Below, piece after piece: positions 1-64,000 of a stretch of 64,000 nt of DNA (the stretch's first letter is position 1; every line of letters begins with the position of its first letter). The position numbers were made by a program, and so were the translations under genes. This stretch comes from Bacteroidota bacterium (lineage in GTDB: Bacteria > Bacteroidota > Bacteroidia > Palsa-965): positions 62,001-126,000 of the forward strand of contig JAAFIA010000001.1 of the NCBI GenBank assembly GCA_013298545.1, written 5' to 3'. The notes beneath the pieces were generated by a model. It saw nothing but the letters and a program-made list of their open reading frames with translations, did no database searches and was not told the origin of the DNA.

Positions 1-1274
1 ACATTCCTCCCGGAACTTGCAATGGCCAATACTACATCGTTTTTGAAGTTGATCCCAACAACAACTTTTTAGAAGAAAACGATGGCAACAACTACACCGC
101 TGTTCCAGTAACATTAACTTTACAAGAAGCTCCAGGCAATGGCATTTATCTAATTTCTGCCGATCGTAATCCGGTGATTTGCCCGAACGAAAACATTACC
201 CTCACGGCTACTGCAGGAACAGCGTTTTTGTGGAGCACAGGCGACACCACACAAAGCATCATTGTAAATCAACCCGGTACTTATACTTGCGATGTTACAA
301 ACTATTGTGGTGTTGGAACAGCAACCTTTACCGTTTATGCAACAAGTACAACCGCACCAACATCGGCTGATGATACGGTTTGCTCTGGTTATAGCCTTAC
401 ACTCAACGCCAATGGCGCTGGCACACTCCGCTGGCGCGATAATTTGGGCAACGTTGTAGGCACAGGAACATCTTACACCACACCCAATCTCAATGCCTCA
501 ACTTTCTACACTGTTGAAAGTGTTACTACACAATCTGACAGCACATACGCAACGCCACACAACAAAAACATGGGTAGCGGCGGAAACGTAACGTCTGCAC
601 AGTACGAGATCTTCAACGTGTACACTGCTTGCACCTTGCTCGATGTACGCGTATATGCCAACAACGCCGGCAACCGCACCATTCAATTGCAAGACTCTGC
701 CGGAAACGTACTCCAAACCACAACCGTTGCCCTCGTTGCTGGCGACCAACGCGTTCCGTTGAATTTCAACTTGACACCAGGAAATAATTACCGCCTTGCC
801 GGAACAGGTACTACCAATTTGTTCCGCAACGATGGTGGCGTTTCTTATCCGTATGATGTAGCTGGTGTGGTTCGCATCACCAATTCTTCTGGCGGCCTCG
901 CTCGGTACTACTTCTTCTACGATTGGCATTTGGCAACAACAAACGAAGTATGTGTGAGTAACCAAACTACCGTTAACGTTTTTGTCGATCCTTGCCTTGG
1001 TCTTGGTGGAAATACCCTTTTCAGCAATTCTATTCAAGTGGCTCCAAACCCTAGCAATGGTCAGTTTACCGTAAACTTCGATGCGCCAGTGCGTAACGAT
1101 GTTGCTGTTCAAGTTACCGATCTTGTTGGACGTGTTGTTTATGCCGATATCATGCAAAATGTTCAAGGCCGCAACACACGCGACATCAATTTGCAATCGC
1201 TTTCAAAAGGTGTTTATTTGTTTAGCCTTGTTTACGAAGGCAAAGCATATACCCAAAAGATCATCATCGAATAG
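1..1274 (+). CDS. T9SS type A sorting domain-containing protein (5' partial; CARDB-like segment upstream)
   Basis: The frame is open from base 3 (IPPGTCNGQYYIVFEVDPNNNFLEENDGNNYTAVPV..., CARDB-like) into the listed ORF. The C-terminus VAPNPSNGQFTVNFD...GKAYTQKIIIE is a T9SS sorting domain. Confidence 0.85.
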   Translation, partial: IPPGTCNGQYYIVFEVDPNNNFLEENDGNNYTAVPVTLTLQEAPGNGIYLISADRNPVICPNENITLTATAGTAFLWSTGDTTQSIIVNQPGTYTCDVTNYCGVGTATFTVYATSTTAPTSADDTVCSGYSLTLNANGAGTLRWRDNLGNVVGTGTSYTTPNLNASTFYTVESVTTQSDSTYATPHNKNMGSGGNVTSAQYEIFNVYTACTLLDVRVYANNAGNRTIQLQDSAGNVLQTTTVALVAGDQRVPLNFNLTPGNNYRLAGTGTTNLFRNDGGVSYPYDVAGVVRITNSSGGLARYYFFYDWHLATTNEVCVSNQTTVNVFVDPCLGLGGNTLFSNSIQVAPNPSNGQFTVNFDAPVRNDVAVQVTDLVGRVVYADIMQNVQGRNTRDINLQSLSKGVYLFSLVYEGKAYTQKIIIE

Positions 1275-1293
1275 TTGATCTATCAACCAATTT

Positions 1294-1332
1294 AAACGCC
1301 GCCGTTAGCTTTGTCTATCCGGCGGCGTTTTT
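1294..1332 (+). terminator. Intrinsic terminator
   Basis: AAACGCCGCCG ... CGGCGGCGTTTTT hairpin plus T-run, 20 nt after the stop codon. Confidence 0.85.
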
Positions 1333-1348
1333 CAACTACATAAATCGC

Positions 1349-2599
1349 ATGCGCTTTTTTTCTGTTGTCGTTTCTGGTTTTTTTTGCCTCGTGCTGACCT
1401 TACAAGCGCAGGCACAAAATCCGTTGTGGACCATCTACAACACCGGAAACTCTGGCCTTCCCGACAACAACGTAAAATGTATTTCGTTCGACTCGCAACA
1501 ACAAGCGTGGATCGGGACAGACAATGGGTTGGCGAAATTTGATGGAACAACGTGGACGATTTTCAATGTTGGCAATTCGGGATTGCCCGACAATAACGTG
1601 CGAAGCATTGCCATTGATTCGCTCGATCATATTTGGGTTGGAACGTTTGTTGGTGGGTTGGCGCGTTTTGATGGAATAACGTGGACAGTATGGAATACTG
1701 GAAACTCAGGTATCCCAAATGATTTTGTACGTGCCGTTGCATTCGATACGAGCGCGGGTGTTGCGTGGGTTGGAACAAGCTCGGGCCTGGCGCGTTTCGA
1801 TGGAACAACCTGGACGATCTGGAACGATCAGAATTCGGCCTTGTTATCAAACAACGTTTCTACGATTGTCGTAAGCCCCGATAACCGGAAATTTTTTGCA
1901 ACCATCAATGGTGGTTTATACGAATACAACGATACGGCATTTACGGTTTTCACGATTTCAAATTCGGGTATTCCAGACAATTCTGCTGTGAAAGTGGCGC
2001 TCGATTCATTCAACAACCGTTGGTACGCATCGCCAGCATCGGGTATCATGTTGCGGTACGATTTGAATTTCTGGGGCGGTTACAACACGCTCAATTCTGG
2101 AATTGCAACCGATGCCATCACCGATGTCTTTATTGATTCGCAGCAGGTTGTGTATATGGGCAGTATTCAACTCGGCCTTATTCGGTTTCAGCAACCTGTA
2201 ACGTGGCTGAATTGGAACATGAGCAATTCTCCGCTCCCCGATAATTACATTCAATGCGTAAGCAAAAAAAACAACCACGTTCTTTATGCGGGTATGCAGA
2301 TCGGCGGACTGGTTGTGATTGATGAAATTCCTAATGGAATTGTAACCAACGAACCGGAAAGCGTACAGGTTTTTCCAAATCCCGCACAAACCAATTCGCC
2401 TGTGTTTTTGAATCGCTTTTTTTTCAAAGCACGCGTCCGTGTGTTGGATGTTCACGGAAAAGTGTGTCAAGAAGAGCACGTGAACGGAAATTCTTTTTTG
2501 CTTTCGTCTGAATTAAAAACAGGCACATACGTTCTCGAATTGCTTACTACCGAAGGTGCTGTTTTGCATCAAAAGATAGTTGTTGTATCAACTAATTAA
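1349..2599 (+). CDS. Two-component-regulator-type propeller protein with T9SS C-terminal domain
   Basis: Repeats of WIGTxxGLAxFDGTTWTxxNxxNSGLPDNxV; C-terminal VFPNPAQTNSPVFL...VLHQKIVVV sorting domain; signal peptide. Confidence 0.85.
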   Translation: MRFFSVVVSGFFCLVLTLQAQAQNPLWTIYNTGNSGLPDNNVKCISFDSQQQAWIGTDNGLAKFDGTTWTIFNVGNSGLPDNNVRSIAIDSLDHIWVGTFVGGLARFDGITWTVWNTGNSGIPNDFVRAVAFDTSAGVAWVGTSSGLARFDGTTWTIWNDQNSALLSNNVSTIVVSPDNRKFFATINGGLYEYNDTAFTVFTISNSGIPDNSAVKVALDSFNNRWYASPASGIMLRYDLNFWGGYNTLNSGIATDAITDVFIDSQQVVYMGSIQLGLIRFQQPVTWLNWNMSNSPLPDNYIQCVSKKNNHVLYAGMQIGGLVVIDEIPNGIVTNEPESVQVFPNPAQTNSPVFLNRFFFKARVRVLDVHGKVCQEEHVNGNSFLLSSELKTGTYVLELLTTEGAVLHQKIVVVSTN

Positions 2600-2603
2600 A
2601 AAA

Positions 2604-2644
2604 GAAACCGAGAAAGGCCAACCCCACAAGCCCTCCTCGGTTTC
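2604..2644. terminator. Bidirectional terminator between convergent genes
   Basis: GAAACCGAG ... CTCGGTTTC inverted repeat; TTTTTT follows on the minus strand. Confidence 0.75.
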
Positions 2645-2658
2645 ACTCGACGCATCAA

Positions 2659-5600
2659 CTACCGTAACAGGGAAACGTGCCCGGAGAGTTGATGTTTTTT
2701 CCCAGCAAAATCTACTGCTGTAATTTTCCACACATACACATCTTGTTGTGCGGTATCGCTTCCCCCCCGCGCTTTTCCATCCCACCCTTCCTGCATGCTA
2801 TTCGATTGAAAAATCAGTTGTCCCCAACGATCGTACAAGGTCATTTGAAATTCGGTGATCTCTTCGCCAACCGCCAAAAACACATCATTCTTACCATCGC
2901 CATTTGGCGTAAACGCATTCGGTACATACAGCGTTACTTCTGGATTGACGGTAATGGGAAGTTCTGTGGTATCGGTACAACCGCCGAGCGCGGTGGCAAT
3001 TAAACGCACCTGATAGGTACCTGTAGCTGCGTACGTGTGTGTGGGCGATACCTGTGTCGAAGTAGCGCTGTCGCCAAAATCCCAATTCCATCCAATCGCA
3101 CCAACAGACTGATCCACAAACGCAATAGTTGGCTCCAGAATACTCGTCTCCGAAACCGAACGCGCAAACGATGCTGTTGGCGAAGCGTACACCTGAATGG
3201 TGGCATACGTTGTTCCAGTATTCACACAACCAAATGGCGATGTTATGGTTACGTTGACCGTATAATTTCCACTTTGCAAATAATCGTGTGTGGTGCTTGC
3301 ACCTACACCCGTTGTATTGTCGCCAAAATCCCACACATATATACTTCCGATATTTGCTGGATCGTTGTCGGTAAAAATCACGCGCGCCTCATCACACGCC
3401 ACCGCGCTCACCGGCGCAATTACAACATCGGGAAGCGGATGCACCACAACCGTTGCCGAGCCTTGCACCACCACACCACAAACGTTGGTAACACTAACTT
3501 GATAGGTTGTGGTAACAACGGGAAATACCTGATACGGCCCTGCGCTATTCCAAGCCGGAACGCTCCATGTCCAAACAAGCGGCCCCGTATTGCCAACAAC
3601 ATTAGCCGCAATTTGTGCAGAAACTCCTTCGCAAATACTTGCATTTCCGGTAACCGTCAAATTTGCAGGCGAAAACTGAAACACATCAATGAAGATAGAA
3701 TCCGTCGCACTCACACATCCATTGGCATCGGTTGCTTGAACGATGTAATGCGTTGGCCCTGCCGGATAAACCGTGTAGTTGGAGTTGTTGCCCAAATTGG
3801 GTAGCCACGAATAACTGTAATTTCCCGCCCCGCCAACAGCCGACGCGCTAATCAAAACTGGTTGTCCAGGACAAACCGTATCGTCGTTGCTTACACTCAG
3901 CACAACGGCTGTTGGTTGCAAAATGGTTGCTGTACCAATCGTAGCACAACCATTCGCATCGGTAACAGTACACGTAAAACTTCCTGCTGTAAGATTTGTT
4001 GCTGTGGCATTAAACTGTGCCGGAACAGAATTCCAACTATACAGGTACGGCGCGGTTCCACCTGTTGGTGTCATTGTCGCTGCGCCGTTATTTCCTCCGT
4101 TGCAAGCCACGGCAACCAAATTGGTTAGCGATGCCGAAAGTGGCGCTGGTTGTGTGATGAGCGCATTTGCTTGTGCTGTGCACCCGTTTGCGTCTGTTAC
4201 ATGGCAAACATAGGAACCCGCTCCTAAACCAACCGCATTGGCTGCAAACTGCGCTGGTACAGTATTCCAGACGTATGTATAATTTCCTGTACCGCCAGCA
4301 ACGTTGACAATTGCAGAACCATTTGTTCCACCATTGCACGAAACAGCCGTACTGATTGCTGTTGCCGTCAACGCATTAGGCTGTGTTAGGGTAACACTAC
4401 TCAAACTTGTACAACCAGCCGCATCCGTTACAACACAACTGTATGTTGCGGCTGTCAATTGTGTTGCAGAGGCCGTTGTTTGTGCCGGATTAGTATTCCA
4501 ACTATATATGTACGGCCCAACACCACCAACCGCGTTAACGGTTGCTACACCAGACGATGCACCAAAGCAAGCGATGCCAGTTGTAACCGTTGCATTTGTA
4601 TTGAGCGGCGATGCAGGTTGCGTAATCGTAACGGTTGCTGTGTTTGTACAACCATTGGCCGTTGTAACCACAACGCTGTAAGTACCTGCAATCAGATTGC
4701 TAATGGTTGGTGTGTTGCCACCATTTGACCAAGCGTATGTGTAGGGCTGTTGTCCACCATTGGCGTTGACGGTTGCATTTCCGGTATTGCCACCAAAGCA
4801 AGCAATAGCATTCCACGAAGTTTGCAGGTTGGTATTGGCTGGACCTTGTGTAACCACTGTTGTTGCCGTAGAAACACAACCCGAAGCATCGGTAACTGTT
4901 ACGGTATAATTTCCAGCATTCAATCCATTTGCGTTTGCATTGTTTCCACCTGATGGCGACCATTGGTAGGTGTATGGCCCATTTCCGCCATTCGGAACAA
5001 CACTCGCCGAACCATTTGATGCACCACAATTTGTTCCTGTGGCGTTGATCGTCAATCCAAACCCTGTTACGAGAATACAAAACGCATACGTTTGCGATCC
5101 TGAGAACGGACAATTATCGTCGCTTACCGTAACGGTAAAACAATATGGATTGTTGCTGATGTTTGCCGCAGTTGGTGTCCAGTTGAATGTAGCAACAGGA
5201 TGTGGCGCATTGGTTGTTGTAAACGTTGCACCCAAAATAGCATTGTTCCAAGTCATTGTCAGGTTTTGACCCGGATCAATATCAAATGAATTGATGTTGA
5301 AATTGATCGTGCTGCCCGCGCAAGCCGTCAGCGAATAGGTATTGGTACTGTTGATCCCATCTACATACGGCAAATTGTTGGTGCAAGCAATCGTATGCAA
5401 TTGAATATCGCGCACAACACTTCCGATCAAAATTCCGTTTCTCCATTCTTCAACACGCACCGCCATTACAGTAACAAGCAGTTGTGTTGGGGTCATGCAA
5501 ATATCGCCCGTTGATGTATTGAAAGTCATAGCGGGATTTGAAGCGACTGGTTGTGCAGCCGAAAATGGAGGAATGTAGGTTACAAATGTGTTTGGTCCTG

Positions 5601-6225
5601 AAGCTGGGGGAAGTAAAGCATAAACTAAAGAATCGCCATCAATATCGGTTGCTCCATGATTGAAGCAGTAATTTTGACCAACACAAACAAATGGAATCGG
5701 GCGATTCGAAAATGTAGGTGAATTGTTGCAAGGGGCATTCACATTGTTGAGCAACGACTCAACATAAATGTTTTGTCCGCCGGGATTGTTGATGGTTGAG
5801 ATTGCATTGTTGCGGCAACAAAGCGAAAAACTAAATGTCCAATCGGTACACGCTTGTGGTAAATTAATGGTGCCGCGATAAATCCATTCTTGAACGCCGG
5901 GCTGGTTTCCATTGTTGCAAACAGTCGTCATGCTTGAACAAATGGGCGTTACATCTATTCCTGTTCCGGGAATTGGATAGAGTGTGGCATTAAAATTCTG
6001 ATTACAGGATGCAGAACTAATGTTGATCGTAACACTCCCTGGTGCTGGGCTTCCGCTACAATCGCGGTAAAACGCCAAACTCACTTCGTACTGATTTCCG
6101 CCGAGACATCGGTAGGTTAAATCTGCTCCTTGCGCATGTGAGGCATACGCTTCCGTACTGATTTGAATGAATGCCAAAATGCAGCACGTCCAAAATTTCC
6201 AACTGTGTGTGTAGTTGTTTTTCAT
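2659..6225 (-). CDS. Gliding motility-associated C-terminal (type B CTD) protein with SprB and PKD repeats
   Basis: Tandem ~75-aa SprB-like repeats (ACNGGxNGxAxVxxxGGTxPYxYxWN...VTDANGC); PKD motifs (WDFGDxxTS); C-terminal VPNAFTPNGDGKNDVF...LYDRWGQLIF. Confidence 0.92.
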   Translation of the reverse strand: MKNNYTHSWKFWTCCILAFIQISTEAYASHAQGADLTYRCLGGNQYEVSLAFYRDCSGSPAPGSVTINISSASCNQNFNATLYPIPGTGIDVTPICSSMTTVCNNGNQPGVQEWIYRGTINLPQACTDWTFSFSLCCRNNAISTINNPGGQNIYVESLLNNVNAPCNNSPTFSNRPIPFVCVGQNYCFNHGATDIDGDSLVYALLPPASGPNTFVTYIPPFSAAQPVASNPAMTFNTSTGDICMTPTQLLVTVMAVRVEEWRNGILIGSVVRDIQLHTIACTNNLPYVDGINSTNTYSLTACAGSTINFNINSFDIDPGQNLTMTWNNAILGATFTTTNAPHPVATFNWTPTAANISNNPYCFTVTVSDDNCPFSGSQTYAFCILVTGFGLTINATGTNCGASNGSASVVPNGGNGPYTYQWSPSGGNNANANGLNAGNYTVTVTDASGCVSTATTVVTQGPANTNLQTSWNAIACFGGNTGNATVNANGGQQPYTYAWSNGGNTPTISNLIAGTYSVVVTTANGCTNTATVTITQPASPLNTNATVTTGIACFGASSGVATVNAVGGVGPYIYSWNTNPAQTTASATQLTAATYSCVVTDAAGCTSLSSVTLTQPNALTATAISTAVSCNGGTNGSAIVNVAGGTGNYTYVWNTVPAQFAANAVGLGAGSYVCHVTDANGCTAQANALITQPAPLSASLTNLVAVACNGGNNGAATMTPTGGTAPYLYSWNSVPAQFNATATNLTAGSFTCTVTDANGCATIGTATILQPTAVVLSVSNDDTVCPGQPVLISASAVGGAGNYSYSWLPNLGNNSNYTVYPAGPTHYIVQATDANGCVSATDSIFIDVFQFSPANLTVTGNASICEGVSAQIAANVVGNTGPLVWTWSVPAWNSAGPYQVFPVVTTTYQVSVTNVCGVVVQGSATVVVHPLPDVVIAPVSAVACDEARVIFTDNDPANIGSIYVWDFGDNTTGVGASTTHDYLQSGNYTVNVTITSPFGCVNTGTTYATIQVYASPTASFARSVSETSILEPTIAFVDQSVGAIGWNWDFGDSATSTQVSPTHTYAATGTYQVRLIATALGGCTDTTELPITVNPEVTLYVPNAFTPNGDGKNDVFLAVGEEITEFQMTLYDRWGQLIFQSNSMQEGWDGKARGGSDTAQQDVYVWKITAVDFAGKKHQLSGHVSLLR

Positions 6226-6535
6226 GGTTCCCCCTTTTTTGATTTAGTTGATAGAACAAAGAACTGCTTCCTTCAACGTGAGGGTGAAAAACGGGTTTCA
6301 AAATTTTTTCTGTATGATTTCGGGCAACAAGTGGCGACTAAAATTTGAGAAGTGGTCAACTCACTGAACCTCAAAATGGATGAGCACGCATTCAAAAAGG
6401 TTACAAAAAATGGATGTAACGAAAAAATAGTTCCTGCGTACAATATGCTTGTGGTCTTTGCTAAAAAATAGCGCAAAGCCACTCCCAGCTTATGTTGCAC
6501 AAGAATTATGCCTTTTCTAAAATAGCCGTTTGCCC

Positions 6536-9500
6536 CTAAATTCTGATCCCGATTACCAGTACATCGTCCACTTGCTCGTATTCTTTTTTCCAGCCAAAAA
6601 ATGCTTCTTTAATTTTTTCGTGCTGCATTTCTAGCGGTAATTGATGAACCGATAAGAGCAATTCGCGAAATGGTGCATACTTGAATTTTTTTCCAAACGG
6701 CCCACCAAACTGATCGGCAAACCCATCGGAGAAAATATAAATCATATCATTTTTCTCAATCTTAATTTTGTGGTTGGTATAGTGGTCGGCCACATTGTTC
6801 TCGTTGCTACCAATCGGATCTTTATCGGCTTTGAATTGAAACAAATCGCCGTTGCGAATCCAATACAGCGGGTTAAACGCTCCCGCATACTGCAATTCCA
6901 TCTGCTCAAAGTCGATGCGGCAAACCGCGATGTCCATGCCATCTTTCACTTCGCTATCGCGATCTGATTGGCGCAAAAGTTTATTGACACCATGATCTAA
7001 ATGCGACAATATTTTTGATGGTTCAATCAATTTGGCTTCGTGCAAGGCTTGGTCGAGTAGATTAAACCCAACAACCGACATCAACGCTCCGGGAACGCCA
7101 TGCCCTGTGCAATCGGCGGCGGCAATGTAAACCGCATGGTCTTTTACATCGAGCCAATGAAAATCGCCGCTCACAATATCTTTGGGCGATAAAAACACAA
7201 AACTCTGCGGCAAAATTTTATCGTAATGCGAACGGCGCGGCAATAAGGCATCCTGAATGCGTTTGGCGTAATTGATGCTGTCGTGCAAATCGCCAACCAC
7301 TTGTTGCAATTTTTCTTTTTGTGTTTGTACTTCAAGCGTACGTTCGCGAACCAATTTTTCTAACACGTTTTTGTGCTTGCGCAAACGCAGCAAACTGATG
7401 TAAACAATCAGCACCATCAACAAGATTGCCGCAACAGCATACCCCAAATAAGCCCAAATGGTTCTGTACCAAGGCGGAGAAATGGTAAACGTAAACGTTG
7501 TTTCTTCACTCAATTGTCCATATAAATTGGCAGCTTGTACATGAAAAATATACTTCCCTTCCGGCAAATTGCCAAACGCATGTTCTTTGGTCAAACTCCA
7601 CGACGACCACGTTTCGTCATGCCCTTCGAGCCAATACCGATAACGCGTCAGTTCTTCGTGGTTGAAATACGGTGCAGCAAATTTAATCAGCACATCATTT
7701 AAATCATACGGAATGGTTGACGCAAACGTATAATTAGTCATCATCCCTTCCATTAAAAGCGAATCGTTACCCACAAGCATCTGGCGAACGTATGGCTTCA
7801 TAAAGACAGGGGTAGCTACCGAATCTTTGGAATTAATCCGAATAACCATGCCTGTTGCAGAAATCCAAAACTGGTTTAATGGCGAATGATAACTTGTAAC
7901 GAAATCTTCTCCCGCCATATTTGCAATGGGAAGCGGGTAACTGAAATAATCTTTTCGTTCATAATCATACCCTATAAACCCATAATAACGCGTTTCTTTA
8001 ATTTCTTTGTTATATACATTCGTGAAGACATTGCCGTTAAAAACACCTTGCATAAAAAGGCGTTTTTTTTGTAAATCAAATTTTGATGTGTCTGGCTCAA
8101 AGCAAATGCGTTCGCCTTTTAGATCTTCTGCATGCTTATATAACATCGCTTGATTCGTAAAAAAAACATAGAGTTGATTTTGCGCAACGGCTAATGCTTT
8201 CAACGAACCATATACGCCACGCGTACTATCGTATGTTGTATAATTAATGGTCTTGTCTTTGCACCAAAAATGATAGATCATTCCCGTATTTCTTCCCATA
8301 GCCCAAATACTGGCTTGCGATGCTTGCCGATATGGATCAATTTGTATTTCGGCCATCTGTTCGCCTTTAATTTCTTGTGTGGTGTGCGGTAGCCAATCTT
8401 CTTCTTTTGTTTTTCGCAGAATCGTAACTCCATCGCGTTCCGCAATCCACATCAAACTGTCTTGAATGAGAACGTCCTGTGCCGCACCGCTCGATATTTT
8501 TTTCAATGAATGATCTTTCGCAACCTGAAAAACACCACTGCCTGTTGCCAAATACATATAATTTAGGCTCGTGCGAATTTTCCATATCTCCATTGGGCTT
8601 GACGTAGTTGGCATAAAATGGCTACCCGAATCGGAGAACTGATATAAGCCTGCAAGTGTTCCAAAATAAATCTGATTGTTAAATGACGTTATCGCTGTTG
8701 GTTCTCCCCCAATATCTTTGATGTTGGTATAATAGCGGGCTGCCGATGCAAAATCAATTTTTGAAATGCCCTGCGATGTGGTGAGCCAAACAAAATGATT
8801 GCGGTCGGTATTTACCGAAGAAATAGAATTATCGGGAAGTCCGTTTTTTGAATTTAAATGTTCTACCAGAGTACCATCGGCACGAAACAACATAAATCCA
8901 TTTATACTCCCAACACCAATGAGCGAGTCGCCAATCCACGATGTGTTAAGTGGATATGAATCACCTATAAAACGATTGCTTTTAAACGCACTCATCTGAA
9001 TGCGATTTTCTTCCATGCGGTAAAACCCAGAATCGCCCGCGAGAATCAACATCGCCCCGCTTTTTTGTTTTGGATTTTCGGGCAAAATGTCCAAAATACG
9101 CCTGTCGGAAAACTGTTCGCCATTTGCAACCAGAACCAATTTATGATCACGGATTTCCATCAGTCCAATTTTACGCTGACGAATAAACAAACGGTTATTG
9201 CAATAAAACGAAAGTGCAAACGTGTGCTCTGGTGCTATCGTTGTTGTTCGCTTTTTGTCTTTGAAAAAATAAACGCGTTCGGAAGACTGAAAAACAATTT
9301 CGCCATTTACTTCATAAATTTTCCAGACATCGGAAAACGAACGTTCGTTTTCCGGTAAAAGTGGAACGAGGGAAATGTATTCAAATGCTCCCGATTTTTT
9401 TTGACGGATATAACCAAAACTGCCAACAGACCCAACATACAAAACGCCATCAGCACCAACGCGCAAGGAACGAATCGCCCTCCCTTCCTGAATTAATACT

Positions 9501-9706
9501 TTGGTCCATGTTGCACCATCGTAATGCACCAAGTTTGAACTCGTACCAAACCACATAGCGCCTGCACTATCCTCTACCGAGCACCACACTTGGTTGAATG
9601 CGCCGTATTCTTTGGGCGAATAATTGCGAATGGGAATGCCTGTTTCTTGCGCCTTGCCAAACGCAACACACAAACAAAAAAACAAGAGCATTCCAATTTT
9701 TTTCAT
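6536..9706 (-). CDS. Two-component-regulator propeller / Y_Y_Y / SpoIIE-type PP2C phosphatase protein
   Basis: N-terminal propeller (WFGTSSNLVHYDGATWT), Y_Y_Y-like region, one TM helix, coiled coil, then SpoIIE core (DGAVYIAAADCTGHGVPGALMSVVG, FSDGFADQFGG). Confidence 0.88.
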   Translation of the reverse strand: MKKIGMLLFFCLCVAFGKAQETGIPIRNYSPKEYGAFNQVWCSVEDSAGAMWFGTSSNLVHYDGATWTKVLIQEGRAIRSLRVGADGVLYVGSVGSFGYIRQKKSGAFEYISLVPLLPENERSFSDVWKIYEVNGEIVFQSSERVYFFKDKKRTTTIAPEHTFALSFYCNNRLFIRQRKIGLMEIRDHKLVLVANGEQFSDRRILDILPENPKQKSGAMLILAGDSGFYRMEENRIQMSAFKSNRFIGDSYPLNTSWIGDSLIGVGSINGFMLFRADGTLVEHLNSKNGLPDNSISSVNTDRNHFVWLTTSQGISKIDFASAARYYTNIKDIGGEPTAITSFNNQIYFGTLAGLYQFSDSGSHFMPTTSSPMEIWKIRTSLNYMYLATGSGVFQVAKDHSLKKISSGAAQDVLIQDSLMWIAERDGVTILRKTKEEDWLPHTTQEIKGEQMAEIQIDPYRQASQASIWAMGRNTGMIYHFWCKDKTINYTTYDSTRGVYGSLKALAVAQNQLYVFFTNQAMLYKHAEDLKGERICFEPDTSKFDLQKKRLFMQGVFNGNVFTNVYNKEIKETRYYGFIGYDYERKDYFSYPLPIANMAGEDFVTSYHSPLNQFWISATGMVIRINSKDSVATPVFMKPYVRQMLVGNDSLLMEGMMTNYTFASTIPYDLNDVLIKFAAPYFNHEELTRYRYWLEGHDETWSSWSLTKEHAFGNLPEGKYIFHVQAANLYGQLSEETTFTFTISPPWYRTIWAYLGYAVAAILLMVLIVYISLLRLRKHKNVLEKLVRERTLEVQTQKEKLQQVVGDLHDSINYAKRIQDALLPRRSHYDKILPQSFVFLSPKDIVSGDFHWLDVKDHAVYIAAADCTGHGVPGALMSVVGFNLLDQALHEAKLIEPSKILSHLDHGVNKLLRQSDRDSEVKDGMDIAVCRIDFEQMELQYAGAFNPLYWIRNGDLFQFKADKDPIGSNENNVADHYTNHKIKIEKNDMIYIFSDGFADQFGGPFGKKFKYAPFRELLLSVHQLPLEMQHEKIKEAFFGWKKEYEQVDDVLVIGIRI

Positions 9707-10878
9707 CGCGATTTTTCTAAGGCTTGTTGAACATCTGCAAGAATATCGTCGATGTGTTCCAATCCAACCGAGATGCGTATCAAGCCTGGCGTAATGCCAA
9801 CCGCCAACCGATCAGCCTCGCTGAGTTTGGCATGCGTGGTAGAAGCCGGATGCGACACTATGGTGCGCGTATCGCCCAAATTAGCGGTGAGCGAACACAT
9901 CCTGATGGCGTTTAAAAATTTGCGTCCTTGTTCCAGCCCGCCGCGCAATTCAAAGCTCACCACGCCGCCGCCCGCGCGCATCTGCTTACGCGCAATCGCG
10001 TACTGCGGATGCGAGGCCAAAAACGGATAACGAATTTGTGTAATTGCTGAATGGCCTTCCAAAACCTCCGCCAATTTCAACGCACTCGCCGAATGCCGCT
10101 CCATGCGCAAACTCAAGGTCTCCAAACTTTTTGAAAGCACCCACGCATTAAACGGTGCAAGCGCCGGACCCGTACTGCGACAAAACAAATAAATTTCGTG
10201 AATCAATTCTTTTTTGCCCAAGACCGCACCACCCAACACACGCCCCTGCCCATCGATAAATTTTGTGGCCGAATGCGTAACCAAATGCGCGCCGAATTTT
10301 GCGGGTTGTTGTAAAGCTGGTGTAGCAAAACAATTGTCCACATTCAAAATAATACTGTGGCGTTTCGCTAAATCGCCCAACCATTCGAGATCAATTAAAT
10401 CGAGTGCTGGATTGGATGGCGTTTCGACATAAATCATTTTTGTTTCGGGACGAATCAAACTTTCCCAAGTCTCGGGACGAAGGATATCGGCATACGAATA
10501 CGAAATGCCGTAACGCGTCAAGTATTTTGTAATGACGGTATGCGTTGATCCAAAAATAGAACTACACGCCAGCAAATGATCGCCCGTTTTGAGCAAGGCC
10601 AAAAACGAAGCCGTTACCGCAGCCATGCCCGAAGCCGTTGCAAATCCGGCTTCTGTGCCTTCGAGCGCGCAGAGCTTATCGACAAATTCTTGCACATTGG
10701 GATTTGAAAAGCGGCTGTAAATATTGTCGTCAGTTTCGTCGGCAAAGGCAGCGCGCATGGCCTCCGCATCATCAAACACAAAACTCGATGTGAGGTAGAG
10801 CGGCACGCTGTGTTCGTGCGCGGCGGTGCGTTCGCTTTGGATGCGAATGGCTAAAGTTTCTGGATGCAAGTTATCCAT
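9703..10878 (-). CDS. metZ: Trans-sulfuration PLP-dependent enzyme (O-succinylhomoserine sulfhydrylase-like)
   Basis: Cys/Met metabolism PLP enzyme signatures: YSRFSNPNV, SATKFIDGQGRVLGG, SVGLEHIDDILADVQQAL. Confidence 0.8.
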   Translation of the reverse strand: MDNLHPETLAIRIQSERTAAHEHSVPLYLTSSFVFDDAEAMRAAFADETDDNIYSRFSNPNVQEFVDKLCALEGTEAGFATASGMAAVTASFLALLKTGDHLLACSSIFGSTHTVITKYLTRYGISYSYADILRPETWESLIRPETKMIYVETPSNPALDLIDLEWLGDLAKRHSIILNVDNCFATPALQQPAKFGAHLVTHSATKFIDGQGRVLGGAVLGKKELIHEIYLFCRSTGPALAPFNAWVLSKSLETLSLRMERHSASALKLAEVLEGHSAITQIRYPFLASHPQYAIARKQMRAGGGVVSFELRGGLEQGRKFLNAIRMCSLTANLGDTRTIVSHPASTTHAKLSEADRLAVGITPGLIRISVGLEHIDDILADVQQALEKSR

Positions 10879-10884
10879 ACTGTT

Positions 10885-11313
10885 TTAGGAAATTTTTTCG
10901 CCATTCAACAGCACCGACCACGTAATGGTGGCGGCTACTTCCAAGGTTTTGGCCACGGAGCAATATTTATCCATCGAGAGTTGAACAGCGCGAATGGCTT
11001 TGCCCGGATCAATTTGTCCGGCTAAGTGATACACCACGTGAATGTCTTTCCACAAGGCCGGATCAACGCCTTGTTCGCGCTCGCCATCAATGCCCATGCG
11101 AAAATCGGTGATCGTTTGTTTTTGCTTTTGTAAAATCAACACCACATCGATGCCGCTACAACCGCCGAGCGCCATGAGCAACGACTGCATGGGCCGAACG
11201 CCTTTCCCTTCGCCTCCAATTTCTGGAGAGCCGTCAAAATTTATGGTATTGCCTTCGCTGTTGCTGGCTTCAAAATGAACCGCGTTGTTGATGCGTTTGA
11301 GTTCGATGTGCAT
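10885..11313 (-). CDS. OsmC family protein
   Basis: MHIELKRINNAVHFEASN...RPMQSLLMALGGCSGIDVVLILQKQ...; start taken at the internal ATG (11313). Confidence 0.82.
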   Translation of the reverse strand: MHIELKRINNAVHFEASNSEGNTINFDGSPEIGGEGKGVRPMQSLLMALGGCSGIDVVLILQKQKQTITDFRMGIDGEREQGVDPALWKDIHVVYHLAGQIDPGKAIRAVQLSMDKYCSVAKTLEVAATITWSVLLNGEKIS

Positions 11314-11824
11314 GGGCTTGTGTGTTGGATGCAAGCCAAAGATAATATTTTGGGGGATAAATGGGGCGGGGATTTTTAGACGGATTGACCGATGATGATT
11401 GTTTGGCTTTTGTTATTTTTAGTTGCTCCGCAGGATTTAAAATCTTGCGGAAAAATGGACAATTAAATGTGCTGAATTTTAATACGCGTGTAGGCCGCAG
11501 GATTGCAAATCCTGCGGAGCGGGGGTTGACCGATGATGATTGCTGTTTGTTTTTTGTTATTTTTATTTGCTCCGCAGGATTTAAAATCCTGCGGAAAAAG
11601 GCACAATTAAAGGTGTTGAATTTTAATGCGCGTGTAGGCCGCAGGATTGCAAATCCTGCGGGGCGGGGGAGAAAATATACCCCGTTAATTTGTCGGTTTA
11701 ATTTTTTCGTTAGTTCGCCCGATGCTTTAAGCCTTTTTTTAAATGGCACGTAAACCAAATAGAGAAACCAACCCAAAAGCCCAACAACAACAATAACGAT
11801 AATCAGGAATAAGAGGTTTACCAT
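11270..11824 (-). CDS. Small single-TM protein with C-terminal extension made of translated palindromic repeats
   Basis: N-terminus MVNLLFLIIVIVVVGLLGWFLYLVYVPFKKRLKASGELTKK is a convincing membrane segment. The remainder is two copies of a 47-48-aa repeat, and the ORF overlaps the OsmC start. Confidence 0.45.
   Translation of the reverse strand: MVNLLFLIIVIVVVGLLGWFLYLVYVPFKKRLKASGELTKKLNRQINGVYFLPRPAGFAILRPTRALKFNTFNCAFFRRILNPAEQIKITKNKQQSSSVNPRSAGFAILRPTRVLKFSTFNCPFFRKILNPAEQLKITKAKQSSSVNPSKNPRPIYPPKYYLWLASNTQAHAHRTQTHQQRGSF
11385..11666. repeat. Two tandem ~141-144 bp copies of a palindromic repeat element
   Basis: TTGACCGATGATGATTG...CTCCGCAGGATTTAAAATC(C/T)TGCGGAAAAA..GGCCGCAGGATTGCAAATCCTGCGG(A/G)GCGGG occurs at 11385 and 11526. 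Confidence 0.9.
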
Positions 11825-11920
11825 TTTTGTTTGGGGAGCGAATGGTTAGGTATTAGGCTTATACAAATACTGGCCTTGTGTCTTTATGTAATGATTTCAA
11901 AATTACTAAATCTTCTATGT

Positions 11921-12020
11921 TCCGCAGGATTTAAAATCCTGCGGAAAAAGGCACAATTAAAGGTGTTGAATTTTAATGCGCGTGTAGGCCGCAGGATTAC
12001 AAATCCTGCGGAGCGGGGGG
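11921..12020. repeat. Third copy of the CCGCAGGATTTAAAATCCTGCGG palindromic repeat (core only)
   Basis: TCCGCAGGATTTAAAATCCTGCGGAAAAAGGCACAATTAAAGGTGTTGAATTTTAATGCGCGTGTAGGCCGCAGGATTACAAATCCTGCGGAG. Confidence 0.9.
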
Positions 12021-12129
12021 GGGGGCATATCTTGCGGAGCGGGAGCTTTCCCACTAAAAAACAAACCCTACATATATAATTTACATACCTACTCTAAAAA
12101 TCAACCTTTTAATCATCCCAACAAAAAAT

Positions 12130-12156
12130 CCCGCCAAGGCCAAAGGCCAAGGCGGG
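12130..12156. terminator. Probable hairpin terminator
   Basis: CCCGCCAAGGCCAAAGGCCAAGGCGGG inverted repeat between the 11.8 kb operon and asnS. Confidence 0.5.
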
Positions 12157-12244
12157 TCTTTCTATACTTCTAAATCCAAGCCTGAAAATTGGAACTTGCT
12201 TTTTGGAGCTTGGAACCTGGAACTTGTTCTTTGTAATCTTGAAC

Positions 12245-13630
12245 CTAAAACTCCGCGTTCTTCGGCGTACGCGGAAACGGAATCACATCACGGATATTCG
12301 TCATGCCCGTTACAAACAACACCAAACGCTCAAAACCCAAACCAAATCCGGCATGCGGACATGTTCCGAATTTGCGCGTTTCTAAATACCACCACAACGA
12401 CTCTTGCGGAATGTGCATTTCCTCAACACGCTTCAACAACTTGGCATGATCCTCTTCACGCTGTGAGCCGCCAATGATTTCGCCAATCCACGGAAATAAA
12501 ATATCCATGGCACGAACCGTTTTGCCGTCGTCGTTTTGTTTCATGTAAAACGCCTTGATGTCTTTCGGGTAACCCGTAACAATCACCGGGCCGCCATGAT
12601 GTTCTACCAAGTAGTTTTCGTGTTCTTTCTGCAAATCTTTTCCCCAATCCGCCAAGTATTCAAACTTCTTGCCGCAGGTTTTCAGAATCTCAATCGCTTC
12701 GGTGTAGGTAATGCGCGTAAACGGTTTGTCAATCACCGAGCGCAAGCGGTTGAGCAATTCTTTGTCGTACATTTTATTCAAAAACTCCAAATCAGCCGCA
12801 CAATGCTCGAGCGCGTACGCAACAAGGTATTTCAACATTTCTTCCGCCAAATCCATGTTGTCTTCAATGTCGTGAAACGCCATTTCTGGTTCAATCATCC
12901 AAAACTCCGCCAGGTGGCGCGGTGTGTTTGAATTTTCGGCGCGGAATGTTGGCCCAAACGTATAAATCAAGCCCAAAGCCAAAGCCCCCAATTCCCCTTC
13001 GAGCTGGCCCGAAACCGTGAGGTTCGTTTCTTTTCCAAAAAAATCTTGGCTGTAATCGATGTTGCCGTCTTCGGTGCGTGGTGTGTTTTTCAGATCGAAC
13101 GTCGTTACATGAAACATTTCGCCAGCGCCTTCCGCATCGCTTCCGGTAATGATGGGCGTATGCAGGTTGAAGAAGCCTTTATCGTTGAAAAACTTATGAA
13201 TGGCATACGCCAAATGGTGACGCACCCGCAAGACCGCGCCAAACGTATTGGTGCGCGGACGCAAATGCGCAATCTCGCGCAAGAACTCAAGCGAGTGTCC
13301 TTTTTTCTGCAAGGGATAAACTTGCGGATCGGCGGTGCCGTAAATGTGAATTTCTTTGGCTTGAATTTCTACCGCTTGCCCTGAACCTTGCGAAGCCACC
13401 AGGTTTCCGCTCACGCGAATACACGCGCCGGTAGAAACGTCTTTTAAAAATTCATCTGAAAACAGATTGGCATCTGCTACCGCTTGAATATTGTGAATGG
13501 TAGAACCATCGTTCAACTCAATAAAAGAAATGGTTTTGTTTCCACGACGCGAACGCACCCAACCCGAAACAACCACTTCTTGACCCGTGCCTGCTGTTTG
13601 CAACAGGGCTTTAATTCTGACTTTAGACAT
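12245..13630 (-). CDS. asnS: Asparaginyl-tRNA synthetase
   Basis: Class II aa[45 protein letters not shown] ... [34 protein letters not shown]. Start set at 13630. Confidence 0.95.
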
Positions 13631-13896
13631 AGCAATAGATTTTGAAAGGGCACAAAAATCGGTAAAATACTCGCACAACCGGAAACGAAATGGTAGAAAT
13701 TGGTGCAATTCGTCAACAAAAACAGCAAGCCTGCTTTTTGAGAAACATTTTTTGTTTCCATCGTTTCCGTTCGTAAGCAAATCAAAATCAGCTATTTAAG
13801 TCAAATATTGTGCGTGAAATGATGGAAAACTGAAAAAATATTTTGCGTGGAAACGCGAAAATCAAAAAATGTTTCCTTAGTTTTGCGGCCAAATTC

Positions 13897-14511
13897 ATGG
13901 AAACCAAAGACCGTATTCTCAAAGCCGCTTTAGAATTGTTCTTCCGCTACGGGATCAAGAGCATCACCATGGACGATATTGCCAAGCATTTGTCGATGTC
14001 GAAAAAAACCATTTACCAGTTTTTTAGCGATAAAGACGAATTGGTGCATTCCTTATTCATGCAATCGCTGGAAGAAGACGAACGCGATTTTGTTGCCATT
14101 TCCGAAAAAGCCGCCAATGTGGTGGAAGAAGTATTTATGTTCATGCGTAAGATGCACGAGATTTTTGATACCATCAATCCAAACATTTTTTACGACCTGC
14201 AAAAATACCATCCCAAAAGTTGGGCACTCTTTCACGATTTCAAAACCAATTACATTCTCGGTTCGGTTGAGAAATCGTTGGAGCGTGGCAAAAAGCAAGG
14301 ACTTGTGCGCGAAGATGTGAATGTGAAAATTTTGGCCCGTTTGCGTGTAGAGGAAATTGGCATGGGCTTGAATCCACAAATCTTTGCTGCCGATAAATTT
14401 AAAATTGTGGATGTTCAAATTGCCTTGACTGAACATTTCCTATACGGCATCTGTACATTAAAAGGCCATAAGTTGATTAATAAGTACAAACACATAAACG
14501 AAGAAGAATAA
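13897..14511 (+). CDS. TetR/AcrR family transcriptional regulator
   Basis: METKDRILKAALELFFRYGIKSITMDDIAKHLSMSKKTIYQFFSDKDELV, a TetR HTH. TAGTTTTG -7 box at 13878-13885. Confidence 0.9.
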   Translation: METKDRILKAALELFFRYGIKSITMDDIAKHLSMSKKTIYQFFSDKDELVHSLFMQSLEEDERDFVAISEKAANVVEEVFMFMRKMHEIFDTINPNIFYDLQKYHPKSWALFHDFKTNYILGSVEKSLERGKKQGLVREDVNVKILARLRVEEIGMGLNPQIFAADKFKIVDVQIALTEHFLYGICTLKGHKLINKYKHINEEE

Positions 14512-14544
14512 AATAAAAACAAAGGTTCAAGCGACCATACATAA

Positions 14545-15915
14545 ATGAATATGCCAATGAAACCATTTTTTAACCGTTTTGCGCTGCTCGTTCTACTTTG
14601 CTCAAGTGGGATTCTTCGCGCGCAACAGCAACCCGATGCGTCGTCTTATACGTTTTCGGTGATGCAAGCCGTTGACTTTGCATTACAGCATCAACCTTCT
14701 GTCAAGAATGCGCAACTGGATCAACAAGCCGCCACCAATAAAGTGCGCGAGGTGGTGGGCATTGCGCTTCCACAGATTAACGGAAGCGGTCAAATCCAAG
14801 ACTTTCTCGAAATTCCAACCTCGTTTATTCCTGCCGAAGTTTTTGGCGGACAACCCGGAACCTTCATTCCGGTTCAGTTTGGAACAAAATACAATGCAAC
14901 GGTCGGCGTTTCGGCTTCGCAACTGTTGTTTAGCGGCGAATGGTTTTTGGGCGTAAAAGGCGCTAAAATTTACCAAGAACTCGCGCAGAAAAACACCGTT
15001 CGCACACAACTCGAAACCGCTAGCGAAGTCAAAAAAGCGTACTATTCAACGCTGGTGAATGCCGAACGCAAGAAACTCGTTGAGGCCAATGTAGCCATGA
15101 TCAAGCGGTTGATGGACGATACACGCGCCTTGAATCAAAATGGTTTTGTGGAGCAAATTGATGTTGACCGTGTAACGGTTGCCTACAACAACATCTTGAT
15201 CGAACAACAAAACATCAATCGCCTCCTCGATTTATCGTTGGTGTTGCTCAAATACCAAATGGGTATGGAACAAACGGCAACCCTTACATTGACCGATGAT
15301 TTGAAGAGTTTGAATTTAGACATGCCTGTTCCACAAAACGGCCCGTTCAATTACGCCAACCGCATTGAGTACCAATTGTTGGATTTGCAATTGCGCGGAA
15401 GTCGTTTGCAAATGCGCGCCAATCGGATTGGCTACTTGCCTACCGCTGCCTTGTTTGGAAGCGCGCAGTACCAAGCACAGCGCACCAAGTTTGACATCTT
15501 CGAAAACAAACCGTGGTATCCGATTGTGGTTGTTGGCTTGCAAGTAAACGTTCCTATTTTCGATGGCTTGCAACGTCATTACCGCATTCAGCAAAGCCGC
15601 GTAAGCATTGCCAAAGCAGAAAACGATATGTTTATGATTCGCCAAACCATCGACCTGCAAATGGCCATTGCGCGTGCAAACCTCATCAATAGCGCTTCTT
15701 CCATCAACACCCGCCAGAGCAATGTCGATCTGGCACAACGTGTTTACGATGTGGCCAAGAAAAAATACGAAGCAGGCGTTGGCTCCAACCTCGAAGTATT
15801 GAATGCCGAAACAGCCTTGAAAGAAGCACAAACCAATTACTTCAGCGCTTTGTACGATGCTGTTGTTGCTAAAGTAGAATACGAAAAAGCAACAGGCACA
15901 CTCACCTTTAAATAA
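14545..15915 (+). CDS. TolC family outer membrane protein
   Basis: Signal peptide and OEP-type coiled coils (AVDFALQHQPSVKNAQLD..., VAKKKYEAGVGSNLEVLNAETALKEAQTNYFSALYDAVVAKVEYEKATG). Confidence 0.92.
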   Translation: MNMPMKPFFNRFALLVLLCSSGILRAQQQPDASSYTFSVMQAVDFALQHQPSVKNAQLDQQAATNKVREVVGIALPQINGSGQIQDFLEIPTSFIPAEVFGGQPGTFIPVQFGTKYNATVGVSASQLLFSGEWFLGVKGAKIYQELAQKNTVRTQLETASEVKKAYYSTLVNAERKKLVEANVAMIKRLMDDTRALNQNGFVEQIDVDRVTVAYNNILIEQQNINRLLDLSLVLLKYQMGMEQTATLTLTDDLKSLNLDMPVPQNGPFNYANRIEYQLLDLQLRGSRLQMRANRIGYLPTAALFGSAQYQAQRTKFDIFENKPWYPIVVVGLQVNVPIFDGLQRHYRIQQSRVSIAKAENDMFMIRQTIDLQMAIARANLINSASSINTRQSNVDLAQRVYDVAKKKYEAGVGSNLEVLNAETALKEAQTNYFSALYDAVVAKVEYEKATGTLTFK

Positions 15916-15954
15916 ACGAATCAACTTTCATCCAACCGATAGTATCCGCTTACC

Positions 15955-17082
15955 ATGAAAAAATCACTTCTCCTGTTTGGTATTCTCGCCTTCGCCTTGT
16001 ACGCTTGCGGCGGTGGTGCAACCGATAAAACAGCACAACTCAAAGAGAAAAAAGCAGCTTTTGAAGTCCTGCGCAAAGAAATTGCCGACCTCGAACGCGA
16101 ACTGGCAAAAACATCTGGCAACAAAAACCTTGAAGGAAAACCGGTAAAAGCGGTTGATGTGGTGGCTGGCTTGTTTTCACACTCCATCGACGTTCAAGGC
16201 CGTATTGATGCTGAAGAAAGTGTTTCTGTTGGCCCGCAAATGCCCGGCCTCGTGAAACGTGTATATGTGCAAGCGGGCGACCGTGTAAGCGCAGGACAAG
16301 TTCTTGCCGAGATTGATGCCGATGCGATGGTACAACAACTCGCGTCTATCAAAATTCAACGCGATCTCGCGAAACAAGTTTTCGATCGTCAGAAAAATCT
16401 TTGGGATCAGAAAATCGGAACCGAGATTCAGTTCCTTTCTACCAAAACACAATACGAAGCACTCGACAAACAAGTGAGCGCGGTTCAGGAGCAAATCAAC
16501 ATGACCAAAATTACTGCACCTATTAGCGGTACCATTGATGTCATCAACATGAAAGCGGGCGAACTTGCGGCAGCTGGTTTTAGCTCGATTGTGATTGTAA
16601 ATACGAGCAAACTCCGTGTCAAAGGCGAAATTGCGGAAGGCTACATTGCCAAAGTAAAAACCGGCAATGCCGTTCAAGTTGTACTGCCTGATGCCAACAA
16701 AACCTTGGATGCAAAAATTACTTATGCTGGTCAATACATCAATCCACTCAACCGAACATTTAGCGTCCAAGTGGTCATTCCATCAAACGAAAAAGATGTT
16801 GTTCCAAACATGGTTGCGGTCTTGAAAATTACCGATTACAGCAACGACAAAGCCATTACAGCACCACTCTCAGCGATTCAATCATCTTCTGATGGCAAAA
16901 ATTTCATTTATATAGTTGTTGCAGGAGCCGATGGCAAAATGACGGCAGAACGTCGCGATGTAACCTACGAAAAGAGTTACAACGGCCGTGCCGAAATCAC
17001 GTCGGGATTAAATGCGGGTGATAAACTCATCACCGAAGGTATTGCCGAACTCAACAACGGCGACCTGATCAGCATTAAATAA
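15955..17082 (+). CDS. Efflux RND transporter periplasmic adaptor (HlyD/AcrA) lipoprotein
   Basis: Lipobox (FALYACGG), biotinyl-lipoyl-like VGPQMPGLVKRVYVQAGDRVSAGQVLAEID, ITAPISGTIDVINMKAGELAAAG. Confidence 0.93.
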   Translation: MKKSLLLFGILAFALYACGGGATDKTAQLKEKKAAFEVLRKEIADLERELAKTSGNKNLEGKPVKAVDVVAGLFSHSIDVQGRIDAEESVSVGPQMPGLVKRVYVQAGDRVSAGQVLAEIDADAMVQQLASIKIQRDLAKQVFDRQKNLWDQKIGTEIQFLSTKTQYEALDKQVSAVQEQINMTKITAPISGTIDVINMKAGELAAAGFSSIVIVNTSKLRVKGEIAEGYIAKVKTGNAVQVVLPDANKTLDAKITYAGQYINPLNRTFSVQVVIPSNEKDVVPNMVAVLKITDYSNDKAITAPLSAIQSSSDGKNFIYIVVAGADGKMTAERRDVTYEKSYNGRAEITSGLNAGDKLITEGIAELNNGDLISIK

Positions 17083-17126
17083 GTGAACTTACTGAATTAA
17101 TAATCGCGGTTACATACATACGCGCC

Positions 17127-20100
17127 ATGTTAGACAAAATCAAAGAGTTTGGGCCTACAAGTTGGTCGATCAATAACAAGACGAGCATCTTCATCCTGAC
17201 CGTATTTCTCTGCTTTGCAGGGTATCTGTACTATCAGAAACTCCCGAAAGAAAGTTTTCCGGAAGTAAAAGTTCCAACCATTTATATCCAAACAGGTTAC
17301 TTCGGTACATCGCCTGTTGATATGGAGAATTTGGTTGCGAAGCCGCTGGAAAAACAAGTTAAAGCCATTTCTGGTGTCAAGAAAATCACGAGCAACTCGC
17401 TCGAGAATTTCAGCGTGATGATTGTGGAATTCAACACCAATGTAAAGGTTGAAGACGCGCTCCGCAAAACAAAAGATGCGGTTGACAAAGCCAAAACCGA
17501 TCTTCCACAAAAGCTCGACATTGGGCCAAACGTGCAAGAAATCAACTTTTCGGAATTTCCGATCATGTACCTCAACATTGCAGGGGATTATGATTTGGCC
17601 CGGCTGAAAAAATACTCCGAATCGCTTAAAGACCGCATCGAGTCGATGAAGCAGATTACGCGCGTGGACTTGGTGGGTGCGCTCGATCGCGAGATTCAGA
17701 TTGATGTGGACATGTACAAGATGCAGGTTACACAACTCACCATGGGCGATATTCAACGCGCCATTGGTTTCGAAAACGTAGCCATTTCGGGCGGAACAAT
17801 TACCAACAATGGCATTAAACGTACTGTTTCTGTGCGGAAAGAATTTAAATCTGTTGAAGAGCTAAAAAATATTGTGATTGGTTCGCAATCGGGTGCAATG
17901 GTGTATCTGAAAGATGTGGCCGAAGTGCGCGATGGATTTAAAGAACAAGAAAGTTTTGCACGTCTTGAAGGTAAAAATGTCATCACGCTCAACGTCATTA
18001 AACGTGCCGGCGAAAATTTGATTGTGGCCTCCGACAAAATCCACGAGATCATTGACGAGATGTATGCGAGTCAAGAGTTGCCGAAAGATTTGAAAATTAC
18101 CATCACCGGCGACCAATCCACACAGACGCGCGTTACCTTGCACGATTTGATCAATACAATCATTATTGGTTTCGTATTGGTATTGATTGTACTCATGTTC
18201 TTCATGGGTTCTACCAATGCGTTCTTCGTGGCGCTTTCGGTTCCGCTTTCTATGTCTATTGCGTTCATTGTTTTGTTCTGGATGGGCTGGTCGCTCAACA
18301 TGATTGTGTTGTTTGCGTTCTTGCTGGCCTTGGGTATTGTGGTGGACGATGCGATTGTGGTGATCGAAAACACGCACCGTATTTTCATGCAAAACAAAGG
18401 CATTGGCATTGTACGTGCGGCAAAATTGGCGGCTGGCGAAGTATTCCTTCCGGTTCTTTCTGGAACATTGACCACGCTTGCACCGTTTATTCCGCTTGCG
18501 TTCTGGGATGGTATTATTGGTCAGTTCATGTTGTATTTACCCGTAACGTTGATCATCACCTTGTTGGCATCGCTCTTGGTAGCGTACATCATCAATCCGG
18601 TTTTTGCGGTTCAGTTCATGCGTCATTACGATCCTGCATCGGCAAAAGATAATTCTTGGCCACAATGGCTCAAGCGCACATCAATTGCTTGGATTCCGAT
18701 TACACTCATCAGTTATTTGATTGGTTTCGGTTTCGGCAATTTTATTGTGTTTGTTTATCTCCTCATTCTTTTGCACCACTATGTTTTGCGCCGCATGATT
18801 TTCGGTTTTCAAGAAAAAACATGGCCACGCGTGCGCGAATGGTTTGGTCGTAAATTGGAATGGTCGATCGATCACCCGAAAACAATTTTGACCTCAATTG
18901 TCCTTTTATTCTTCTTATCGTTTATGTTGTTGGGCGCACGTCAACCCAAAGTTGATTTCTTCCCAACTGCCGATCCGAATTTCGTTTACACGTACATTGA
19001 ATTACCAATTGGTACCGATCAATTGCGAACCAACGCGGTATGCTTGGATGTTGAGAAACGCATCAATGCATTGATTAAAGATGACAAAGACATTGTTTCT
19101 TCCGTTATCGCAAACGTTGCTTTAGGCGCTGGCGATCCGCAACAACAAGACAATTCCATTCAACCAAACAAAGCGCGGGTAACCATTTCGTTTGTAGAAT
19201 TTGCAAAACGCAACGGCAAATCGACACGGGCGGTTTTGGAACGCATTCAGAAATCGTTTGACGAAAATAAAATTGCTGATGCCGAAATTGTTGTAGAACA
19301 AGAGCAAGGCGGACCTCCAGTAGCGAAGCCAATCAGTATTGAGATTACAGGCGAACGCTTGGAAGATCTTATCGCAACAGCCGATTCGTTGAAAAAGTTT
19401 TTAGATCGTCTTGATATTGATGGCGTACAAAAACTAAAAAGCGATGTGGTAGCGAGTAAGCCAGAAATTATTTTCGACGTAGATCGTGAACGTGCTAACC
19501 GCGAAGGAATTTTCAGCGGACAAATTGGTAACGAATTGCGTAGTTCGATTTTCGGTGTAGAGGTTTCTAAATTCCGCGATGCGAATGACGAATATCCAAT
19601 CATGCTTCGCGCGCGTGCCGATCAACGCAGCGACATCAATGCGTTGAACAACATGAAAATCACGTACCGCGATATGAACATGGGTGGTATGATTCGCAAC
19701 GTTCCAGTTTCGGCCTTTGCTACGGTGCGCGAAAGCACCAGTTATGGCGGAATCAAACGGAAAGGTCAAAAACGCATCATCACGCTTGGTTCTGGTGTTC
19801 TCACAGGTTTCAATCCAAACGAAGTTGCGGCACAAGTGGAATCACAAGTCGAAGCATGGAAAGAGAAAAATAAACTTGCGGGTGTTGAAATTTCGATGAG
19901 TGGACAAAAAGTGGAACAAGAAGAAACTGCCGGATTCTTGGGCGGTGCGATGTTGGCGAGTATTGGTTTGATCATTGTTATTCTCGTAACACAATTCAAC
20001 TCCATCAGTAAGCCACTGATCATTCTCAGCGAAATTTTCTTCAGTGTAATTGGTGTTTTCCTCGGTCTTGCCATTTTTGGTATGAACGTATCCATCATCA

Positions 20101-20552
20101 TGACGGGCGTTGGTATTGTAGCCTTGGCCGGTATTGTGGTCCGCAATGGTATTTTGATTGTTGAGTTTATCGACATCTTGCGCGAACGCGGCATGCCGCT
20201 GCGCGAAGCAGTGATTGAGGCCGGTAAAACACGTATGACACCTGTATTGCTTACTGCAACAGCGACCATGCTCGGCCTTGTTCCACTCGCGGTAGGTTTG
20301 AATATCGACTTTGCAGAATTGTTTTCGTCATTCAATCCGCACATTCACTTTGGTGGCGATAGCGTAGCGTTCTGGGGGCCGCTTTCGTGGACCATGATTT
20401 ATGGATTGAGTTTTGCAACCGTGCTTACGTTGATCGTTGTTCCGGTCATGTATATGGTTTCCGAAAATCTAAAAGCACGTTTTAAGAAAAAGAAGAAGGA
20501 AGATGAACCGGTGATAGGTGATTTGGAAGATGCGCGCGATCACATTGCCTAA
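17127..20552 (+). CDS. Efflux RND transporter permease
   Basis: 1141-aa AcrB/HAE1-type protein with GIVVDDAIVVIENTHRIF and RMTPVLLTATATMLGLVPLA. Confidence 0.94.
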   Translation: MLDKIKEFGPTSWSINNKTSIFILTVFLCFAGYLYYQKLPKESFPEVKVPTIYIQTGYFGTSPVDMENLVAKPLEKQVKAISGVKKITSNSLENFSVMIVEFNTNVKVEDALRKTKDAVDKAKTDLPQKLDIGPNVQEINFSEFPIMYLNIAGDYDLARLKKYSESLKDRIESMKQITRVDLVGALDREIQIDVDMYKMQVTQLTMGDIQRAIGFENVAISGGTITNNGIKRTVSVRKEFKSVEELKNIVIGSQSGAMVYLKDVAEVRDGFKEQESFARLEGKNVITLNVIKRAGENLIVASDKIHEIIDEMYASQELPKDLKITITGDQSTQTRVTLHDLINTIIIGFVLVLIVLMFFMGSTNAFFVALSVPLSMSIAFIVLFWMGWSLNMIVLFAFLLALGIVVDDAIVVIENTHRIFMQNKGIGIVRAAKLAAGEVFLPVLSGTLTTLAPFIPLAFWDGIIGQFMLYLPVTLIITLLASLLVAYIINPVFAVQFMRHYDPASAKDNSWPQWLKRTSIAWIPITLISYLIGFGFGNFIVFVYLLILLHHYVLRRMIFGFQEKTWPRVREWFGRKLEWSIDHPKTILTSIVLLFFLSFMLLGARQPKVDFFPTADPNFVYTYIELPIGTDQLRTNAVCLDVEKRINALIKDDKDIVSSVIANVALGAGDPQQQDNSIQPNKARVTISFVEFAKRNGKSTRAVLERIQKSFDENKIADAEIVVEQEQGGPPVAKPISIEITGERLEDLIATADSLKKFLDRLDIDGVQKLKSDVVASKPEIIFDVDRERANREGIFSGQIGNELRSSIFGVEVSKFRDANDEYPIMLRARADQRSDINALNNMKITYRDMNMGGMIRNVPVSAFATVRESTSYGGIKRKGQKRIITLGSGVLTGFNPNEVAAQVESQVEAWKEKNKLAGVEISMSGQKVEQEETAGFLGGAMLASIGLIIVILVTQFNSISKPLIILSEIFFSVIGVFLGLAIFGMNVSIIMTGVGIVALAGIVVRNGILIVEFIDILRERGMPLREAVIEAGKTRMTPVLLTATATMLGLVPLAVGLNIDFAELFSSFNPHIHFGGDSVAFWGPLSWTMIYGLSFATVLTLIVVPVMYMVSENLKARFKKKKKEDEPVIGDLEDARDHIA

Positions 20553-20584
20553 TTAATTGCGCGGAAATACCCGTCCCGAACGAC

Positions 20585-20625
20585 AACGGCCCGTTTGATT
20601 GATTTCAAACGGGCCGTTTATTTTT
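20585..20625 (+). terminator. Intrinsic terminator of the RND operon
   Basis: AACGGCCCGTTTGA TTGATT TCAAACGGGCCGTTTATTTTT. Confidence 0.92.
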
Positions 20626-20717
20626 ATATAGAAGTTCTGCATTTCAATCCTCGCAAGTATCTGCGGGGAAGAGACGCGTGTGGAAGTTGGAGACTGAATT
20701 TTGGAATTTGAACCTTT

Positions 20718-21308
20718 TTACTTTTTCTTCCGTGGTTGTTCTTTCTCCCAAAGCTTCGCGACTTCTGTTAATTCAGCATACCAATCTTCGCCGTATTTGC
20801 GGATGAGTGCATCTTTCACAAAGCGATAAACCGGAACTTGTAATTTTTCGCCACACGCGCATGCTGGCGCGCAAATGTCCCAAACTTCATAATTCACCGC
20901 ATCAAACTTCTTGTACTTCGAGATGCGAACAGGGTACAAATGGCACGAAACCGGTTTGCGAAACGTAATTTTTCCATCAAAAAATGCTTTCTCAATCGCG
21001 CACAAAGCCATGCCATTTTCAAAATACGTGTAGGCACATTCTTTGTCGCCACCAACGAGCGGAGTAACCAAATCGCCATCAACATCTGTAAGCCAATGAC
21101 CTTGCTTTTCAACCGCCTCAATACCGGGCATGGTCATGTAAGGTTTTACATGCGGATAAGCGGCTTCGATTTCTTTTGTTTCGTCTTCTTCGAGCGGAGC
21201 GCCTGAATCGCCATGAATGCAGCATGCACCTTTGCAGGCATTCAAGTCGCACACAAATTTTTTTTCCAACAACTCGTCTGAAACAAGCGTTCGTCCAATT
21301 TCAATCAT
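20718..21308 (-). CDS. DUF3109 family protein (Cys-cluster)
   Basis: MIEIGRTLVSDELLEKKFVCDLNACKGACCIHGDSGAPLEEDE..., conserved Cys pattern. Confidence 0.85.
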   Translation of the reverse strand: MIEIGRTLVSDELLEKKFVCDLNACKGACCIHGDSGAPLEEDETKEIEAAYPHVKPYMTMPGIEAVEKQGHWLTDVDGDLVTPLVGGDKECAYTYFENGMALCAIEKAFFDGKITFRKPVSCHLYPVRISKYKKFDAVNYEVWDICAPACACGEKLQVPVYRFVKDALIRKYGEDWYAELTEVAKLWEKEQPRKKK

Positions 21309-21375
21309 GAGGCAAAGATAAGATTTCCCAATGCTATCTCTGCTTAGACTTTTGTTGGTTCTTTTGGCGAAATGG

Positions 21376-23091
21376 TTATTGCTGCTTAATGATTTTTCTT
21401 GCCATCAAACCTTCTGCTGAGTATATATACACTGTATAAACACCGTCTGCTAAAAAACCTAATTCTAGTTCTTGTTCTGCTTCGGATATTTTTTTGACTA
21501 AAACTTGCTCTCCCAAAAGATTTACAATAGACAACTGCATTTCAGTGCCTGGATTCTTTAGTGTTATCATTACATTTTCGTTGAATGGATTGGGCGATAT
21601 GTTCATTCCATTTCCATGTTGGATTGCATCAACACCTGTATTGTCAAATGCTGTAAAACGAGCCAAATAAGCATCTGCAATACCACCACCGTATGTGTTT
21701 TGATAGCCATTGAATGCAAGTCCTAGACTACTCGTCCATCCCGATAAATAAAGATAGCCTTGGCTACTTAGTGTTGCGTGTCCGTCTTCTGTATCGAGTG
21801 GCCCAAGTCCAAAATAAGTAGCGCAAACTAAATTACAATAGGGATCAATTTTTGCAAGAAAATTATCTTCCATGCCCAACAGTACATTTTGAAATCCACC
21901 TAAAGCTACACCCGAGACACTATATGAATCACCGGCAATAAATATATTGCCAACATCATCAAGCACAACAGACAAAATATAATCTGAAGCAGGACCACCA
22001 TAATAGGTTGCCCAAATCCGATTCCCCGATGCGTCAAATTTCACTAAAAGTCCATCCAATGCACCACCAAATGTATTTTGGAATCCTCCAACAGCAGTAT
22101 TCGTGAGATCGGTTGTGTGGCCTGCCATATAAACATTGTTTGCATTATCAATAACCAGACTATTTCCCATAGAATCATAAATATCGCCATAGTAGGTCGC
22201 CCAGATTCTGATTCCGGCTGGATCGTATTTAATTAAATACGCATCAGACACTCCTCCTCCGTATGTGTTTTGAAATCCTCCTGAAAAAACGGCTGTATTT
22301 CCTTGTGTTTCTCCCGTTAGATATACATTGCCAGTAGCATCTGTTGCAATACCATTGCCAAAATCATTGCCAGCACCACCAAAGTAAGTTGCCCAGATTC
22401 GGTTTCCCGATGCATCAAATTTTACCAAAAACGCGTCGCCACTATAGCCGCCTCCAAATGTATTTTGATCTCCCCCAAAAGCAATTCCCGTTACGCTGTT
22501 TGTTTGGCCACATAAATAAACATTACCTAAATTATCTGTCGCAATCCCTTTTGCGAAATCAAGACTTTGAGATGTACCATAATATGTTCCCCAAATGCGA
22601 TTGCCCGAAGGATCAAATTTTACCAAGAATACGTCAAATGCTGCTGCACCACCTCCCGTATTCTGAAATCCATTTGCGGCTATTTGAGTCGTACTTGTTG
22701 TTTCGCCACAAATGTAAATGTTGCCCACGGCATCCAGATGAACACTTTCTCCTAAATCGTCTCCTGGACCACCATAATATGTTGCCCAAACTAAATTACC
22801 GTTCGGGTCAAACTTGGCAAGAAAAGCATCGTTAGTTCCTCCTCCAAACACATTTTGATAGCCATTCAAAGTAATACCACTCGAACTTGACGTGTAGCCA
22901 ATTATGTAAGCATTACCCGCTTGATCATTGGCCACATCGAAGCACGCTTCTGTAAATGCTCCGCCAAAATACGTTGACCAAATACGGTTATCCTGCCCTT
23001 GTAAAGGCATAAAAAGGATAAGCTGTAAAAGCCAAAATAAAAAGAAGGCTTTCTTTATTCCGTGTTTCTTTGCTTGTATCATGCTATTCAC
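21376..23091 (-). CDS. SBBP-repeat beta-propeller protein with T9SS sorting domain
   Basis: Repeats of RIWATYFGGxxxDxGxxxATDxxGNVYLxGxT; C-terminal NISPNPFNENVMITLK...GLMARKIIKQQ. Confidence 0.9.
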   Translation of the reverse strand: MNSMIQAKKHGIKKAFFLFWLLQLILFMPLQGQDNRIWSTYFGGAFTEACFDVANDQAGNAYIIGYTSSSSGITLNGYQNVFGGGTNDAFLAKFDPNGNLVWATYYGGPGDDLGESVHLDAVGNIYICGETTSTTQIAANGFQNTGGGAAAFDVFLVKFDPSGNRIWGTYYGTSQSLDFAKGIATDNLGNVYLCGQTNSVTGIAFGGDQNTFGGGYSGDAFLVKFDASGNRIWATYFGGAGNDFGNGIATDATGNVYLTGETQGNTAVFSGGFQNTYGGGVSDAYLIKYDPAGIRIWATYYGDIYDSMGNSLVIDNANNVYMAGHTTDLTNTAVGGFQNTFGGALDGLLVKFDASGNRIWATYYGGPASDYILSVVLDDVGNIFIAGDSYSVSGVALGGFQNVLLGMEDNFLAKIDPYCNLVCATYFGLGPLDTEDGHATLSSQGYLYLSGWTSSLGLAFNGYQNTYGGGIADAYLARFTAFDNTGVDAIQHGNGMNISPNPFNENVMITLKNPGTEMQLSIVNLLGEQVLVKKISEAEQELELGFLADGVYTVYIYSAEGLMARKIIKQQ

Positions 23092-23161
23092 AATTTAAAT
23101 GGTTTTATAAAAATACGCATTCTTCATGCTTTATGTAGCATACTCTCTTTTTGAAAATTAA

Positions 23162-23337
23162 GAGCCTGTTTAAAATTTGTTTTTGAGAATTGTTATGATG
23201 GCTTTTTGTGCCAGACGAGGCGTGTTTTGCAGGCCATAGCAGCGCGCCTACGGTCAAAAAACGTAACGAAGTATGGTGCAAAAAGGCGCATAACAATTCC
23301 GAGGCTTCGGAACAAAGGATGAAATTTAAACAGGCTC
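23162..23337. mobile_element. MITE copy 1 (176 bp)
   Basis: TIRs GAGCCTGTTTAAA...TTTAAACAGGCTC; TAA direct repeat on both sides (23159-23161 and 23338-23340); near-identical copy at 58077. Confidence 0.88.
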
Positions 23338-23396
23338 TAAAATTCCCCCATGTTTTTCAATTTCCTGCTGCAAACAGAAGTGCTATCTTTGCGGCT

Positions 23397-24941
23397 ATGG
23401 CCAATTCTTCTGAAGACCTTCCAAAAATCATTTCCCACGCCAAAGAGTATGGGTTTGTATTTCAGTCCAGCGAAATTTACGATGGACTTAGTGCTGTTTA
23501 CGATTATGCACAAAATGGTGCCGAACTGAAAAAAAACCTCCGCGAATACTGGTGGAAATCCATGGTACAGCTTCACGAAAATATCGTGGGCATTGATGCT
23601 GCTATTTTCATGCACCCAACAACGTGGAAAGCCTCTGGACACGTTGACGCGTTTAATGATCCACTGGTGGATAACAAAGATTCTAAAAAACGTTACCGCG
23701 CCGATGTGCTCGTCGAAGATGCGATGAGTAAGGTGGAAGATAAAATCAAAAAAGAAGTTGAGAAAGCCGCCAAACGTTTTGGTGATACATTTGATGCCGA
23801 TATGTACCGCGCGACAAATCCGCGCGTACTGGAGTATCAGAAAAAAATTGACGATACCAAAGCACGTTTCAAAGCCGCACTCGAAGCGAGTGATATGACC
23901 GAATTGCGTCAAATCATCATCGACTTAGAAATTGTTTGTCCGATTTCGGGAAGCCGCAACTGGACGGAAGTACGTCAGTTCAACCTCATGTTTGCGACGC
24001 AACTCGGTTCTGTTGCGGAAGAATCAAACACCATTTATCTGCGTCCGGAAACGGCTCAAGGAATTTTCGTGAATTTTTTGAATGTGCAGAAAAGTGGTCG
24101 CATGAAAATTCCGTTTGGTATTGCACAAACCGGAAAAGCATTCCGCAATGAAATTGTGGCGCGTCAGTTCATTTTCCGCATGCGCGAATTTGAACAAATG
24201 GAAATGCAATTTTTCATTCGCCCAGGAACGGAAGACGAATGGTACGAAACCTGGAAAGCCACACGCATGGCTTGGCACAAGGCATTGGGTTTTCCGGAAA
24301 GCAAATACCGTTTCCACGACCACATCAAGCTTGCGCATTATGCCAAAGCCGCTTGCGATATTGAATTTGAATTTCCGTTCGGTTTCAAAGAGTTGGAAGG
24401 CATTCACTCGCGCAGCGATTTCGATTTGCGTCAACACGAAGAGCATTCTGGAAAAAAATTACAATACTTCGATCCTGAATTAAATCAAGGCTACGTTCCG
24501 TACGTCATTGAAACGTCTATTGGTTTGGATCGGTTGTTTTTGGCAACGCTTTCGCATGCTTATACCGAAGAAAAATTGGAAGATGGTAGCGAACGTGTGG
24601 TTTTAAATATTCCGCCGTTTTTGGCACCAATTAAAGTTGCTGTTTTTCCTCTTCAAAAAGATGAAGGCTTACCTGAAAAAGGTCGTGAAATTATGAATAT
24701 GCTCAAGTATGATCATATTTGTGTTTATGAAGAAAAAGACAATATCGGGAAACGTTACCGCCGTCAAGACGCGATTGGAACGCCGTTTTGCATTACGGTA
24801 GATCACCAAACCTTGCAAGACAATACCGTAACCATCCGTGACCGCGACACGATGAAACAAGAGCGTGTAGCGATTGCAGAATTGCCACGCATCATTGGCG
24901 ACCGCGTGAGCATGAATAACGTTTTACGCAAACTCGTTTAA
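23397..24941 (+). CDS. glyS: Glycyl-tRNA synthetase (dimeric type)
   Basis: MANSSEDLPKIISHAKEYGFVFQSSEIYDGLSAVYDYAQNGAELKKNLREYWWKSMV...; RPETAQGIFVNF. Start set at 23397. Confidence 0.94.
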   Translation: MANSSEDLPKIISHAKEYGFVFQSSEIYDGLSAVYDYAQNGAELKKNLREYWWKSMVQLHENIVGIDAAIFMHPTTWKASGHVDAFNDPLVDNKDSKKRYRADVLVEDAMSKVEDKIKKEVEKAAKRFGDTFDADMYRATNPRVLEYQKKIDDTKARFKAALEASDMTELRQIIIDLEIVCPISGSRNWTEVRQFNLMFATQLGSVAEESNTIYLRPETAQGIFVNFLNVQKSGRMKIPFGIAQTGKAFRNEIVARQFIFRMREFEQMEMQFFIRPGTEDEWYETWKATRMAWHKALGFPESKYRFHDHIKLAHYAKAACDIEFEFPFGFKELEGIHSRSDFDLRQHEEHSGKKLQYFDPELNQGYVPYVIETSIGLDRLFLATLSHAYTEEKLEDGSERVVLNIPPFLAPIKVAVFPLQKDEGLPEKGREIMNMLKYDHICVYEEKDNIGKRYRRQDAIGTPFCITVDHQTLQDNTVTIRDRDTMKQERVAIAELPRIIGDRVSMNNVLRKLV

Positions 24942-24964
24942 TTTTTCGGCATCGGCCTTGCGAC

Positions 24965-26407
24965 ATGGAAAAGCTCTACAATTATATTGGCGGAAAACTC
25001 ATTGATCCGGTTTCAAACACCTGGTTCGATAATTTTCATCCGGCAACAGGAACTGTTTATTCACACATTCCTGATTCCGATCAGCGCGATGTACAATTGG
25101 CTGTAGATGCTGCCGAAGCTGCGTTTCCGGCATGGTCAACACTGGCTGCCGAAAAGCGTTCGGAGATTTTAAGTCGCTTATCGGATTTAATCAAGCGCGA
25201 TTTAGAACTCTTGGCGCAAGCCGAATCGAAAGACAATGGCAAGCCGGTAAGTTTGGCGCGCATTGTTGATATTCCGCGCGCTGTCAGCAATTTTGAATTT
25301 TTCGCAACGGCGATTTTGCATTTTGCAACCGAAGCGCATGCGATGGAAAGTAGTGCCATCAATTACACCTTACGCCAACCAATTGGTGTAGTGGGTTGCA
25401 TCTCGCCTTGGAATTTGCCCTTGTATTTGTTTTCATGGAAAATTGCGCCAGCCTTGGCTGCGGGAAATTGTGTTGTGGCCAAACCATCGGAAGTAACACC
25501 GATGACAGCGTATTTGCTTTCTAAATTGTGCATTGAAGCGGGCATGCCTGCGGGTGTTTTAAATATTGTGCATGGCCTTGGCGGCAAAGCGGGACAAGCC
25601 ATTGTGGAGCATCCAAAAATCAAGGCGGTATCGTTTACGGGCGGAACCAAAACGGGTGCGGGCCTTGCGGCTACGGCTGCGCCGATGTTTAAGAAATTGT
25701 CGTTGGAATTGGGTGGAAAAAATCCGAACATCATTTTTGCCGATTGCGATTTTGATGCAATGTTGAAAACAACCTTGCAATCGTCGTTTGCGAATCAAGG
25801 ACAGATTTGTTTGTGTGGTTCGCGCATTTTTGTGGAGCGTCCGTTGTACGAAAAGTTCCGCGATGCGTTTGTAGAGAAAGTGAAGCAGTTGAAGCCGGGC
25901 AATCCGGCAGATGAAGGTACACGCATGGGCGCGGTTGTTTCGCAGGCGCACATGGAAAAAGTATTGTCGTACATTCAATTGGCGCGCGAAGAAGGCGGGA
26001 CGGTGTTGTGCGGTGGGGAGCGCGTGGTGCTTGAGGGCGAATTGAAAACCGGGTGGTACATTGCGCCAACCGTAATTGAGGGTTTGGCATTTGATTGCCG
26101 CACCAATCAGGAAGAAATTTTTGGGCCGGTTGTAACGATCATGCCGTTTGATACGGAGGAGGAAGTATTGGAAATGGCGAACAGCACGGTATATGGTTTG
26201 GCGGCAACAGTTTGGACGCAGCATTTAACGCGGGCACATCGGGTTGCGAATAATTTGCAGAGTGGTATTGTATGGATCAACTGTTGGCTTTTGCGCGATT
26301 TGCGGACGCCGTTTGGGGGTGTGAAGGCATCGGGCGTGGGGCGCGAGGGGGGATTTGAAGCCTTGCGCTTTTTTACCGAAGCGAAAAATGTTTGCGTGAA
26401 ATTGTAG
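24965..26407 (+). CDS. Aldehyde dehydrogenase (2-hydroxy/2-aminomuconic semialdehyde DH-like)
   Basis: SPWNLPLYLFSWKIAPALAAGNCVVAKPSEVTP, FTGGTKTG, LELGGKNPNIIF, GQICLCGSRIFVE. Confidence 0.9.
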   Translation: MEKLYNYIGGKLIDPVSNTWFDNFHPATGTVYSHIPDSDQRDVQLAVDAAEAAFPAWSTLAAEKRSEILSRLSDLIKRDLELLAQAESKDNGKPVSLARIVDIPRAVSNFEFFATAILHFATEAHAMESSAINYTLRQPIGVVGCISPWNLPLYLFSWKIAPALAAGNCVVAKPSEVTPMTAYLLSKLCIEAGMPAGVLNIVHGLGGKAGQAIVEHPKIKAVSFTGGTKTGAGLAATAAPMFKKLSLELGGKNPNIIFADCDFDAMLKTTLQSSFANQGQICLCGSRIFVERPLYEKFRDAFVEKVKQLKPGNPADEGTRMGAVVSQAHMEKVLSYIQLAREEGGTVLCGGERVVLEGELKTGWYIAPTVIEGLAFDCRTNQEEIFGPVVTIMPFDTEEEVLEMANSTVYGLAATVWTQHLTRAHRVANNLQSGIVWINCWLLRDLRTPFGGVKASGVGREGGFEALRFFTEAKNVCVKL

Positions 26408-26525
26408 TAGTTGTGTTCTTAGGAGTGGAGGCAGAATCGACTTTTGTTGGAGAGTGATGAGCCTATTTTATGGCTTGGATTGTAAGCCAATATCGAACTA
26501 CAAGCAGAAAACAAATATTAACGTG

Positions 26526-27164
26526 CTATTCTGGCTGATAAAACTTTTCTGTTAGAAAAAAAACGGTGTCGATAAACTGTAAAACGCCCTCGTTTGTCAA
26601 CACATTTTCATCATGCAAATCTTCCAAAATAATACCTAGGTCAGGATGAAAATAATCGTTGTCTTTTTTATTGATGAATCCATTTGCACTTAAAAAGTCT
26701 TTTACGTTTTCAAGATTTGTGCTTTCTGTTGCTTTTACAAATGGTTGCATCACGACAGCATGAAGAGTTCCTTCATATAACTTAAAGCCGATCAATTCAT
26801 AGGCCAAATGAGGGAAAAAGTAATTGTGCAATAACAGGTTATTTAAGTAATCCGACCAGCATTTATAAAAAATACCATCATTTACCTTAATGACAAAATC
26901 AGGATCTAAATGCTCGTAAATTTTCTGTTCCGCTCCTTCACCAATATATTTTGCGGCAAGCTCGCTAACATACCAAAAGTTGGCTTGCTCAACATAGTCA
27001 ATTAGGATTTTTGTTTCTTCGTCCTTACTGAACTTTGTTTCTTTAACGTTTGAAACTGCATTCTTTTTTCCTCTAAGGTAAGCCGAGATTGTTTGGATAG
27101 TTTCTCCATGCCTAACTTGTCCATTTCCTGAAATGATATTTTGTAGTTCATTTTTTAACGACAT
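26526..27164 (-). CDS. Putative polyvalent-type protein kinase-fold protein
   Basis: GEGAEQKIYEHLDPDFVIKVND...YFHPDLGIILEDLHDENVLTNEGVLQFIDTVFF: glycine loop/VIK, DLHDENVL catalytic-loop-like and FIDT metal-site-like motifs. Confidence 0.65.
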   Translation of the reverse strand: MSLKNELQNIISGNGQVRHGETIQTISAYLRGKKNAVSNVKETKFSKDEETKILIDYVEQANFWYVSELAAKYIGEGAEQKIYEHLDPDFVIKVNDGIFYKCWSDYLNNLLLHNYFFPHLAYELIGFKLYEGTLHAVVMQPFVKATESTNLENVKDFLSANGFINKKDNDYFHPDLGIILEDLHDENVLTNEGVLQFIDTVFFLTEKFYQPE

Positions 27165-27375
27165 TTATACGAATGTACGAATTTTCTATTGCTCCGAAAA
27201 TATTGGCAGCCTCGTTATATTTTTACTTTGCGAAGATTATTTGCAAATTGTAACGTCAAGAAATGAGTTATTCGTCATTCCCAAAAAACCATATAACAGC
27301 TATTCACGACAGCGCAAATCATACCGACTAAGGAGTTTTCGAACTTCTATAAAGTAGCTCTTTTAAACATTCGTG

Positions 27376-28299
27376 CTAGTATTGTTCATACCAGCTAAAT
27401 TTTTCCTGAACAATTTGCGCTTTTTCTTTTCTCAAATAATCTAAAAAGGCTTTGGAAACGGGGGCATGTTTTTTCCCTTTTAACCACACTAAACTCCACG
27501 TTGTTTTAATGGGAAGTCCTTTTATGGGGATGATTTGTAATCCGTTGTTATGAACTTCATTTTTAATCCCAATCAATGGCATAATTGAATATCCTAAACC
27601 TGCTAATAAAGCTTGTTTCACTGCTTCGTTCGATGTTAATTCCATCTTTTTTAATACTGGCAAGTTATTTTTTTGAATAAACAGTTCCATGGTTTGTCTT
27701 GTTCCCGAACCTTTTTCTCTAAAAATGAGTGGTAAGCCGTTGAACGTATCTTTCACACTTTTACCAAGATTTATTTTTGTCTTGCTACTTCCTACCAGAT
27801 ATAATTTATTTTGCAGCAAATCGAGTTTCTCAACATGGAGTGTGTTGGGTATAATGGAGACGAGTGCAAAATCGACTTCATTGTTTTCCAAACTCTCAAT
27901 AACTTTATTTTTATTTGTTACATCCATCACTAATTCTACGCCTGCATGCTGTTGCATAAAATTTGTGAGAAAATAAGGCATTACATACTTCCCTGTTGAT
28001 ACAACCGAAATTTTTAAGCGTCCGGTTAGTTGTCCTTTATATGCCAGCGTTTTATAATTAATGGCATAAACCTGATTGATAATATCTTCTGCAGCTGCTG
28101 CAATTTCTTTTCCAAAATCAGTAATGTAAATTTTTCGTCCAACGATTTCAGTTAGCGGAATATCAAACTGATCTTGAAAGTTTTTCAACTGAATAGAAAC
28201 GGCTGGTTGAGTAAGGTGCAGTTCTTCTGCCGCCTTCGTGATGCTTTTTTCTTGCACGATTTTTAAAAAAATCTGCAACTGGTTCAATGTGTAATTCAT
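27376..28299 (-). CDS. LysR family transcriptional regulator (CbbR-like)
   Basis: MNYTLNQLQIFLKIVQEKSITKAAEELHLTQPAVSIQLKNFQDQFDIPLTEIVGRKIYITDFG. TATCTTTG -7 box at 28324-28331 (minus). Confidence 0.92.
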   Translation of the reverse strand: MNYTLNQLQIFLKIVQEKSITKAAEELHLTQPAVSIQLKNFQDQFDIPLTEIVGRKIYITDFGKEIAAAAEDIINQVYAINYKTLAYKGQLTGRLKISVVSTGKYVMPYFLTNFMQQHAGVELVMDVTNKNKVIESLENNEVDFALVSIIPNTLHVEKLDLLQNKLYLVGSSKTKINLGKSVKDTFNGLPLIFREKGSGTRQTMELFIQKNNLPVLKKMELTSNEAVKQALLAGLGYSIMPLIGIKNEVHNNGLQIIPIKGLPIKTTWSLVWLKGKKHAPVSKAFLDYLRKEKAQIVQEKFSWYEQY

Positions 28300-28392
28300 A
28301 AATTTTTTTAATGTTATTCATATCAAAGATAAATAAAAATTAATGAAATAGAATTTACAGTTTTGCACCGTTAAACATAAACCAAAAACAAA

Positions 28393-29829
28393 ATGACACG
28401 AATCACAGTTGCAAAAGGCGATGGAATTGGACCTGAAATAATGGATGCCACTTTAGAAATAATTTTAGCTGCGGGGGCCAAGTTTGAAATAGATGAAATT
28501 GCCGTTGGCGAGCAAGTTTATCTAGCGGGCAATACATCAGGCATTGCATCCGAATCGTGGGATGTTATTAGAAAAAACAAAGTTTTTCTTAAAGCTCCTA
28601 TTACAACGCCTCAAGGTGGGGGCTATAAAAGCTTAAATGTAACGACGCGCAAATTTCTTGGCTTATACTCAAACGTAAGGCCCTGCATGAGTTTACATCC
28701 TTTTGTAAGCACCAAGCATCCCGTAATGGATATTGTTATTGTCAGAGAAAACGAAGAGGATTTATACGCGGGCATTGAACACCAACAAACAGATGAAGTT
28801 GTACAATGCTTAAAGTTAATAAGCAGACCGGGCTGCGAAAAAATTGTTCGTTATGCGTTTGAGTATGCCAAACAACAAAACAGAAAGAAAGTAACCTGTT
28901 TTACAAAAGATAATATCATGAAACAAACAGATGGTTTGTTTCATCAAGTATTTGATGAAATTGCAAAAGAGTATCCTGAAATTGAAAACGAACATTGGAT
29001 CATTGATATTGGTGCCGCTAAAATGGCTGATACACCAGAATCTTTTGATGTCATTGTGATGCCCAATTTATATGGCGATGTACTGAGTGACGTTGCTGCA
29101 CAAATTACAGGATCTGTAGGTTTGGCGGGTTCTGCCAATATCGGTGAAGAGTGTTCAATGTTTGAAGCCATACATGGTTCTGCGCCCAGAAGAGCTGGAC
29201 AAAACGTAGCTAATCCTTCAGGTTTATTACAAGGTGCTATCATGATGTTGAATCATATCGGACAAACAGATGTTGCAGAAAAAGTTCAAAATGCTTGGCT
29301 GAAAACATTGGAAGATGGAATACATACGTATGACATCTTTAAAGAAGGAATCAGCAAACAAAAAGTGGGTACAAAGGAATTTGCAAAAGCGGTTATTGCC
29401 AACCTGGGGCATAAACCATCTATCCTAAAACCTGTTTCGTATGCTAAAAATTCTGCGCTAAATCTTCCGAAATACAAACGGAAACCGGCTGCAAACAAAC
29501 AACTCGTTGGTGTCGATGTTTTTGTTCACTGGACCGGCTCTAATCCAAATGAATTGGCAGAAAAAATCAAAAAGATAGAAAGCAGCGACGTAAAACTATC
29601 TATGATTACCAACAGAGGAATCAAGGTTTGGCCTGACGGATTTCAGGAAACATTTTGTACAGACCACTGGAGATGTCGTTTTAAACCAACCGAAAATGCT
29701 GAAATCAATAAATCAACCATCATTGAACTATTGAAACAAGCGGTTACTGAAAATATCGATACGATCAAAACAGAAAACTTATATTCTTTTGATGGTAAAG
29801 CGGCTTATTCTCTAGGACAAGGTCAATAA
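28393..29829 (+). CDS. icd: NADP-dependent isocitrate dehydrogenase (with C-terminal extension, Thermus type)
   Basis: MTRITVAKGDGIGPEIMDATL..., IVRENEEDLYAGIEHQ, MPNLYGDVLSDVAAQITGSVGLAGSANIG, plus a ~140-aa C-terminal extension. Confidence 0.88.
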   Translation: MTRITVAKGDGIGPEIMDATLEIILAAGAKFEIDEIAVGEQVYLAGNTSGIASESWDVIRKNKVFLKAPITTPQGGGYKSLNVTTRKFLGLYSNVRPCMSLHPFVSTKHPVMDIVIVRENEEDLYAGIEHQQTDEVVQCLKLISRPGCEKIVRYAFEYAKQQNRKKVTCFTKDNIMKQTDGLFHQVFDEIAKEYPEIENEHWIIDIGAAKMADTPESFDVIVMPNLYGDVLSDVAAQITGSVGLAGSANIGEECSMFEAIHGSAPRRAGQNVANPSGLLQGAIMMLNHIGQTDVAEKVQNAWLKTLEDGIHTYDIFKEGISKQKVGTKEFAKAVIANLGHKPSILKPVSYAKNSALNLPKYKRKPAANKQLVGVDVFVHWTGSNPNELAEKIKKIESSDVKLSMITNRGIKVWPDGFQETFCTDHWRCRFKPTENAEINKSTIIELLKQAVTENIDTIKTENLYSFDGKAAYSLGQGQ

Positions 29830-29838
29830 ACAAACACC

Positions 29839-30081
29839 ATGGACATACAACTTATACAAGGAGAATTTAGCTCCAAGGATGCTATAGAACTTATAGCCCA
29901 AATGTTGCAGATAAAAATAAAGTATCACGAAAATAAAATTAGACAAGACAGCAACGAAGAAGATGTAAAGAACCGAGAGTCGAAAATTAAGCAGCTCCAA
30001 AATGAGCTATTGGAACTGAGGGAAAGTATTGGTTCGAATAGCGATAACATAAAAATTGAAGCCATCATAAAAATTGAATGA
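29839..30081 (+). CDS. Small helical hypothetical protein (80 aa)
   Basis: 9 nt after icd; overlaps the next ORF by 4 nt. LIQGEFSSKDAIELIAQMLQIKIKYHENKI resembles the N-terminus of the 93-aa ORF at 30253. Confidence 0.75.
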   Translation: MDIQLIQGEFSSKDAIELIAQMLQIKIKYHENKIRQDSNEEDVKNRESKIKQLQNELLELRESIGSNSDNIKIEAIIKIE

Positions 30082-30260
30082 GTATGGATACAATAGCATT
30101 AAAAACTAGTTTTTGTTTGGTCTTAATGATTGCATTTCTAATCCTAGCGTTCACCACGACGAGCGTTATTACACGAGAACTTTTCTCCTCTTTAGGGTTA
30201 ATCACAATCATTTACGCATCAAAACTAATATCTTCTCAAAACAAGCTAAAAAATGAATAA
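30078..30260 (+). CDS. Small two-TM membrane protein (60 aa)
   Basis: Two hydrophobic segments (SFCLVLMIAFLILAFTTTS, LFSSLGLITIIYASKLI); ATGA-type overlap with the upstream ORF. Confidence 0.65.
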   Translation: MSMDTIALKTSFCLVLMIAFLILAFTTTSVITRELFSSLGLITIIYASKLISSQNKLKNE

Positions 30261-30534
30261 AATAGAACGTTTAAAACTGATTGAAGGCAACTTCTCATAC
30301 GACGAGTCAAAGGAAATCCTATCCAGTTTATTTTCCTCAAAAATTAATTTTCATAAAATAAAAAATTGGAGTTCGCACGAGCGTTTTGGAAAAGACGATG
30401 AAATTGCACAAGAACGAATTCCGGCTTTAAAAAAGGAAATGGAAAAGTTGCAAACCTTACTCCTAGAAGCCAAAGCAACTAAGAAGCGACTTTTAGTTAC
30501 TTCCGAGATACACATAACATTAGTGGATGAGTGA
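30253..30534 (+). CDS. Small helical hypothetical protein (93 aa), likely paralogue of the 80-aa protein
   Basis: LIEGNFSYDESKEILSSLFSSKINFHKIKNWSSHERFGKDDEIAQERIPALKKEMEKLQTLL; overlaps both neighbours. Confidence 0.75.
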   Translation: MNKIERLKLIEGNFSYDESKEILSSLFSSKINFHKIKNWSSHERFGKDDEIAQERIPALKKEMEKLQTLLLEAKATKKRLLVTSEIHITLVDE

Positions 30535-31378
30535 TTTTGCGCTGCTCAAGGGGAGGCGTTTGCTGATTGCAACGAAACACGAGAAGGAAAAAGTAATTGC
30601 TCCTATTTTAGAAAGAGAATTGGGTGTAAAATGTTTCATCGCCTCCAATATCGATACGGACCTGCTTGGTACTTTTACAGGAGAAGTTGAACGAAAAGAC
30701 GACCCTGTAACCACCGCTAGAAATAAATGCTTGATGGCAATGGAACTAACAAATTGCGATTTGGCCATTGCTAGCGAAGGTTCTTTTGGTCCACATCCCT
30801 CCCTTTATTTTATTCCTGCCGATGACGAGTTTTTATGCTTTCTGGATAAAAAAAATGAGCTAGAAATTATTTCTCGGGAATTAAGTACTGAGACCAATTT
30901 TAATGCTTTGGAAATTAAAACAGAAAAAGAATTAAAAGATTTTGCAACTCAAGCAAACTTTCCTTCTCATGGTTTGATTCTGAGAAAAGCAAAAGATGAT
31001 TTTAGCGTACTTGTCAAAGGAATAACAAATCTAGAACAACTCATCAGCACATTCAATACGCTCGTAGCCGAACACGGTAAAGCTTTTGTTGAAACCGATA
31101 TGCGGGCCATGTACAATCCAACCAGAATGAACGTGATTGAGCGTGCTGCCATAAAACTTGCGGAAAAAATAAATACTCGCTGCCCCAATTGCGAAATGCC
31201 GGGATTTGGAATTACAGCGGTTAAACCCGGATTGCCGTGCGAATTATGCCATTTCCCAACACGCAGTACACTGAGTCATGTTTATACGTGCCAAAAGTGC
31301 TCTTTCTCCAACACAAAATTGTACCCAAACGATAAACAAAGGGAAGACCCTATGTACTGTGATCATTGCAATCCATAA
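30527..31378 (+). CDS. DUF6671-like protein with C-terminal double zinc-ribbon
   Basis: LLIATKHEKEKVIAPILERELGVKCFI..., C-terminal CPNC/CELC/CQKC/CDHC pairs. Confidence 0.72.
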   Translation: MSDFALLKGRRLLIATKHEKEKVIAPILERELGVKCFIASNIDTDLLGTFTGEVERKDDPVTTARNKCLMAMELTNCDLAIASEGSFGPHPSLYFIPADDEFLCFLDKKNELEIISRELSTETNFNALEIKTEKELKDFATQANFPSHGLILRKAKDDFSVLVKGITNLEQLISTFNTLVAEHGKAFVETDMRAMYNPTRMNVIERAAIKLAEKINTRCPNCEMPGFGITAVKPGLPCELCHFPTRSTLSHVYTCQKCSFSNTKLYPNDKQREDPMYCDHCNP

Positions 31379-31390
31379 AAAATAAAAACA

Positions 31391-32353
31391 ATGAATTTTG
31401 ATCTTCTTATAGATAATCTTACAAATCCCGCATTACTTTTTTTTGTCCTTGGCATTATTGCTGTTTACTTGAAAAGTGATTTAGAAATTCCCGCAAATTC
31501 GTCAAAATTTATTTCACTCTATCTCTTGTTTGCAATTGGCTTCAAAGGTGGCCAGGAATTATCTCATGAATCCTTTACAATGGAAATTGGATGGTCGATG
31601 TTATTTGGAATTTTTATTTCCTTAATCATACCATTTTATACATTCTTTATACTCAAGCGGAAATTAAATGTATTTGATGCTGGTGCCATCGCTGCGGCCT
31701 ACGGTTCTGTAAGTGCCGTTACTTTTGTTACTGCGGTTTCTTATTTAGAATCTCAGCAATTGATGCTCCATGGACACATGGTTGCTATTATGGCTTTGAT
31801 GGAATCTCCTGCGATAATCATTGGGTTGATTCTAATTTCTATGTTTAATAAAGAAGAGTCTAACACCATTAGCAAACGAAGTGTTTTAAAACACTCGTTT
31901 ACAAACGGAAGTGTATTGCTTATTCTCGGTAGTTTACTGATTGGTTATTTTGCCAATACCAAACAAGCCGAAGGAATACGACCATTTACAAACGATCTTT
32001 TTAAAGGTTTTCTAGCCATTTTTCTTTTAGACATGGGTATCACCAGTGGTAAAAAACTCAAAGCGTTTTTCTCGTTCGGTTGGTTTCCAATTATTTTTGC
32101 GGTAATTATTCCTCTCGTTAATGGTTGTGCTATTGCACTGGTCAGCTCTTTTGTAACGCAAGAAATTACAAATCGTTTTATGTTTGCAATTTTAGCTGCA
32201 AGTGCTTCTTACATTGCCGTTCCGGCTGCCATGAAAATTTCTGTCCCCAAATCAAATCCCGGACTTTTCCTGCCCATGGCGCTTGCCGTAACGTTCCCAA
32301 TTAATATTACCATTGGCATGCCCATCTATTTTCTAATTGTGCAAAACACATGA
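31391..32353 (+). CDS. Sodium-dependent bicarbonate transport family permease (SbtA-like)
   Basis: 320-aa polytopic protein: LTNPALLFFVLGIIAVYLKSDLEIPANSSKFISLYLLFAIGFKGGQEL... ASASYIAVPAAMKISVPKSNPG. Confidence 0.87.
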   Translation: MNFDLLIDNLTNPALLFFVLGIIAVYLKSDLEIPANSSKFISLYLLFAIGFKGGQELSHESFTMEIGWSMLFGIFISLIIPFYTFFILKRKLNVFDAGAIAAAYGSVSAVTFVTAVSYLESQQLMLHGHMVAIMALMESPAIIIGLILISMFNKEESNTISKRSVLKHSFTNGSVLLILGSLLIGYFANTKQAEGIRPFTNDLFKGFLAIFLLDMGITSGKKLKAFFSFGWFPIIFAVIIPLVNGCAIALVSSFVTQEITNRFMFAILAASASYIAVPAAMKISVPKSNPGLFLPMALAVTFPINITIGMPIYFLIVQNT

Positions 32354-32393
32354 TTAGAAGTATCGCAACACATAAACACATCAAGCAAACAAC

Positions 32394-32966
32394 ATGAAGA
32401 AACACACATTTATCGCCGGATATTTTATTGCAACAATCGGATTGATTGGCTGTAACTCCAATGAGAAAAATGGAAACCAAGAAGTAAAAGATGAGCCAAA
32501 AAAAGAGACTTCGTCTCCGATACTTTTTGATACGCTCGCAGCGGTTGAAGGAATCAATAAAATGAGAACAGCAATCGAAGCGCTTGAAATAAATCCGTTT
32601 GAAATTTCGACTTCTGGGCTACGAGAAAAGACAAAACAAAAGTGGAGCAAGATTCACTTCTATGTTCAAAATGATGTTGTCATTAAAGTTAAAACATATC
32701 CGTATTCTGAAATTTCAAAAAGAACAGAAGAGTTTTATGCGAATAAAGATGGTTTAGCATTAGTTGTGATTGAAGATGATGGCGAAGGTTCCAAGGGAAA
32801 GCCGAAAAATGAATTAGACAAGATGTATTACTTCAACAATGGCAAGCCAATAAAGGAATTAAATAAAGAAGCGGAATCGGAGTACACCATCAAAACCAGT
32901 GATGCAGAAGAGTTATTGGCCGAGTACGAAGAATATCTTGACATTTACAAAAAGGCTAAAAAATAA
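32394..32966 (+). CDS. Hypothetical lipoprotein
   Basis: MKKHTFIAGYFIATIGLIGCNSN lipobox; 190 aa. Confidence 0.7.
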   Translation: MKKHTFIAGYFIATIGLIGCNSNEKNGNQEVKDEPKKETSSPILFDTLAAVEGINKMRTAIEALEINPFEISTSGLREKTKQKWSKIHFYVQNDVVIKVKTYPYSEISKRTEEFYANKDGLALVVIEDDGEGSKGKPKNELDKMYYFNNGKPIKELNKEAESEYTIKTSDAEELLAEYEEYLDIYKKAKK

Positions 32967-33236
32967 CGGATGGCATGACCTCATATAAGTCTGTGTTGTT
33001 TAGACGATGCAATAGATACATTTTGAACACGTCAAGAAATGGTTGAAAATTAATTGCTGCAAAACGATCCAACCAAAACCGGTTTGCATAATTGCAAGCG
33101 GTCTGAGACAACATGTAAGTATGCCTGAATGCAAACCATTGGGCATTAAAAACAGACGTTAAGCGCGTAAGATTTTAGGAGATTCGTTCTTGCTACATGA
33201 CAAAGCTTCATAATTTCGTTTCATAATTTAAACACG

Positions 33237-34910
33237 ATGAAGCAACTTTATACAACAGCAGCATTTCTTCTGCTCCTCATTCATACGGCATCGGCACTTA
33301 CCAATGTAAGCGGTTTTATAAACGCCAACACAACCTGGACGCTTGCGGGTGCTCCGTATATCGTTACGGGCAATGCGTTGTTGTCGCAAGGATATACACT
33401 CACCATTGATCCGGGTGTTGTGGTGAAATTTGATAACAACAAAGCCCTTCAGATCGATGGCGAATTGATTGCCATAGGAACTGTTTCTCAGCACATTGTT
33501 TTTACATCTAACCAAGCTGTTCCGCAACCCGGCGACTGGGCGAAACTGCATTTCTCCGATTTTTCGACAGATGCGGTTTATGATGCTGCGGGAAATTATG
33601 TTTCGGGAACGATCATGAAGTATTGCGATGTGCGGTATGGCGGTTCTCTCATGTGGGGTTCGGTTGATATTCAGCAATGTTCACCGTATTTCAATCATTG
33701 TAGAGTCTTGGATGGGTCGTGGTGCGGTATTAATTTCAATGGCGACCACCTTACCATTGATTCTTCTTCTGTACGCAACTGCGCGAAGCGCGGAATATAT
33801 TATCAAGGCGGACACTTTTTGATGCGCAACGATTCTTTTTCGTACAACTTAGAAGGGGCCATTCATGTGCTTCAGGCATACGATGGTATTCAATCTAGAA
33901 TTGTGGATTCGTATTTCCGTTGGAATTATGGTGCAGTTAGTTGGCAGAATAACGGTTTGCAATACGTTACAATTAAAAACTGTGCGTTTGCGAACAACAA
34001 TGGCCCTGCTGTGGTGGCTTTGCAAGGTGTTAGCGATACCGTGATTTGCAATAAGTTTAGAAACAATACCAATGGGCCTGTGATTCATTGGAATGATTGG
34101 GCCAATCCGTCGGCGGGGGGTGTAATTCACAACAACCTCATCGAATACAATAGCAATGCTGCCGGACCATCTGTTTTTTTACTTGGTGTAGGGTCTTGGA
34201 TGGATACGCTATTCATCTCGAACAATACGGTACGGCACAATTCTTCGCCCGGAAATTCTTGCTCCATGTATTATCTGTTGTTTGGAGGATCGACAAGAAG
34301 TCTTCAAATCTACAACAACAGTTTCACCGAAAATGATGGGATCAATTTCATGATGCTGTATGGCCCACAGACCAACGATCCTTCATTCGATTTTATGTAT
34401 TTGAACAACAATACATTTTTCAATCCGGCTTGCCAGTACGAGTTGAATAACAACATCCCATACGGCTCGCCAAATTTGCTTATTGCCAATAATTATTGGG
34501 GTAGCTCCAATACAGCTTATGTGGACGGTGTTATCTACGATTATTTTGATTTTGCCAACCAGTCGGTAGCTTATTACATGCCTATTCTTACCTCACCCGT
34601 TGCTGTTGATACGGCGTGTTTGCCATTTCAGAAACCTGTTGGCATGGAAGAGTTTCAAGCAATTGCAACAAGTAAGCTCGACCTATTCCCCAATCCAACA
34701 AACGATCGTTTTTCCATTAACTTCGGTAACGTGAACCAACCTTCAGACGGAATCCTTGAAATACGCAATTCACTTTCAGAACTTGTTTATCGTGAAGCAT
34801 TGTCCAATAGCGAATCGAATAGTTTTATACTTCCCGAAGCGAATGGAATTTATTTTGTGCGTGTGCTAACGAAAGAGCGTATCTGGGTGGGAAGAGTTGT
34901 GAAAATATAG
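33237..34910 (+). CDS. Right-handed parallel beta-helix protein with T9SS sorting domain
   Basis: Asn-rich beta-helix rungs (ISNNTVRHNSS, YNNSFTEND); C-terminal LDLFPNPTNDRFSINF...ERIWVGRVVKI. Confidence 0.87.
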   Translation: MKQLYTTAAFLLLLIHTASALTNVSGFINANTTWTLAGAPYIVTGNALLSQGYTLTIDPGVVVKFDNNKALQIDGELIAIGTVSQHIVFTSNQAVPQPGDWAKLHFSDFSTDAVYDAAGNYVSGTIMKYCDVRYGGSLMWGSVDIQQCSPYFNHCRVLDGSWCGINFNGDHLTIDSSSVRNCAKRGIYYQGGHFLMRNDSFSYNLEGAIHVLQAYDGIQSRIVDSYFRWNYGAVSWQNNGLQYVTIKNCAFANNNGPAVVALQGVSDTVICNKFRNNTNGPVIHWNDWANPSAGGVIHNNLIEYNSNAAGPSVFLLGVGSWMDTLFISNNTVRHNSSPGNSCSMYYLLFGGSTRSLQIYNNSFTENDGINFMMLYGPQTNDPSFDFMYLNNNTFFNPACQYELNNNIPYGSPNLLIANNYWGSSNTAYVDGVIYDYFDFANQSVAYYMPILTSPVAVDTACLPFQKPVGMEEFQAIATSKLDLFPNPTNDRFSINFGNVNQPSDGILEIRNSLSELVYREALSNSESNSFILPEANGIYFVRVLTKERIWVGRVVKI

Positions 34911-35071
34911 GCGTTGTAAAACTGAATAATAGAACTGCTTTTGTTTTACATTGTTTGTGTTGAGTTGTTTTTTTATGCTTGACACTGGTTAATGAGCATG
35001 CTTTCGTTCCGGCAATTCATACCTTTGCTGCTAGTACCAACGAAACCGCTTGCCTCACCCAAGCCAAACAA

Positions 35072-36127
35072 ATGCGCCTCGCCAAACACCTTTTAACGAC
35101 ACTGCTGCTTGGCGGCTTTCTATGTCTTTTTTCGGCTTGTCAAAAACAAGTTAAGCCCAACACAAGTGTTACATATACTGCAATTGAACTTGGTCGCGTG
35201 GTTTCGGAAATAGACAGCAGCATTTGGGTTGTGTTTCAAGACAAGCAAAACCGGTATTGGTTTGGTAGCAATGGAAAAGGCGTGTATTGCTACGATGGAA
35301 AAAACATAAAACAATTGACCACGAAAGAGGGTTTATGCAGCAACCAGATTCGGGGAATTCAAGAAGACGAGTCGGGGCATATTTATTTCGATACGCCTGC
35401 TGGTGTTTCAAAATTTGATGGCGAAAAATTTACTTCGTTAATTCCTGTTCGAGGCACAGCCAACCAATGGCGATTGCAACCGCATGATTTATGGTTCAGG
35501 TACAATGCTGGTTTGAATGGTGCTAGTCGATATGATGGCGATACGTTGTATCTATTGGCGTTTTCCGCAATCAGCGCAAAGGGTTTCTCTTCGGAAGCTG
35601 CGGTGTATAGTATTTATAAAGACCCACAAGGGTATATTTGGTTTGGAACATTGGGGGCTGGTGTGTGTCGGTTTGATGGTAGAGGCTTACAGTGGATTGA
35701 AGAAGAGGAATTGGCTCCGCTTGCAGATGGACGAGCTCCGGCCATTCGTTCCATCATCGAAGATCAAGAGGGCTATTTTTGGTTCAGCAATTTGCTCTAC
35801 CAATACAATATCTTGAATACGGTTCACAAAACAATTGGCTACGAACGGGTAAAGAGAATCGACTTAACGCAACAAGAAGAAAAAATGGAACTTCCATACT
35901 ATACTTCAGCCGTATTGGACCATCACACTATTTGGATGACCAATTATACCGAAGGTGTTTGGAAATACGACGGCAAGCGTTTAACGAACTACCGCATCAA
36001 CGATGGCGAAAAAGTGGTGTTGACGATGTTTGTCTTTAAAGACAATAAAGGTTCTATCTGGCTAGGAACAGACAATGCGGGAGTTTATACATTTAATGGT
36101 GTGGCATTTGAAAAGTTTAAACCTTAA
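35072..36127 (+). CDS. Two-component-regulator-type propeller lipoprotein
   Basis: MRLAKHLLTTLLLGGFLCLFSACQKQ lipobox; repeats DKQNRYWFGSNGKGVYCYDGKN, PQGYIWFGTLGAGVCRFDG, KGSIWLGTDNAGVYTFNG. Confidence 0.85.
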   Translation: MRLAKHLLTTLLLGGFLCLFSACQKQVKPNTSVTYTAIELGRVVSEIDSSIWVVFQDKQNRYWFGSNGKGVYCYDGKNIKQLTTKEGLCSNQIRGIQEDESGHIYFDTPAGVSKFDGEKFTSLIPVRGTANQWRLQPHDLWFRYNAGLNGASRYDGDTLYLLAFSAISAKGFSSEAAVYSIYKDPQGYIWFGTLGAGVCRFDGRGLQWIEEEELAPLADGRAPAIRSIIEDQEGYFWFSNLLYQYNILNTVHKTIGYERVKRIDLTQQEEKMELPYYTSAVLDHHTIWMTNYTEGVWKYDGKRLTNYRINDGEKVVLTMFVFKDNKGSIWLGTDNAGVYTFNGVAFEKFKP

Positions 36128-36154
36128 TTGCAAAGAATTATCATTCGTAAAATC

Positions 36155-36703
36155 ATGACACCTGAAAACACATCGGCAATTCAAAATCTAGTGCATTCAG
36201 ATCTAAAAACGGCGAACGTTTTTGTCTATGACAAGTGTGGCTTTGACTTCACTCGTCTTGTTTGGGATGCCGAAAGTATTGCTTATGGTGCTTGTTCTTT
36301 TGTGCTTAACGGAAAAAATATCCAACACCGTATTTCTAAAATAACACCAACAAAAACGGGTCAGTTTGTAACCATTTGGAAAAGGAATAAGGCCGGAATA
36401 ACGGCTCCTTTTGAGGATTCGGACAACATCGATTTTATACTCATCACATCAAAATGTGGTGATGCGTTTGGACAATTTATTTTTCCAACCGCTGTTTTGA
36501 TTGACAAAGGAATCATAACGGCTAATGGCAAAGAAGGAAAACGTGGCATACGCGTTTATCCACCTTGGGATGTTGCCACGAGTAAACAAGCGGAGAAAAC
36601 ACAAGACTGGCAGACACGTTATTTTTTAACTATTAAAGACGATGGTACAACGGATATTGAATTAGCGAAAAAATTATTTGCTCATTGCAACAAAGTTGGA
36701 TAG
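36155..36703 (+). CDS. MepB family protein
   Basis: KCGFDFTRLVWDAESIAYGACSFVLNGKNIQHRISKITPTKTGQFVTIWKRN...GIRVYPPWDVATSKQAEKTQDWQ. Start set at the ATG at 36155, because the listed start is TTG. Confidence 0.8.
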   Translation: MTPENTSAIQNLVHSDLKTANVFVYDKCGFDFTRLVWDAESIAYGACSFVLNGKNIQHRISKITPTKTGQFVTIWKRNKAGITAPFEDSDNIDFILITSKCGDAFGQFIFPTAVLIDKGIITANGKEGKRGIRVYPPWDVATSKQAEKTQDWQTRYFLTIKDDGTTDIELAKKLFAHCNKVG

Positions 36704-36731
36704 CAACGAAAATATAGTAATTCTTAAAAAC

Positions 36732-36782
36732 TACTTCCTCCCCTTCTGCGCCGATACCTGATACTCGCGTGGTGTTTTATTC
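36732..36782. repeat. 51-bp direct repeat, left copy (duplicate of araC 3' end)
   Basis: TACTTCCTCCCCTTCTGCGCCGATACCTGATACTCGCGTGGTGTTTTATTC, identical to 38078-38128. Confidence 0.97.
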
Positions 36783-36786
36783 GGTT

Positions 36787-37467
36787 TTACTGCACGAATT
36801 TTTTCATTGCCTCCAGAATTAAATAGCTAGCCGGAGGAGATGCTCTTTCAACATGTCCGTCAATCCATTCAAAGTGGTTCGGATTGTTTAATACATTTTG
36901 AAATTCGATGCGTAAATAGTTTCTGAGATTCTCATTCGTATTATTCATTTCATCCCAAATAGACGCCCTATTTTCTAGGGTATAAATGATGTCTTCAAAG
37001 TCCGAGCTTGTTCGGCCATCATTTTTGCCGCGACCTTTGAATGCTTCAAATTTTGTTGCAATAAAAAAAGGAGCACTCAATATTTTTACTTTACACCCTT
37101 CATCAATTATATAATCAATGGCTTGGTTAAAGCCTTCTGGATACCATGTATTGCTGAACCCAATTGAGATATCGTTTGTTGGCATGATGTCAACAACAAT
37201 TCCATTTATCTTATATCGACAAACTACACCAGATTCAATATCATGTGAAAAACCAATGCCTCTTAATTTTTCTTCCAAATCGACCCTGTTTTGATAGTTT
37301 AATATTTCTATTAAAACATCGACATCATCAGTAGGTCTCACTTCAAACACCTGCCTATCGGGATAAAGCGATATCGTTGCACCTCCAACAAAAACAACTT
37401 TTTCTTTTAGATTGTCAAGGGCATTTGCTACAGCCTTTATCCTAACAATATTAATGCGATGGCTCAT
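36787..37467 (-). CDS. AbiEii-like nucleotidyltransferase
   Basis: VVFVGGATISLYPDRQVFEVRPTDDVDVLIEI: GG...L and DxD NTase motifs; abuts the upstream HTH gene. Confidence 0.75.
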   Translation of the reverse strand: MSHRINIVRIKAVANALDNLKEKVVFVGGATISLYPDRQVFEVRPTDDVDVLIEILNYQNRVDLEEKLRGIGFSHDIESGVVCRYKINGIVVDIMPTNDISIGFSNTWYPEGFNQAIDYIIDEGCKVKILSAPFFIATKFEAFKGRGKNDGRTSSDFEDIIYTLENRASIWDEMNNTNENLRNYLRIEFQNVLNNPNHFEWIDGHVERASPPASYLILEAMKKFVQ

Positions 37468-37959
37468 CTACACTGTTTTTTTCAATTCGGCAACAGCATA
37501 TTTAACCTCTCTCACTTTCCCTACACGAATAACATCCACTAGCGCAAGCAATTTGTAATACTCTTTGTCTTCGGCAACACTTTCAGGCTGTTTTGGATAA
37601 AAAGGCTCTATCATTTGTCCCATAACATCACCTTTATTATCTGGCCAAACATAGTTCATTTCACTCATAAATTTATTTTTCATAAGCGGATGAGAATGAG
37701 CTGTAGGAATACCTCTTACTATTGCCCCTGGTTGCTGCGGGAAAACATAACGAACACCGTGCTCTAAAAATTCCAACAAGTTTTGTCGATTAACTTTTTT
37801 CTTTTTGTAATCAATAAGATTTGCAATTCGGCTTCTGTTTAAAGACTCCGAAATTTCTGAAAGGCTTATGCATAACGAGTTTGACAATCCTAATAATTGC
37901 CAATTTTGCCCTTCTAATGCAATAATTTTGATTAGAATAGCAATGTCTTGTGGCCGCAT
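37468..37959 (-). CDS. HTH-domain protein, partner of the nucleotidyltransferase (putative AbiEi-like antitoxin/regulator)
   Basis: MRPQDIAILIKIIALEGQNWQLLGLSNSLCISLSEISESLNRSRIANLIDYKKKKVNRQNLLEFLEHGVRYVFPQQPG. The listed start at 37983 is a TTG inside the -7 box; candidate starts are ATG 37977 and ATG 37959. Confidence 0.68.
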   Translation of the reverse strand: MRPQDIAILIKIIALEGQNWQLLGLSNSLCISLSEISESLNRSRIANLIDYKKKKVNRQNLLEFLEHGVRYVFPQQPGAIVRGIPTAHSHPLMKNKFMSEMNYVWPDNKGDVMGQMIEPFYPKQPESVAEDKEYYKLLALVDVIRVGKVREVKYAVAELKKTV

Positions 37960-37988
37960 GCCATTGTGTTTTCGCATATGCAAATATA

Positions 37989-38029
37989 ATTATTTTCGCA
38001 TTTCGCAAATTGCGAAATGCGAAAATAAT
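37989..38029. promoter_or_regulatory. Perfect 41-bp palindrome (20-bp arms, 1-nt centre), putative operator
   Basis: ATTATTTTCGCATTTCGCAA-A-TTGCGAAATGCGAAAATAAT, immediately upstream of a TATATTTG -7 box (minus, 37981-37988). Confidence 0.85.
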
Positions 38030-38076
38030 GGCATGCTAGCATAGCTATCAATCAAAAACACCCTAATTTTTAGCAA

Positions 38077-38958
38077 TTACTTCCTCCCCTTCTGCGCCGA
38101 TACCTGATACTCGCGTGGTGTTTTATTCATCACTTTCCGAAATACGCGGTTGAAGTGCGAGACGTTTCCAAAACCACACTCGTACGCAATTTCCGACACC
38201 ATCACATCGGTTCCGGTTTTTAGGCGGCGGCAGGCTTGTTCTACGCGCACTTCGTTGAGAAAGGTAATGTAGGTTTTATGCGTGTGTTTTTTGAAGAACC
38301 GGCAAAACGCTTCAGGCGTCATGTGTACAATTTCGGCAGCATCGCCAACTGTTACTTCCTTATTGAAATTTTTTAGCGTGTAATCGAAAATTGCGTGCAT
38401 GCGCGTTCCTTCGCGTTCGGTAAGGTCGCTTCCTACTTCGCCGTCAGATAACGGTTGGTGGCTGCTGTGGTGCAAAACCAAATCGATCAATTGTAAGAAA
38501 GCCGTGAGGCGTTGCAAGCCTTGCAATACACGCACACGCAAAAACGCTTCCGTAACCGCCACATAATCTTTCGGTTCAATGCGATATCCGCGTGAAGAGC
38601 GTTGAGCAAACTGTTTCAACTCGTGCAATTCTGGAATATTTCCCAAACTCGATGGCACTTCCGAAACATCAAAAAACACAGAAATCGATTGCGCCTTGAG
38701 CCATGTTTTCTTTTGAAAATAAATGGGATCGCAGCGAAATACATGCGGTTGATTTTGGCCAAGCCAATAAATTTCGCCCGAAGAAAAATGTCCCGTATAA
38801 TTTCCCGCCAAAAGTGTTCCTTCTCCTTTCAGAATCCATGTGAGTTGCACTTCGGGGTGTTGATGGAGGTAATCGTAAAAATGCGACTGAATATCTTCCT
38901 CCACGATCACAGAGTTTTCTCTGAGAACCGGAATTTTGAAGGGTAATATCTTAGTCAT
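38077..38958 (-). CDS. AraC family transcriptional regulator with N-terminal cupin
   Basis: C-terminal AraC HTH (VSEIAYECGFGNVSHFNRVFRKVMNKTPREYQVSAQKGRK). Confidence 0.9.
   Translation of the reverse strand: MTKILPFKIPVLRENSVIVEEDIQSHFYDYLHQHPEVQLTWILKGEGTLLAGNYTGHFSSGEIYWLGQNQPHVFRCDPIYFQKKTWLKAQSISVFFDVSEVPSSLGNIPELHELKQFAQRSSRGYRIEPKDYVAVTEAFLRVRVLQGLQRLTAFLQLIDLVLHHSSHQPLSDGEVGSDLTEREGTRMHAIFDYTLKNFNKEVTVGDAAEIVHMTPEAFCRFFKKHTHKTYITFLNEVRVEQACRRLKTGTDVMVSEIAYECGFGNVSHFNRVFRKVMNKTPREYQVSAQKGRK
38078..38128. repeat. 51-bp direct repeat, right copy (within araC 3' end)
   Basis: Identical to 36732-36782. Confidence 0.97.
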
Positions 38959-39192
38959 GATTGGGTTAATAGGCTAGTTATGTAGTGCGATATTAATAAA
39001 AAAAGGTCAATCTTGGATGGCAAGAGGTCAATTTCTGCAAACCAATAGCTAAAATTTGATTAGCCAACCAACCGATATGCTTCTACATTTGTTGCGGTTG
39101 CCGTTGCGTTGTCCTCGTTCTTTCTAAAATTGCAACCACCAGCGGAAACACATTTGGTTTCACTCACGATGTTCCGCTCAACACATCAGCAC

Positions 39193-39226
39193 AAAAGGCC
39201 GGGATTAGCGTTCCGGCCTTTTTGTT
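39193..39226. terminator. Intrinsic terminator (bidirectional)
   Basis: AAAAGGCCGG GATTAGCGTT CCGGCCTTTTTG. Confidence 0.85.
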
Positions 39227-39243
39227 TTGTAGGCTTTAGCCGA

Positions 39244-40746
39244 TCATTTTTTCAACACAATCCGAAACGTCGTGCCTTTTCCAAGTTCAGATCGCTTAAC
39301 GAAAATTTTCCCTTTGTGATATTGCTCCACAATGCGTTTGCATAGCGATAAGCCCAAACCCCAACCGCGCTTCTTTGTCGTAAATCCTGGCTCAAAAATG
39401 GTCTTGTATTTCGATTTGGGCATGCCTTTTCCCGTATCCGTAATATCAATATAAACAAACTGCATTTGATCTGTTGCCTCAATATCAATGCGACCCTGAC
39501 CGTCCATAGCATCTACGGCATTGCGGCAAAGATTTTCGATGACCCATGCAAAAAGCGGAACATTGAGCGGTACCGTCATGTTGCGTTCTGTTTTTACGGC
39601 AAATGTTACACTCTTGGGCGATCGGGAGCGGATGTAATCGACGGCTTGCTCTAGGGCTTCTTCCAAATTTTCGGATTGCATTTTGGGTTGCGATCCAATT
39701 TTCGAGAACCGTTCAGTAATCATTTCCAAACGCTTGAGATCTTTCCCAATTTCGTCTGTCATTTCGGGATCAACACCTTTGAGTTTGAGCAATTCTTGCC
39801 ACGCAATGAGCGAAGAAAGCGGCGTTCCGAGTTGGTGCGCGGTTTCTTTGGCCATACCTACCCAAACATGATCTTGTTCGGCTTTGCGCGAAGTGCTAAA
39901 CATTAAATACGCAATGAGCAAAAACATGCCGACAACCACAATTTGTCCGACTGGAAAATAACGCAACTGCTTCAACTGCGGCGATTCCATGTAATAAATC
40001 AAATTCTTTTTGCCATTGCCGAGCGAAACCGTAATCGTATCGCCATATTGCCGCAATTCTTTGAGCGCTTCTTGCAAGTACGCTAACGAATCTTGCTTGA
40101 TCAAAACCGTATCGAGGTTTCCGTAGGCCAGAATTTTTGTTGACGTAGAATCGGTGTAGATGGCCGGTGCGGAGGCCGGATTGGCCGCAACCTCTTTGAT
40201 AAACGAGCGTTCGTTGTTTTCAAACGATTGTCGTATTTCGGTAAACACTTCAGAATCTTTGTAAAACAAATACTGAAAACGACCGCCGCCTACGTCAATC
40301 GGAATGCTGTCGTGCTGCGCGCGCATGAGCACTAGCTGCTCCTGAATGTAAACCGTATCGCGCAGGCGTGTAGAATCTAAATTGCGCGCATACACAAATC
40401 GCCCACGATCATCGCGAAGCATTACGGGAACAGTTTCGTTTCCTTTAATGACTTCAAAGGCAAAACTATAATCGCTTAAATCTTTTGAAAGTTGGCGGTT
40501 TGCTTCGGCCCAAAGCTCTACTTTTTTGCGTTCTTCGCGCGCAATTTTTGAATACAAGGTGTTGGTTACTTCAACCAAAACAGCTTTGCGGCGCACGGCC
40601 TCGGCCCAAAGTTCAACATTGCGTTTTTCGCTTGTCGATATTTTTTTGACCAGTCTCCCCGAAAACCAGAGCGATATGCCCACAATGATTGCCGCTGCAA
40701 GCAGAAGCAGAAGTTTCCATTGTTGTTTGCGGGAATAGATGTTCAC
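39244..40746 (-). CDS. Membrane sensor histidine kinase
   Basis: KETAHQLGTPLSSLIAWQELL H-box, N-box (VIENLCRNAVDAM), DTGKGMP, GLGLSLCKRIVEQ. The listed start (40767) is a TTG inside a TACCTTTG -7 box; GTG 40746 is an alternative. Confidence 0.88.
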   Translation of the reverse strand: MNIYSRKQQWKLLLLLAAAIIVGISLWFSGRLVKKISTSEKRNVELWAEAVRRKAVLVEVTNTLYSKIAREERKKVELWAEANRQLSKDLSDYSFAFEVIKGNETVPVMLRDDRGRFVYARNLDSTRLRDTVYIQEQLVLMRAQHDSIPIDVGGGRFQYLFYKDSEVFTEIRQSFENNERSFIKEVAANPASAPAIYTDSTSTKILAYGNLDTVLIKQDSLAYLQEALKELRQYGDTITVSLGNGKKNLIYYMESPQLKQLRYFPVGQIVVVGMFLLIAYLMFSTSRKAEQDHVWVGMAKETAHQLGTPLSSLIAWQELLKLKGVDPEMTDEIGKDLKRLEMITERFSKIGSQPKMQSENLEEALEQAVDYIRSRSPKSVTFAVKTERNMTVPLNVPLFAWVIENLCRNAVDAMDGQGRIDIEATDQMQFVYIDITDTGKGMPKSKYKTIFEPGFTTKKRGWGLGLSLCKRIVEQYHKGKIFVKRSELGKGTTFRIVLKK

Positions 40747-40927
40747 GTTGCCGGGGATTGTTTTCAAAGGTAATTATTCTGTGGCAATGCGTGAGGGTGC
40801 TTTTTCCCACACCCACACTTGTTCACATCCCCCCGCTCGAAACTCCCCCGCACACAAATCAAAACTCTAAAAATCTTCGGTACTTTTGAGCATGAAATTT
40901 TTTGCGCAATCCTGCGTTTTCTATCGC

Positions 40928-42799
40928 ATGAAAATCTCCCCGCTTATTCTGCTCTTTTTGATTATCGGATTTGCTGCACCTGCACAAACCGGCAAAAAAC
41001 CAAAAAGCAAAAGCACAACCACCGCTGCTAAACGAACAACGGCTGGCAATCCCAAACCCGAGAAAAAAATCGAGTATTGGGATCAGGAAAAAAAGCACAA
41101 AAAAAGCGAAGAATTTTTGCTCAACGGCAAGCAGCACGGCAAATGCAGCTACTGGTATCAAAACGACAAACTCGCGCGTACAGGAAGTTTTATCGATGGG
41201 AAAGAAGATGGTTTCTGGATCTATTATTACGACGATGGCAAAAAGAAAGCCGAAGAATTTTATATCGAAGGAATAAAATTTGGCCGTGCCAAATACTGGT
41301 TCAAATCGGGACAACAAGCCATGATTTGTCGTTATGTTGGCAATGTGGCCGATAGCACTTGGGTTTCGTGGTACGAAAATGGTCAAATCAAAAGCAATGA
41401 AAACTTCAAAGCGGTTTTTGTCAATTTCCGCTGGGGCACCATCAAACAAGGGCAATTCCGCTACTGGCGCGAAAATGGAACACCTGAAAGCGATGGTTTT
41501 TTTGTCAATGATACCCTGCATGGCCCATACAGTTCTTGGCATCCGAATGGAAAAATGCGTGAAACGGGTGAGTTTACAAAAGGTAAAAAATCGGGCCGCT
41601 GGAAATACTTTTACGAAAACGGAAAACTTATTTCTGAAAACGAATACCGCGATGGACTTGAACTGATTTGGGAACTATACGCCGAAGACGGAAAACACCT
41701 CATTGCGAATGGAAACGGACGTTTGTTGCTCGTTTACGACAATGGCAAAAAAAATGCGGAAGGCAATTACCGCAACGGCTTACGCGATAGCACGTGGACA
41801 TTTTGGACACCAAACGGAACACTCGATTTTAAAGACGATTTTCGTGAGGGACGAAAAAACGGAAAATCCATTCATTGGTATGCCGATGGAACCATAAGCA
41901 TTGAAGGACAATACGAAAACGACCTGAAAACGGGCAATTGGACTTGGTACAAAACCAATGGAAAAATAGATATGTCGGGCGAGTTTTCAAACGATTTAAG
42001 AAATGGGCATTGGCTTTATTATTTCCCAGAACAAGACAAAATAGAAACAGACGGGTGGTTTAAAGACGATCTTGAAGATAGCTTGTGGACATATTGGTAC
42101 CCCAACGGACAGAAGTACAAAGAAGGTACGTTTGTAAAAGGCAAGAAAAATGGCGAATGGAAATTTTGGTTCGAGAATGGTCAACTTTTGCAAGAAGGCG
42201 TTTTTGTCAACAATAAAAATCATGGCCTTTGGACATCCTGGTACGACAATGGCGCCATCAAAGACCGCGGCACATTTGATTCGAGCTTGATGGTTGGCAA
42301 ATGGGAAGGTTGGTATTTCAACGGCCAACTCAATTATTCGGGCACCTACGGCGACAAAGGAAGAAAAGAAGGGGCTTGGAAATTTTATTGGAAAAATGGC
42401 AAGATGATGGAGCAAGGTTCGTTTAGGAACGGACTGCATGCTGGAAAATGGACGTATTGGAGCGAAGCGGGAATTTTAGATCGTACGGGGCATTACAAAT
42501 ACGATAAGCAGCATGGCAAATGGAAATACTATTACGAAACAGGTGGTTTGATGACGGAGCAATCGTATGATGTGGGCAAGTTGAAAGGCAAGAGCAAAAC
42601 GTATTACATGGATGGCAAACTAAAAGCTGTTGCCAGCTATAAAATCATTCGGCAAAAAGAGTTTATTGCCACAAAAACCAACGGTAAAAAAGTATATAAA
42701 ACGCGCAAAGTAAGCAAACCACATGGCAAATGGCTTTTCTATGCCCCGGACGGAAAAGTCCTGAGCAGCCTGCGCTATAAGAAAGGTGTAAAGCTTTAG
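40928..42799 (+). CDS. Secreted MORN/YwqK-repeat protein
   Basis: Signal peptide MKISPLILLFLIIGFAAPAQT; many ~22-aa repeats of the form W.YWYENGQxxxEGxFxxGKxxGxW. Confidence 0.85.
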   Translation: MKISPLILLFLIIGFAAPAQTGKKPKSKSTTTAAKRTTAGNPKPEKKIEYWDQEKKHKKSEEFLLNGKQHGKCSYWYQNDKLARTGSFIDGKEDGFWIYYYDDGKKKAEEFYIEGIKFGRAKYWFKSGQQAMICRYVGNVADSTWVSWYENGQIKSNENFKAVFVNFRWGTIKQGQFRYWRENGTPESDGFFVNDTLHGPYSSWHPNGKMRETGEFTKGKKSGRWKYFYENGKLISENEYRDGLELIWELYAEDGKHLIANGNGRLLLVYDNGKKNAEGNYRNGLRDSTWTFWTPNGTLDFKDDFREGRKNGKSIHWYADGTISIEGQYENDLKTGNWTWYKTNGKIDMSGEFSNDLRNGHWLYYFPEQDKIETDGWFKDDLEDSLWTYWYPNGQKYKEGTFVKGKKNGEWKFWFENGQLLQEGVFVNNKNHGLWTSWYDNGAIKDRGTFDSSLMVGKWEGWYFNGQLNYSGTYGDKGRKEGAWKFYWKNGKMMEQGSFRNGLHAGKWTYWSEAGILDRTGHYKYDKQHGKWKYYYETGGLMTEQSYDVGKLKGKSKTYYMDGKLKAVASYKIIRQKEFIATKTNGKKVYKTRKVSKPHGKWLFYAPDGKVLSSLRYKKGVKL

Positions 42800-42802
42800 C
42801 CT

Positions 42803-43096
42803 TTACGATGTTTTCTTACGCAAGCGGCGGAAATGCGGGTCGTTGGGATGGTTGTAATGTGGCTTATGCACATTGTTTCCGGGAGTACTTGATTCTTCAT
42901 CTTTGTTTTTCCCAGATTGACCTACCGTAATGACCCAAGCGAAGAGAACTACGCCTATAATGAGGGCAACGTAAAGTAGGATTTCGCCCACAGAGATTCC
43001 TTCTGGTTTTCCTGCGGTTTGAGCCCAAGTAGGTGTACTGAGCATAAGGGTTGCGGCAATGAGCGCAATTCCTTTGGTGTTGTGTTTCGGCATCAT
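42803..43096 (-). CDS. Small membrane protein, hypothetical
   Basis: Signal peptide plus one TM (GEILLYVALIIGVVLFAWVITVG). Upstream CAAATATA (TATATTTG -7 on the minus strand) at 43194-43201. Confidence 0.55.
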   Translation of the reverse strand: MMPKHNTKGIALIAATLMLSTPTWAQTAGKPEGISVGEILLYVALIIGVVLFAWVITVGQSGKNKDEESSTPGNNVHKPHYNHPNDPHFRRLRKKTS

Positions 43097-43259
43097 GACT
43101 ATGCGTGTTTGCGTTAGACAGGTTCGATGCCGTTCTTTTGTATTCATGAGGCCAAAAAAGAACGTCGTCGGAAGTATTATTGGTTTGGTCTAGCAAATAT
43201 ACGTCTTTATCGACCAGAAAGTCAAGTAAAAAAGATTTGGATTTATACTTATTCTATTG

Positions 43260-43267
43260 TACATTTG
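43260..43267 (+). promoter_or_regulatory. -7 box of the rimP-nusA-infB promoter
   Basis: TACATTTG matches TAnnTTTG; 59 nt from the end of the box to the rimP ATG. Confidence 0.65.
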
Positions 43268-43293
43268 CACTCGCAATTCGTAGAAAAACAATT

Positions 43294-43321
43294 CAGGGGA
43301 CAGAAAGTCCCCTGTTTTTTT
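43294..43321 (+). terminator. Leader terminator / putative attenuator upstream of rimP
   Basis: CAGGGGAC-AGAAA-GTCCCCTG then TTTTTTT: perfect 8-bp stem, 5-nt loop, 7-T tract ending 5 nt before the rimP ATG. Confidence 0.85.
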
Positions 43322-43326
43322 GTCGC

Positions 43327-43791
43327 ATGATCAACCACAATACCGTTCGCCAACTGGCCGAAGAACATCTCGCAGGCACCGATCTTTTTCTCGTTGACAT
43401 TACCATCAACGCGAAAAACAAAATCGCTGTATATGTTGACCGTATGGGCCATGTAGCCATCAAAGACTGCGTTTCGTTGAGCCGCCACATCGAGTCGAAT
43501 CTTGATCGTGAAGCCGAAGATTTTGAACTCGAAGTGTCATCGCCCGGCCTCGATAAACCGTTCAAAGTTATTCAGCAGTACGAAAAAAATATCGGCAAAG
43601 CGGTTGAGGTCGTTCTCAAAGACGGTCGCAAAATAGAAGGAACACTTACCGAAGCATCTGCTGAACGTATTGTTCTTGAACAACACCTGATTAAAAAAGT
43701 TGAGGGCAAAAAAACAAAACAAAAAACAACCGAACAGCACCCGTTTGCTTTCGCCGACATCAAAGAAACCTACATCGTCATTTCTTTTTAA
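43327..43791 (+). CDS. rimP: Ribosome maturation factor RimP
   Basis: EVSSPGLDKPFKVIQQYEKNIGKAVEVVLKDGRKIEGTL; upstream of nusA. Confidence 0.92.
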   Translation: MINHNTVRQLAEEHLAGTDLFLVDITINAKNKIAVYVDRMGHVAIKDCVSLSRHIESNLDREAEDFELEVSSPGLDKPFKVIQQYEKNIGKAVEVVLKDGRKIEGTLTEASAERIVLEQHLIKKVEGKKTKQKTTEQHPFAFADIKETYIVISF

Positions 43792-43840
43792 TTCAATATA
43801 CTAAACAAGAGTCATCCATAATTTGACATCCGTTTCAACA

Positions 43841-45091
43841 ATGGAAAACATCAACCTGATCGAATCCTTCTCAGAGTTTAAGGAAACGAAAAACATCGAC
43901 CGCACTACGTTGATCAGCATCATCGAAGACGTATTCCGCAGTCTTATCCGTAAAAAATACGGTAGCGACGAAAACTTCGACGTTATTGTAAATCCCGAAC
44001 GCGGCGACTTAGAGATTTGGCGCAACCGCGAAATTGTCGATGATGAATTTGCTGAAGACAGCTTTGATTACGACGAAAACAAACACATTGGCTTGAGCGA
44101 AGCCCGCAAAATTGAACCCGATTTTGAAATTGGTGAACAAGTAACAGATAGTTTTAAGCTCGATGATTTTGGACGCCGTTCTGTTTTGGCAATCCGTCAA
44201 AACCTCGTTTCGCGCGTACTCGATCTCGAAAAAGACGCCATCTACCAAAAATACAAAGAACGTGTTGGTGATGTCATTACGGGCGAAGTTTACCAAGTCT
44301 GGAAAAAAGAAACACTCATTCTCGACGACGAAGGCAACGAACTTATTCTTCCTAAAAACGAACAAATCCCGGGCGACTTTTTCAAAAAAGGCGATTCTAC
44401 CCGTGCCGTTGTTTCTAAAGTGGATATGCGCAACAACGCGCCTGTCATTATCCTTTCCCGCACCTCGCCTGTTTTCCTCGAAAAATTATTTGAAAACGAA
44501 GTTCCTGAGATTTTCGATGGCCTCATTACCATCAAGAAAATTGTCCGCGAACCAGGCGAACGCGCCAAAGTTGCTGTTGAGTCGTACGACGATCGCATTG
44601 ACCCTGTTGGTGCTTGTGTGGGCATGAAAGGCTCACGCATTCATGGCATTGTTCGCGAATTGAAAAACGAGAACATCGATGTTATCAATTATACTGCCAA
44701 TACACAACTCTTTATCCAACGTGCGTTAAGTCCAGCAAAAATCACATCAATCAAGCTCGACGAAGAAAATAAACGCGCCGAAGTATTCCTGAAGCCCGAT
44801 CAAGTTTCGCTTGCTATCGGAAAAGGAGGACACAATATCCGTTTGGCTGGCCGCTTAACCGGATACGAAATCGACGTTTACCGCGATACGGATGAAGATG
44901 TGGAAGACGTTACACTCGACGAATTCGGAGACGAAATCGAACAGTGGATTATTGATGAGTTCAAAAACATTGGTTGCGATACAGCGAAAGCCGTATTGGA
45001 ACTGAGCGATGAAGAACTCATCCGCCGTACCGACCTCGAAGAGGAAACCGTACGCGAAGTAAAACGCATTTTGCGTTCCGAGTTTGAATAA
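43841..45091 (+). CDS. nusA: Transcription termination/antitermination factor NusA
   Basis: S1/KH domains: VREPGERAKVAVESYDDRIDPVGACVGMKGSRIHGIVRELKNENIDVINY. Confidence 0.96.
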   Translation: MENINLIESFSEFKETKNIDRTTLISIIEDVFRSLIRKKYGSDENFDVIVNPERGDLEIWRNREIVDDEFAEDSFDYDENKHIGLSEARKIEPDFEIGEQVTDSFKLDDFGRRSVLAIRQNLVSRVLDLEKDAIYQKYKERVGDVITGEVYQVWKKETLILDDEGNELILPKNEQIPGDFFKKGDSTRAVVSKVDMRNNAPVIILSRTSPVFLEKLFENEVPEIFDGLITIKKIVREPGERAKVAVESYDDRIDPVGACVGMKGSRIHGIVRELKNENIDVINYTANTQLFIQRALSPAKITSIKLDEENKRAEVFLKPDQVSLAIGKGGHNIRLAGRLTGYEIDVYRDTDEDVEDVTLDEFGDEIEQWIIDEFKNIGCDTAKAVLELSDEELIRRTDLEEETVREVKRILRSEFE

Positions 45092-45098
45092 GTTGCCA

Positions 45099-45149
45099 AC
45101 GATTTTTCGGGAACAAAAGCCGCCGCGAGCCATGTTCCCGAAAAATCGT
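45099..45149 (+). promoter_or_regulatory. Perfect 17-bp-stem hairpin between nusA and infB
   Basis: ACGATTTTTCGGGAACA - 17-nt loop - TGTTCCCGAAAAATCGT; no T-run follows. Confidence 0.85.
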
Positions 45150-45232
45150 GGAAAATAAGTGGTCATTTGCCGAATGAGTGCTTTGTTTTCCGACCTTTGT
45201 ACACCGAAAATTCAGCGCGGCAAAACGACTCT

Positions 45233-48232
45233 ATGTCAGAAACCGAAAAAACAATCCGACTCAGCAAAGTCAAAGGCGAGTTGAACGTGTCTCTTGAACG
45301 CATCTTCGAAGTACTCGAAGAAGCCGAGGGGCAAAAGATCGACCGCAACCCAAATGCAAAAATCTCAGAAGCGCAATACCGTCTTCTGCAAGATGAATTT
45401 GCTGTAGATCGGGAAGAAAAAGAAGAATCCAAGCAAATCGGACTTAGCACCAAAGCCCGCAAAGAAACGATTGCGCTTGAGAGTGATTCACGCCCACGCG
45501 AGAAAGAAAAAGAGCGCACACCGGAAGTGGCGAAAGAACCTGTGAAGGAGAAAGAACCCGTAAAACCGGTTGTCGAAACACCTCCCGCTGTTGTTGTTGA
45601 AAAGAAAGAAGAGGAAGAAGCGCCAAAAGTAGAGCCTGTTGTTGAAAAACAAGAGGAAGAAAAACCTGCGGAGGAAAAAACAGAAGAGATTGTTCGTGTA
45701 AAAGCCGAATCAACCTTTACTCCAAAAGTAATCGGCAAAATCAATCTCGAAGAAAAACCAAAAGCGAAAGGTAAAGCTCCCCAAAAGGTTGAGAAAGCTC
45801 AGGAAAAACCGAAGACTAATCCGAAAGGCGATAAAAACGCACCGAAAAAACAAGAGCCTGTTGTTACTCCTAAAGAAGAAGTAAAAGCAGAACCTGTTGT
45901 TGAAACGCCTGTTGTTACCGAAACGCCCGCTGTTGATATTCCTGAGGAGAAAAAAGAAGAAGTGCTCTTCCGCCGTACCGTCGATAAACTCGAAGGACCG
46001 AAGATCATGGGCAAAATTGTTTTGCCCGTTAAAGATGACAAGAAAAAACCTGTCGCCTCTTCTTCTGCTCAATTTGAATCCGACAAAAAGAAAAAACGCA
46101 AACGCATTCGTAAAGAAGGCGGACCTGTTGATCCAAAATCGTTTGCTGCTAAAAACGATCAAAATAAAACAGGCGGCGGACAAGGTGGTGGTGGAAATAA
46201 CCAAGGAAATAACAACAACCGCAACCGTCCAGGCGGTGGTGGTGGAAATAATCGTCCAGGCGGAAACAATCGCCCAGGCGGAAACAACCAAGGAAATAAC
46301 CGCAAGCCGAATACTCCGAAGGCTGAACTCACCGAAGAAGAAGTACAGGCACAAATTAAGGAAACACTCGCCCGTCTTAGCGGTGCTGGTGGAAAATCCA
46401 AAGCCTCTAAATACCGCCGCGAAAAACGCGATCAAGTTAGCCAACGTATTCAACAAGAAGCAGCAGCTCAACTTGCCAATGAAGGTATTTTAAAAGTAAC
46501 CGAATTTGTTACCGCTGCGCAACTCGCTACCATGATGAATGTTCCTGTAACAAACATCATCTCAACCTGTATGACGCTTGGCTTGTTCGTTTCCATCAAC
46601 CAACGTCTCGATGCCGAAACCATCAGCATCCTCGCCGAAGAATTTGGCTACAAAGTTGACTGGGTAAGTGCTGAAGTTCAAGAAGCCATTCAGGAAGAAG
46701 AAGATCGTCCTGAAGACCTCACCGATCGTCCGCCAGTTGTTACTGTCATGGGTCACGTTGACCACGGTAAAACATCACTCCTCGACTACATCCGCAAAAC
46801 AAACGTTATTGCTGGTGAATCGGGTGGTATTACGCAGCACATCGGAGCTTACGCGGTAAAACTCGAAAACGGAAAACAAATTACGTTCCTCGATACACCG
46901 GGTCACGAAGCGTTTACGGCGATGCGTGCGCGTGGTGCGAAACTTACTGACGTAGCCATCATCGTAGTGGCTGCCGACGATAGCGTCATGCCGCAAACCG
47001 TTGAAGCAATCAACCACGCACAAGCTGCGGGTGTTCCGATTGTATTCGCGATTAATAAAATTGATAAGCCCGGAGCAAATCCAGATAAAATCCGCGAAGC
47101 ACTCTCGGCCATGAATATCTTGGTTGAAGAATGGGGCGGTAAATTCCAGTGTCAAGAAATCTCGGCCAAAAAAGGTCAGCACATCGACACACTTCTCGAA
47201 AAAGTATTGCTCGAAGCCGAAATGCTTCAGCTCAAAGCCAATCCGGTACGCCGCGCCGTAGGTGCGGTCATCGAATCGACGCTTGATAAAGGTCGTGGTT
47301 ATACTGCAACCGTTCTCGTCGAAAACGGAACCATGCGTGTAGGCGATGTCGTTCTTGCTGGTTGTTTCAGTGGTCGTGTCAAAGCGATGCACAACGAACG
47401 CGGACAAGATATTCTCGAAGCCGGACCAGCAACGCCAGTTCAGTTGCTCGGCCTCAACGGTGCGCCACAAGCGGGCGATAAATTCAACATCATGGCCGAC
47501 GAACGCGAAGCCCGTGAAATTGCCAACAAACGTTTGCAACTTCAGCGCGAGCAACAAATTCGTACCACCAAACACATCACCATCGAAGAAATTGGCCGTC
47601 GTATTGCCCTCGGCGATTTCAAAGAACTCAACGTCATTGTCAAAGGCGACGTGGATGGTTCAATCGAAGCGTTGGCCGATGCGTTGCTCAAACTTTCTAC
47701 CGAGAAAGTTCAGATTCGCATCATTCACAAATCAGTTGGTGCCATCAGCGAAAGCGACGTACTCCTTGCTTCTGCTTCAAACGCCATCATCATTGGCTTC
47801 CAGGTTCGTCCGTCTGTCAATGCGAAGAAGCTTGCCGAAACAGAACAAATCGACATTCGTCTCTACTCCATCATTTACAAAGCCATCGAAGAAATCAAAG
47901 CCGCGATGGAAGGTATGTTGGCCCCAGAGTTTGAAGAGAAAGTTGTTTGTAACGTCGAGATTCGCGAAGTATTCCGCATCACGAAAGTGGGAACAATTGC
48001 TGGTTGTTATGTACTCGATGGTAAAGTCAACCGTCAAACCAAAGTACGCATCATCCGCGATGGCATTGTACTCCACGACGGCTCACTTGGTTCACTCAAA
48101 CGTTTCAAAGACGATGTGAAAGAAGTTGCTGCTGGTTACGAATGCGGTCTGAACATTGATAAATTCGACAACATTCAAGTTGGCGATTTGATCGAAGGTT
48201 ACGAAATGGTTGAGATCAAACGCAAACTTTAA
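45233..48232 (+). CDS. infB: Translation initiation factor IF-2
   Basis: [51 protein letters not shown]; low-complexity N-terminal region. Confidence 0.97.
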
Positions 48233-48250
48233 TTCACTTATTCACTGTAT

Positions 48251-48290
48251 AAAAAGAGGATGTCTCCAAAGAGGCAGCCTCTTCTTTTTT
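48251..48290 (+). terminator. Intrinsic terminator after infB
   Basis: AGAGGATGTCTC CAAA GAGGCAGCCTCTTCTTTTTT. Confidence 0.75.
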
Positions 48291-48351
48291 GTGGTGTAAT
48301 TTGGACCTTTAATACGGGTCATAGTCTTCTATAAAAGTTTGAGCTATAAAA

Positions 48352-48528
48352 TAACCGCAAAGGGCGCAAAGAAAGCGCAGAGGGGGCAAAGCCCAGTTTT
48401 CGAAAATCCTTTTCGGTAAAATTTTAACCGTCAAGTACACCAAGAAAGTGTAACGTTCGCAAAGCCCATTATTGGGAAATAGCAATAGCTCCGCGCTCTT
48501 TGCGAAACCTTTGCGGCCTTTGCGGTTA
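48352..48528. repeat. Inverted-repeat-bounded intergenic element (CGCAAAG family)
   Basis: TAACCGCAAAGGGCGCAAAG ... CTTTGCGGCCTTTGCGGTTA: 20-bp terminal inverted repeats, 1 mismatch. Confidence 0.8.
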
Positions 48529-48612
48529 AAAAATTATTGCTCTGTTTGTGCTAACGATATACGCTCTTTTGAAGTCGCGCACGTATTTGATAACCGCGAT
48601 TAGTAAATAAAC

Positions 48613-49983
48613 CTACGGAAATAAAACACCGTTACAATCGATGCAGTTTAAGGTTGGAATCGTTGCGCCATATTTTGCATTGATGGCGAAAATAAATTCG
48701 TTGGCAAGTAAGGCATATCCTTTTTGATGTGGATGATAGCCATCGAGCGAGAAAAAACCACCGCTTACAAAAACAGCATTGGTGGTAACACCATCCCATT
48801 GTACGCCACTTGTCAACCGCGCAAAATAAGCGTGCATATCGACAAAGGCTAAATTGTATTCGCTTGCTTTTTGGGCAATGATTTGATTGTATGCGGCAAT
48901 GTGTTGGTCGAGGATGGCGGCCTCGGTGCTATCAATCACATAGCGATCGGGAATGGTCGAAAATAAAATTCCCATAAACTGACATTTCACCGAATCGAGC
49001 GGAAGGCCGAGCGTGAGGTATTCGCCCGCACGAATCTGACGCACACCTTGCGGCGCATTCACATCGTTGATCACAAAACCATTTGCGCCTTCATAAAAAC
49101 GGATGTGCGACAAATTGCTGACATCATAAATATCGTTGAGCGAATCGGCTTTGCTTGCCGTGAGTGTTGCGCCATTGTATGGAATGAGTGAATAATACGG
49201 AAACACCCGAAAATCAGGGATGTTTGCCACCACACCTTTTGCGCCATTTGCCGTGAGTTGCGAAAAAACAGAATCGACCAAAATTTCAAAAGCCGATGGC
49301 GACAAAATGCCAGCACCTTCGCCACCACGCCGAGCATAATCGAAAATATCTTCCATGCCCAACCATGCGGTAAAGAAACTTGCATTTGCATTCACGGCAT
49401 CGCCCAAGACGGTTGATGTGCCGGGCGCGGAGGCCATGCGGTGATAATACGGATTCGTATTGTTTTGAAGCGGCGCATTTCCAAAAGCTGGTAAAAACAA
49501 ATCAACCGTTCGTGCATACGGAATAGCGAAATTTTGGTTCTCGGTATCGTAAGCATTGGCCAAAAAAGGAGCAGCAAACGCGATTGGAAAAGAATCTTTT
49601 ACAGGGCCAAGCGAAACTGTTCCTTCACAATCTGTTCGGTCGCGCAATTTGGATGCGTGTACATAATAACTCTCCCAAGGCTTTAAGTTCCAGCCAAAAC
49701 CATCTGTGTAAGGAATTCTATTTTGAATAAATCGCCCCGCTCTTCCATCGGCTTTAGCAAGCTGGTTAGCAAGCAAGGCCGGAATACTTTTATGCTGACT
49801 TCCTTCGTCCAATGCTCCATTCTGATAACCCGAAAGAAAACCTCCGCCAATGGCAATCGTTTTTCGGAGGTCGAGTGAACCCGACTGTGGCGCGGGCATA
49901 TCCAGCTTAGGCGTACAAGCCGAAACCGCCAAAACAAGGCTAGAAATAAATGCGATGCGTGAAAATAAACGTGCCTTCATCAT
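48613..49983 (-). CDS. SGNH/GDSL-type hydrolase lipoprotein
   Basis: Lipobox (VLAVSACTPK), AIGGGFLSGYQNGA, VSGGFFSLDGYHPHQKGYALLANEFI. Confidence 0.75.
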   Translation of the reverse strand: MMKARLFSRIAFISSLVLAVSACTPKLDMPAPQSGSLDLRKTIAIGGGFLSGYQNGALDEGSQHKSIPALLANQLAKADGRAGRFIQNRIPYTDGFGWNLKPWESYYVHASKLRDRTDCEGTVSLGPVKDSFPIAFAAPFLANAYDTENQNFAIPYARTVDLFLPAFGNAPLQNNTNPYYHRMASAPGTSTVLGDAVNANASFFTAWLGMEDIFDYARRGGEGAGILSPSAFEILVDSVFSQLTANGAKGVVANIPDFRVFPYYSLIPYNGATLTASKADSLNDIYDVSNLSHIRFYEGANGFVINDVNAPQGVRQIRAGEYLTLGLPLDSVKCQFMGILFSTIPDRYVIDSTEAAILDQHIAAYNQIIAQKASEYNLAFVDMHAYFARLTSGVQWDGVTTNAVFVSGGFFSLDGYHPHQKGYALLANEFIFAINAKYGATIPTLNCIDCNGVLFP

Positions 49984-50016
49984 TCAAATAACGGGCATTT
50001 TTTTCACATCTGAAAA

Positions 50017-50898
50017 TTAAGCGAACGCTTTAACAATTTGGAGCAAATCGCGCACATAGCCGCCACCAAACAAATTGGTGTGAACCAGCAAGGGATAAAC
50101 CTGTGCGAATGGCTGGCGCGCTTTCCAGTTTTTTTCGAGTGGGAAATTTTCTTCGTAGCCTGTATAAAAATCGGCACCAAAACCGCCGAAGAGATTGGTC
50201 ATGGCAATATCCATTTCGCGGTGGCCGAAATAAACAGCCGGATCAAAAACGGCTGGACCGAGTAGGCTCACGAAAAAATTTCCGCTCCACAAATCGCCAT
50301 GCAACAAAGCGGGTTGCTCTTGCGGAAAAAGTTCGGGAACAACTTGACAAAAGCGTTCTGTTTTTCTAACCACATCGTACGTCAACGCCTGTTTGTCGCG
50401 GGCCATTTGAAGTTGTGGAAGAATGCGTTCTTCCACAAAAAAATCGGCCCAGGTAGCGTGATTGGCATTTGATTGCGGCAACGATCCAATAAAATTATCG
50501 TGATCGAGTCCGAATTTTTTTTGTGTGATGCGGTGTTGCCGCGCGAGTGCTTGCCCACTTTCAAACCAACTTCGCGGATGCAGCGGACCTTTTTCTAAAA
50601 ACTCCAACAACAGAAACGATGCTGCTTTCTGGTCGCTTGCCGCCAAGACTTTGGGAATACGAAAACCATTGGCCAGTTGCAGCAGATCCAATCCACGCGC
50701 TTCAATCTCAAAACGTATGGGCGATTCGTCTAAACGTTCTTTGTATTTCAAAAAATACGAGCCAACAGGCGTTACCACTTGATAAGCGCGCGAAATATTT
50801 CCACCCGTTACGGCTTGTATGCGTGTAACAATAATGGTACGCCCTTCGCGCAACGAAAGGTGCGACTCAACAGCAGACTGAACAGCAACAGGCAACAT
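50017..50898 (-). CDS. Fructosamine kinase family protein
   Basis: GGNISRAYQVVTPVGSYFLKYKE, ALLHGDLWSGNFFVS, DPAVYFGHREMDIAMTNLFGGF. Confidence 0.9.
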   Translation of the reverse strand: MLPVAVQSAVESHLSLREGRTIIVTRIQAVTGGNISRAYQVVTPVGSYFLKYKERLDESPIRFEIEARGLDLLQLANGFRIPKVLAASDQKAASFLLLEFLEKGPLHPRSWFESGQALARQHRITQKKFGLDHDNFIGSLPQSNANHATWADFFVEERILPQLQMARDKQALTYDVVRKTERFCQVVPELFPQEQPALLHGDLWSGNFFVSLLGPAVFDPAVYFGHREMDIAMTNLFGGFGADFYTGYEENFPLEKNWKARQPFAQVYPLLVHTNLFGGGYVRDLLQIVKAFA

Positions 50899-51099
50899 GT
50901 TTAAAAATAGAAAATTGGAAAATAGCGTGGAAAGATTTTATTTTTTACAAATACTCGGTTGTCAGAAAATCGCGTTACGTGAACTTTTTTGCCCAATCAG
51001 GTCCGATTTAAAATGTGGTGGTGGAAGTAAATCATGTACCTTTTGGAAATTGGAACTTTCAACATTCCATTTTGACCAAACGACAATTCATTTTTCCTA

Positions 51100-51663
51100 T
51101 TATTTCCCGTTGAATTGTGTCATGGTCAATTGCAAACCAATTGTACCAAATGCTTTGATGACTTCTGTTGCTTTGGGAATGCGTGTTTGCAGCAATTCGT
51201 TTTCTTCTTTGGTCCAACGCCCGAGAACATATTCTACTTGGCGTCCTTTCGGAAATTCATTTCCCACACCAAAACGCAACCGCGCATATTCGGTTGTTCC
51301 AAGAACTTCTTGAATATTTTTTAAGCCATTATGTCCGCCATCGCTTCCTTTTCCTTTGAGGCGCAAGGCACCAACAGGCAAAGCAAGATCATCGGTAATC
51401 ACCAAAATATTTTCGCGCTGAATTTTTTCGGCTTGCATCCAATACTGAACTGCCTTACCACTCAAATTCATGTAGGTAGTTGGTTTGATGAGAATAAATG
51501 TGCGCCCTTTGAATTTGTATTCGGTAACATGCGCGTGGCGGTCGAGCCGGAAAACGAGACTGGACGCTCGTGCGAGAGCGTCCAGTACATCGAATCCTAT
51601 GTTGTGGCGTGTACCGGCGTATTCATCACCGATATTGCCAAGGCCAGCAATGAGGTATTTCAC
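51100..51663 (-). CDS. pth: Peptidyl-tRNA hydrolase
   Basis: MKYLIAGLGNIGDEYAGTRHNIGFDVLDALA, KPTTYMNLSGKAV, GSDGGHNGLKNI. Confidence 0.95.
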   Translation of the reverse strand: MKYLIAGLGNIGDEYAGTRHNIGFDVLDALARASSLVFRLDRHAHVTEYKFKGRTFILIKPTTYMNLSGKAVQYWMQAEKIQRENILVITDDLALPVGALRLKGKGSDGGHNGLKNIQEVLGTTEYARLRFGVGNEFPKGRQVEYVLGRWTKEENELLQTRIPKATEVIKAFGTIGLQLTMTQFNGK

Positions 51664-51677
51664 CGATCAGGAATTAT

Positions 51678-52322
51678 TTACTTTTTAGCAGCTGGGGCTT
51701 TTGCAGCAGGAGCAGCAGCTTTAGCGGCTGGAGCTTTTGCAGCACCTTTCGCTTTGTCATCTGTAGCAGCAACAGCCACGTTACGTGTAACCTGAATGGT
51801 AACAATCGTCAAGTTGCTTGCGTCGGTCAGTGTAAGACCATCGACGTTCACATCAGCAACACGAATGTTTTGACCAATGTCAAGTGTTTCGATGTTGATG
51901 GTGATGTTGTCTGGCATGTTGGCAAGTGGTCCGCGCACGTTGAGTTTGCGCAATTTTTTGATGAGTTTACCACCAGCTTTAACACCTGCAGAGTTTCCAA
52001 CCAATTTGATTGGCAAACCAATGTTGATGTCTTTGCCTTCAACAACTTCGATAAAATCGGCGTGAACGATGCGATCGTTAACTGGATTTTGTTGAATTTC
52101 TTTGAGAATAGCAACGTGTTTTTTGTCGCCGATTGTTAATTCAACGGCATGTACATCAGGGGTAAACACGAGTGGGCGGAATTGCGATTCAGGAACAGCA
52201 AATGTTACTTGTTCTTTTCCACCGTAAAGTACGCAAGGTACTTGTTCGTTGCGGCGCAATGCTTGTGCGTCTTTTTTCCCTACGTTCGCGCGAAGCGAAC
52301 CGCTCATAGCAACTGTTTTCAT
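51678..52322 (-). CDS. rplY: 50S ribosomal protein L25/general stress protein Ctc
   Basis: LRRNEQVPCVLYGGKEQVTFAVPE..., L25/TL5 C-terminal domain, Ala/Pro/Lys-rich tail. Confidence 0.92.
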   Translation of the reverse strand: MKTVAMSGSLRANVGKKDAQALRRNEQVPCVLYGGKEQVTFAVPESQFRPLVFTPDVHAVELTIGDKKHVAILKEIQQNPVNDRIVHADFIEVVEGKDINIGLPIKLVGNSAGVKAGGKLIKKLRKLNVRGPLANMPDNITINIETLDIGQNIRVADVNVDGLTLTDASNLTIVTIQVTRNVAVAATDDKAKGAAKAPAAKAAAPAAKAPAAKK

Positions 52323-52365
52323 TTTTGTTTTGTTTGTTTAATTATGAATTGATTTGAACTGATTA

Positions 52366-53298
52366 CTAAATAATGAAGTGTGAACTAATGGACTCGAAAT
52401 TAACCACACGGTGAAACACATCGGAAAACATTCCGGCCACAGAGAGTACTTTAATTTTATCGCTTTGGCGTTTGAGTGGAATGGTATCGGTAACGATGAG
52501 TTCGGTAATTTTTGAATTTTCGATGTTTTCGTATGCTTTGCCCGACAAAATCGGATGGGTGCAGAATGCGCGAACGCTTCTTGCGCCACGTTCCATCATC
52601 ATGTCTGCTGCTTTGCAAAGTGTTCCGCCGGTATCCACAATATCGTCAACGAGAACAATATCGCGGCCTTCAATTTCGCCAATGGCGGTCATGGAATCGA
52701 CCACATTTGCTTTGGATCGTTGCTTGTAGCAAATCACGATATCGCATTTGAGGTGTTTGGCGTAGGCGTTGGCGCGTTTTGAGCCGCCCATATCAGGAGC
52801 CGCCATCGTGAGATGAGGCAATTTTAAACTTTCGATGTACGGAATGAAAACCGTTGACGCATACAAATGGTCAACAGGCATGTTGAAAAAGCCTTGAATC
52901 TGATCGGCATGCAAATCCATGGTCATCACACGTGTTACACCTGCGGTTGCAAGCATATCGGCTACCAATTTTGCGCCGATGGCCACGCGGGGGCGGTCTT
53001 TGCGGTCTTGACGGGCAAAACCATAATACGGCATAACAGCAATGACTTCCTTGGCTGACGCGCGTTTGGCAGCATCGGCCATGAGCAACAATTCAAAGAG
53101 ATTGTCTGTGGGCGGGAAGGTTGACTGAATGCAAAAAACGGTTGATCCGCGAACGGTTTCTTCGTAGCTGGTCTGAATCTCGCCATCGCTAAAACGATCG
53201 AGCGAAATTTGACCTAACGCTTGTCCGTAAGATGACGCGATCTGCTCTGCTAAATAGAGCGACGATGAGCCGGAGAATATTTTGACCTGTTCAGACAC
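52366..53298 (-). CDS. prs: Ribose-phosphate pyrophosphokinase
   Basis: DLHADQIQGFFNMPVDHLYAS, DIVLVDDIVDTGGTLCKAAD. -7 box TACCTTTG (minus) at 53322-53329. Confidence 0.95.
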   Translation of the reverse strand: MSEQVKIFSGSSSLYLAEQIASSYGQALGQISLDRFSDGEIQTSYEETVRGSTVFCIQSTFPPTDNLFELLLMADAAKRASAKEVIAVMPYYGFARQDRKDRPRVAIGAKLVADMLATAGVTRVMTMDLHADQIQGFFNMPVDHLYASTVFIPYIESLKLPHLTMAAPDMGGSKRANAYAKHLKCDIVICYKQRSKANVVDSMTAIGEIEGRDIVLVDDIVDTGGTLCKAADMMMERGARSVRAFCTHPILSGKAYENIENSKITELIVTDTIPLKRQSDKIKVLSVAGMFSDVFHRVVNFESISSHFII

Positions 53299-53427
53299 GT
53301 TTTTCCGTTTTTGAAGGGTGGCAAAGGTAATGCTTTTTTTGTGTTAGAACATTGGTTTGGCGCGATTTTTCCTGCTTTTTTCGGGCTTTTTAAAAGGCGT
53401 TCGGGCTATTGTTATCTTCGTTCTCGT

Positions 53428-53964
53428 ATGACCGCTCTAAAAACTGTTGTTGCGCTTTGCGGAAGTACCCGCACCAGCTCTATCAACCGAAGCCTGATTG
53501 AAACATTGGCCAAAATGGCCAAAGAACGATTTTCGGTCGTTTTTGCCCCGAATTTGATCGAAATTCCAGCATTTTCTCCCGATTTCGACACCAATTCGCC
53601 TCCAGAAGCCATTATTGCTTTTCGCAAATGCTTGCGCTCGGCAGATGGAATTTTGATTTGTACACCCGAATATGCGATGGGTGTTCCGGGTATGCTCAAA
53701 AATGCGATTGACTGGACGGTTTCTTCTATGGAGTTTTCAAAAAAACCAACGGCACTCATAACGGCTTCTTCGGTTGGCGAAAAAGGGCACCGCTCGTTGT
53801 TAGAAACATTAGAAGTTATTGAAGCGAAAATACTTCCCGAAACACAGGTTTTGATTTCGTTTGTCAAAACAAAAATCAATCCGGCAGGAGAAATTACAGA
53901 AGCGCCCACAAAATTGGAATTGGAGCGTTTGCTTGTGGTGTTTGATGGGTTGATGCGGGAGTGA
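53428..53964 (+). CDS. NADPH-dependent FMN reductase family protein
   Basis: VVALCGSTRTSSINRSLIETL, PEYAMGVPGMLKNAIDWTVS. Start set at 53428. Confidence 0.88.
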   Translation: MTALKTVVALCGSTRTSSINRSLIETLAKMAKERFSVVFAPNLIEIPAFSPDFDTNSPPEAIIAFRKCLRSADGILICTPEYAMGVPGMLKNAIDWTVSSMEFSKKPTALITASSVGEKGHRSLLETLEVIEAKILPETQVLISFVKTKINPAGEITEAPTKLELERLLVVFDGLMRE

Positions 53965-54131
53965 AAAGATTGTCGCTCCGCTAGATTTACAAAGTAGATA
54001 AGCAAGCTCATCAGCTTCCGATCCCGAAATTTCGGGACGGAATGCAACGCGGATGCTCGAGAAGCGTTAGCCCAAGGCTAAAACACACGTTGCATAAAAT
54101 ATCTTAAAAACGAATCTATGTCTTTCAATAA

Positions 54132-54190
54132 TTCTTGTTTCGCGTTACAAACGCGAATTTCAATCCTCCGCGTTGCAAACGCTGAGGAGG
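54132..54190. repeat. Double-hairpin REP-like repeat, copy 1
   Basis: TTCTTGTTTCGCGTTACAAACGCGAATTTCAATCCTCCGCGTTGCAAACGCTGAGGAGG; matches 60114-60172. Confidence 0.85.
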
Positions 54191-54230
54191 ACGTTTGCTT
54201 GTGGCGTTTGGTGATTGATGCAGGAATAAA

Positions 54231-54266
54231 AAAGACCGCTTCAAAATATGGAGCGGTCTTTCTTTT
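54231..54266. terminator. Intrinsic terminator downstream of scoB
   Basis: AAAGACCGCT TCAAAATATGG AGCGGTCTTT; T-rich on both sides. Confidence 0.8.
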
Positions 54267-54926
54267 CTAGTTAATCTTCATTTCGGGAATCTCGCCTTCG
54301 ATGATGAGTTTGCCGAGTGTTGCGTTTTTAATTTGCTCCACCGAAATGCCCGGCGCGCGTTCCAACAGCACAAACCCTACTCCTGGAACAACATCAAGTA
54401 CGGCTAGTTCGGTTACAATTTTTTTCACGCAACGTACGCCCGTAAGCGGAAGCGTACAAGCGGGAAGCAATTTCGATTCGCCTGCTTTGTTGACATGCTG
54501 CATGGCTACAATAATGTTTTTTGCAGCGGCAACCAAATCCATCGCACCGCCCATGCCTTTCACCATTTTGCCCGGAATTTTCCAGTTGGCGATGTCGCCG
54601 TTTTCGCTGACTTCCATCGCCCCTAAAATCGTCAGGTCAACTTTTCCGGCGCGAATCATGCCAAAACTCATGGCCGAATCGAAATAAACGGTGCCCGGAA
54701 TTTCGGTGATGGTTTGTTTTCCGGCATTGATGAGATCGGGATCTTCTTCGCCTTCAAACGGAAACGGACCCATGCCGAGCATACCGTTTTCGGATTGTAA
54801 TACCACATTCATTCCTTGCGGAATGTAGTTTGCAACGAGTGTTGGAATACCAATTCCTAAGTTGACATAATATCCATCGCGCACTTCCTGCGCAATACGT
54901 TTTGCAATTCCTGTTTTATCAAGCAT
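54267..54926 (-). CDS. scoB: 3-oxoacid CoA-transferase subunit B
   Basis: YVNLGIGIPTLVANYIPQGMNVVLQSENGMLGMGPFP. Confidence 0.93.
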   Translation of the reverse strand: MLDKTGIAKRIAQEVRDGYYVNLGIGIPTLVANYIPQGMNVVLQSENGMLGMGPFPFEGEEDPDLINAGKQTITEIPGTVYFDSAMSFGMIRAGKVDLTILGAMEVSENGDIANWKIPGKMVKGMGGAMDLVAAAKNIIVAMQHVNKAGESKLLPACTLPLTGVRCVKKIVTELAVLDVVPGVGFVLLERAPGISVEQIKNATLGKLIIEGEIPEMKIN

Positions 54927-54960
54927 GGTTGAAAATCAATAACTGTGATTATAATTGCGA

Positions 54961-55659
54961 TTATGATTTGGCGCGTACGGTACGTTGTTCGATTCGCTTT
55001 TCGTAGTTTTCGCCTTTGAATACGCGGTGTACATAAATTCCCGGAACGTGAATCTGATCGGGATCGAGTGCGCCAGCGGGAACAAGTTCTTCGACTTCCG
55101 CAATCACAATTTTCCCAGCCATCGCCATGGGTTGGTTGAAATTGCGCGTAGTTTTACGAAATACGAGGTTGCCGTGCGTATCGGCTTTCCATGCTTTTAC
55201 AATAGAGAATGGCGCGTTGAAGGCGTGTTCAAGCAAATAATCAACGCCATCAAAATTGCGTACTTCTTTTCCTTCGGCCACTTCGGTGCCCACGCCTGCG
55301 CGTACAAAAACCGCTGGCATGCCGTAAGCAGCGGCAAGGCAACGTGTAGCCAATGTTCCTTGCGGAATCAGTTCTACTTCCAATTCGCCACTGAGCAACT
55401 GCCGTTCAAATTCGGCGTTCTCGCCAACATACGACGAAATCATTTTTTTGACTTGGCGCGTCTTCAACATCAATCCAATGCCAAAATCATCGACACCCGC
55501 ATTGTTTGAAATACAAGTGAGGTTTTTTACGCCTTTGCGCACAAGTGCGGCAATGCAATTTTCGGGAATGCCACACAAACCGAAGCCGCCAAGCATAAGC
55601 GTCATGCCATCTTCAATATCGCGGATCGCTTCGTCTGCACCGGAAACAACTTTATTCAT
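54961..55659 (-). CDS. scoA: 3-oxoacid CoA-transferase subunit A
   Basis: [44 protein letters not shown]. Confidence 0.93.
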
Positions 55660-55686
55660 AGTATTTAGTTTGGTTGTGGTAAGAAA

Positions 55687-57969
55687 TTACGGATTAGAAT
55701 CAGGCCCAAACGGATCGTCGAAATTCGGATCGTAAATGGGTTCTTTATCGTCGTCTTTATCGTATTTAGAACAATCGAGATCCATCATAAGTTTTTTGGA
55801 TGGCCGCGGAAATTCGCCTTTTGAGATTTTGATGGATTTATCGGCATATACTTTCTGGAAAAAATACGCCCAGATAGGAAGTGCCATGCTTGCGCCTTGT
55901 CCTTCGCTCGTGTTGTCGAAGTGTACGCTTCGGTCTTCGCCGCCCACCCACGCGCCTGCCGCCAAATCTGGTGTAAGGCCAATAAACCAACCGTCGGAAT
56001 TGTTTTGCGTTGTTCCTGTTTTGCCTGCAATCGGGTTGTTTAATTTGTAGCGGTGCAAACGCGCACCCGTTCCGTATTGTACAACGCCTTGCATCAAATT
56101 AATCATCAAGTATGCTTTTTCTTCGCTCAGTACTTCGTTGCTTTTTGGAATAAAATCTTCAAGCACTTTCCCGTTTTTATCTTCAATGCGTGTGATGAAT
56201 GTAGGTTCAATCCATGTTCCTTTATTGGCAAATGTGCTGTTGGCGCCAACCATTTCATAAACCGAAATATCGGCAGAACCCAAACAAATAGATGGAACCG
56301 GATCAAGTGGACTGGTTATACCTACACGGCGCGCAAAATCGACAACCGCATTGGGGCCAAATTGTTTCATAATGTATGCCGTAACATAATTGACCGAATT
56401 GGCCAAGGCTTTTTTCAGCGTCAGCATTTGACCATTCAATTTATTGTCGGAATTGTCTGGACACCATTCTTTACCATTTGCGGTTGTGATGCAAGTACGC
56501 ACATTAGGCACTTGATCGCATGGCGACCAACCTTCTTGAATAGCCAAGGCATAAACAAGTGGTTTGAAAGTAGAACCCACTTGGCGACGACCTTCCTTGA
56601 CGTGATCGTATTTGAAATGGCGGAAATTGATGCCGCCCACCCAAGCACGGATATAGCCCGTTTGCGGTTCCATGGCCATAAAGCCGGTTTGCAAAAACGA
56701 TTTGTAATAGCGAATCGAATCCATGGGTGTCATGGTTGTGTCTATATCGCCTTTCCACGAGAAGACGCGCATTTTGGTTGGCGTTGTAAAACTCTTTTCA
56801 ATCTCTTCGTCCGATGCTTTTGCTTCTTTGAGGTTGTGGTAGCGTTCTGAACGTTTCTTGGCCGAGTTCATGATTTTTTCAATCTCGTCGGGTTTGACAC
56901 GCCAACTGAAGGGTGCATTTTTTTTCTTCTTCAGCGATTTATCAAAACTGGCTTGCAGCTCGGTCATGTGTTTGGTAACAGCTTCTTCGGCATACTTCTG
57001 CATGCGCGGATCAATGGTGGTATAAACTTTCAATCCGTCGCGGTACAAATCGTATGGTTTTCCGTTGGGTTTCAAATGTTCTTTGCACCATTTTTTGAGC
57101 ATGTTTTCGCGCAGGTATTCGCGGAAATACATGGCTTGTCCTTCGTTATGACTTTCAGGGCTGAAATGCAAAACGATGGGCAATTCTTTGAGTGAATCGA
57201 ATTGTGTGCGGGTGAGGAATCCGTTTTTGAGCATTTGTCCGAGCACGACATTGCGTCGGGTAACGGCATCTTTGGGATTCAATTTCGGATTCCAGCGGGA
57301 GGGATTTTGGCACATGCCAATAAGCACGGCAGCTTCTTCTGTTTTAAGCGAATCGGGTGTAGTAGCAAAATACACTTTCGCCGCAGATTTAATGCCAACC
57401 GCATTGTAGTTGAAATCGTACTTGTTGAGGTACATAGCGACGATTTCCTCTTTGGTATAAAGTCGTTCGAGACGAACCGCAATGATCCATTCTTTGAATT
57501 TCTGGTAAACGCGTTTTACGGCACTGGAATAATCGGCTTTATGAAATTGCATTTTCGCCAATTGCTGTGTGATGGTAGAACCGCCGCCGCCGCCGCCCAT
57601 TTTCACAACCGCACGAATCAAACTTTTTCCATCAATGCCCGAATGCTCGCGGTAGCGTTCGTCTTCGGTTGCAATCAAAGCATTGATTACGTCTTGATCT
57701 ATTTTTTTGTAGCTAACGTTAACCCGATTTTCGGCATAAAAACGGCCAAGCTCTTTACCGTCGCTAGCATAAACAACAGAGGCGAGATTGCTTTCTGGAT
57801 TCTGAAGTTCTTCTACATCGGGAAGATCAGCAAACAAGAGGATGCCGATAATGAGTAAAAATAAACTGACAAAGGGTGCGAGAAAAAGCATCCAAAGGAT
57901 GCGAATAATGCGGCGGTATTTACTTTTTTCGCCAGCACCAGCTTTTGCGGAATTGTTTTCTTTGGCCAT
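55687..57969 (-). CDS. Penicillin-binding protein 1A (transglycosylase/transpeptidase)
   Basis: ATEDERYREHSGIDGKSLIRAV, GGGGSTITQQLAKM, RRQVGSTFKPLVYALA, AGKTGTTQNNSDGWFIG. Confidence 0.95.
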   Translation of the reverse strand: MAKENNSAKAGAGEKSKYRRIIRILWMLFLAPFVSLFLLIIGILLFADLPDVEELQNPESNLASVVYASDGKELGRFYAENRVNVSYKKIDQDVINALIATEDERYREHSGIDGKSLIRAVVKMGGGGGGSTITQQLAKMQFHKADYSSAVKRVYQKFKEWIIAVRLERLYTKEEIVAMYLNKYDFNYNAVGIKSAAKVYFATTPDSLKTEEAAVLIGMCQNPSRWNPKLNPKDAVTRRNVVLGQMLKNGFLTRTQFDSLKELPIVLHFSPESHNEGQAMYFREYLRENMLKKWCKEHLKPNGKPYDLYRDGLKVYTTIDPRMQKYAEEAVTKHMTELQASFDKSLKKKKNAPFSWRVKPDEIEKIMNSAKKRSERYHNLKEAKASDEEIEKSFTTPTKMRVFSWKGDIDTTMTPMDSIRYYKSFLQTGFMAMEPQTGYIRAWVGGINFRHFKYDHVKEGRRQVGSTFKPLVYALAIQEGWSPCDQVPNVRTCITTANGKEWCPDNSDNKLNGQMLTLKKALANSVNYVTAYIMKQFGPNAVVDFARRVGITSPLDPVPSICLGSADISVYEMVGANSTFANKGTWIEPTFITRIEDKNGKVLEDFIPKSNEVLSEEKAYLMINLMQGVVQYGTGARLHRYKLNNPIAGKTGTTQNNSDGWFIGLTPDLAAGAWVGGEDRSVHFDNTSEGQGASMALPIWAYFFQKVYADKSIKISKGEFPRPSKKLMMDLDCSKYDKDDDKEPIYDPNFDDPFGPDSNP

Positions 57970-58076
57970 GCGGAATCAAAAGTACAAAATACCTTGGGCG
58001 TAGCATGCAAAGAAGGATAAGTGTTGGAAACTGTTTTTCCGTTTCTGCCTCTTGTCTTAAATCCGTTGCAGATTTA

Positions 58077-58265
58077 GAGTCTGTTTAAATTTTATCCTTT
58101 GTTCCGAAGCCTCGGAATTGTTATGCGCCTTTTTACACCATACTTCGTTGCGTTTTTTGACCGTAGGCGCGCTGCTATGGCCTTCAAAACGCGCCTCGTC
58201 TGGCACAAAAAGCCATCATAACAATTCTCAATCCCGATGCTTCGGGACAAATTTTAAACAGGCTC
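58077..58265. mobile_element. MITE copy 2 (189 bp), opposite orientation to copy 1
   Basis: GAGTCTGTTTAAATTTT ... TTTTAAACAGGCTC; TTA direct repeat at 58074-58076 and 58266-58268. Confidence 0.88.
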
Positions 58266-59219
58266 TTAGCGGCGACGAAATCCACCTTTTACAATGTCCC
58301 ACATCACTTGTCCGTCGCCCGTTGGCATCGGAAAACCGAGCAATGCTGAAATAGTACGCGCAATATCGCGCTGGTCGTAGTGAACGGGTGTGGTGTAATT
58401 TTCTTTAAAATCGGGACCAATGGCAATCAATTCAATTTTGCGACATCCGGCACAAGTATCGCCGTGTGTGGTATAGCCGCCTTGAACCGAGTTGAGGTGT
58501 CGTCCATGATCGTTGGTGATGAAAATAGCGGTTGTTCCGGCGTAATACGGATCGGCTTGTATGTGTTGAACCAAATCAAACACATATTGATCGGTTGTTT
58601 GAATGCCTAAGATATAATTGTTCCAATTGGCTTGATGTGCGCTAAAATCCGGCTCCCGAAAATTGACGAGCATGAGATCGGGATGGTGCAAATTCAATAT
58701 TTCTTTTGACCGGCGCAGCGTGATCGAATCGTCGCGGTAGCCTGTAAATGGGCCATTGACACCACAATCTGTTTTAGCTCCCCAGAGTCGTATGGTAGTG
58801 TCTTTGGTATCGCCAAGAATGTAGAGTTTATCTTTTGAAGCAACAACCCAGGCCTTTGTTGACGGGCGGTTGTAGTATTTACGCCAGTAATGAAAAATAG
58901 AAGGATAAAGCGGAAACTCTAAGCCACTGTTGTTGATCGGTTCGTAAAATGCGGTCGTGATTGCACCATGCCCCGAATTGGTATAAGTAAAACCTTCGTT
59001 ATTGAAATCTTGCGCAAAAACACCTTGTGGTTTCAAGTGCTGATCGCGCATGGGAATGTTTACACGGGCCGAGTCTTCCCATGTTTCAGACCAACGTGGG
59101 CCATCAACAACTATGATAATAACATGCTTGGTTTTAAAGTCCGATACAGGCGCGTCTTCTTTACACGTGCCGCTAAATAAGCTCAGCGAAAGCAGGAAAA
59201 ATAAGAGGGGGATGCGCAT
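58266..59219 (-). CDS. Alkaline phosphatase family protein (lipoprotein-like)
   Basis: HVIIIVVDGPRWSETWED, FITNDHGRHLNSVQGGYTTHGDTCAGC. Stop codon coincides with the MITE target duplication. Confidence 0.8.
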   Translation of the reverse strand: MRIPLLFFLLSLSLFSGTCKEDAPVSDFKTKHVIIIVVDGPRWSETWEDSARVNIPMRDQHLKPQGVFAQDFNNEGFTYTNSGHGAITTAFYEPINNSGLEFPLYPSIFHYWRKYYNRPSTKAWVVASKDKLYILGDTKDTTIRLWGAKTDCGVNGPFTGYRDDSITLRRSKEILNLHHPDLMLVNFREPDFSAHQANWNNYILGIQTTDQYVFDLVQHIQADPYYAGTTAIFITNDHGRHLNSVQGGYTTHGDTCAGCRKIELIAIGPDFKENYTTPVHYDQRDIARTISALLGFPMPTGDGQVMWDIVKGGFRRR

Positions 59220-59389
59220 GAGTATATGGCTTGAAATGTGGGTGTTAAGCCAAAGTTAAGAAAAGGATGGTTTGACTGACACGTTTGATCTCACATTTTC
59301 TAAAATTATCAAGATCGGGATCTTCCTACACTGACCTTATGTTTATTCGCGTCATTCTGTCGCTTTGAGTTCGGCAAAGGCAAAAAATC

Positions 59390-59896
59390 TTATTCTAAAA
59401 TGCTCTTATACCATTCTTTCAACATTTCAAGCTCATTTAATTTCGGGTAAATCACATTGATCGCATTTTTGATTTCTTTGGCGAAACCTTGCACTTCCAT
59501 TTTTAATTCATCTATCTCAAGAATCTCTAATTCTAAGCGTGAGGGCCACTTCTCCTTGGCCGCGTTTTCGAGTTTGATGATTTTACTATCCATTTTCGTA
59601 AGCTTGATTTTACGATCAATTCCTTGCTCGTAAAACCACAACAAACACGTTTCGTTTATTGGTGAATTGCAAAGCCTAATTATCTCTGGAAGATTTTCGC
59701 ACACTAGCGGCAAATCCCAAATCGAAAACGGCCAATTTTCTCCAAGACAAAAGAAAGAGAAGTCAATTTTTTGTGTTTCGCCAAATGCGTTTCTCGCGAT
59801 ATAAAGTGCTTCTAAAACAGATTTTTCTTCTTCAAATATTTCATATTGAAAGTTGGATAGACTTTGGGCTTCTTTATAATTTAGTTTAATTTTCAT
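59390..59896 (-). CDS. Hypothetical protein (168 aa)
   Basis: Open ORF with plausible codon usage; no family recognised. Confidence 0.55.
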   Translation of the reverse strand: MKIKLNYKEAQSLSNFQYEIFEEEKSVLEALYIARNAFGETQKIDFSFFCLGENWPFSIWDLPLVCENLPEIIRLCNSPINETCLLWFYEQGIDRKIKLTKMDSKIIKLENAAKEKWPSRLELEILEIDELKMEVQGFAKEIKNAINVIYPKLNELEMLKEWYKSILE

Positions 59897-59904
59897 GTGC
59901 TTGA

Positions 59905-59929
59905 GAGCCTGTTTAAATTTTATCCTTTG
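59905..59929. repeat. Truncated MITE end
   Basis: GAGCCTGTTTAAATTTTATCCTTTG matches the 58077 end of copy 2 (one mismatch), then diverges. Confidence 0.75.
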
Positions 59930-60113
59930 AGTTCTGCTATGAAACTATCTATACTCACCAATCCTTTTACAACATCAAAAAACCAAAGTCAAGCTTACTT
60001 CCGGCAAATATTACGCGAAATGAAAAATACATGTTCTCGCAAACACCATTAATCCACTGCGTAAAAATTGTTTCGCTTAAAAATCGGGAAGAATAATTCG
60101 ATCCGTTTAAGAT

Positions 60114-60172
60114 TTCTTGTTTCGCGTTACAAGCGCGAGTTTCAAACCTCCGCGTTGCAAACGCTGAGGAGG
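60114..60172. repeat. Double-hairpin REP-like repeat, copy 2
   Basis: TTCTTGTTTCGCGTTACAAGCGCGAGTTTCAAACCTCCGCGTTGCAAACGCTGAGGAGG. Confidence 0.85.
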
Positions 60173-60228
60173 TGTTTTGGAATTTGACTGTTTGGAAATT
60201 GGAATCTGGAAATTGGAGTCTGTTTCCC

Positions 60229-60702
60229 TTATTTCTCCACAAACCGCTCAATCCGCAACCCCGCATTAATCAACCCCGGAAGCGTTTCTACACGCATGGC
60301 CTGCTCGGCTTCGATGTGGTAATGCCCGGCAACCGGAAAACGTACCGCTTTTCTAAAAATCAATTGGCAATCGTGAATATCGCCTTGCCCTTTTCCGAGC
60401 CATTGCCCACGTTCGTTCATGAGTGGAAACTCAACGGTATCTAACGCTGTTTTTCCGTTTGGAAATTTGGTGTGAAAAAACACATAGATGTTGCTGTACG
60501 GATACGCATCGGTATTGCGTACGTTGAAATAAAAATTGTACGGTTGCAAGGTGTCTGCAATATCGAAATCGAAACTTAATTTTTCCTTCACGTTCCACCC
60601 CGTTTCAGGCAAATCGCGATTCTCTTCGTACAAACGATTATCGCCACACGAAGATAAAATCGTGATTAGCAAAAGACTAATAATCGCGCTTACTAACCTC
60701 AT
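60229..60702 (-). CDS. gldH: Gliding motility lipoprotein GldH
   Basis: Lipobox LSSCGDNRLYEENRDLP; GldH-like order ahead of ricT and holB. Confidence 0.87.
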   Translation of the reverse strand: MRLVSAIISLLLITILSSCGDNRLYEENRDLPETGWNVKEKLSFDFDIADTLQPYNFYFNVRNTDAYPYSNIYVFFHTKFPNGKTALDTVEFPLMNERGQWLGKGQGDIHDCQLIFRKAVRFPVAGHYHIEAEQAMRVETLPGLINAGLRIERFVEK

Positions 60703-62099
60703 ACAGCTGGTGGTGGTGTTGGTTTCTGACCGCCGTTATTTCTCGGAAAGCGCGGGCCGTTGTTGCGGCGCGGCTTGTTGTTTTGTTTGGGCTGCGGATT
60801 ATTTTGCTGCTGACCGCCTTGATTTTGTGGCGGTTTGTTTTGCTGCGGTTGACGTTGTTGTTGTGGACGGTTATCGCGGCGTTGTTGCGGTTTCGGATTG
60901 GGGTTGGGATTCGGATTTTCTATACCGCCAACAGCATTCACCGCACCGGCATTTGCGCTCGGACGTTTTTTCTTTTTCTTCTTGTTTTTCTTCTGCTGAT
61001 CGAAACGTGTGAGGCTGTCTTGACCAACAACATTTTCGAAGTCGTGCTCTTTTACAACAACGGCTTGGACAACATGCGCAGTAAGCTCTTCGGGCTTTTC
61101 TCCGCGTTTGTTCATCTCTACAATTTCTTTGACTTTATCGGCTTTGATGGGGATAAAATTGCCCGGATCATCGGCATACGCATACCACATCAGTCCGCGG
61201 AAAATATCGGATTTCTGGTGACGTGCGCGTCCACGTTTCGATTCAATGTCAACGGTTTCGGGAAACGATTTCAAGGCTTCGACATAGCCATCCAATTCGT
61301 AATTCAAACAGCATTTTAGTTTGCCGCATTGCCCTGCAAGTTTGATGGGGTTGAGCGATAATTGCTGGTAACGCGCAGCACCAGTGGTTACAGAACGAAA
61401 ATCGGAGAGCCAAGTCGAGCAACATAATTCACGCCCACAAGTGCCAATTCCGCCAAGTCTTCCCGCCTCCTGCCGCGCACCAATTTGACGCATTTCTACA
61501 CGAATTTTAAATTCGTCGGCCATCATTTTGATGAGTTCGCGAAAATCAACGCGTTCATCGGCGGTGTAATAAAAAATGGCTTTGCTTTTATCGCCTTGGT
61601 ATTCCACATCACCAATCTTCATCTGTAAGCCAAGGTTGACAGCGATTTCGCGCGAACGCATCATGGTAGCACGTTCTTGTTGTTGTGCTTCTTGCCATTT
61701 TTCGACATCGGCTTCGCGTGCTTTGCGATATACTTTTTTCAGATCGGGCGCATCGGGTTTTACGCCTTTGCGATTCATCTGCATGCGCACCAATTCGCCC
61801 GTGAGCGAAATGGTACCAATATCGTGGCCTGGCGATGCTTCAACAGCAACCAATTCGCCAACGACAAGTGGTAATTTATTGACGTTTCTAAAAAATTCTT
61901 TGCGGCTGTTTTTAAAACGAATTTCCACTGCGTCAAACGGTTCTTGTCCGTGTGGAAGTTCCATATTGGCAAGCCAGTCGAATACGTTCAGCTTATTGCA
62001 GCCGCCCGATCCGCACGAGCCATTATTGCGACAGCCGGCTGGCGTACCACTTGTTGTAGTACTACATCCTCTACCCGTAGAGCAACCGGAGCATCCCAT
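60699..62099 (-). CDS. ricT: PSP1 domain regulatory iron-sulfur-containing complex subunit RicT
   Basis: PSP1 core (RVDFRELIKMMADEFKIRVEMRQIGARQEAGRLGGIGTCGRELCCSTWLSDF); Cys-rich N-terminus; N/P/Q-rich tail. Confidence 0.9.
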   Translation of the reverse strand: MGCSGCSTGRGCSTTTSGTPAGCRNNGSCGSGGCNKLNVFDWLANMELPHGQEPFDAVEIRFKNSRKEFFRNVNKLPLVVGELVAVEASPGHDIGTISLTGELVRMQMNRKGVKPDAPDLKKVYRKAREADVEKWQEAQQQERATMMRSREIAVNLGLQMKIGDVEYQGDKSKAIFYYTADERVDFRELIKMMADEFKIRVEMRQIGARQEAGRLGGIGTCGRELCCSTWLSDFRSVTTGAARYQQLSLNPIKLAGQCGKLKCCLNYELDGYVEALKSFPETVDIESKRGRARHQKSDIFRGLMWYAYADDPGNFIPIKADKVKEIVEMNKRGEKPEELTAHVVQAVVVKEHDFENVVGQDSLTRFDQQKKNKKKKKKRPSANAGAVNAVGGIENPNPNPNPKPQQRRDNRPQQQRQPQQNKPPQNQGGQQQNNPQPKQNNKPRRNNGPRFPRNNGGQKPTPPPAV

Positions 62100-62194
62100 A
62101 GTTTTTGTCTTCTAATAAATAGGTTAACCGAAAAAGATCGGCCCGCAAGAATTGCGGAAAGACAAAAATAAGGGTTTTCGGCACGAAAAAACGT

Positions 62195-62581
62195 TTATCC
62201 TACGATTGGGGGTTCAATTCCGCTTTGTGGCTGAATCAATCCGTAGCGGTTTCCGCTTGGATCGCGGAAAACGCAGCATGTTCCGTCAGGAATTGGAAAC
62301 GTTGCCCCTTCGCTAGCCCAGCCGTTGTGGCGCAGTTCGGTTATCGTTTTTTCCATGTCGGCTACTTCAAAAAGTAACCGAAACCCGGGTTCATGAAAAT
62401 GATCGGAGAGCAGGATAAATGGTTTTTGTCCGGTAAGGTCGAATGCCGCAATGCGTGCGCCGAAGCGAGAAATTTCCCAAACAAGCCGCGCATGCAGCGT
62501 GTTGAGGTAATATGCGCAATCGCGGTTGTAATGCTTGGTGCCTGAACAGACATAAGCCAATTGGAGAAATGGCGGTGTCAT
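62195..62581 (-). CDS. VOC family (glyoxalase-fold) protein
   Basis: HEPGFRLLFEVADMEKTITELRHNGW...FRDPSGNRYGLIQPQ. Confidence 0.82.
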   Translation of the reverse strand: MTPPFLQLAYVCSGTKHYNRDCAYYLNTLHARLVWEISRFGARIAAFDLTGQKPFILLSDHFHEPGFRLLFEVADMEKTITELRHNGWASEGATFPIPDGTCCVFRDPSGNRYGLIQPQSGIEPPIVG

Positions 62582-62712
62582 TGCAATACATTTTGGGCCG
62601 TGCCCCGGGATTGCCGAACAGTTATGGCGGATGCGGCGTGTGTGTATCGAAATTTACGTCTTTTTTATGAACTTTGCTAACAGAAAAAGAAGTTTGCTTG
62701 TTTCAACAAGCA

Positions 62713-63846
62713 TCAAGCCGTTGCTTTGGGCACATTCAACAATTCATTCATCCGAAACGACATGTCCATCAAAACGATTTTGGGACTTCCGTTTCGTTCA
62801 ATATCGCGGTAGGCTTTATTGAGTTCTTCGATAAAACGTTCGCCATTGGCGGTATGAATAAAAGGCGCAAATTTTTTAACGAACGCTTCTTCTTCGCCAG
62901 AAAGTCGGACGAGTGATGGATCGCCGTAATTCATGAGCAAACTATCGCGCACAATATCGAGTGCATAAGCTAGAAAATGTTTTTGGCGTTCACGACCAAT
63001 GCTTGCCAATTCGTCAACCACGGCCATGACTTTTGCCGCATCAAATTTCAGGCTTGCACGCATCCAACTTTGAAATGTGGCGAGGTTGAATGCGGCTTGT
63101 TCGTCGCGCTCCAACAGACGCAAGGCGGCTGCATAATTTCCATCGGCTTGATACGCCATTTTTGCTGCATCGCTCTCGCTCATCTCGTGGCGCAACATGA
63201 GTGCGCGGCGCAATTCATCATCTGCAATGCGGCGAACTTTAACGAGTTGTGTGCGCGAAACAATCGTGCGCAACAACTGGTCTTCGTTTTCTGTAACGAG
63301 CAAAAAAAGCGTTTTGTCTGGTGGCTCTTCTAGAATTTTCAACAGTTTATTTGCTGCGCTGGCGTTCATTTTTTCTGGCAGCCAGATAAGCATGATTTTA
63401 TATTCGCCTTCGTATGTTGTGAGGCTGAGTTTGCGTAAAATCTCGCCACTTTCTTCTGTTCCAATAACGGCCTGTTTGTTTTCGGCCTCTAATCTGTTGA
63501 GCCAGCCTTCTAAGGTCAAATACGGATCGGCAAGAATGGCTTGTCGCCATTCGGTAACCACATCGGTACTTATGCGCACATCTTTTGAAAGCGCAATGGG
63601 ATGTACAAAGTGTAAATCGGGATGAACTAATTTATCGTACTTCACGCACGAAGGACATTGACCGCATGCCTCTTCGGCTGTTCTTGCGGTACAATGAATA
63701 TAGCGCGCGTATGCAAATGCGAGGGCAAGCGAACCAGATCCTTGTGGACCAAAAAATAGTTGTGCATGCGAAATGCGGTTGTTCGCAACAGTTTGTAAAA
63801 GCCGTTGAATAACATCCTGCTGACCAATAATATTGCGAAAAAACAT
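62713..63846 (-). CDS. holB: DNA polymerase III subunit delta'
   Basis: GQQDVIQRLLQTVANNRISHAQLFFGPQGSGSLALAFAYARYIHC, ANKLLKILEEPPDKTLFLLVTENEDQLLRTIVSRTQLV. Confidence 0.92.
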   Translation of the reverse strand: MFFRNIIGQQDVIQRLLQTVANNRISHAQLFFGPQGSGSLALAFAYARYIHCTARTAEEACGQCPSCVKYDKLVHPDLHFVHPIALSKDVRISTDVVTEWRQAILADPYLTLEGWLNRLEAENKQAVIGTEESGEILRKLSLTTYEGEYKIMLIWLPEKMNASAANKLLKILEEPPDKTLFLLVTENEDQLLRTIVSRTQLVKVRRIADDELRRALMLRHEMSESDAAKMAYQADGNYAAALRLLERDEQAAFNLATFQSWMRASLKFDAAKVMAVVDELASIGRERQKHFLAYALDIVRDSLLMNYGDPSLVRLSGEEEAFVKKFAPFIHTANGERFIEELNKAYRDIERNGSPKIVLMDMSFRMNELLNVPKATA

Positions 63847-63884
63847 GGCTTAAAGATACGCGCTTTTGAATTTACGGTTGCGAT

Positions 63885-64000
63885 TTAAAACCGCGAAGCC
63901 AAGACACACGTGAGTTTATAGTGTTTCACCGTTCCGTCGGTTGCAAACGCTTCGAAATAGATGACGTAAATACCCGTGCGCGCTTTGCTGCGATCATCTG
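63885..64000 (-). CDS. 3' end of a secreted protein (lamin-tail-type C-terminus), partial
   Basis: Reverse strand reads ...DDRSKARTGIYVIYFEAFATDGTVKHYKLTCVLASRF-stop; too short for the ORF list. Confidence 0.5.
   Translation of the reverse strand, partial: DDRSKARTGIYVIYFEAFATDGTVKHYKLTCVLASRF

Follow-up and report, generated by a model that had tools for sequence, protein, structure and literature searches.

How does an operon of just two genes, with no integrase of its own, come to lie between two identical copies of the 3′ end of a regulatory gene? This question is raised by a locus of a Bacteroidota genome, which lies in the stretch of 64,000 nucleotides that was analysed as a whole and is called the window here. 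The features of the locus are as follows.

36152–36703, plus strand: MepB-like flanking gene (PF08877), convergent, the first gene past the orphan repeat
36732–36782, minus strand: direct repeat copy 2, an orphan araC 3′ end that still closes in a stop codon (TAG)
36787–37467, minus strand: nucleotidyltransferase (NTase), PDC-M21B, 226 aa (PDLC04516, E 1e-55; PF08843)
37468–37977, minus strand: winged-HTH protein, PDC-M21A, 169 aa (PADLOC PDLC04515, E 4.1e-49)
37981–37988, minus strand: putative -7 promoter element TATATTTG, between the operator and the start codon
37989–38029, no strand assigned: palindromic operator with perfect arms of 20+20 bp, directly upstream of the HTH gene
38077–38958, minus strand: target gene araC, encoding an intact AraC-family regulator of 293 aa
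38078–38128, minus strand: direct repeat copy 1, 51 nt at the intact araC 3′ end, up to the second base of the stop codon

The first-pass annotation had described a perfect 51-bp direct repeat that duplicates the araC 3′ end and encloses only two abutting genes and no integrase, and the sequence bears this out. The two 51-nt copies are identical at 51/51 positions and lie 1346 bp apart from start to start, the orphan copy beginning 4 bp beyond the NTase stop codon, and between them we find only two substantial ORFs, which abut and are both encoded on the minus strand. The base following the repeat differs between the copies (T versus C), so that the intact araC ends in TAA and the orphan copy in TAG, with a stop codon kept in both. 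In blastn the match extends to 65 nt at 94% identity, the added 3′-flanking DNA being only about 65% alike. A chance match of 51 nt is ruled out, as about 2.4e7 position pairs in 7 kb have to be multiplied by 4^-51. The duplicated end belongs to a gene whose product matches HTH_18 in a profile search (E 4e-22) and which has orthologues of 70–77% identity in five congeners.

Both enclosed genes can be assigned to a known pair. The PDLC04516 match spans residues 7–222 of the NTase and the PDLC04515 match residues 25–168 of the HTH protein, and all 22 aligned homologues of the latter (22/22) match PDC-M21A as well. Hence the locus resembles PDC-M21 in that both proteins fit the models over most of their length and form an abutting pair of equal gene content, whereas the operator, the bracketing by repeats and the mobility lie outside PADLOC's PDC-M21 model. 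In PADLOC naming, PDC denotes a candidate defence system; our literature search for PDC-M21 returned nothing specific and no paper naming the system. The NTase scores 29.9 bits against AbiEii (PF08843, cut-off 22.5), and its AlphaFold2 model (pLDDT 88.9) retrieves MenT1 as the top PDB match in Foldseek (8an5, E 4e-6), followed by ANT(2'') and MenT3/TglT. Its expected catalytic residues are invariant or nearly so across 33 homologues, with G28, G29, D48, D93 and K139 invariant and D50 also conserved. The HTH protein is modelled with a winged-HTH-like N-terminus (pLDDT 91); a comparison with the PDB gave weak wHTH-like matches only, none better than E 0.2, and no significant match for the C-terminal part. 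It has no Pfam or NCBIfam match and no AbiEi signature. The earlier reading of an AbiEii-like NTase with a partner unlike canonical AbiEi is thus supported on both counts. With AbiE and MenAT the locus shares the NTase fold, the catalytic-type residues and a regulator- or antitoxin-like gene upstream in the operon; what sets it apart is the partner, which neither Pfam nor NCBIfam marks as AbiEi-like and whose model has weak wHTH similarity only. The NTase is a probable toxin or abortive-infection effector and the HTH protein a probable autoregulator or antitoxin, toxicity, neutralisation and defence being suggested solely by the fold, the operon and the operator.

The palindrome upstream of the HTH gene, which is absent from the first-pass annotation, has a core of the TTCGC-N5-GCGAA type, and a similar dyad precedes the HTH gene in 94 non-redundant cassettes. 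At position 7 of the half-site the two arms pair in 98% of the cassettes, compared to 69% when arms are taken from different cassettes, and at position 8 they pair in 91% versus 42%, with three types of pair. Since the arms covary within cassettes, the dyad appears to be read by a dimer, which argues for autoregulation by the HTH protein. It is therefore likely, judged from these sequences, that the HTH protein represses its own operon through the upstream palindrome. The -7 promoter consensus of Bacteroidota is TAnnTTTG, and the element TATATTTG would fit it. Three further cassettes (L091, L110 and L145) carry palindromes upstream of the HTH gene that go far beyond the needs of an operator, with perfect or near-perfect arms of 22–31 bp whose outer parts differ by genome and remain complementary.

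The distribution of the cassette points to spread by horizontal transfer. In a species-level genome collection 477 relatives were found, of which 80 were kept, and PDC-M21A is present in 41 of 395 Bacteroidia genomes. The nearest relatives of the cassette (72–81% HTH identity) are scattered over Bacteroidota, Aquirufa included, while the sole copy found in the same genus shows 64% HTH identity and sits at a different locus; it is these closer homologues outside the genus that argue for transfer. A phage collection contained no homologue of the cassette, and carriage by known phages was rejected on that account; plasmids carry distant homologues only (<60% identity). One decaying cassette was also encountered (L044, G041:C26), in which an NTase homologue with 75% identity over residues 18–127 is split by intervening DNA and the HTH frame is broken too.

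HTH–NTase pairs flanked by direct repeats, for which the first-pass annotation had proposed a search, do occur elsewhere. Bracketing direct repeats within 1 kb were found at 9 of 41 PDC-M21 loci, while control placements on the same DNA gave 3 in 246 (Fisher p 1.7e-6, kinship among the sequences being ignored); counted by locus the control is weaker (9/41 versus 2/41, p 0.05). About 80% of the PDC-M21 cassettes have no bracketing repeat. The repeats are 33–379 bp long and show no sequence relationship to one another; many of them contain a gene or tRNA 3′ end. The clearest counterpart, L162, has almost the same layout as the window: a perfect 140-bp repeat (140/140) covers the 3′ terminus of a SAM hydroxide adenosyltransferase (SAM hydrolase) gene, stop codon included, and the orphan copy starts 3 bp after the NTase stop codon. 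Other targets are genes for an alanine dehydrogenase (L064) and a methyltransferase (L125), an ABC transporter gene (L115), an AAA/DUF4143 gene (L113) and the 3′ ends of tRNA-Val (L060), tRNA-Phe (L121) and, read by eye, tRNA-Met (L168). The conserved part of the cassettes runs from the operator to the NTase stop codon, and no conserved ends lie beyond it. At two loci (L129 and L115) the repeat-bracketed unit measures about 2.1 kb, as some 840 bp extra, apparently a further gene, lie upstream of the HTH gene. The genome that harbors L162 (G213) holds four PDC-M21 copies (L161, L162, L163 and L174), of which only L162 is surrounded by a repeat.

An assembly artefact is conceivable at the araC locus in so far as the genome is a draft of 154 contigs, but we give it a negligible likelihood, as the region lies inside a contig of 150 kb and the same pattern recurs in many assemblies, including that of G213 with about 3 contigs.

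The footprint extends to modules of an unrelated family. Repeats of 38–220 bp bracket 10 of 29 usable ParE loci from the window's relatives and none of 39 usable control loci (p 7e-5, again with kinship among the sequences ignored), the SAM-hydrolase control loci coming from another family than the ParE loci. We disregarded some apparent matches in the control scan (L027, L186, L194 and L216), in which truncated loci overlap with themselves. Two of the parDE modules reside in the window's own genome (G000), one at the 3′ end of tyrS (L233:4283-5123, G000:C65; 86-bp repeat, 97%) and one at the 3′ end of a gamma-carbonic-anhydrase-like gene (L234:6403-7063, G000:C112; 41-bp repeat, 93%). A parE fragment upstream in L233 points to insertions stacked at tyrS. 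In the congener G006 a parDE module adjoins a PDC-M21 cassette and has its own 74-nt repeat of an aminotransferase 3′ end; this target has no close orthologue in the genus. Another congener carries a ParE-type module in the gap between an amidohydrolase gene and tyrS (L231:1205-1899, G004:C9), which duplicates the amidohydrolase 3′ end instead and is apparently an independent insertion at this spot. Among 30 bracketed modules, the repeat contains a protein gene 3′ end, or lies no more than 15 bp from one, in 15; the expectation is 7% with one site and 14% with two (p 2.5e-6). Part of this bias must be selection, because insertions inside genes get lost.

Regeneration of a target 3′ end with an orphan 3′ end left at the far side is also what integrative elements at tRNA or CDS 3′ ends and CIMEs produce, and the first-pass annotation had drawn the analogy with elements at tRNA ends. 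If an integrase acted in trans, the repeats would be attL and attR of a CIME- or island-like remnant. At the tRNA 3′ ends such an origin is possible (L060 at tRNA-Val, L121 and L107 at tRNA-Phe, L168 at tRNA-Met), and a serine recombinase-like ORF is present on an island beside L107. The eleven repeats that we compared, however, revealed no convincing common core except in the two tRNA-Phe cases, and both an integron attC and a common att core were rejected as the repeats share none. The repeats vary in length between 33 and 379 bp, the intact target gene is found on the HTH side (window, L162, L060) or on the NTase side (L064, L121), no integrase lies between the copies, and the unrelated parDE modules behave alike. 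Variation of this kind in core, length and side is not what a site-specific integrase with an att site of its own would produce. The analogy thus does not carry over: repeat length, sequence and orientation all vary, so a tRNA-style, site-specific model fits poorly, and we consider integration by an integrase in trans improbable. The two tRNA-Phe loci (L107:5894-7245 and L121:5891-7252) hold closely similar cassettes in two genomes, each with a repeat made of the tRNA-Phe 3′ tail and that genome's own terminator; in L107, which adjoins the island, the NTase frame is broken.

Empty sites are available for three insertions (L162, L233 and L234). In relatives of G213 from its family (L185, L186, L187, L189, L190 and L191) no cassette is present, and the gene that L162 has past its orphan copy comes immediately after the SAM hydrolase gene; this shows at the level of gene order that L162 is an insertion plus a duplication. 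Likewise, within the window's genus, the amidohydrolase gene and tyrS are adjacent in G001, G002 and G005 and split by parDE in the window's genome, and the carbonic-anhydrase-like gene adjoins murI in G001–G005 and is separated from it by parDE in the window's genome. Five congeners carry araC without the cassette, and in G001, G003 and G006 araC faces pth. The window's neighbours, MepB and a histidine kinase, stand beside araC in no congener, and our searches of the other genomes found no MepB. As the exact flanks of the window are thus not conserved, the window's araC site is presumed to have been empty before the insertion. In the window, pth and its neighbour lie about 12 kb from araC on the same strand (positions 38077-52322), whereas araC faces them in the three congeners, so that the araC locus has been rearranged.

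These sites also bear on whether the repeat might be older than the cassette and independent of it, either as a tandem duplication or as the remnant of a second full araC, the latter being the counter-case raised by the first-pass annotation. Tandem duplications of 50–100 bp do occur. A search of the whole genome with the region, however, returned no further copy of the repeat or of araC, the repeats are enriched around the modules and not around control genes, and the empty sites of the sister insertions are single-copy. We therefore regard a pre-existing duplication as very improbable. One candidate for a second araC nearby, another ORF of 293 aa, was rejected, as it encodes a fructosamine kinase and the genome holds no second araC.

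The most probable explanation, which we hold with good confidence, is that a mobile, toxin–antitoxin-like PDC-M21 module was inserted at the araC 3′ end with a long, variable target duplication. The bare operon, from the operator to the NTase stop codon, would have entered at the end of araC in a recombinase-independent event that was not site-specific and duplicated 51 bp of the target; by this duplication araC would have been kept intact and an orphan 3′ end left beyond the cassette. The NTase would be neutralised by the winged-HTH protein encoded ahead of it. Similar bracketed cassettes and clean empty sites together suggest that such modules insert without a transposase. The initial proposal of a small integrase-less TA- or defence-like cassette that integrated at the 3′ end of a gene and restored that end thus finds support in scattered homologues, recurring bracketed copies and sister empty sites; only its comparison with tRNA-end elements fails, as the 33–379 bp repeats have no shared core and the intact gene occurs on either side.

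As to the route, the footprint could be compatible with staggered breaks and fill-in, with template switching or with homology-facilitated illegitimate recombination. The first two, staggered-break fill-in or template switching with the incoming fragment, would probably account for it. In the third, an araC allele would have arrived together with the cassette, recombining homologously inside araC and joining illegitimately in the resident 3′ end, so that the orphan copy would be the resident araC end. Such recombination has been described for competent bacteria and for conjugation in E. coli (PMC3240628), and the 74-nt repeat of G006 has 7 differences, mostly synonymous or conservative (e.g. 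CTG/TTA, GAT/GAG), as if one copy stemmed from a diverged allele. A diverged donor allele is, however, not what the window suggests, where the repeat is identical at 51/51 positions next to non-coding DNA of about 65% similarity, nor does the 140/140 repeat of L162 point to one. We consider this route unlikely for the araC locus; it is one possible way to a long target duplication and not a different outcome.

Insertion with long target duplication, as we favour it here, is known for restriction–modification genes (Nobusato et al. 2000 and Furuta et al. 2010, cited in PMC3031569 and PMC3874152). As described in these citing papers, such insertions likewise concern an addiction-type pair without a recombinase and long, variable target repeats in the order of 100 bp, which were seen by genome comparison. 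The modules studied here agree with that account in a long target repeat at both ends (51 bp in the window and 33–379 bp in its relatives) and in a unit without recombinase or conserved terminal sequences. They differ from it, as far as the citing papers describe the insertions, in their cargo, which is an NTase or parDE module of TA type, in their Bacteroidota hosts and in the enrichment of gene and tRNA 3′ ends. A literature search for TA modules with long target duplications found nothing specific.

The footprint bears on an open question, namely how chromosomal TA modules become mobile when they have no transposase. Long target duplications together with orthologous empty sites form a countable footprint in two unrelated module families of one clade. 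It allows insertions to be dated, their boundaries to be mapped and mechanisms to be tested, connects the modules to the mobility of restriction–modification genes and illustrates how a target gene can survive an insertion at its end. More tentatively, and as a possibility that we hold to be less than probable, Bacteroidota might possess an unrecognised host-driven route that inserts bare TA operons of unrelated families at the ends of transcription units with duplications of about 40–380 bp. If so, these modules would be minimal mobile elements without a recombinase or terminal sequence of their own.
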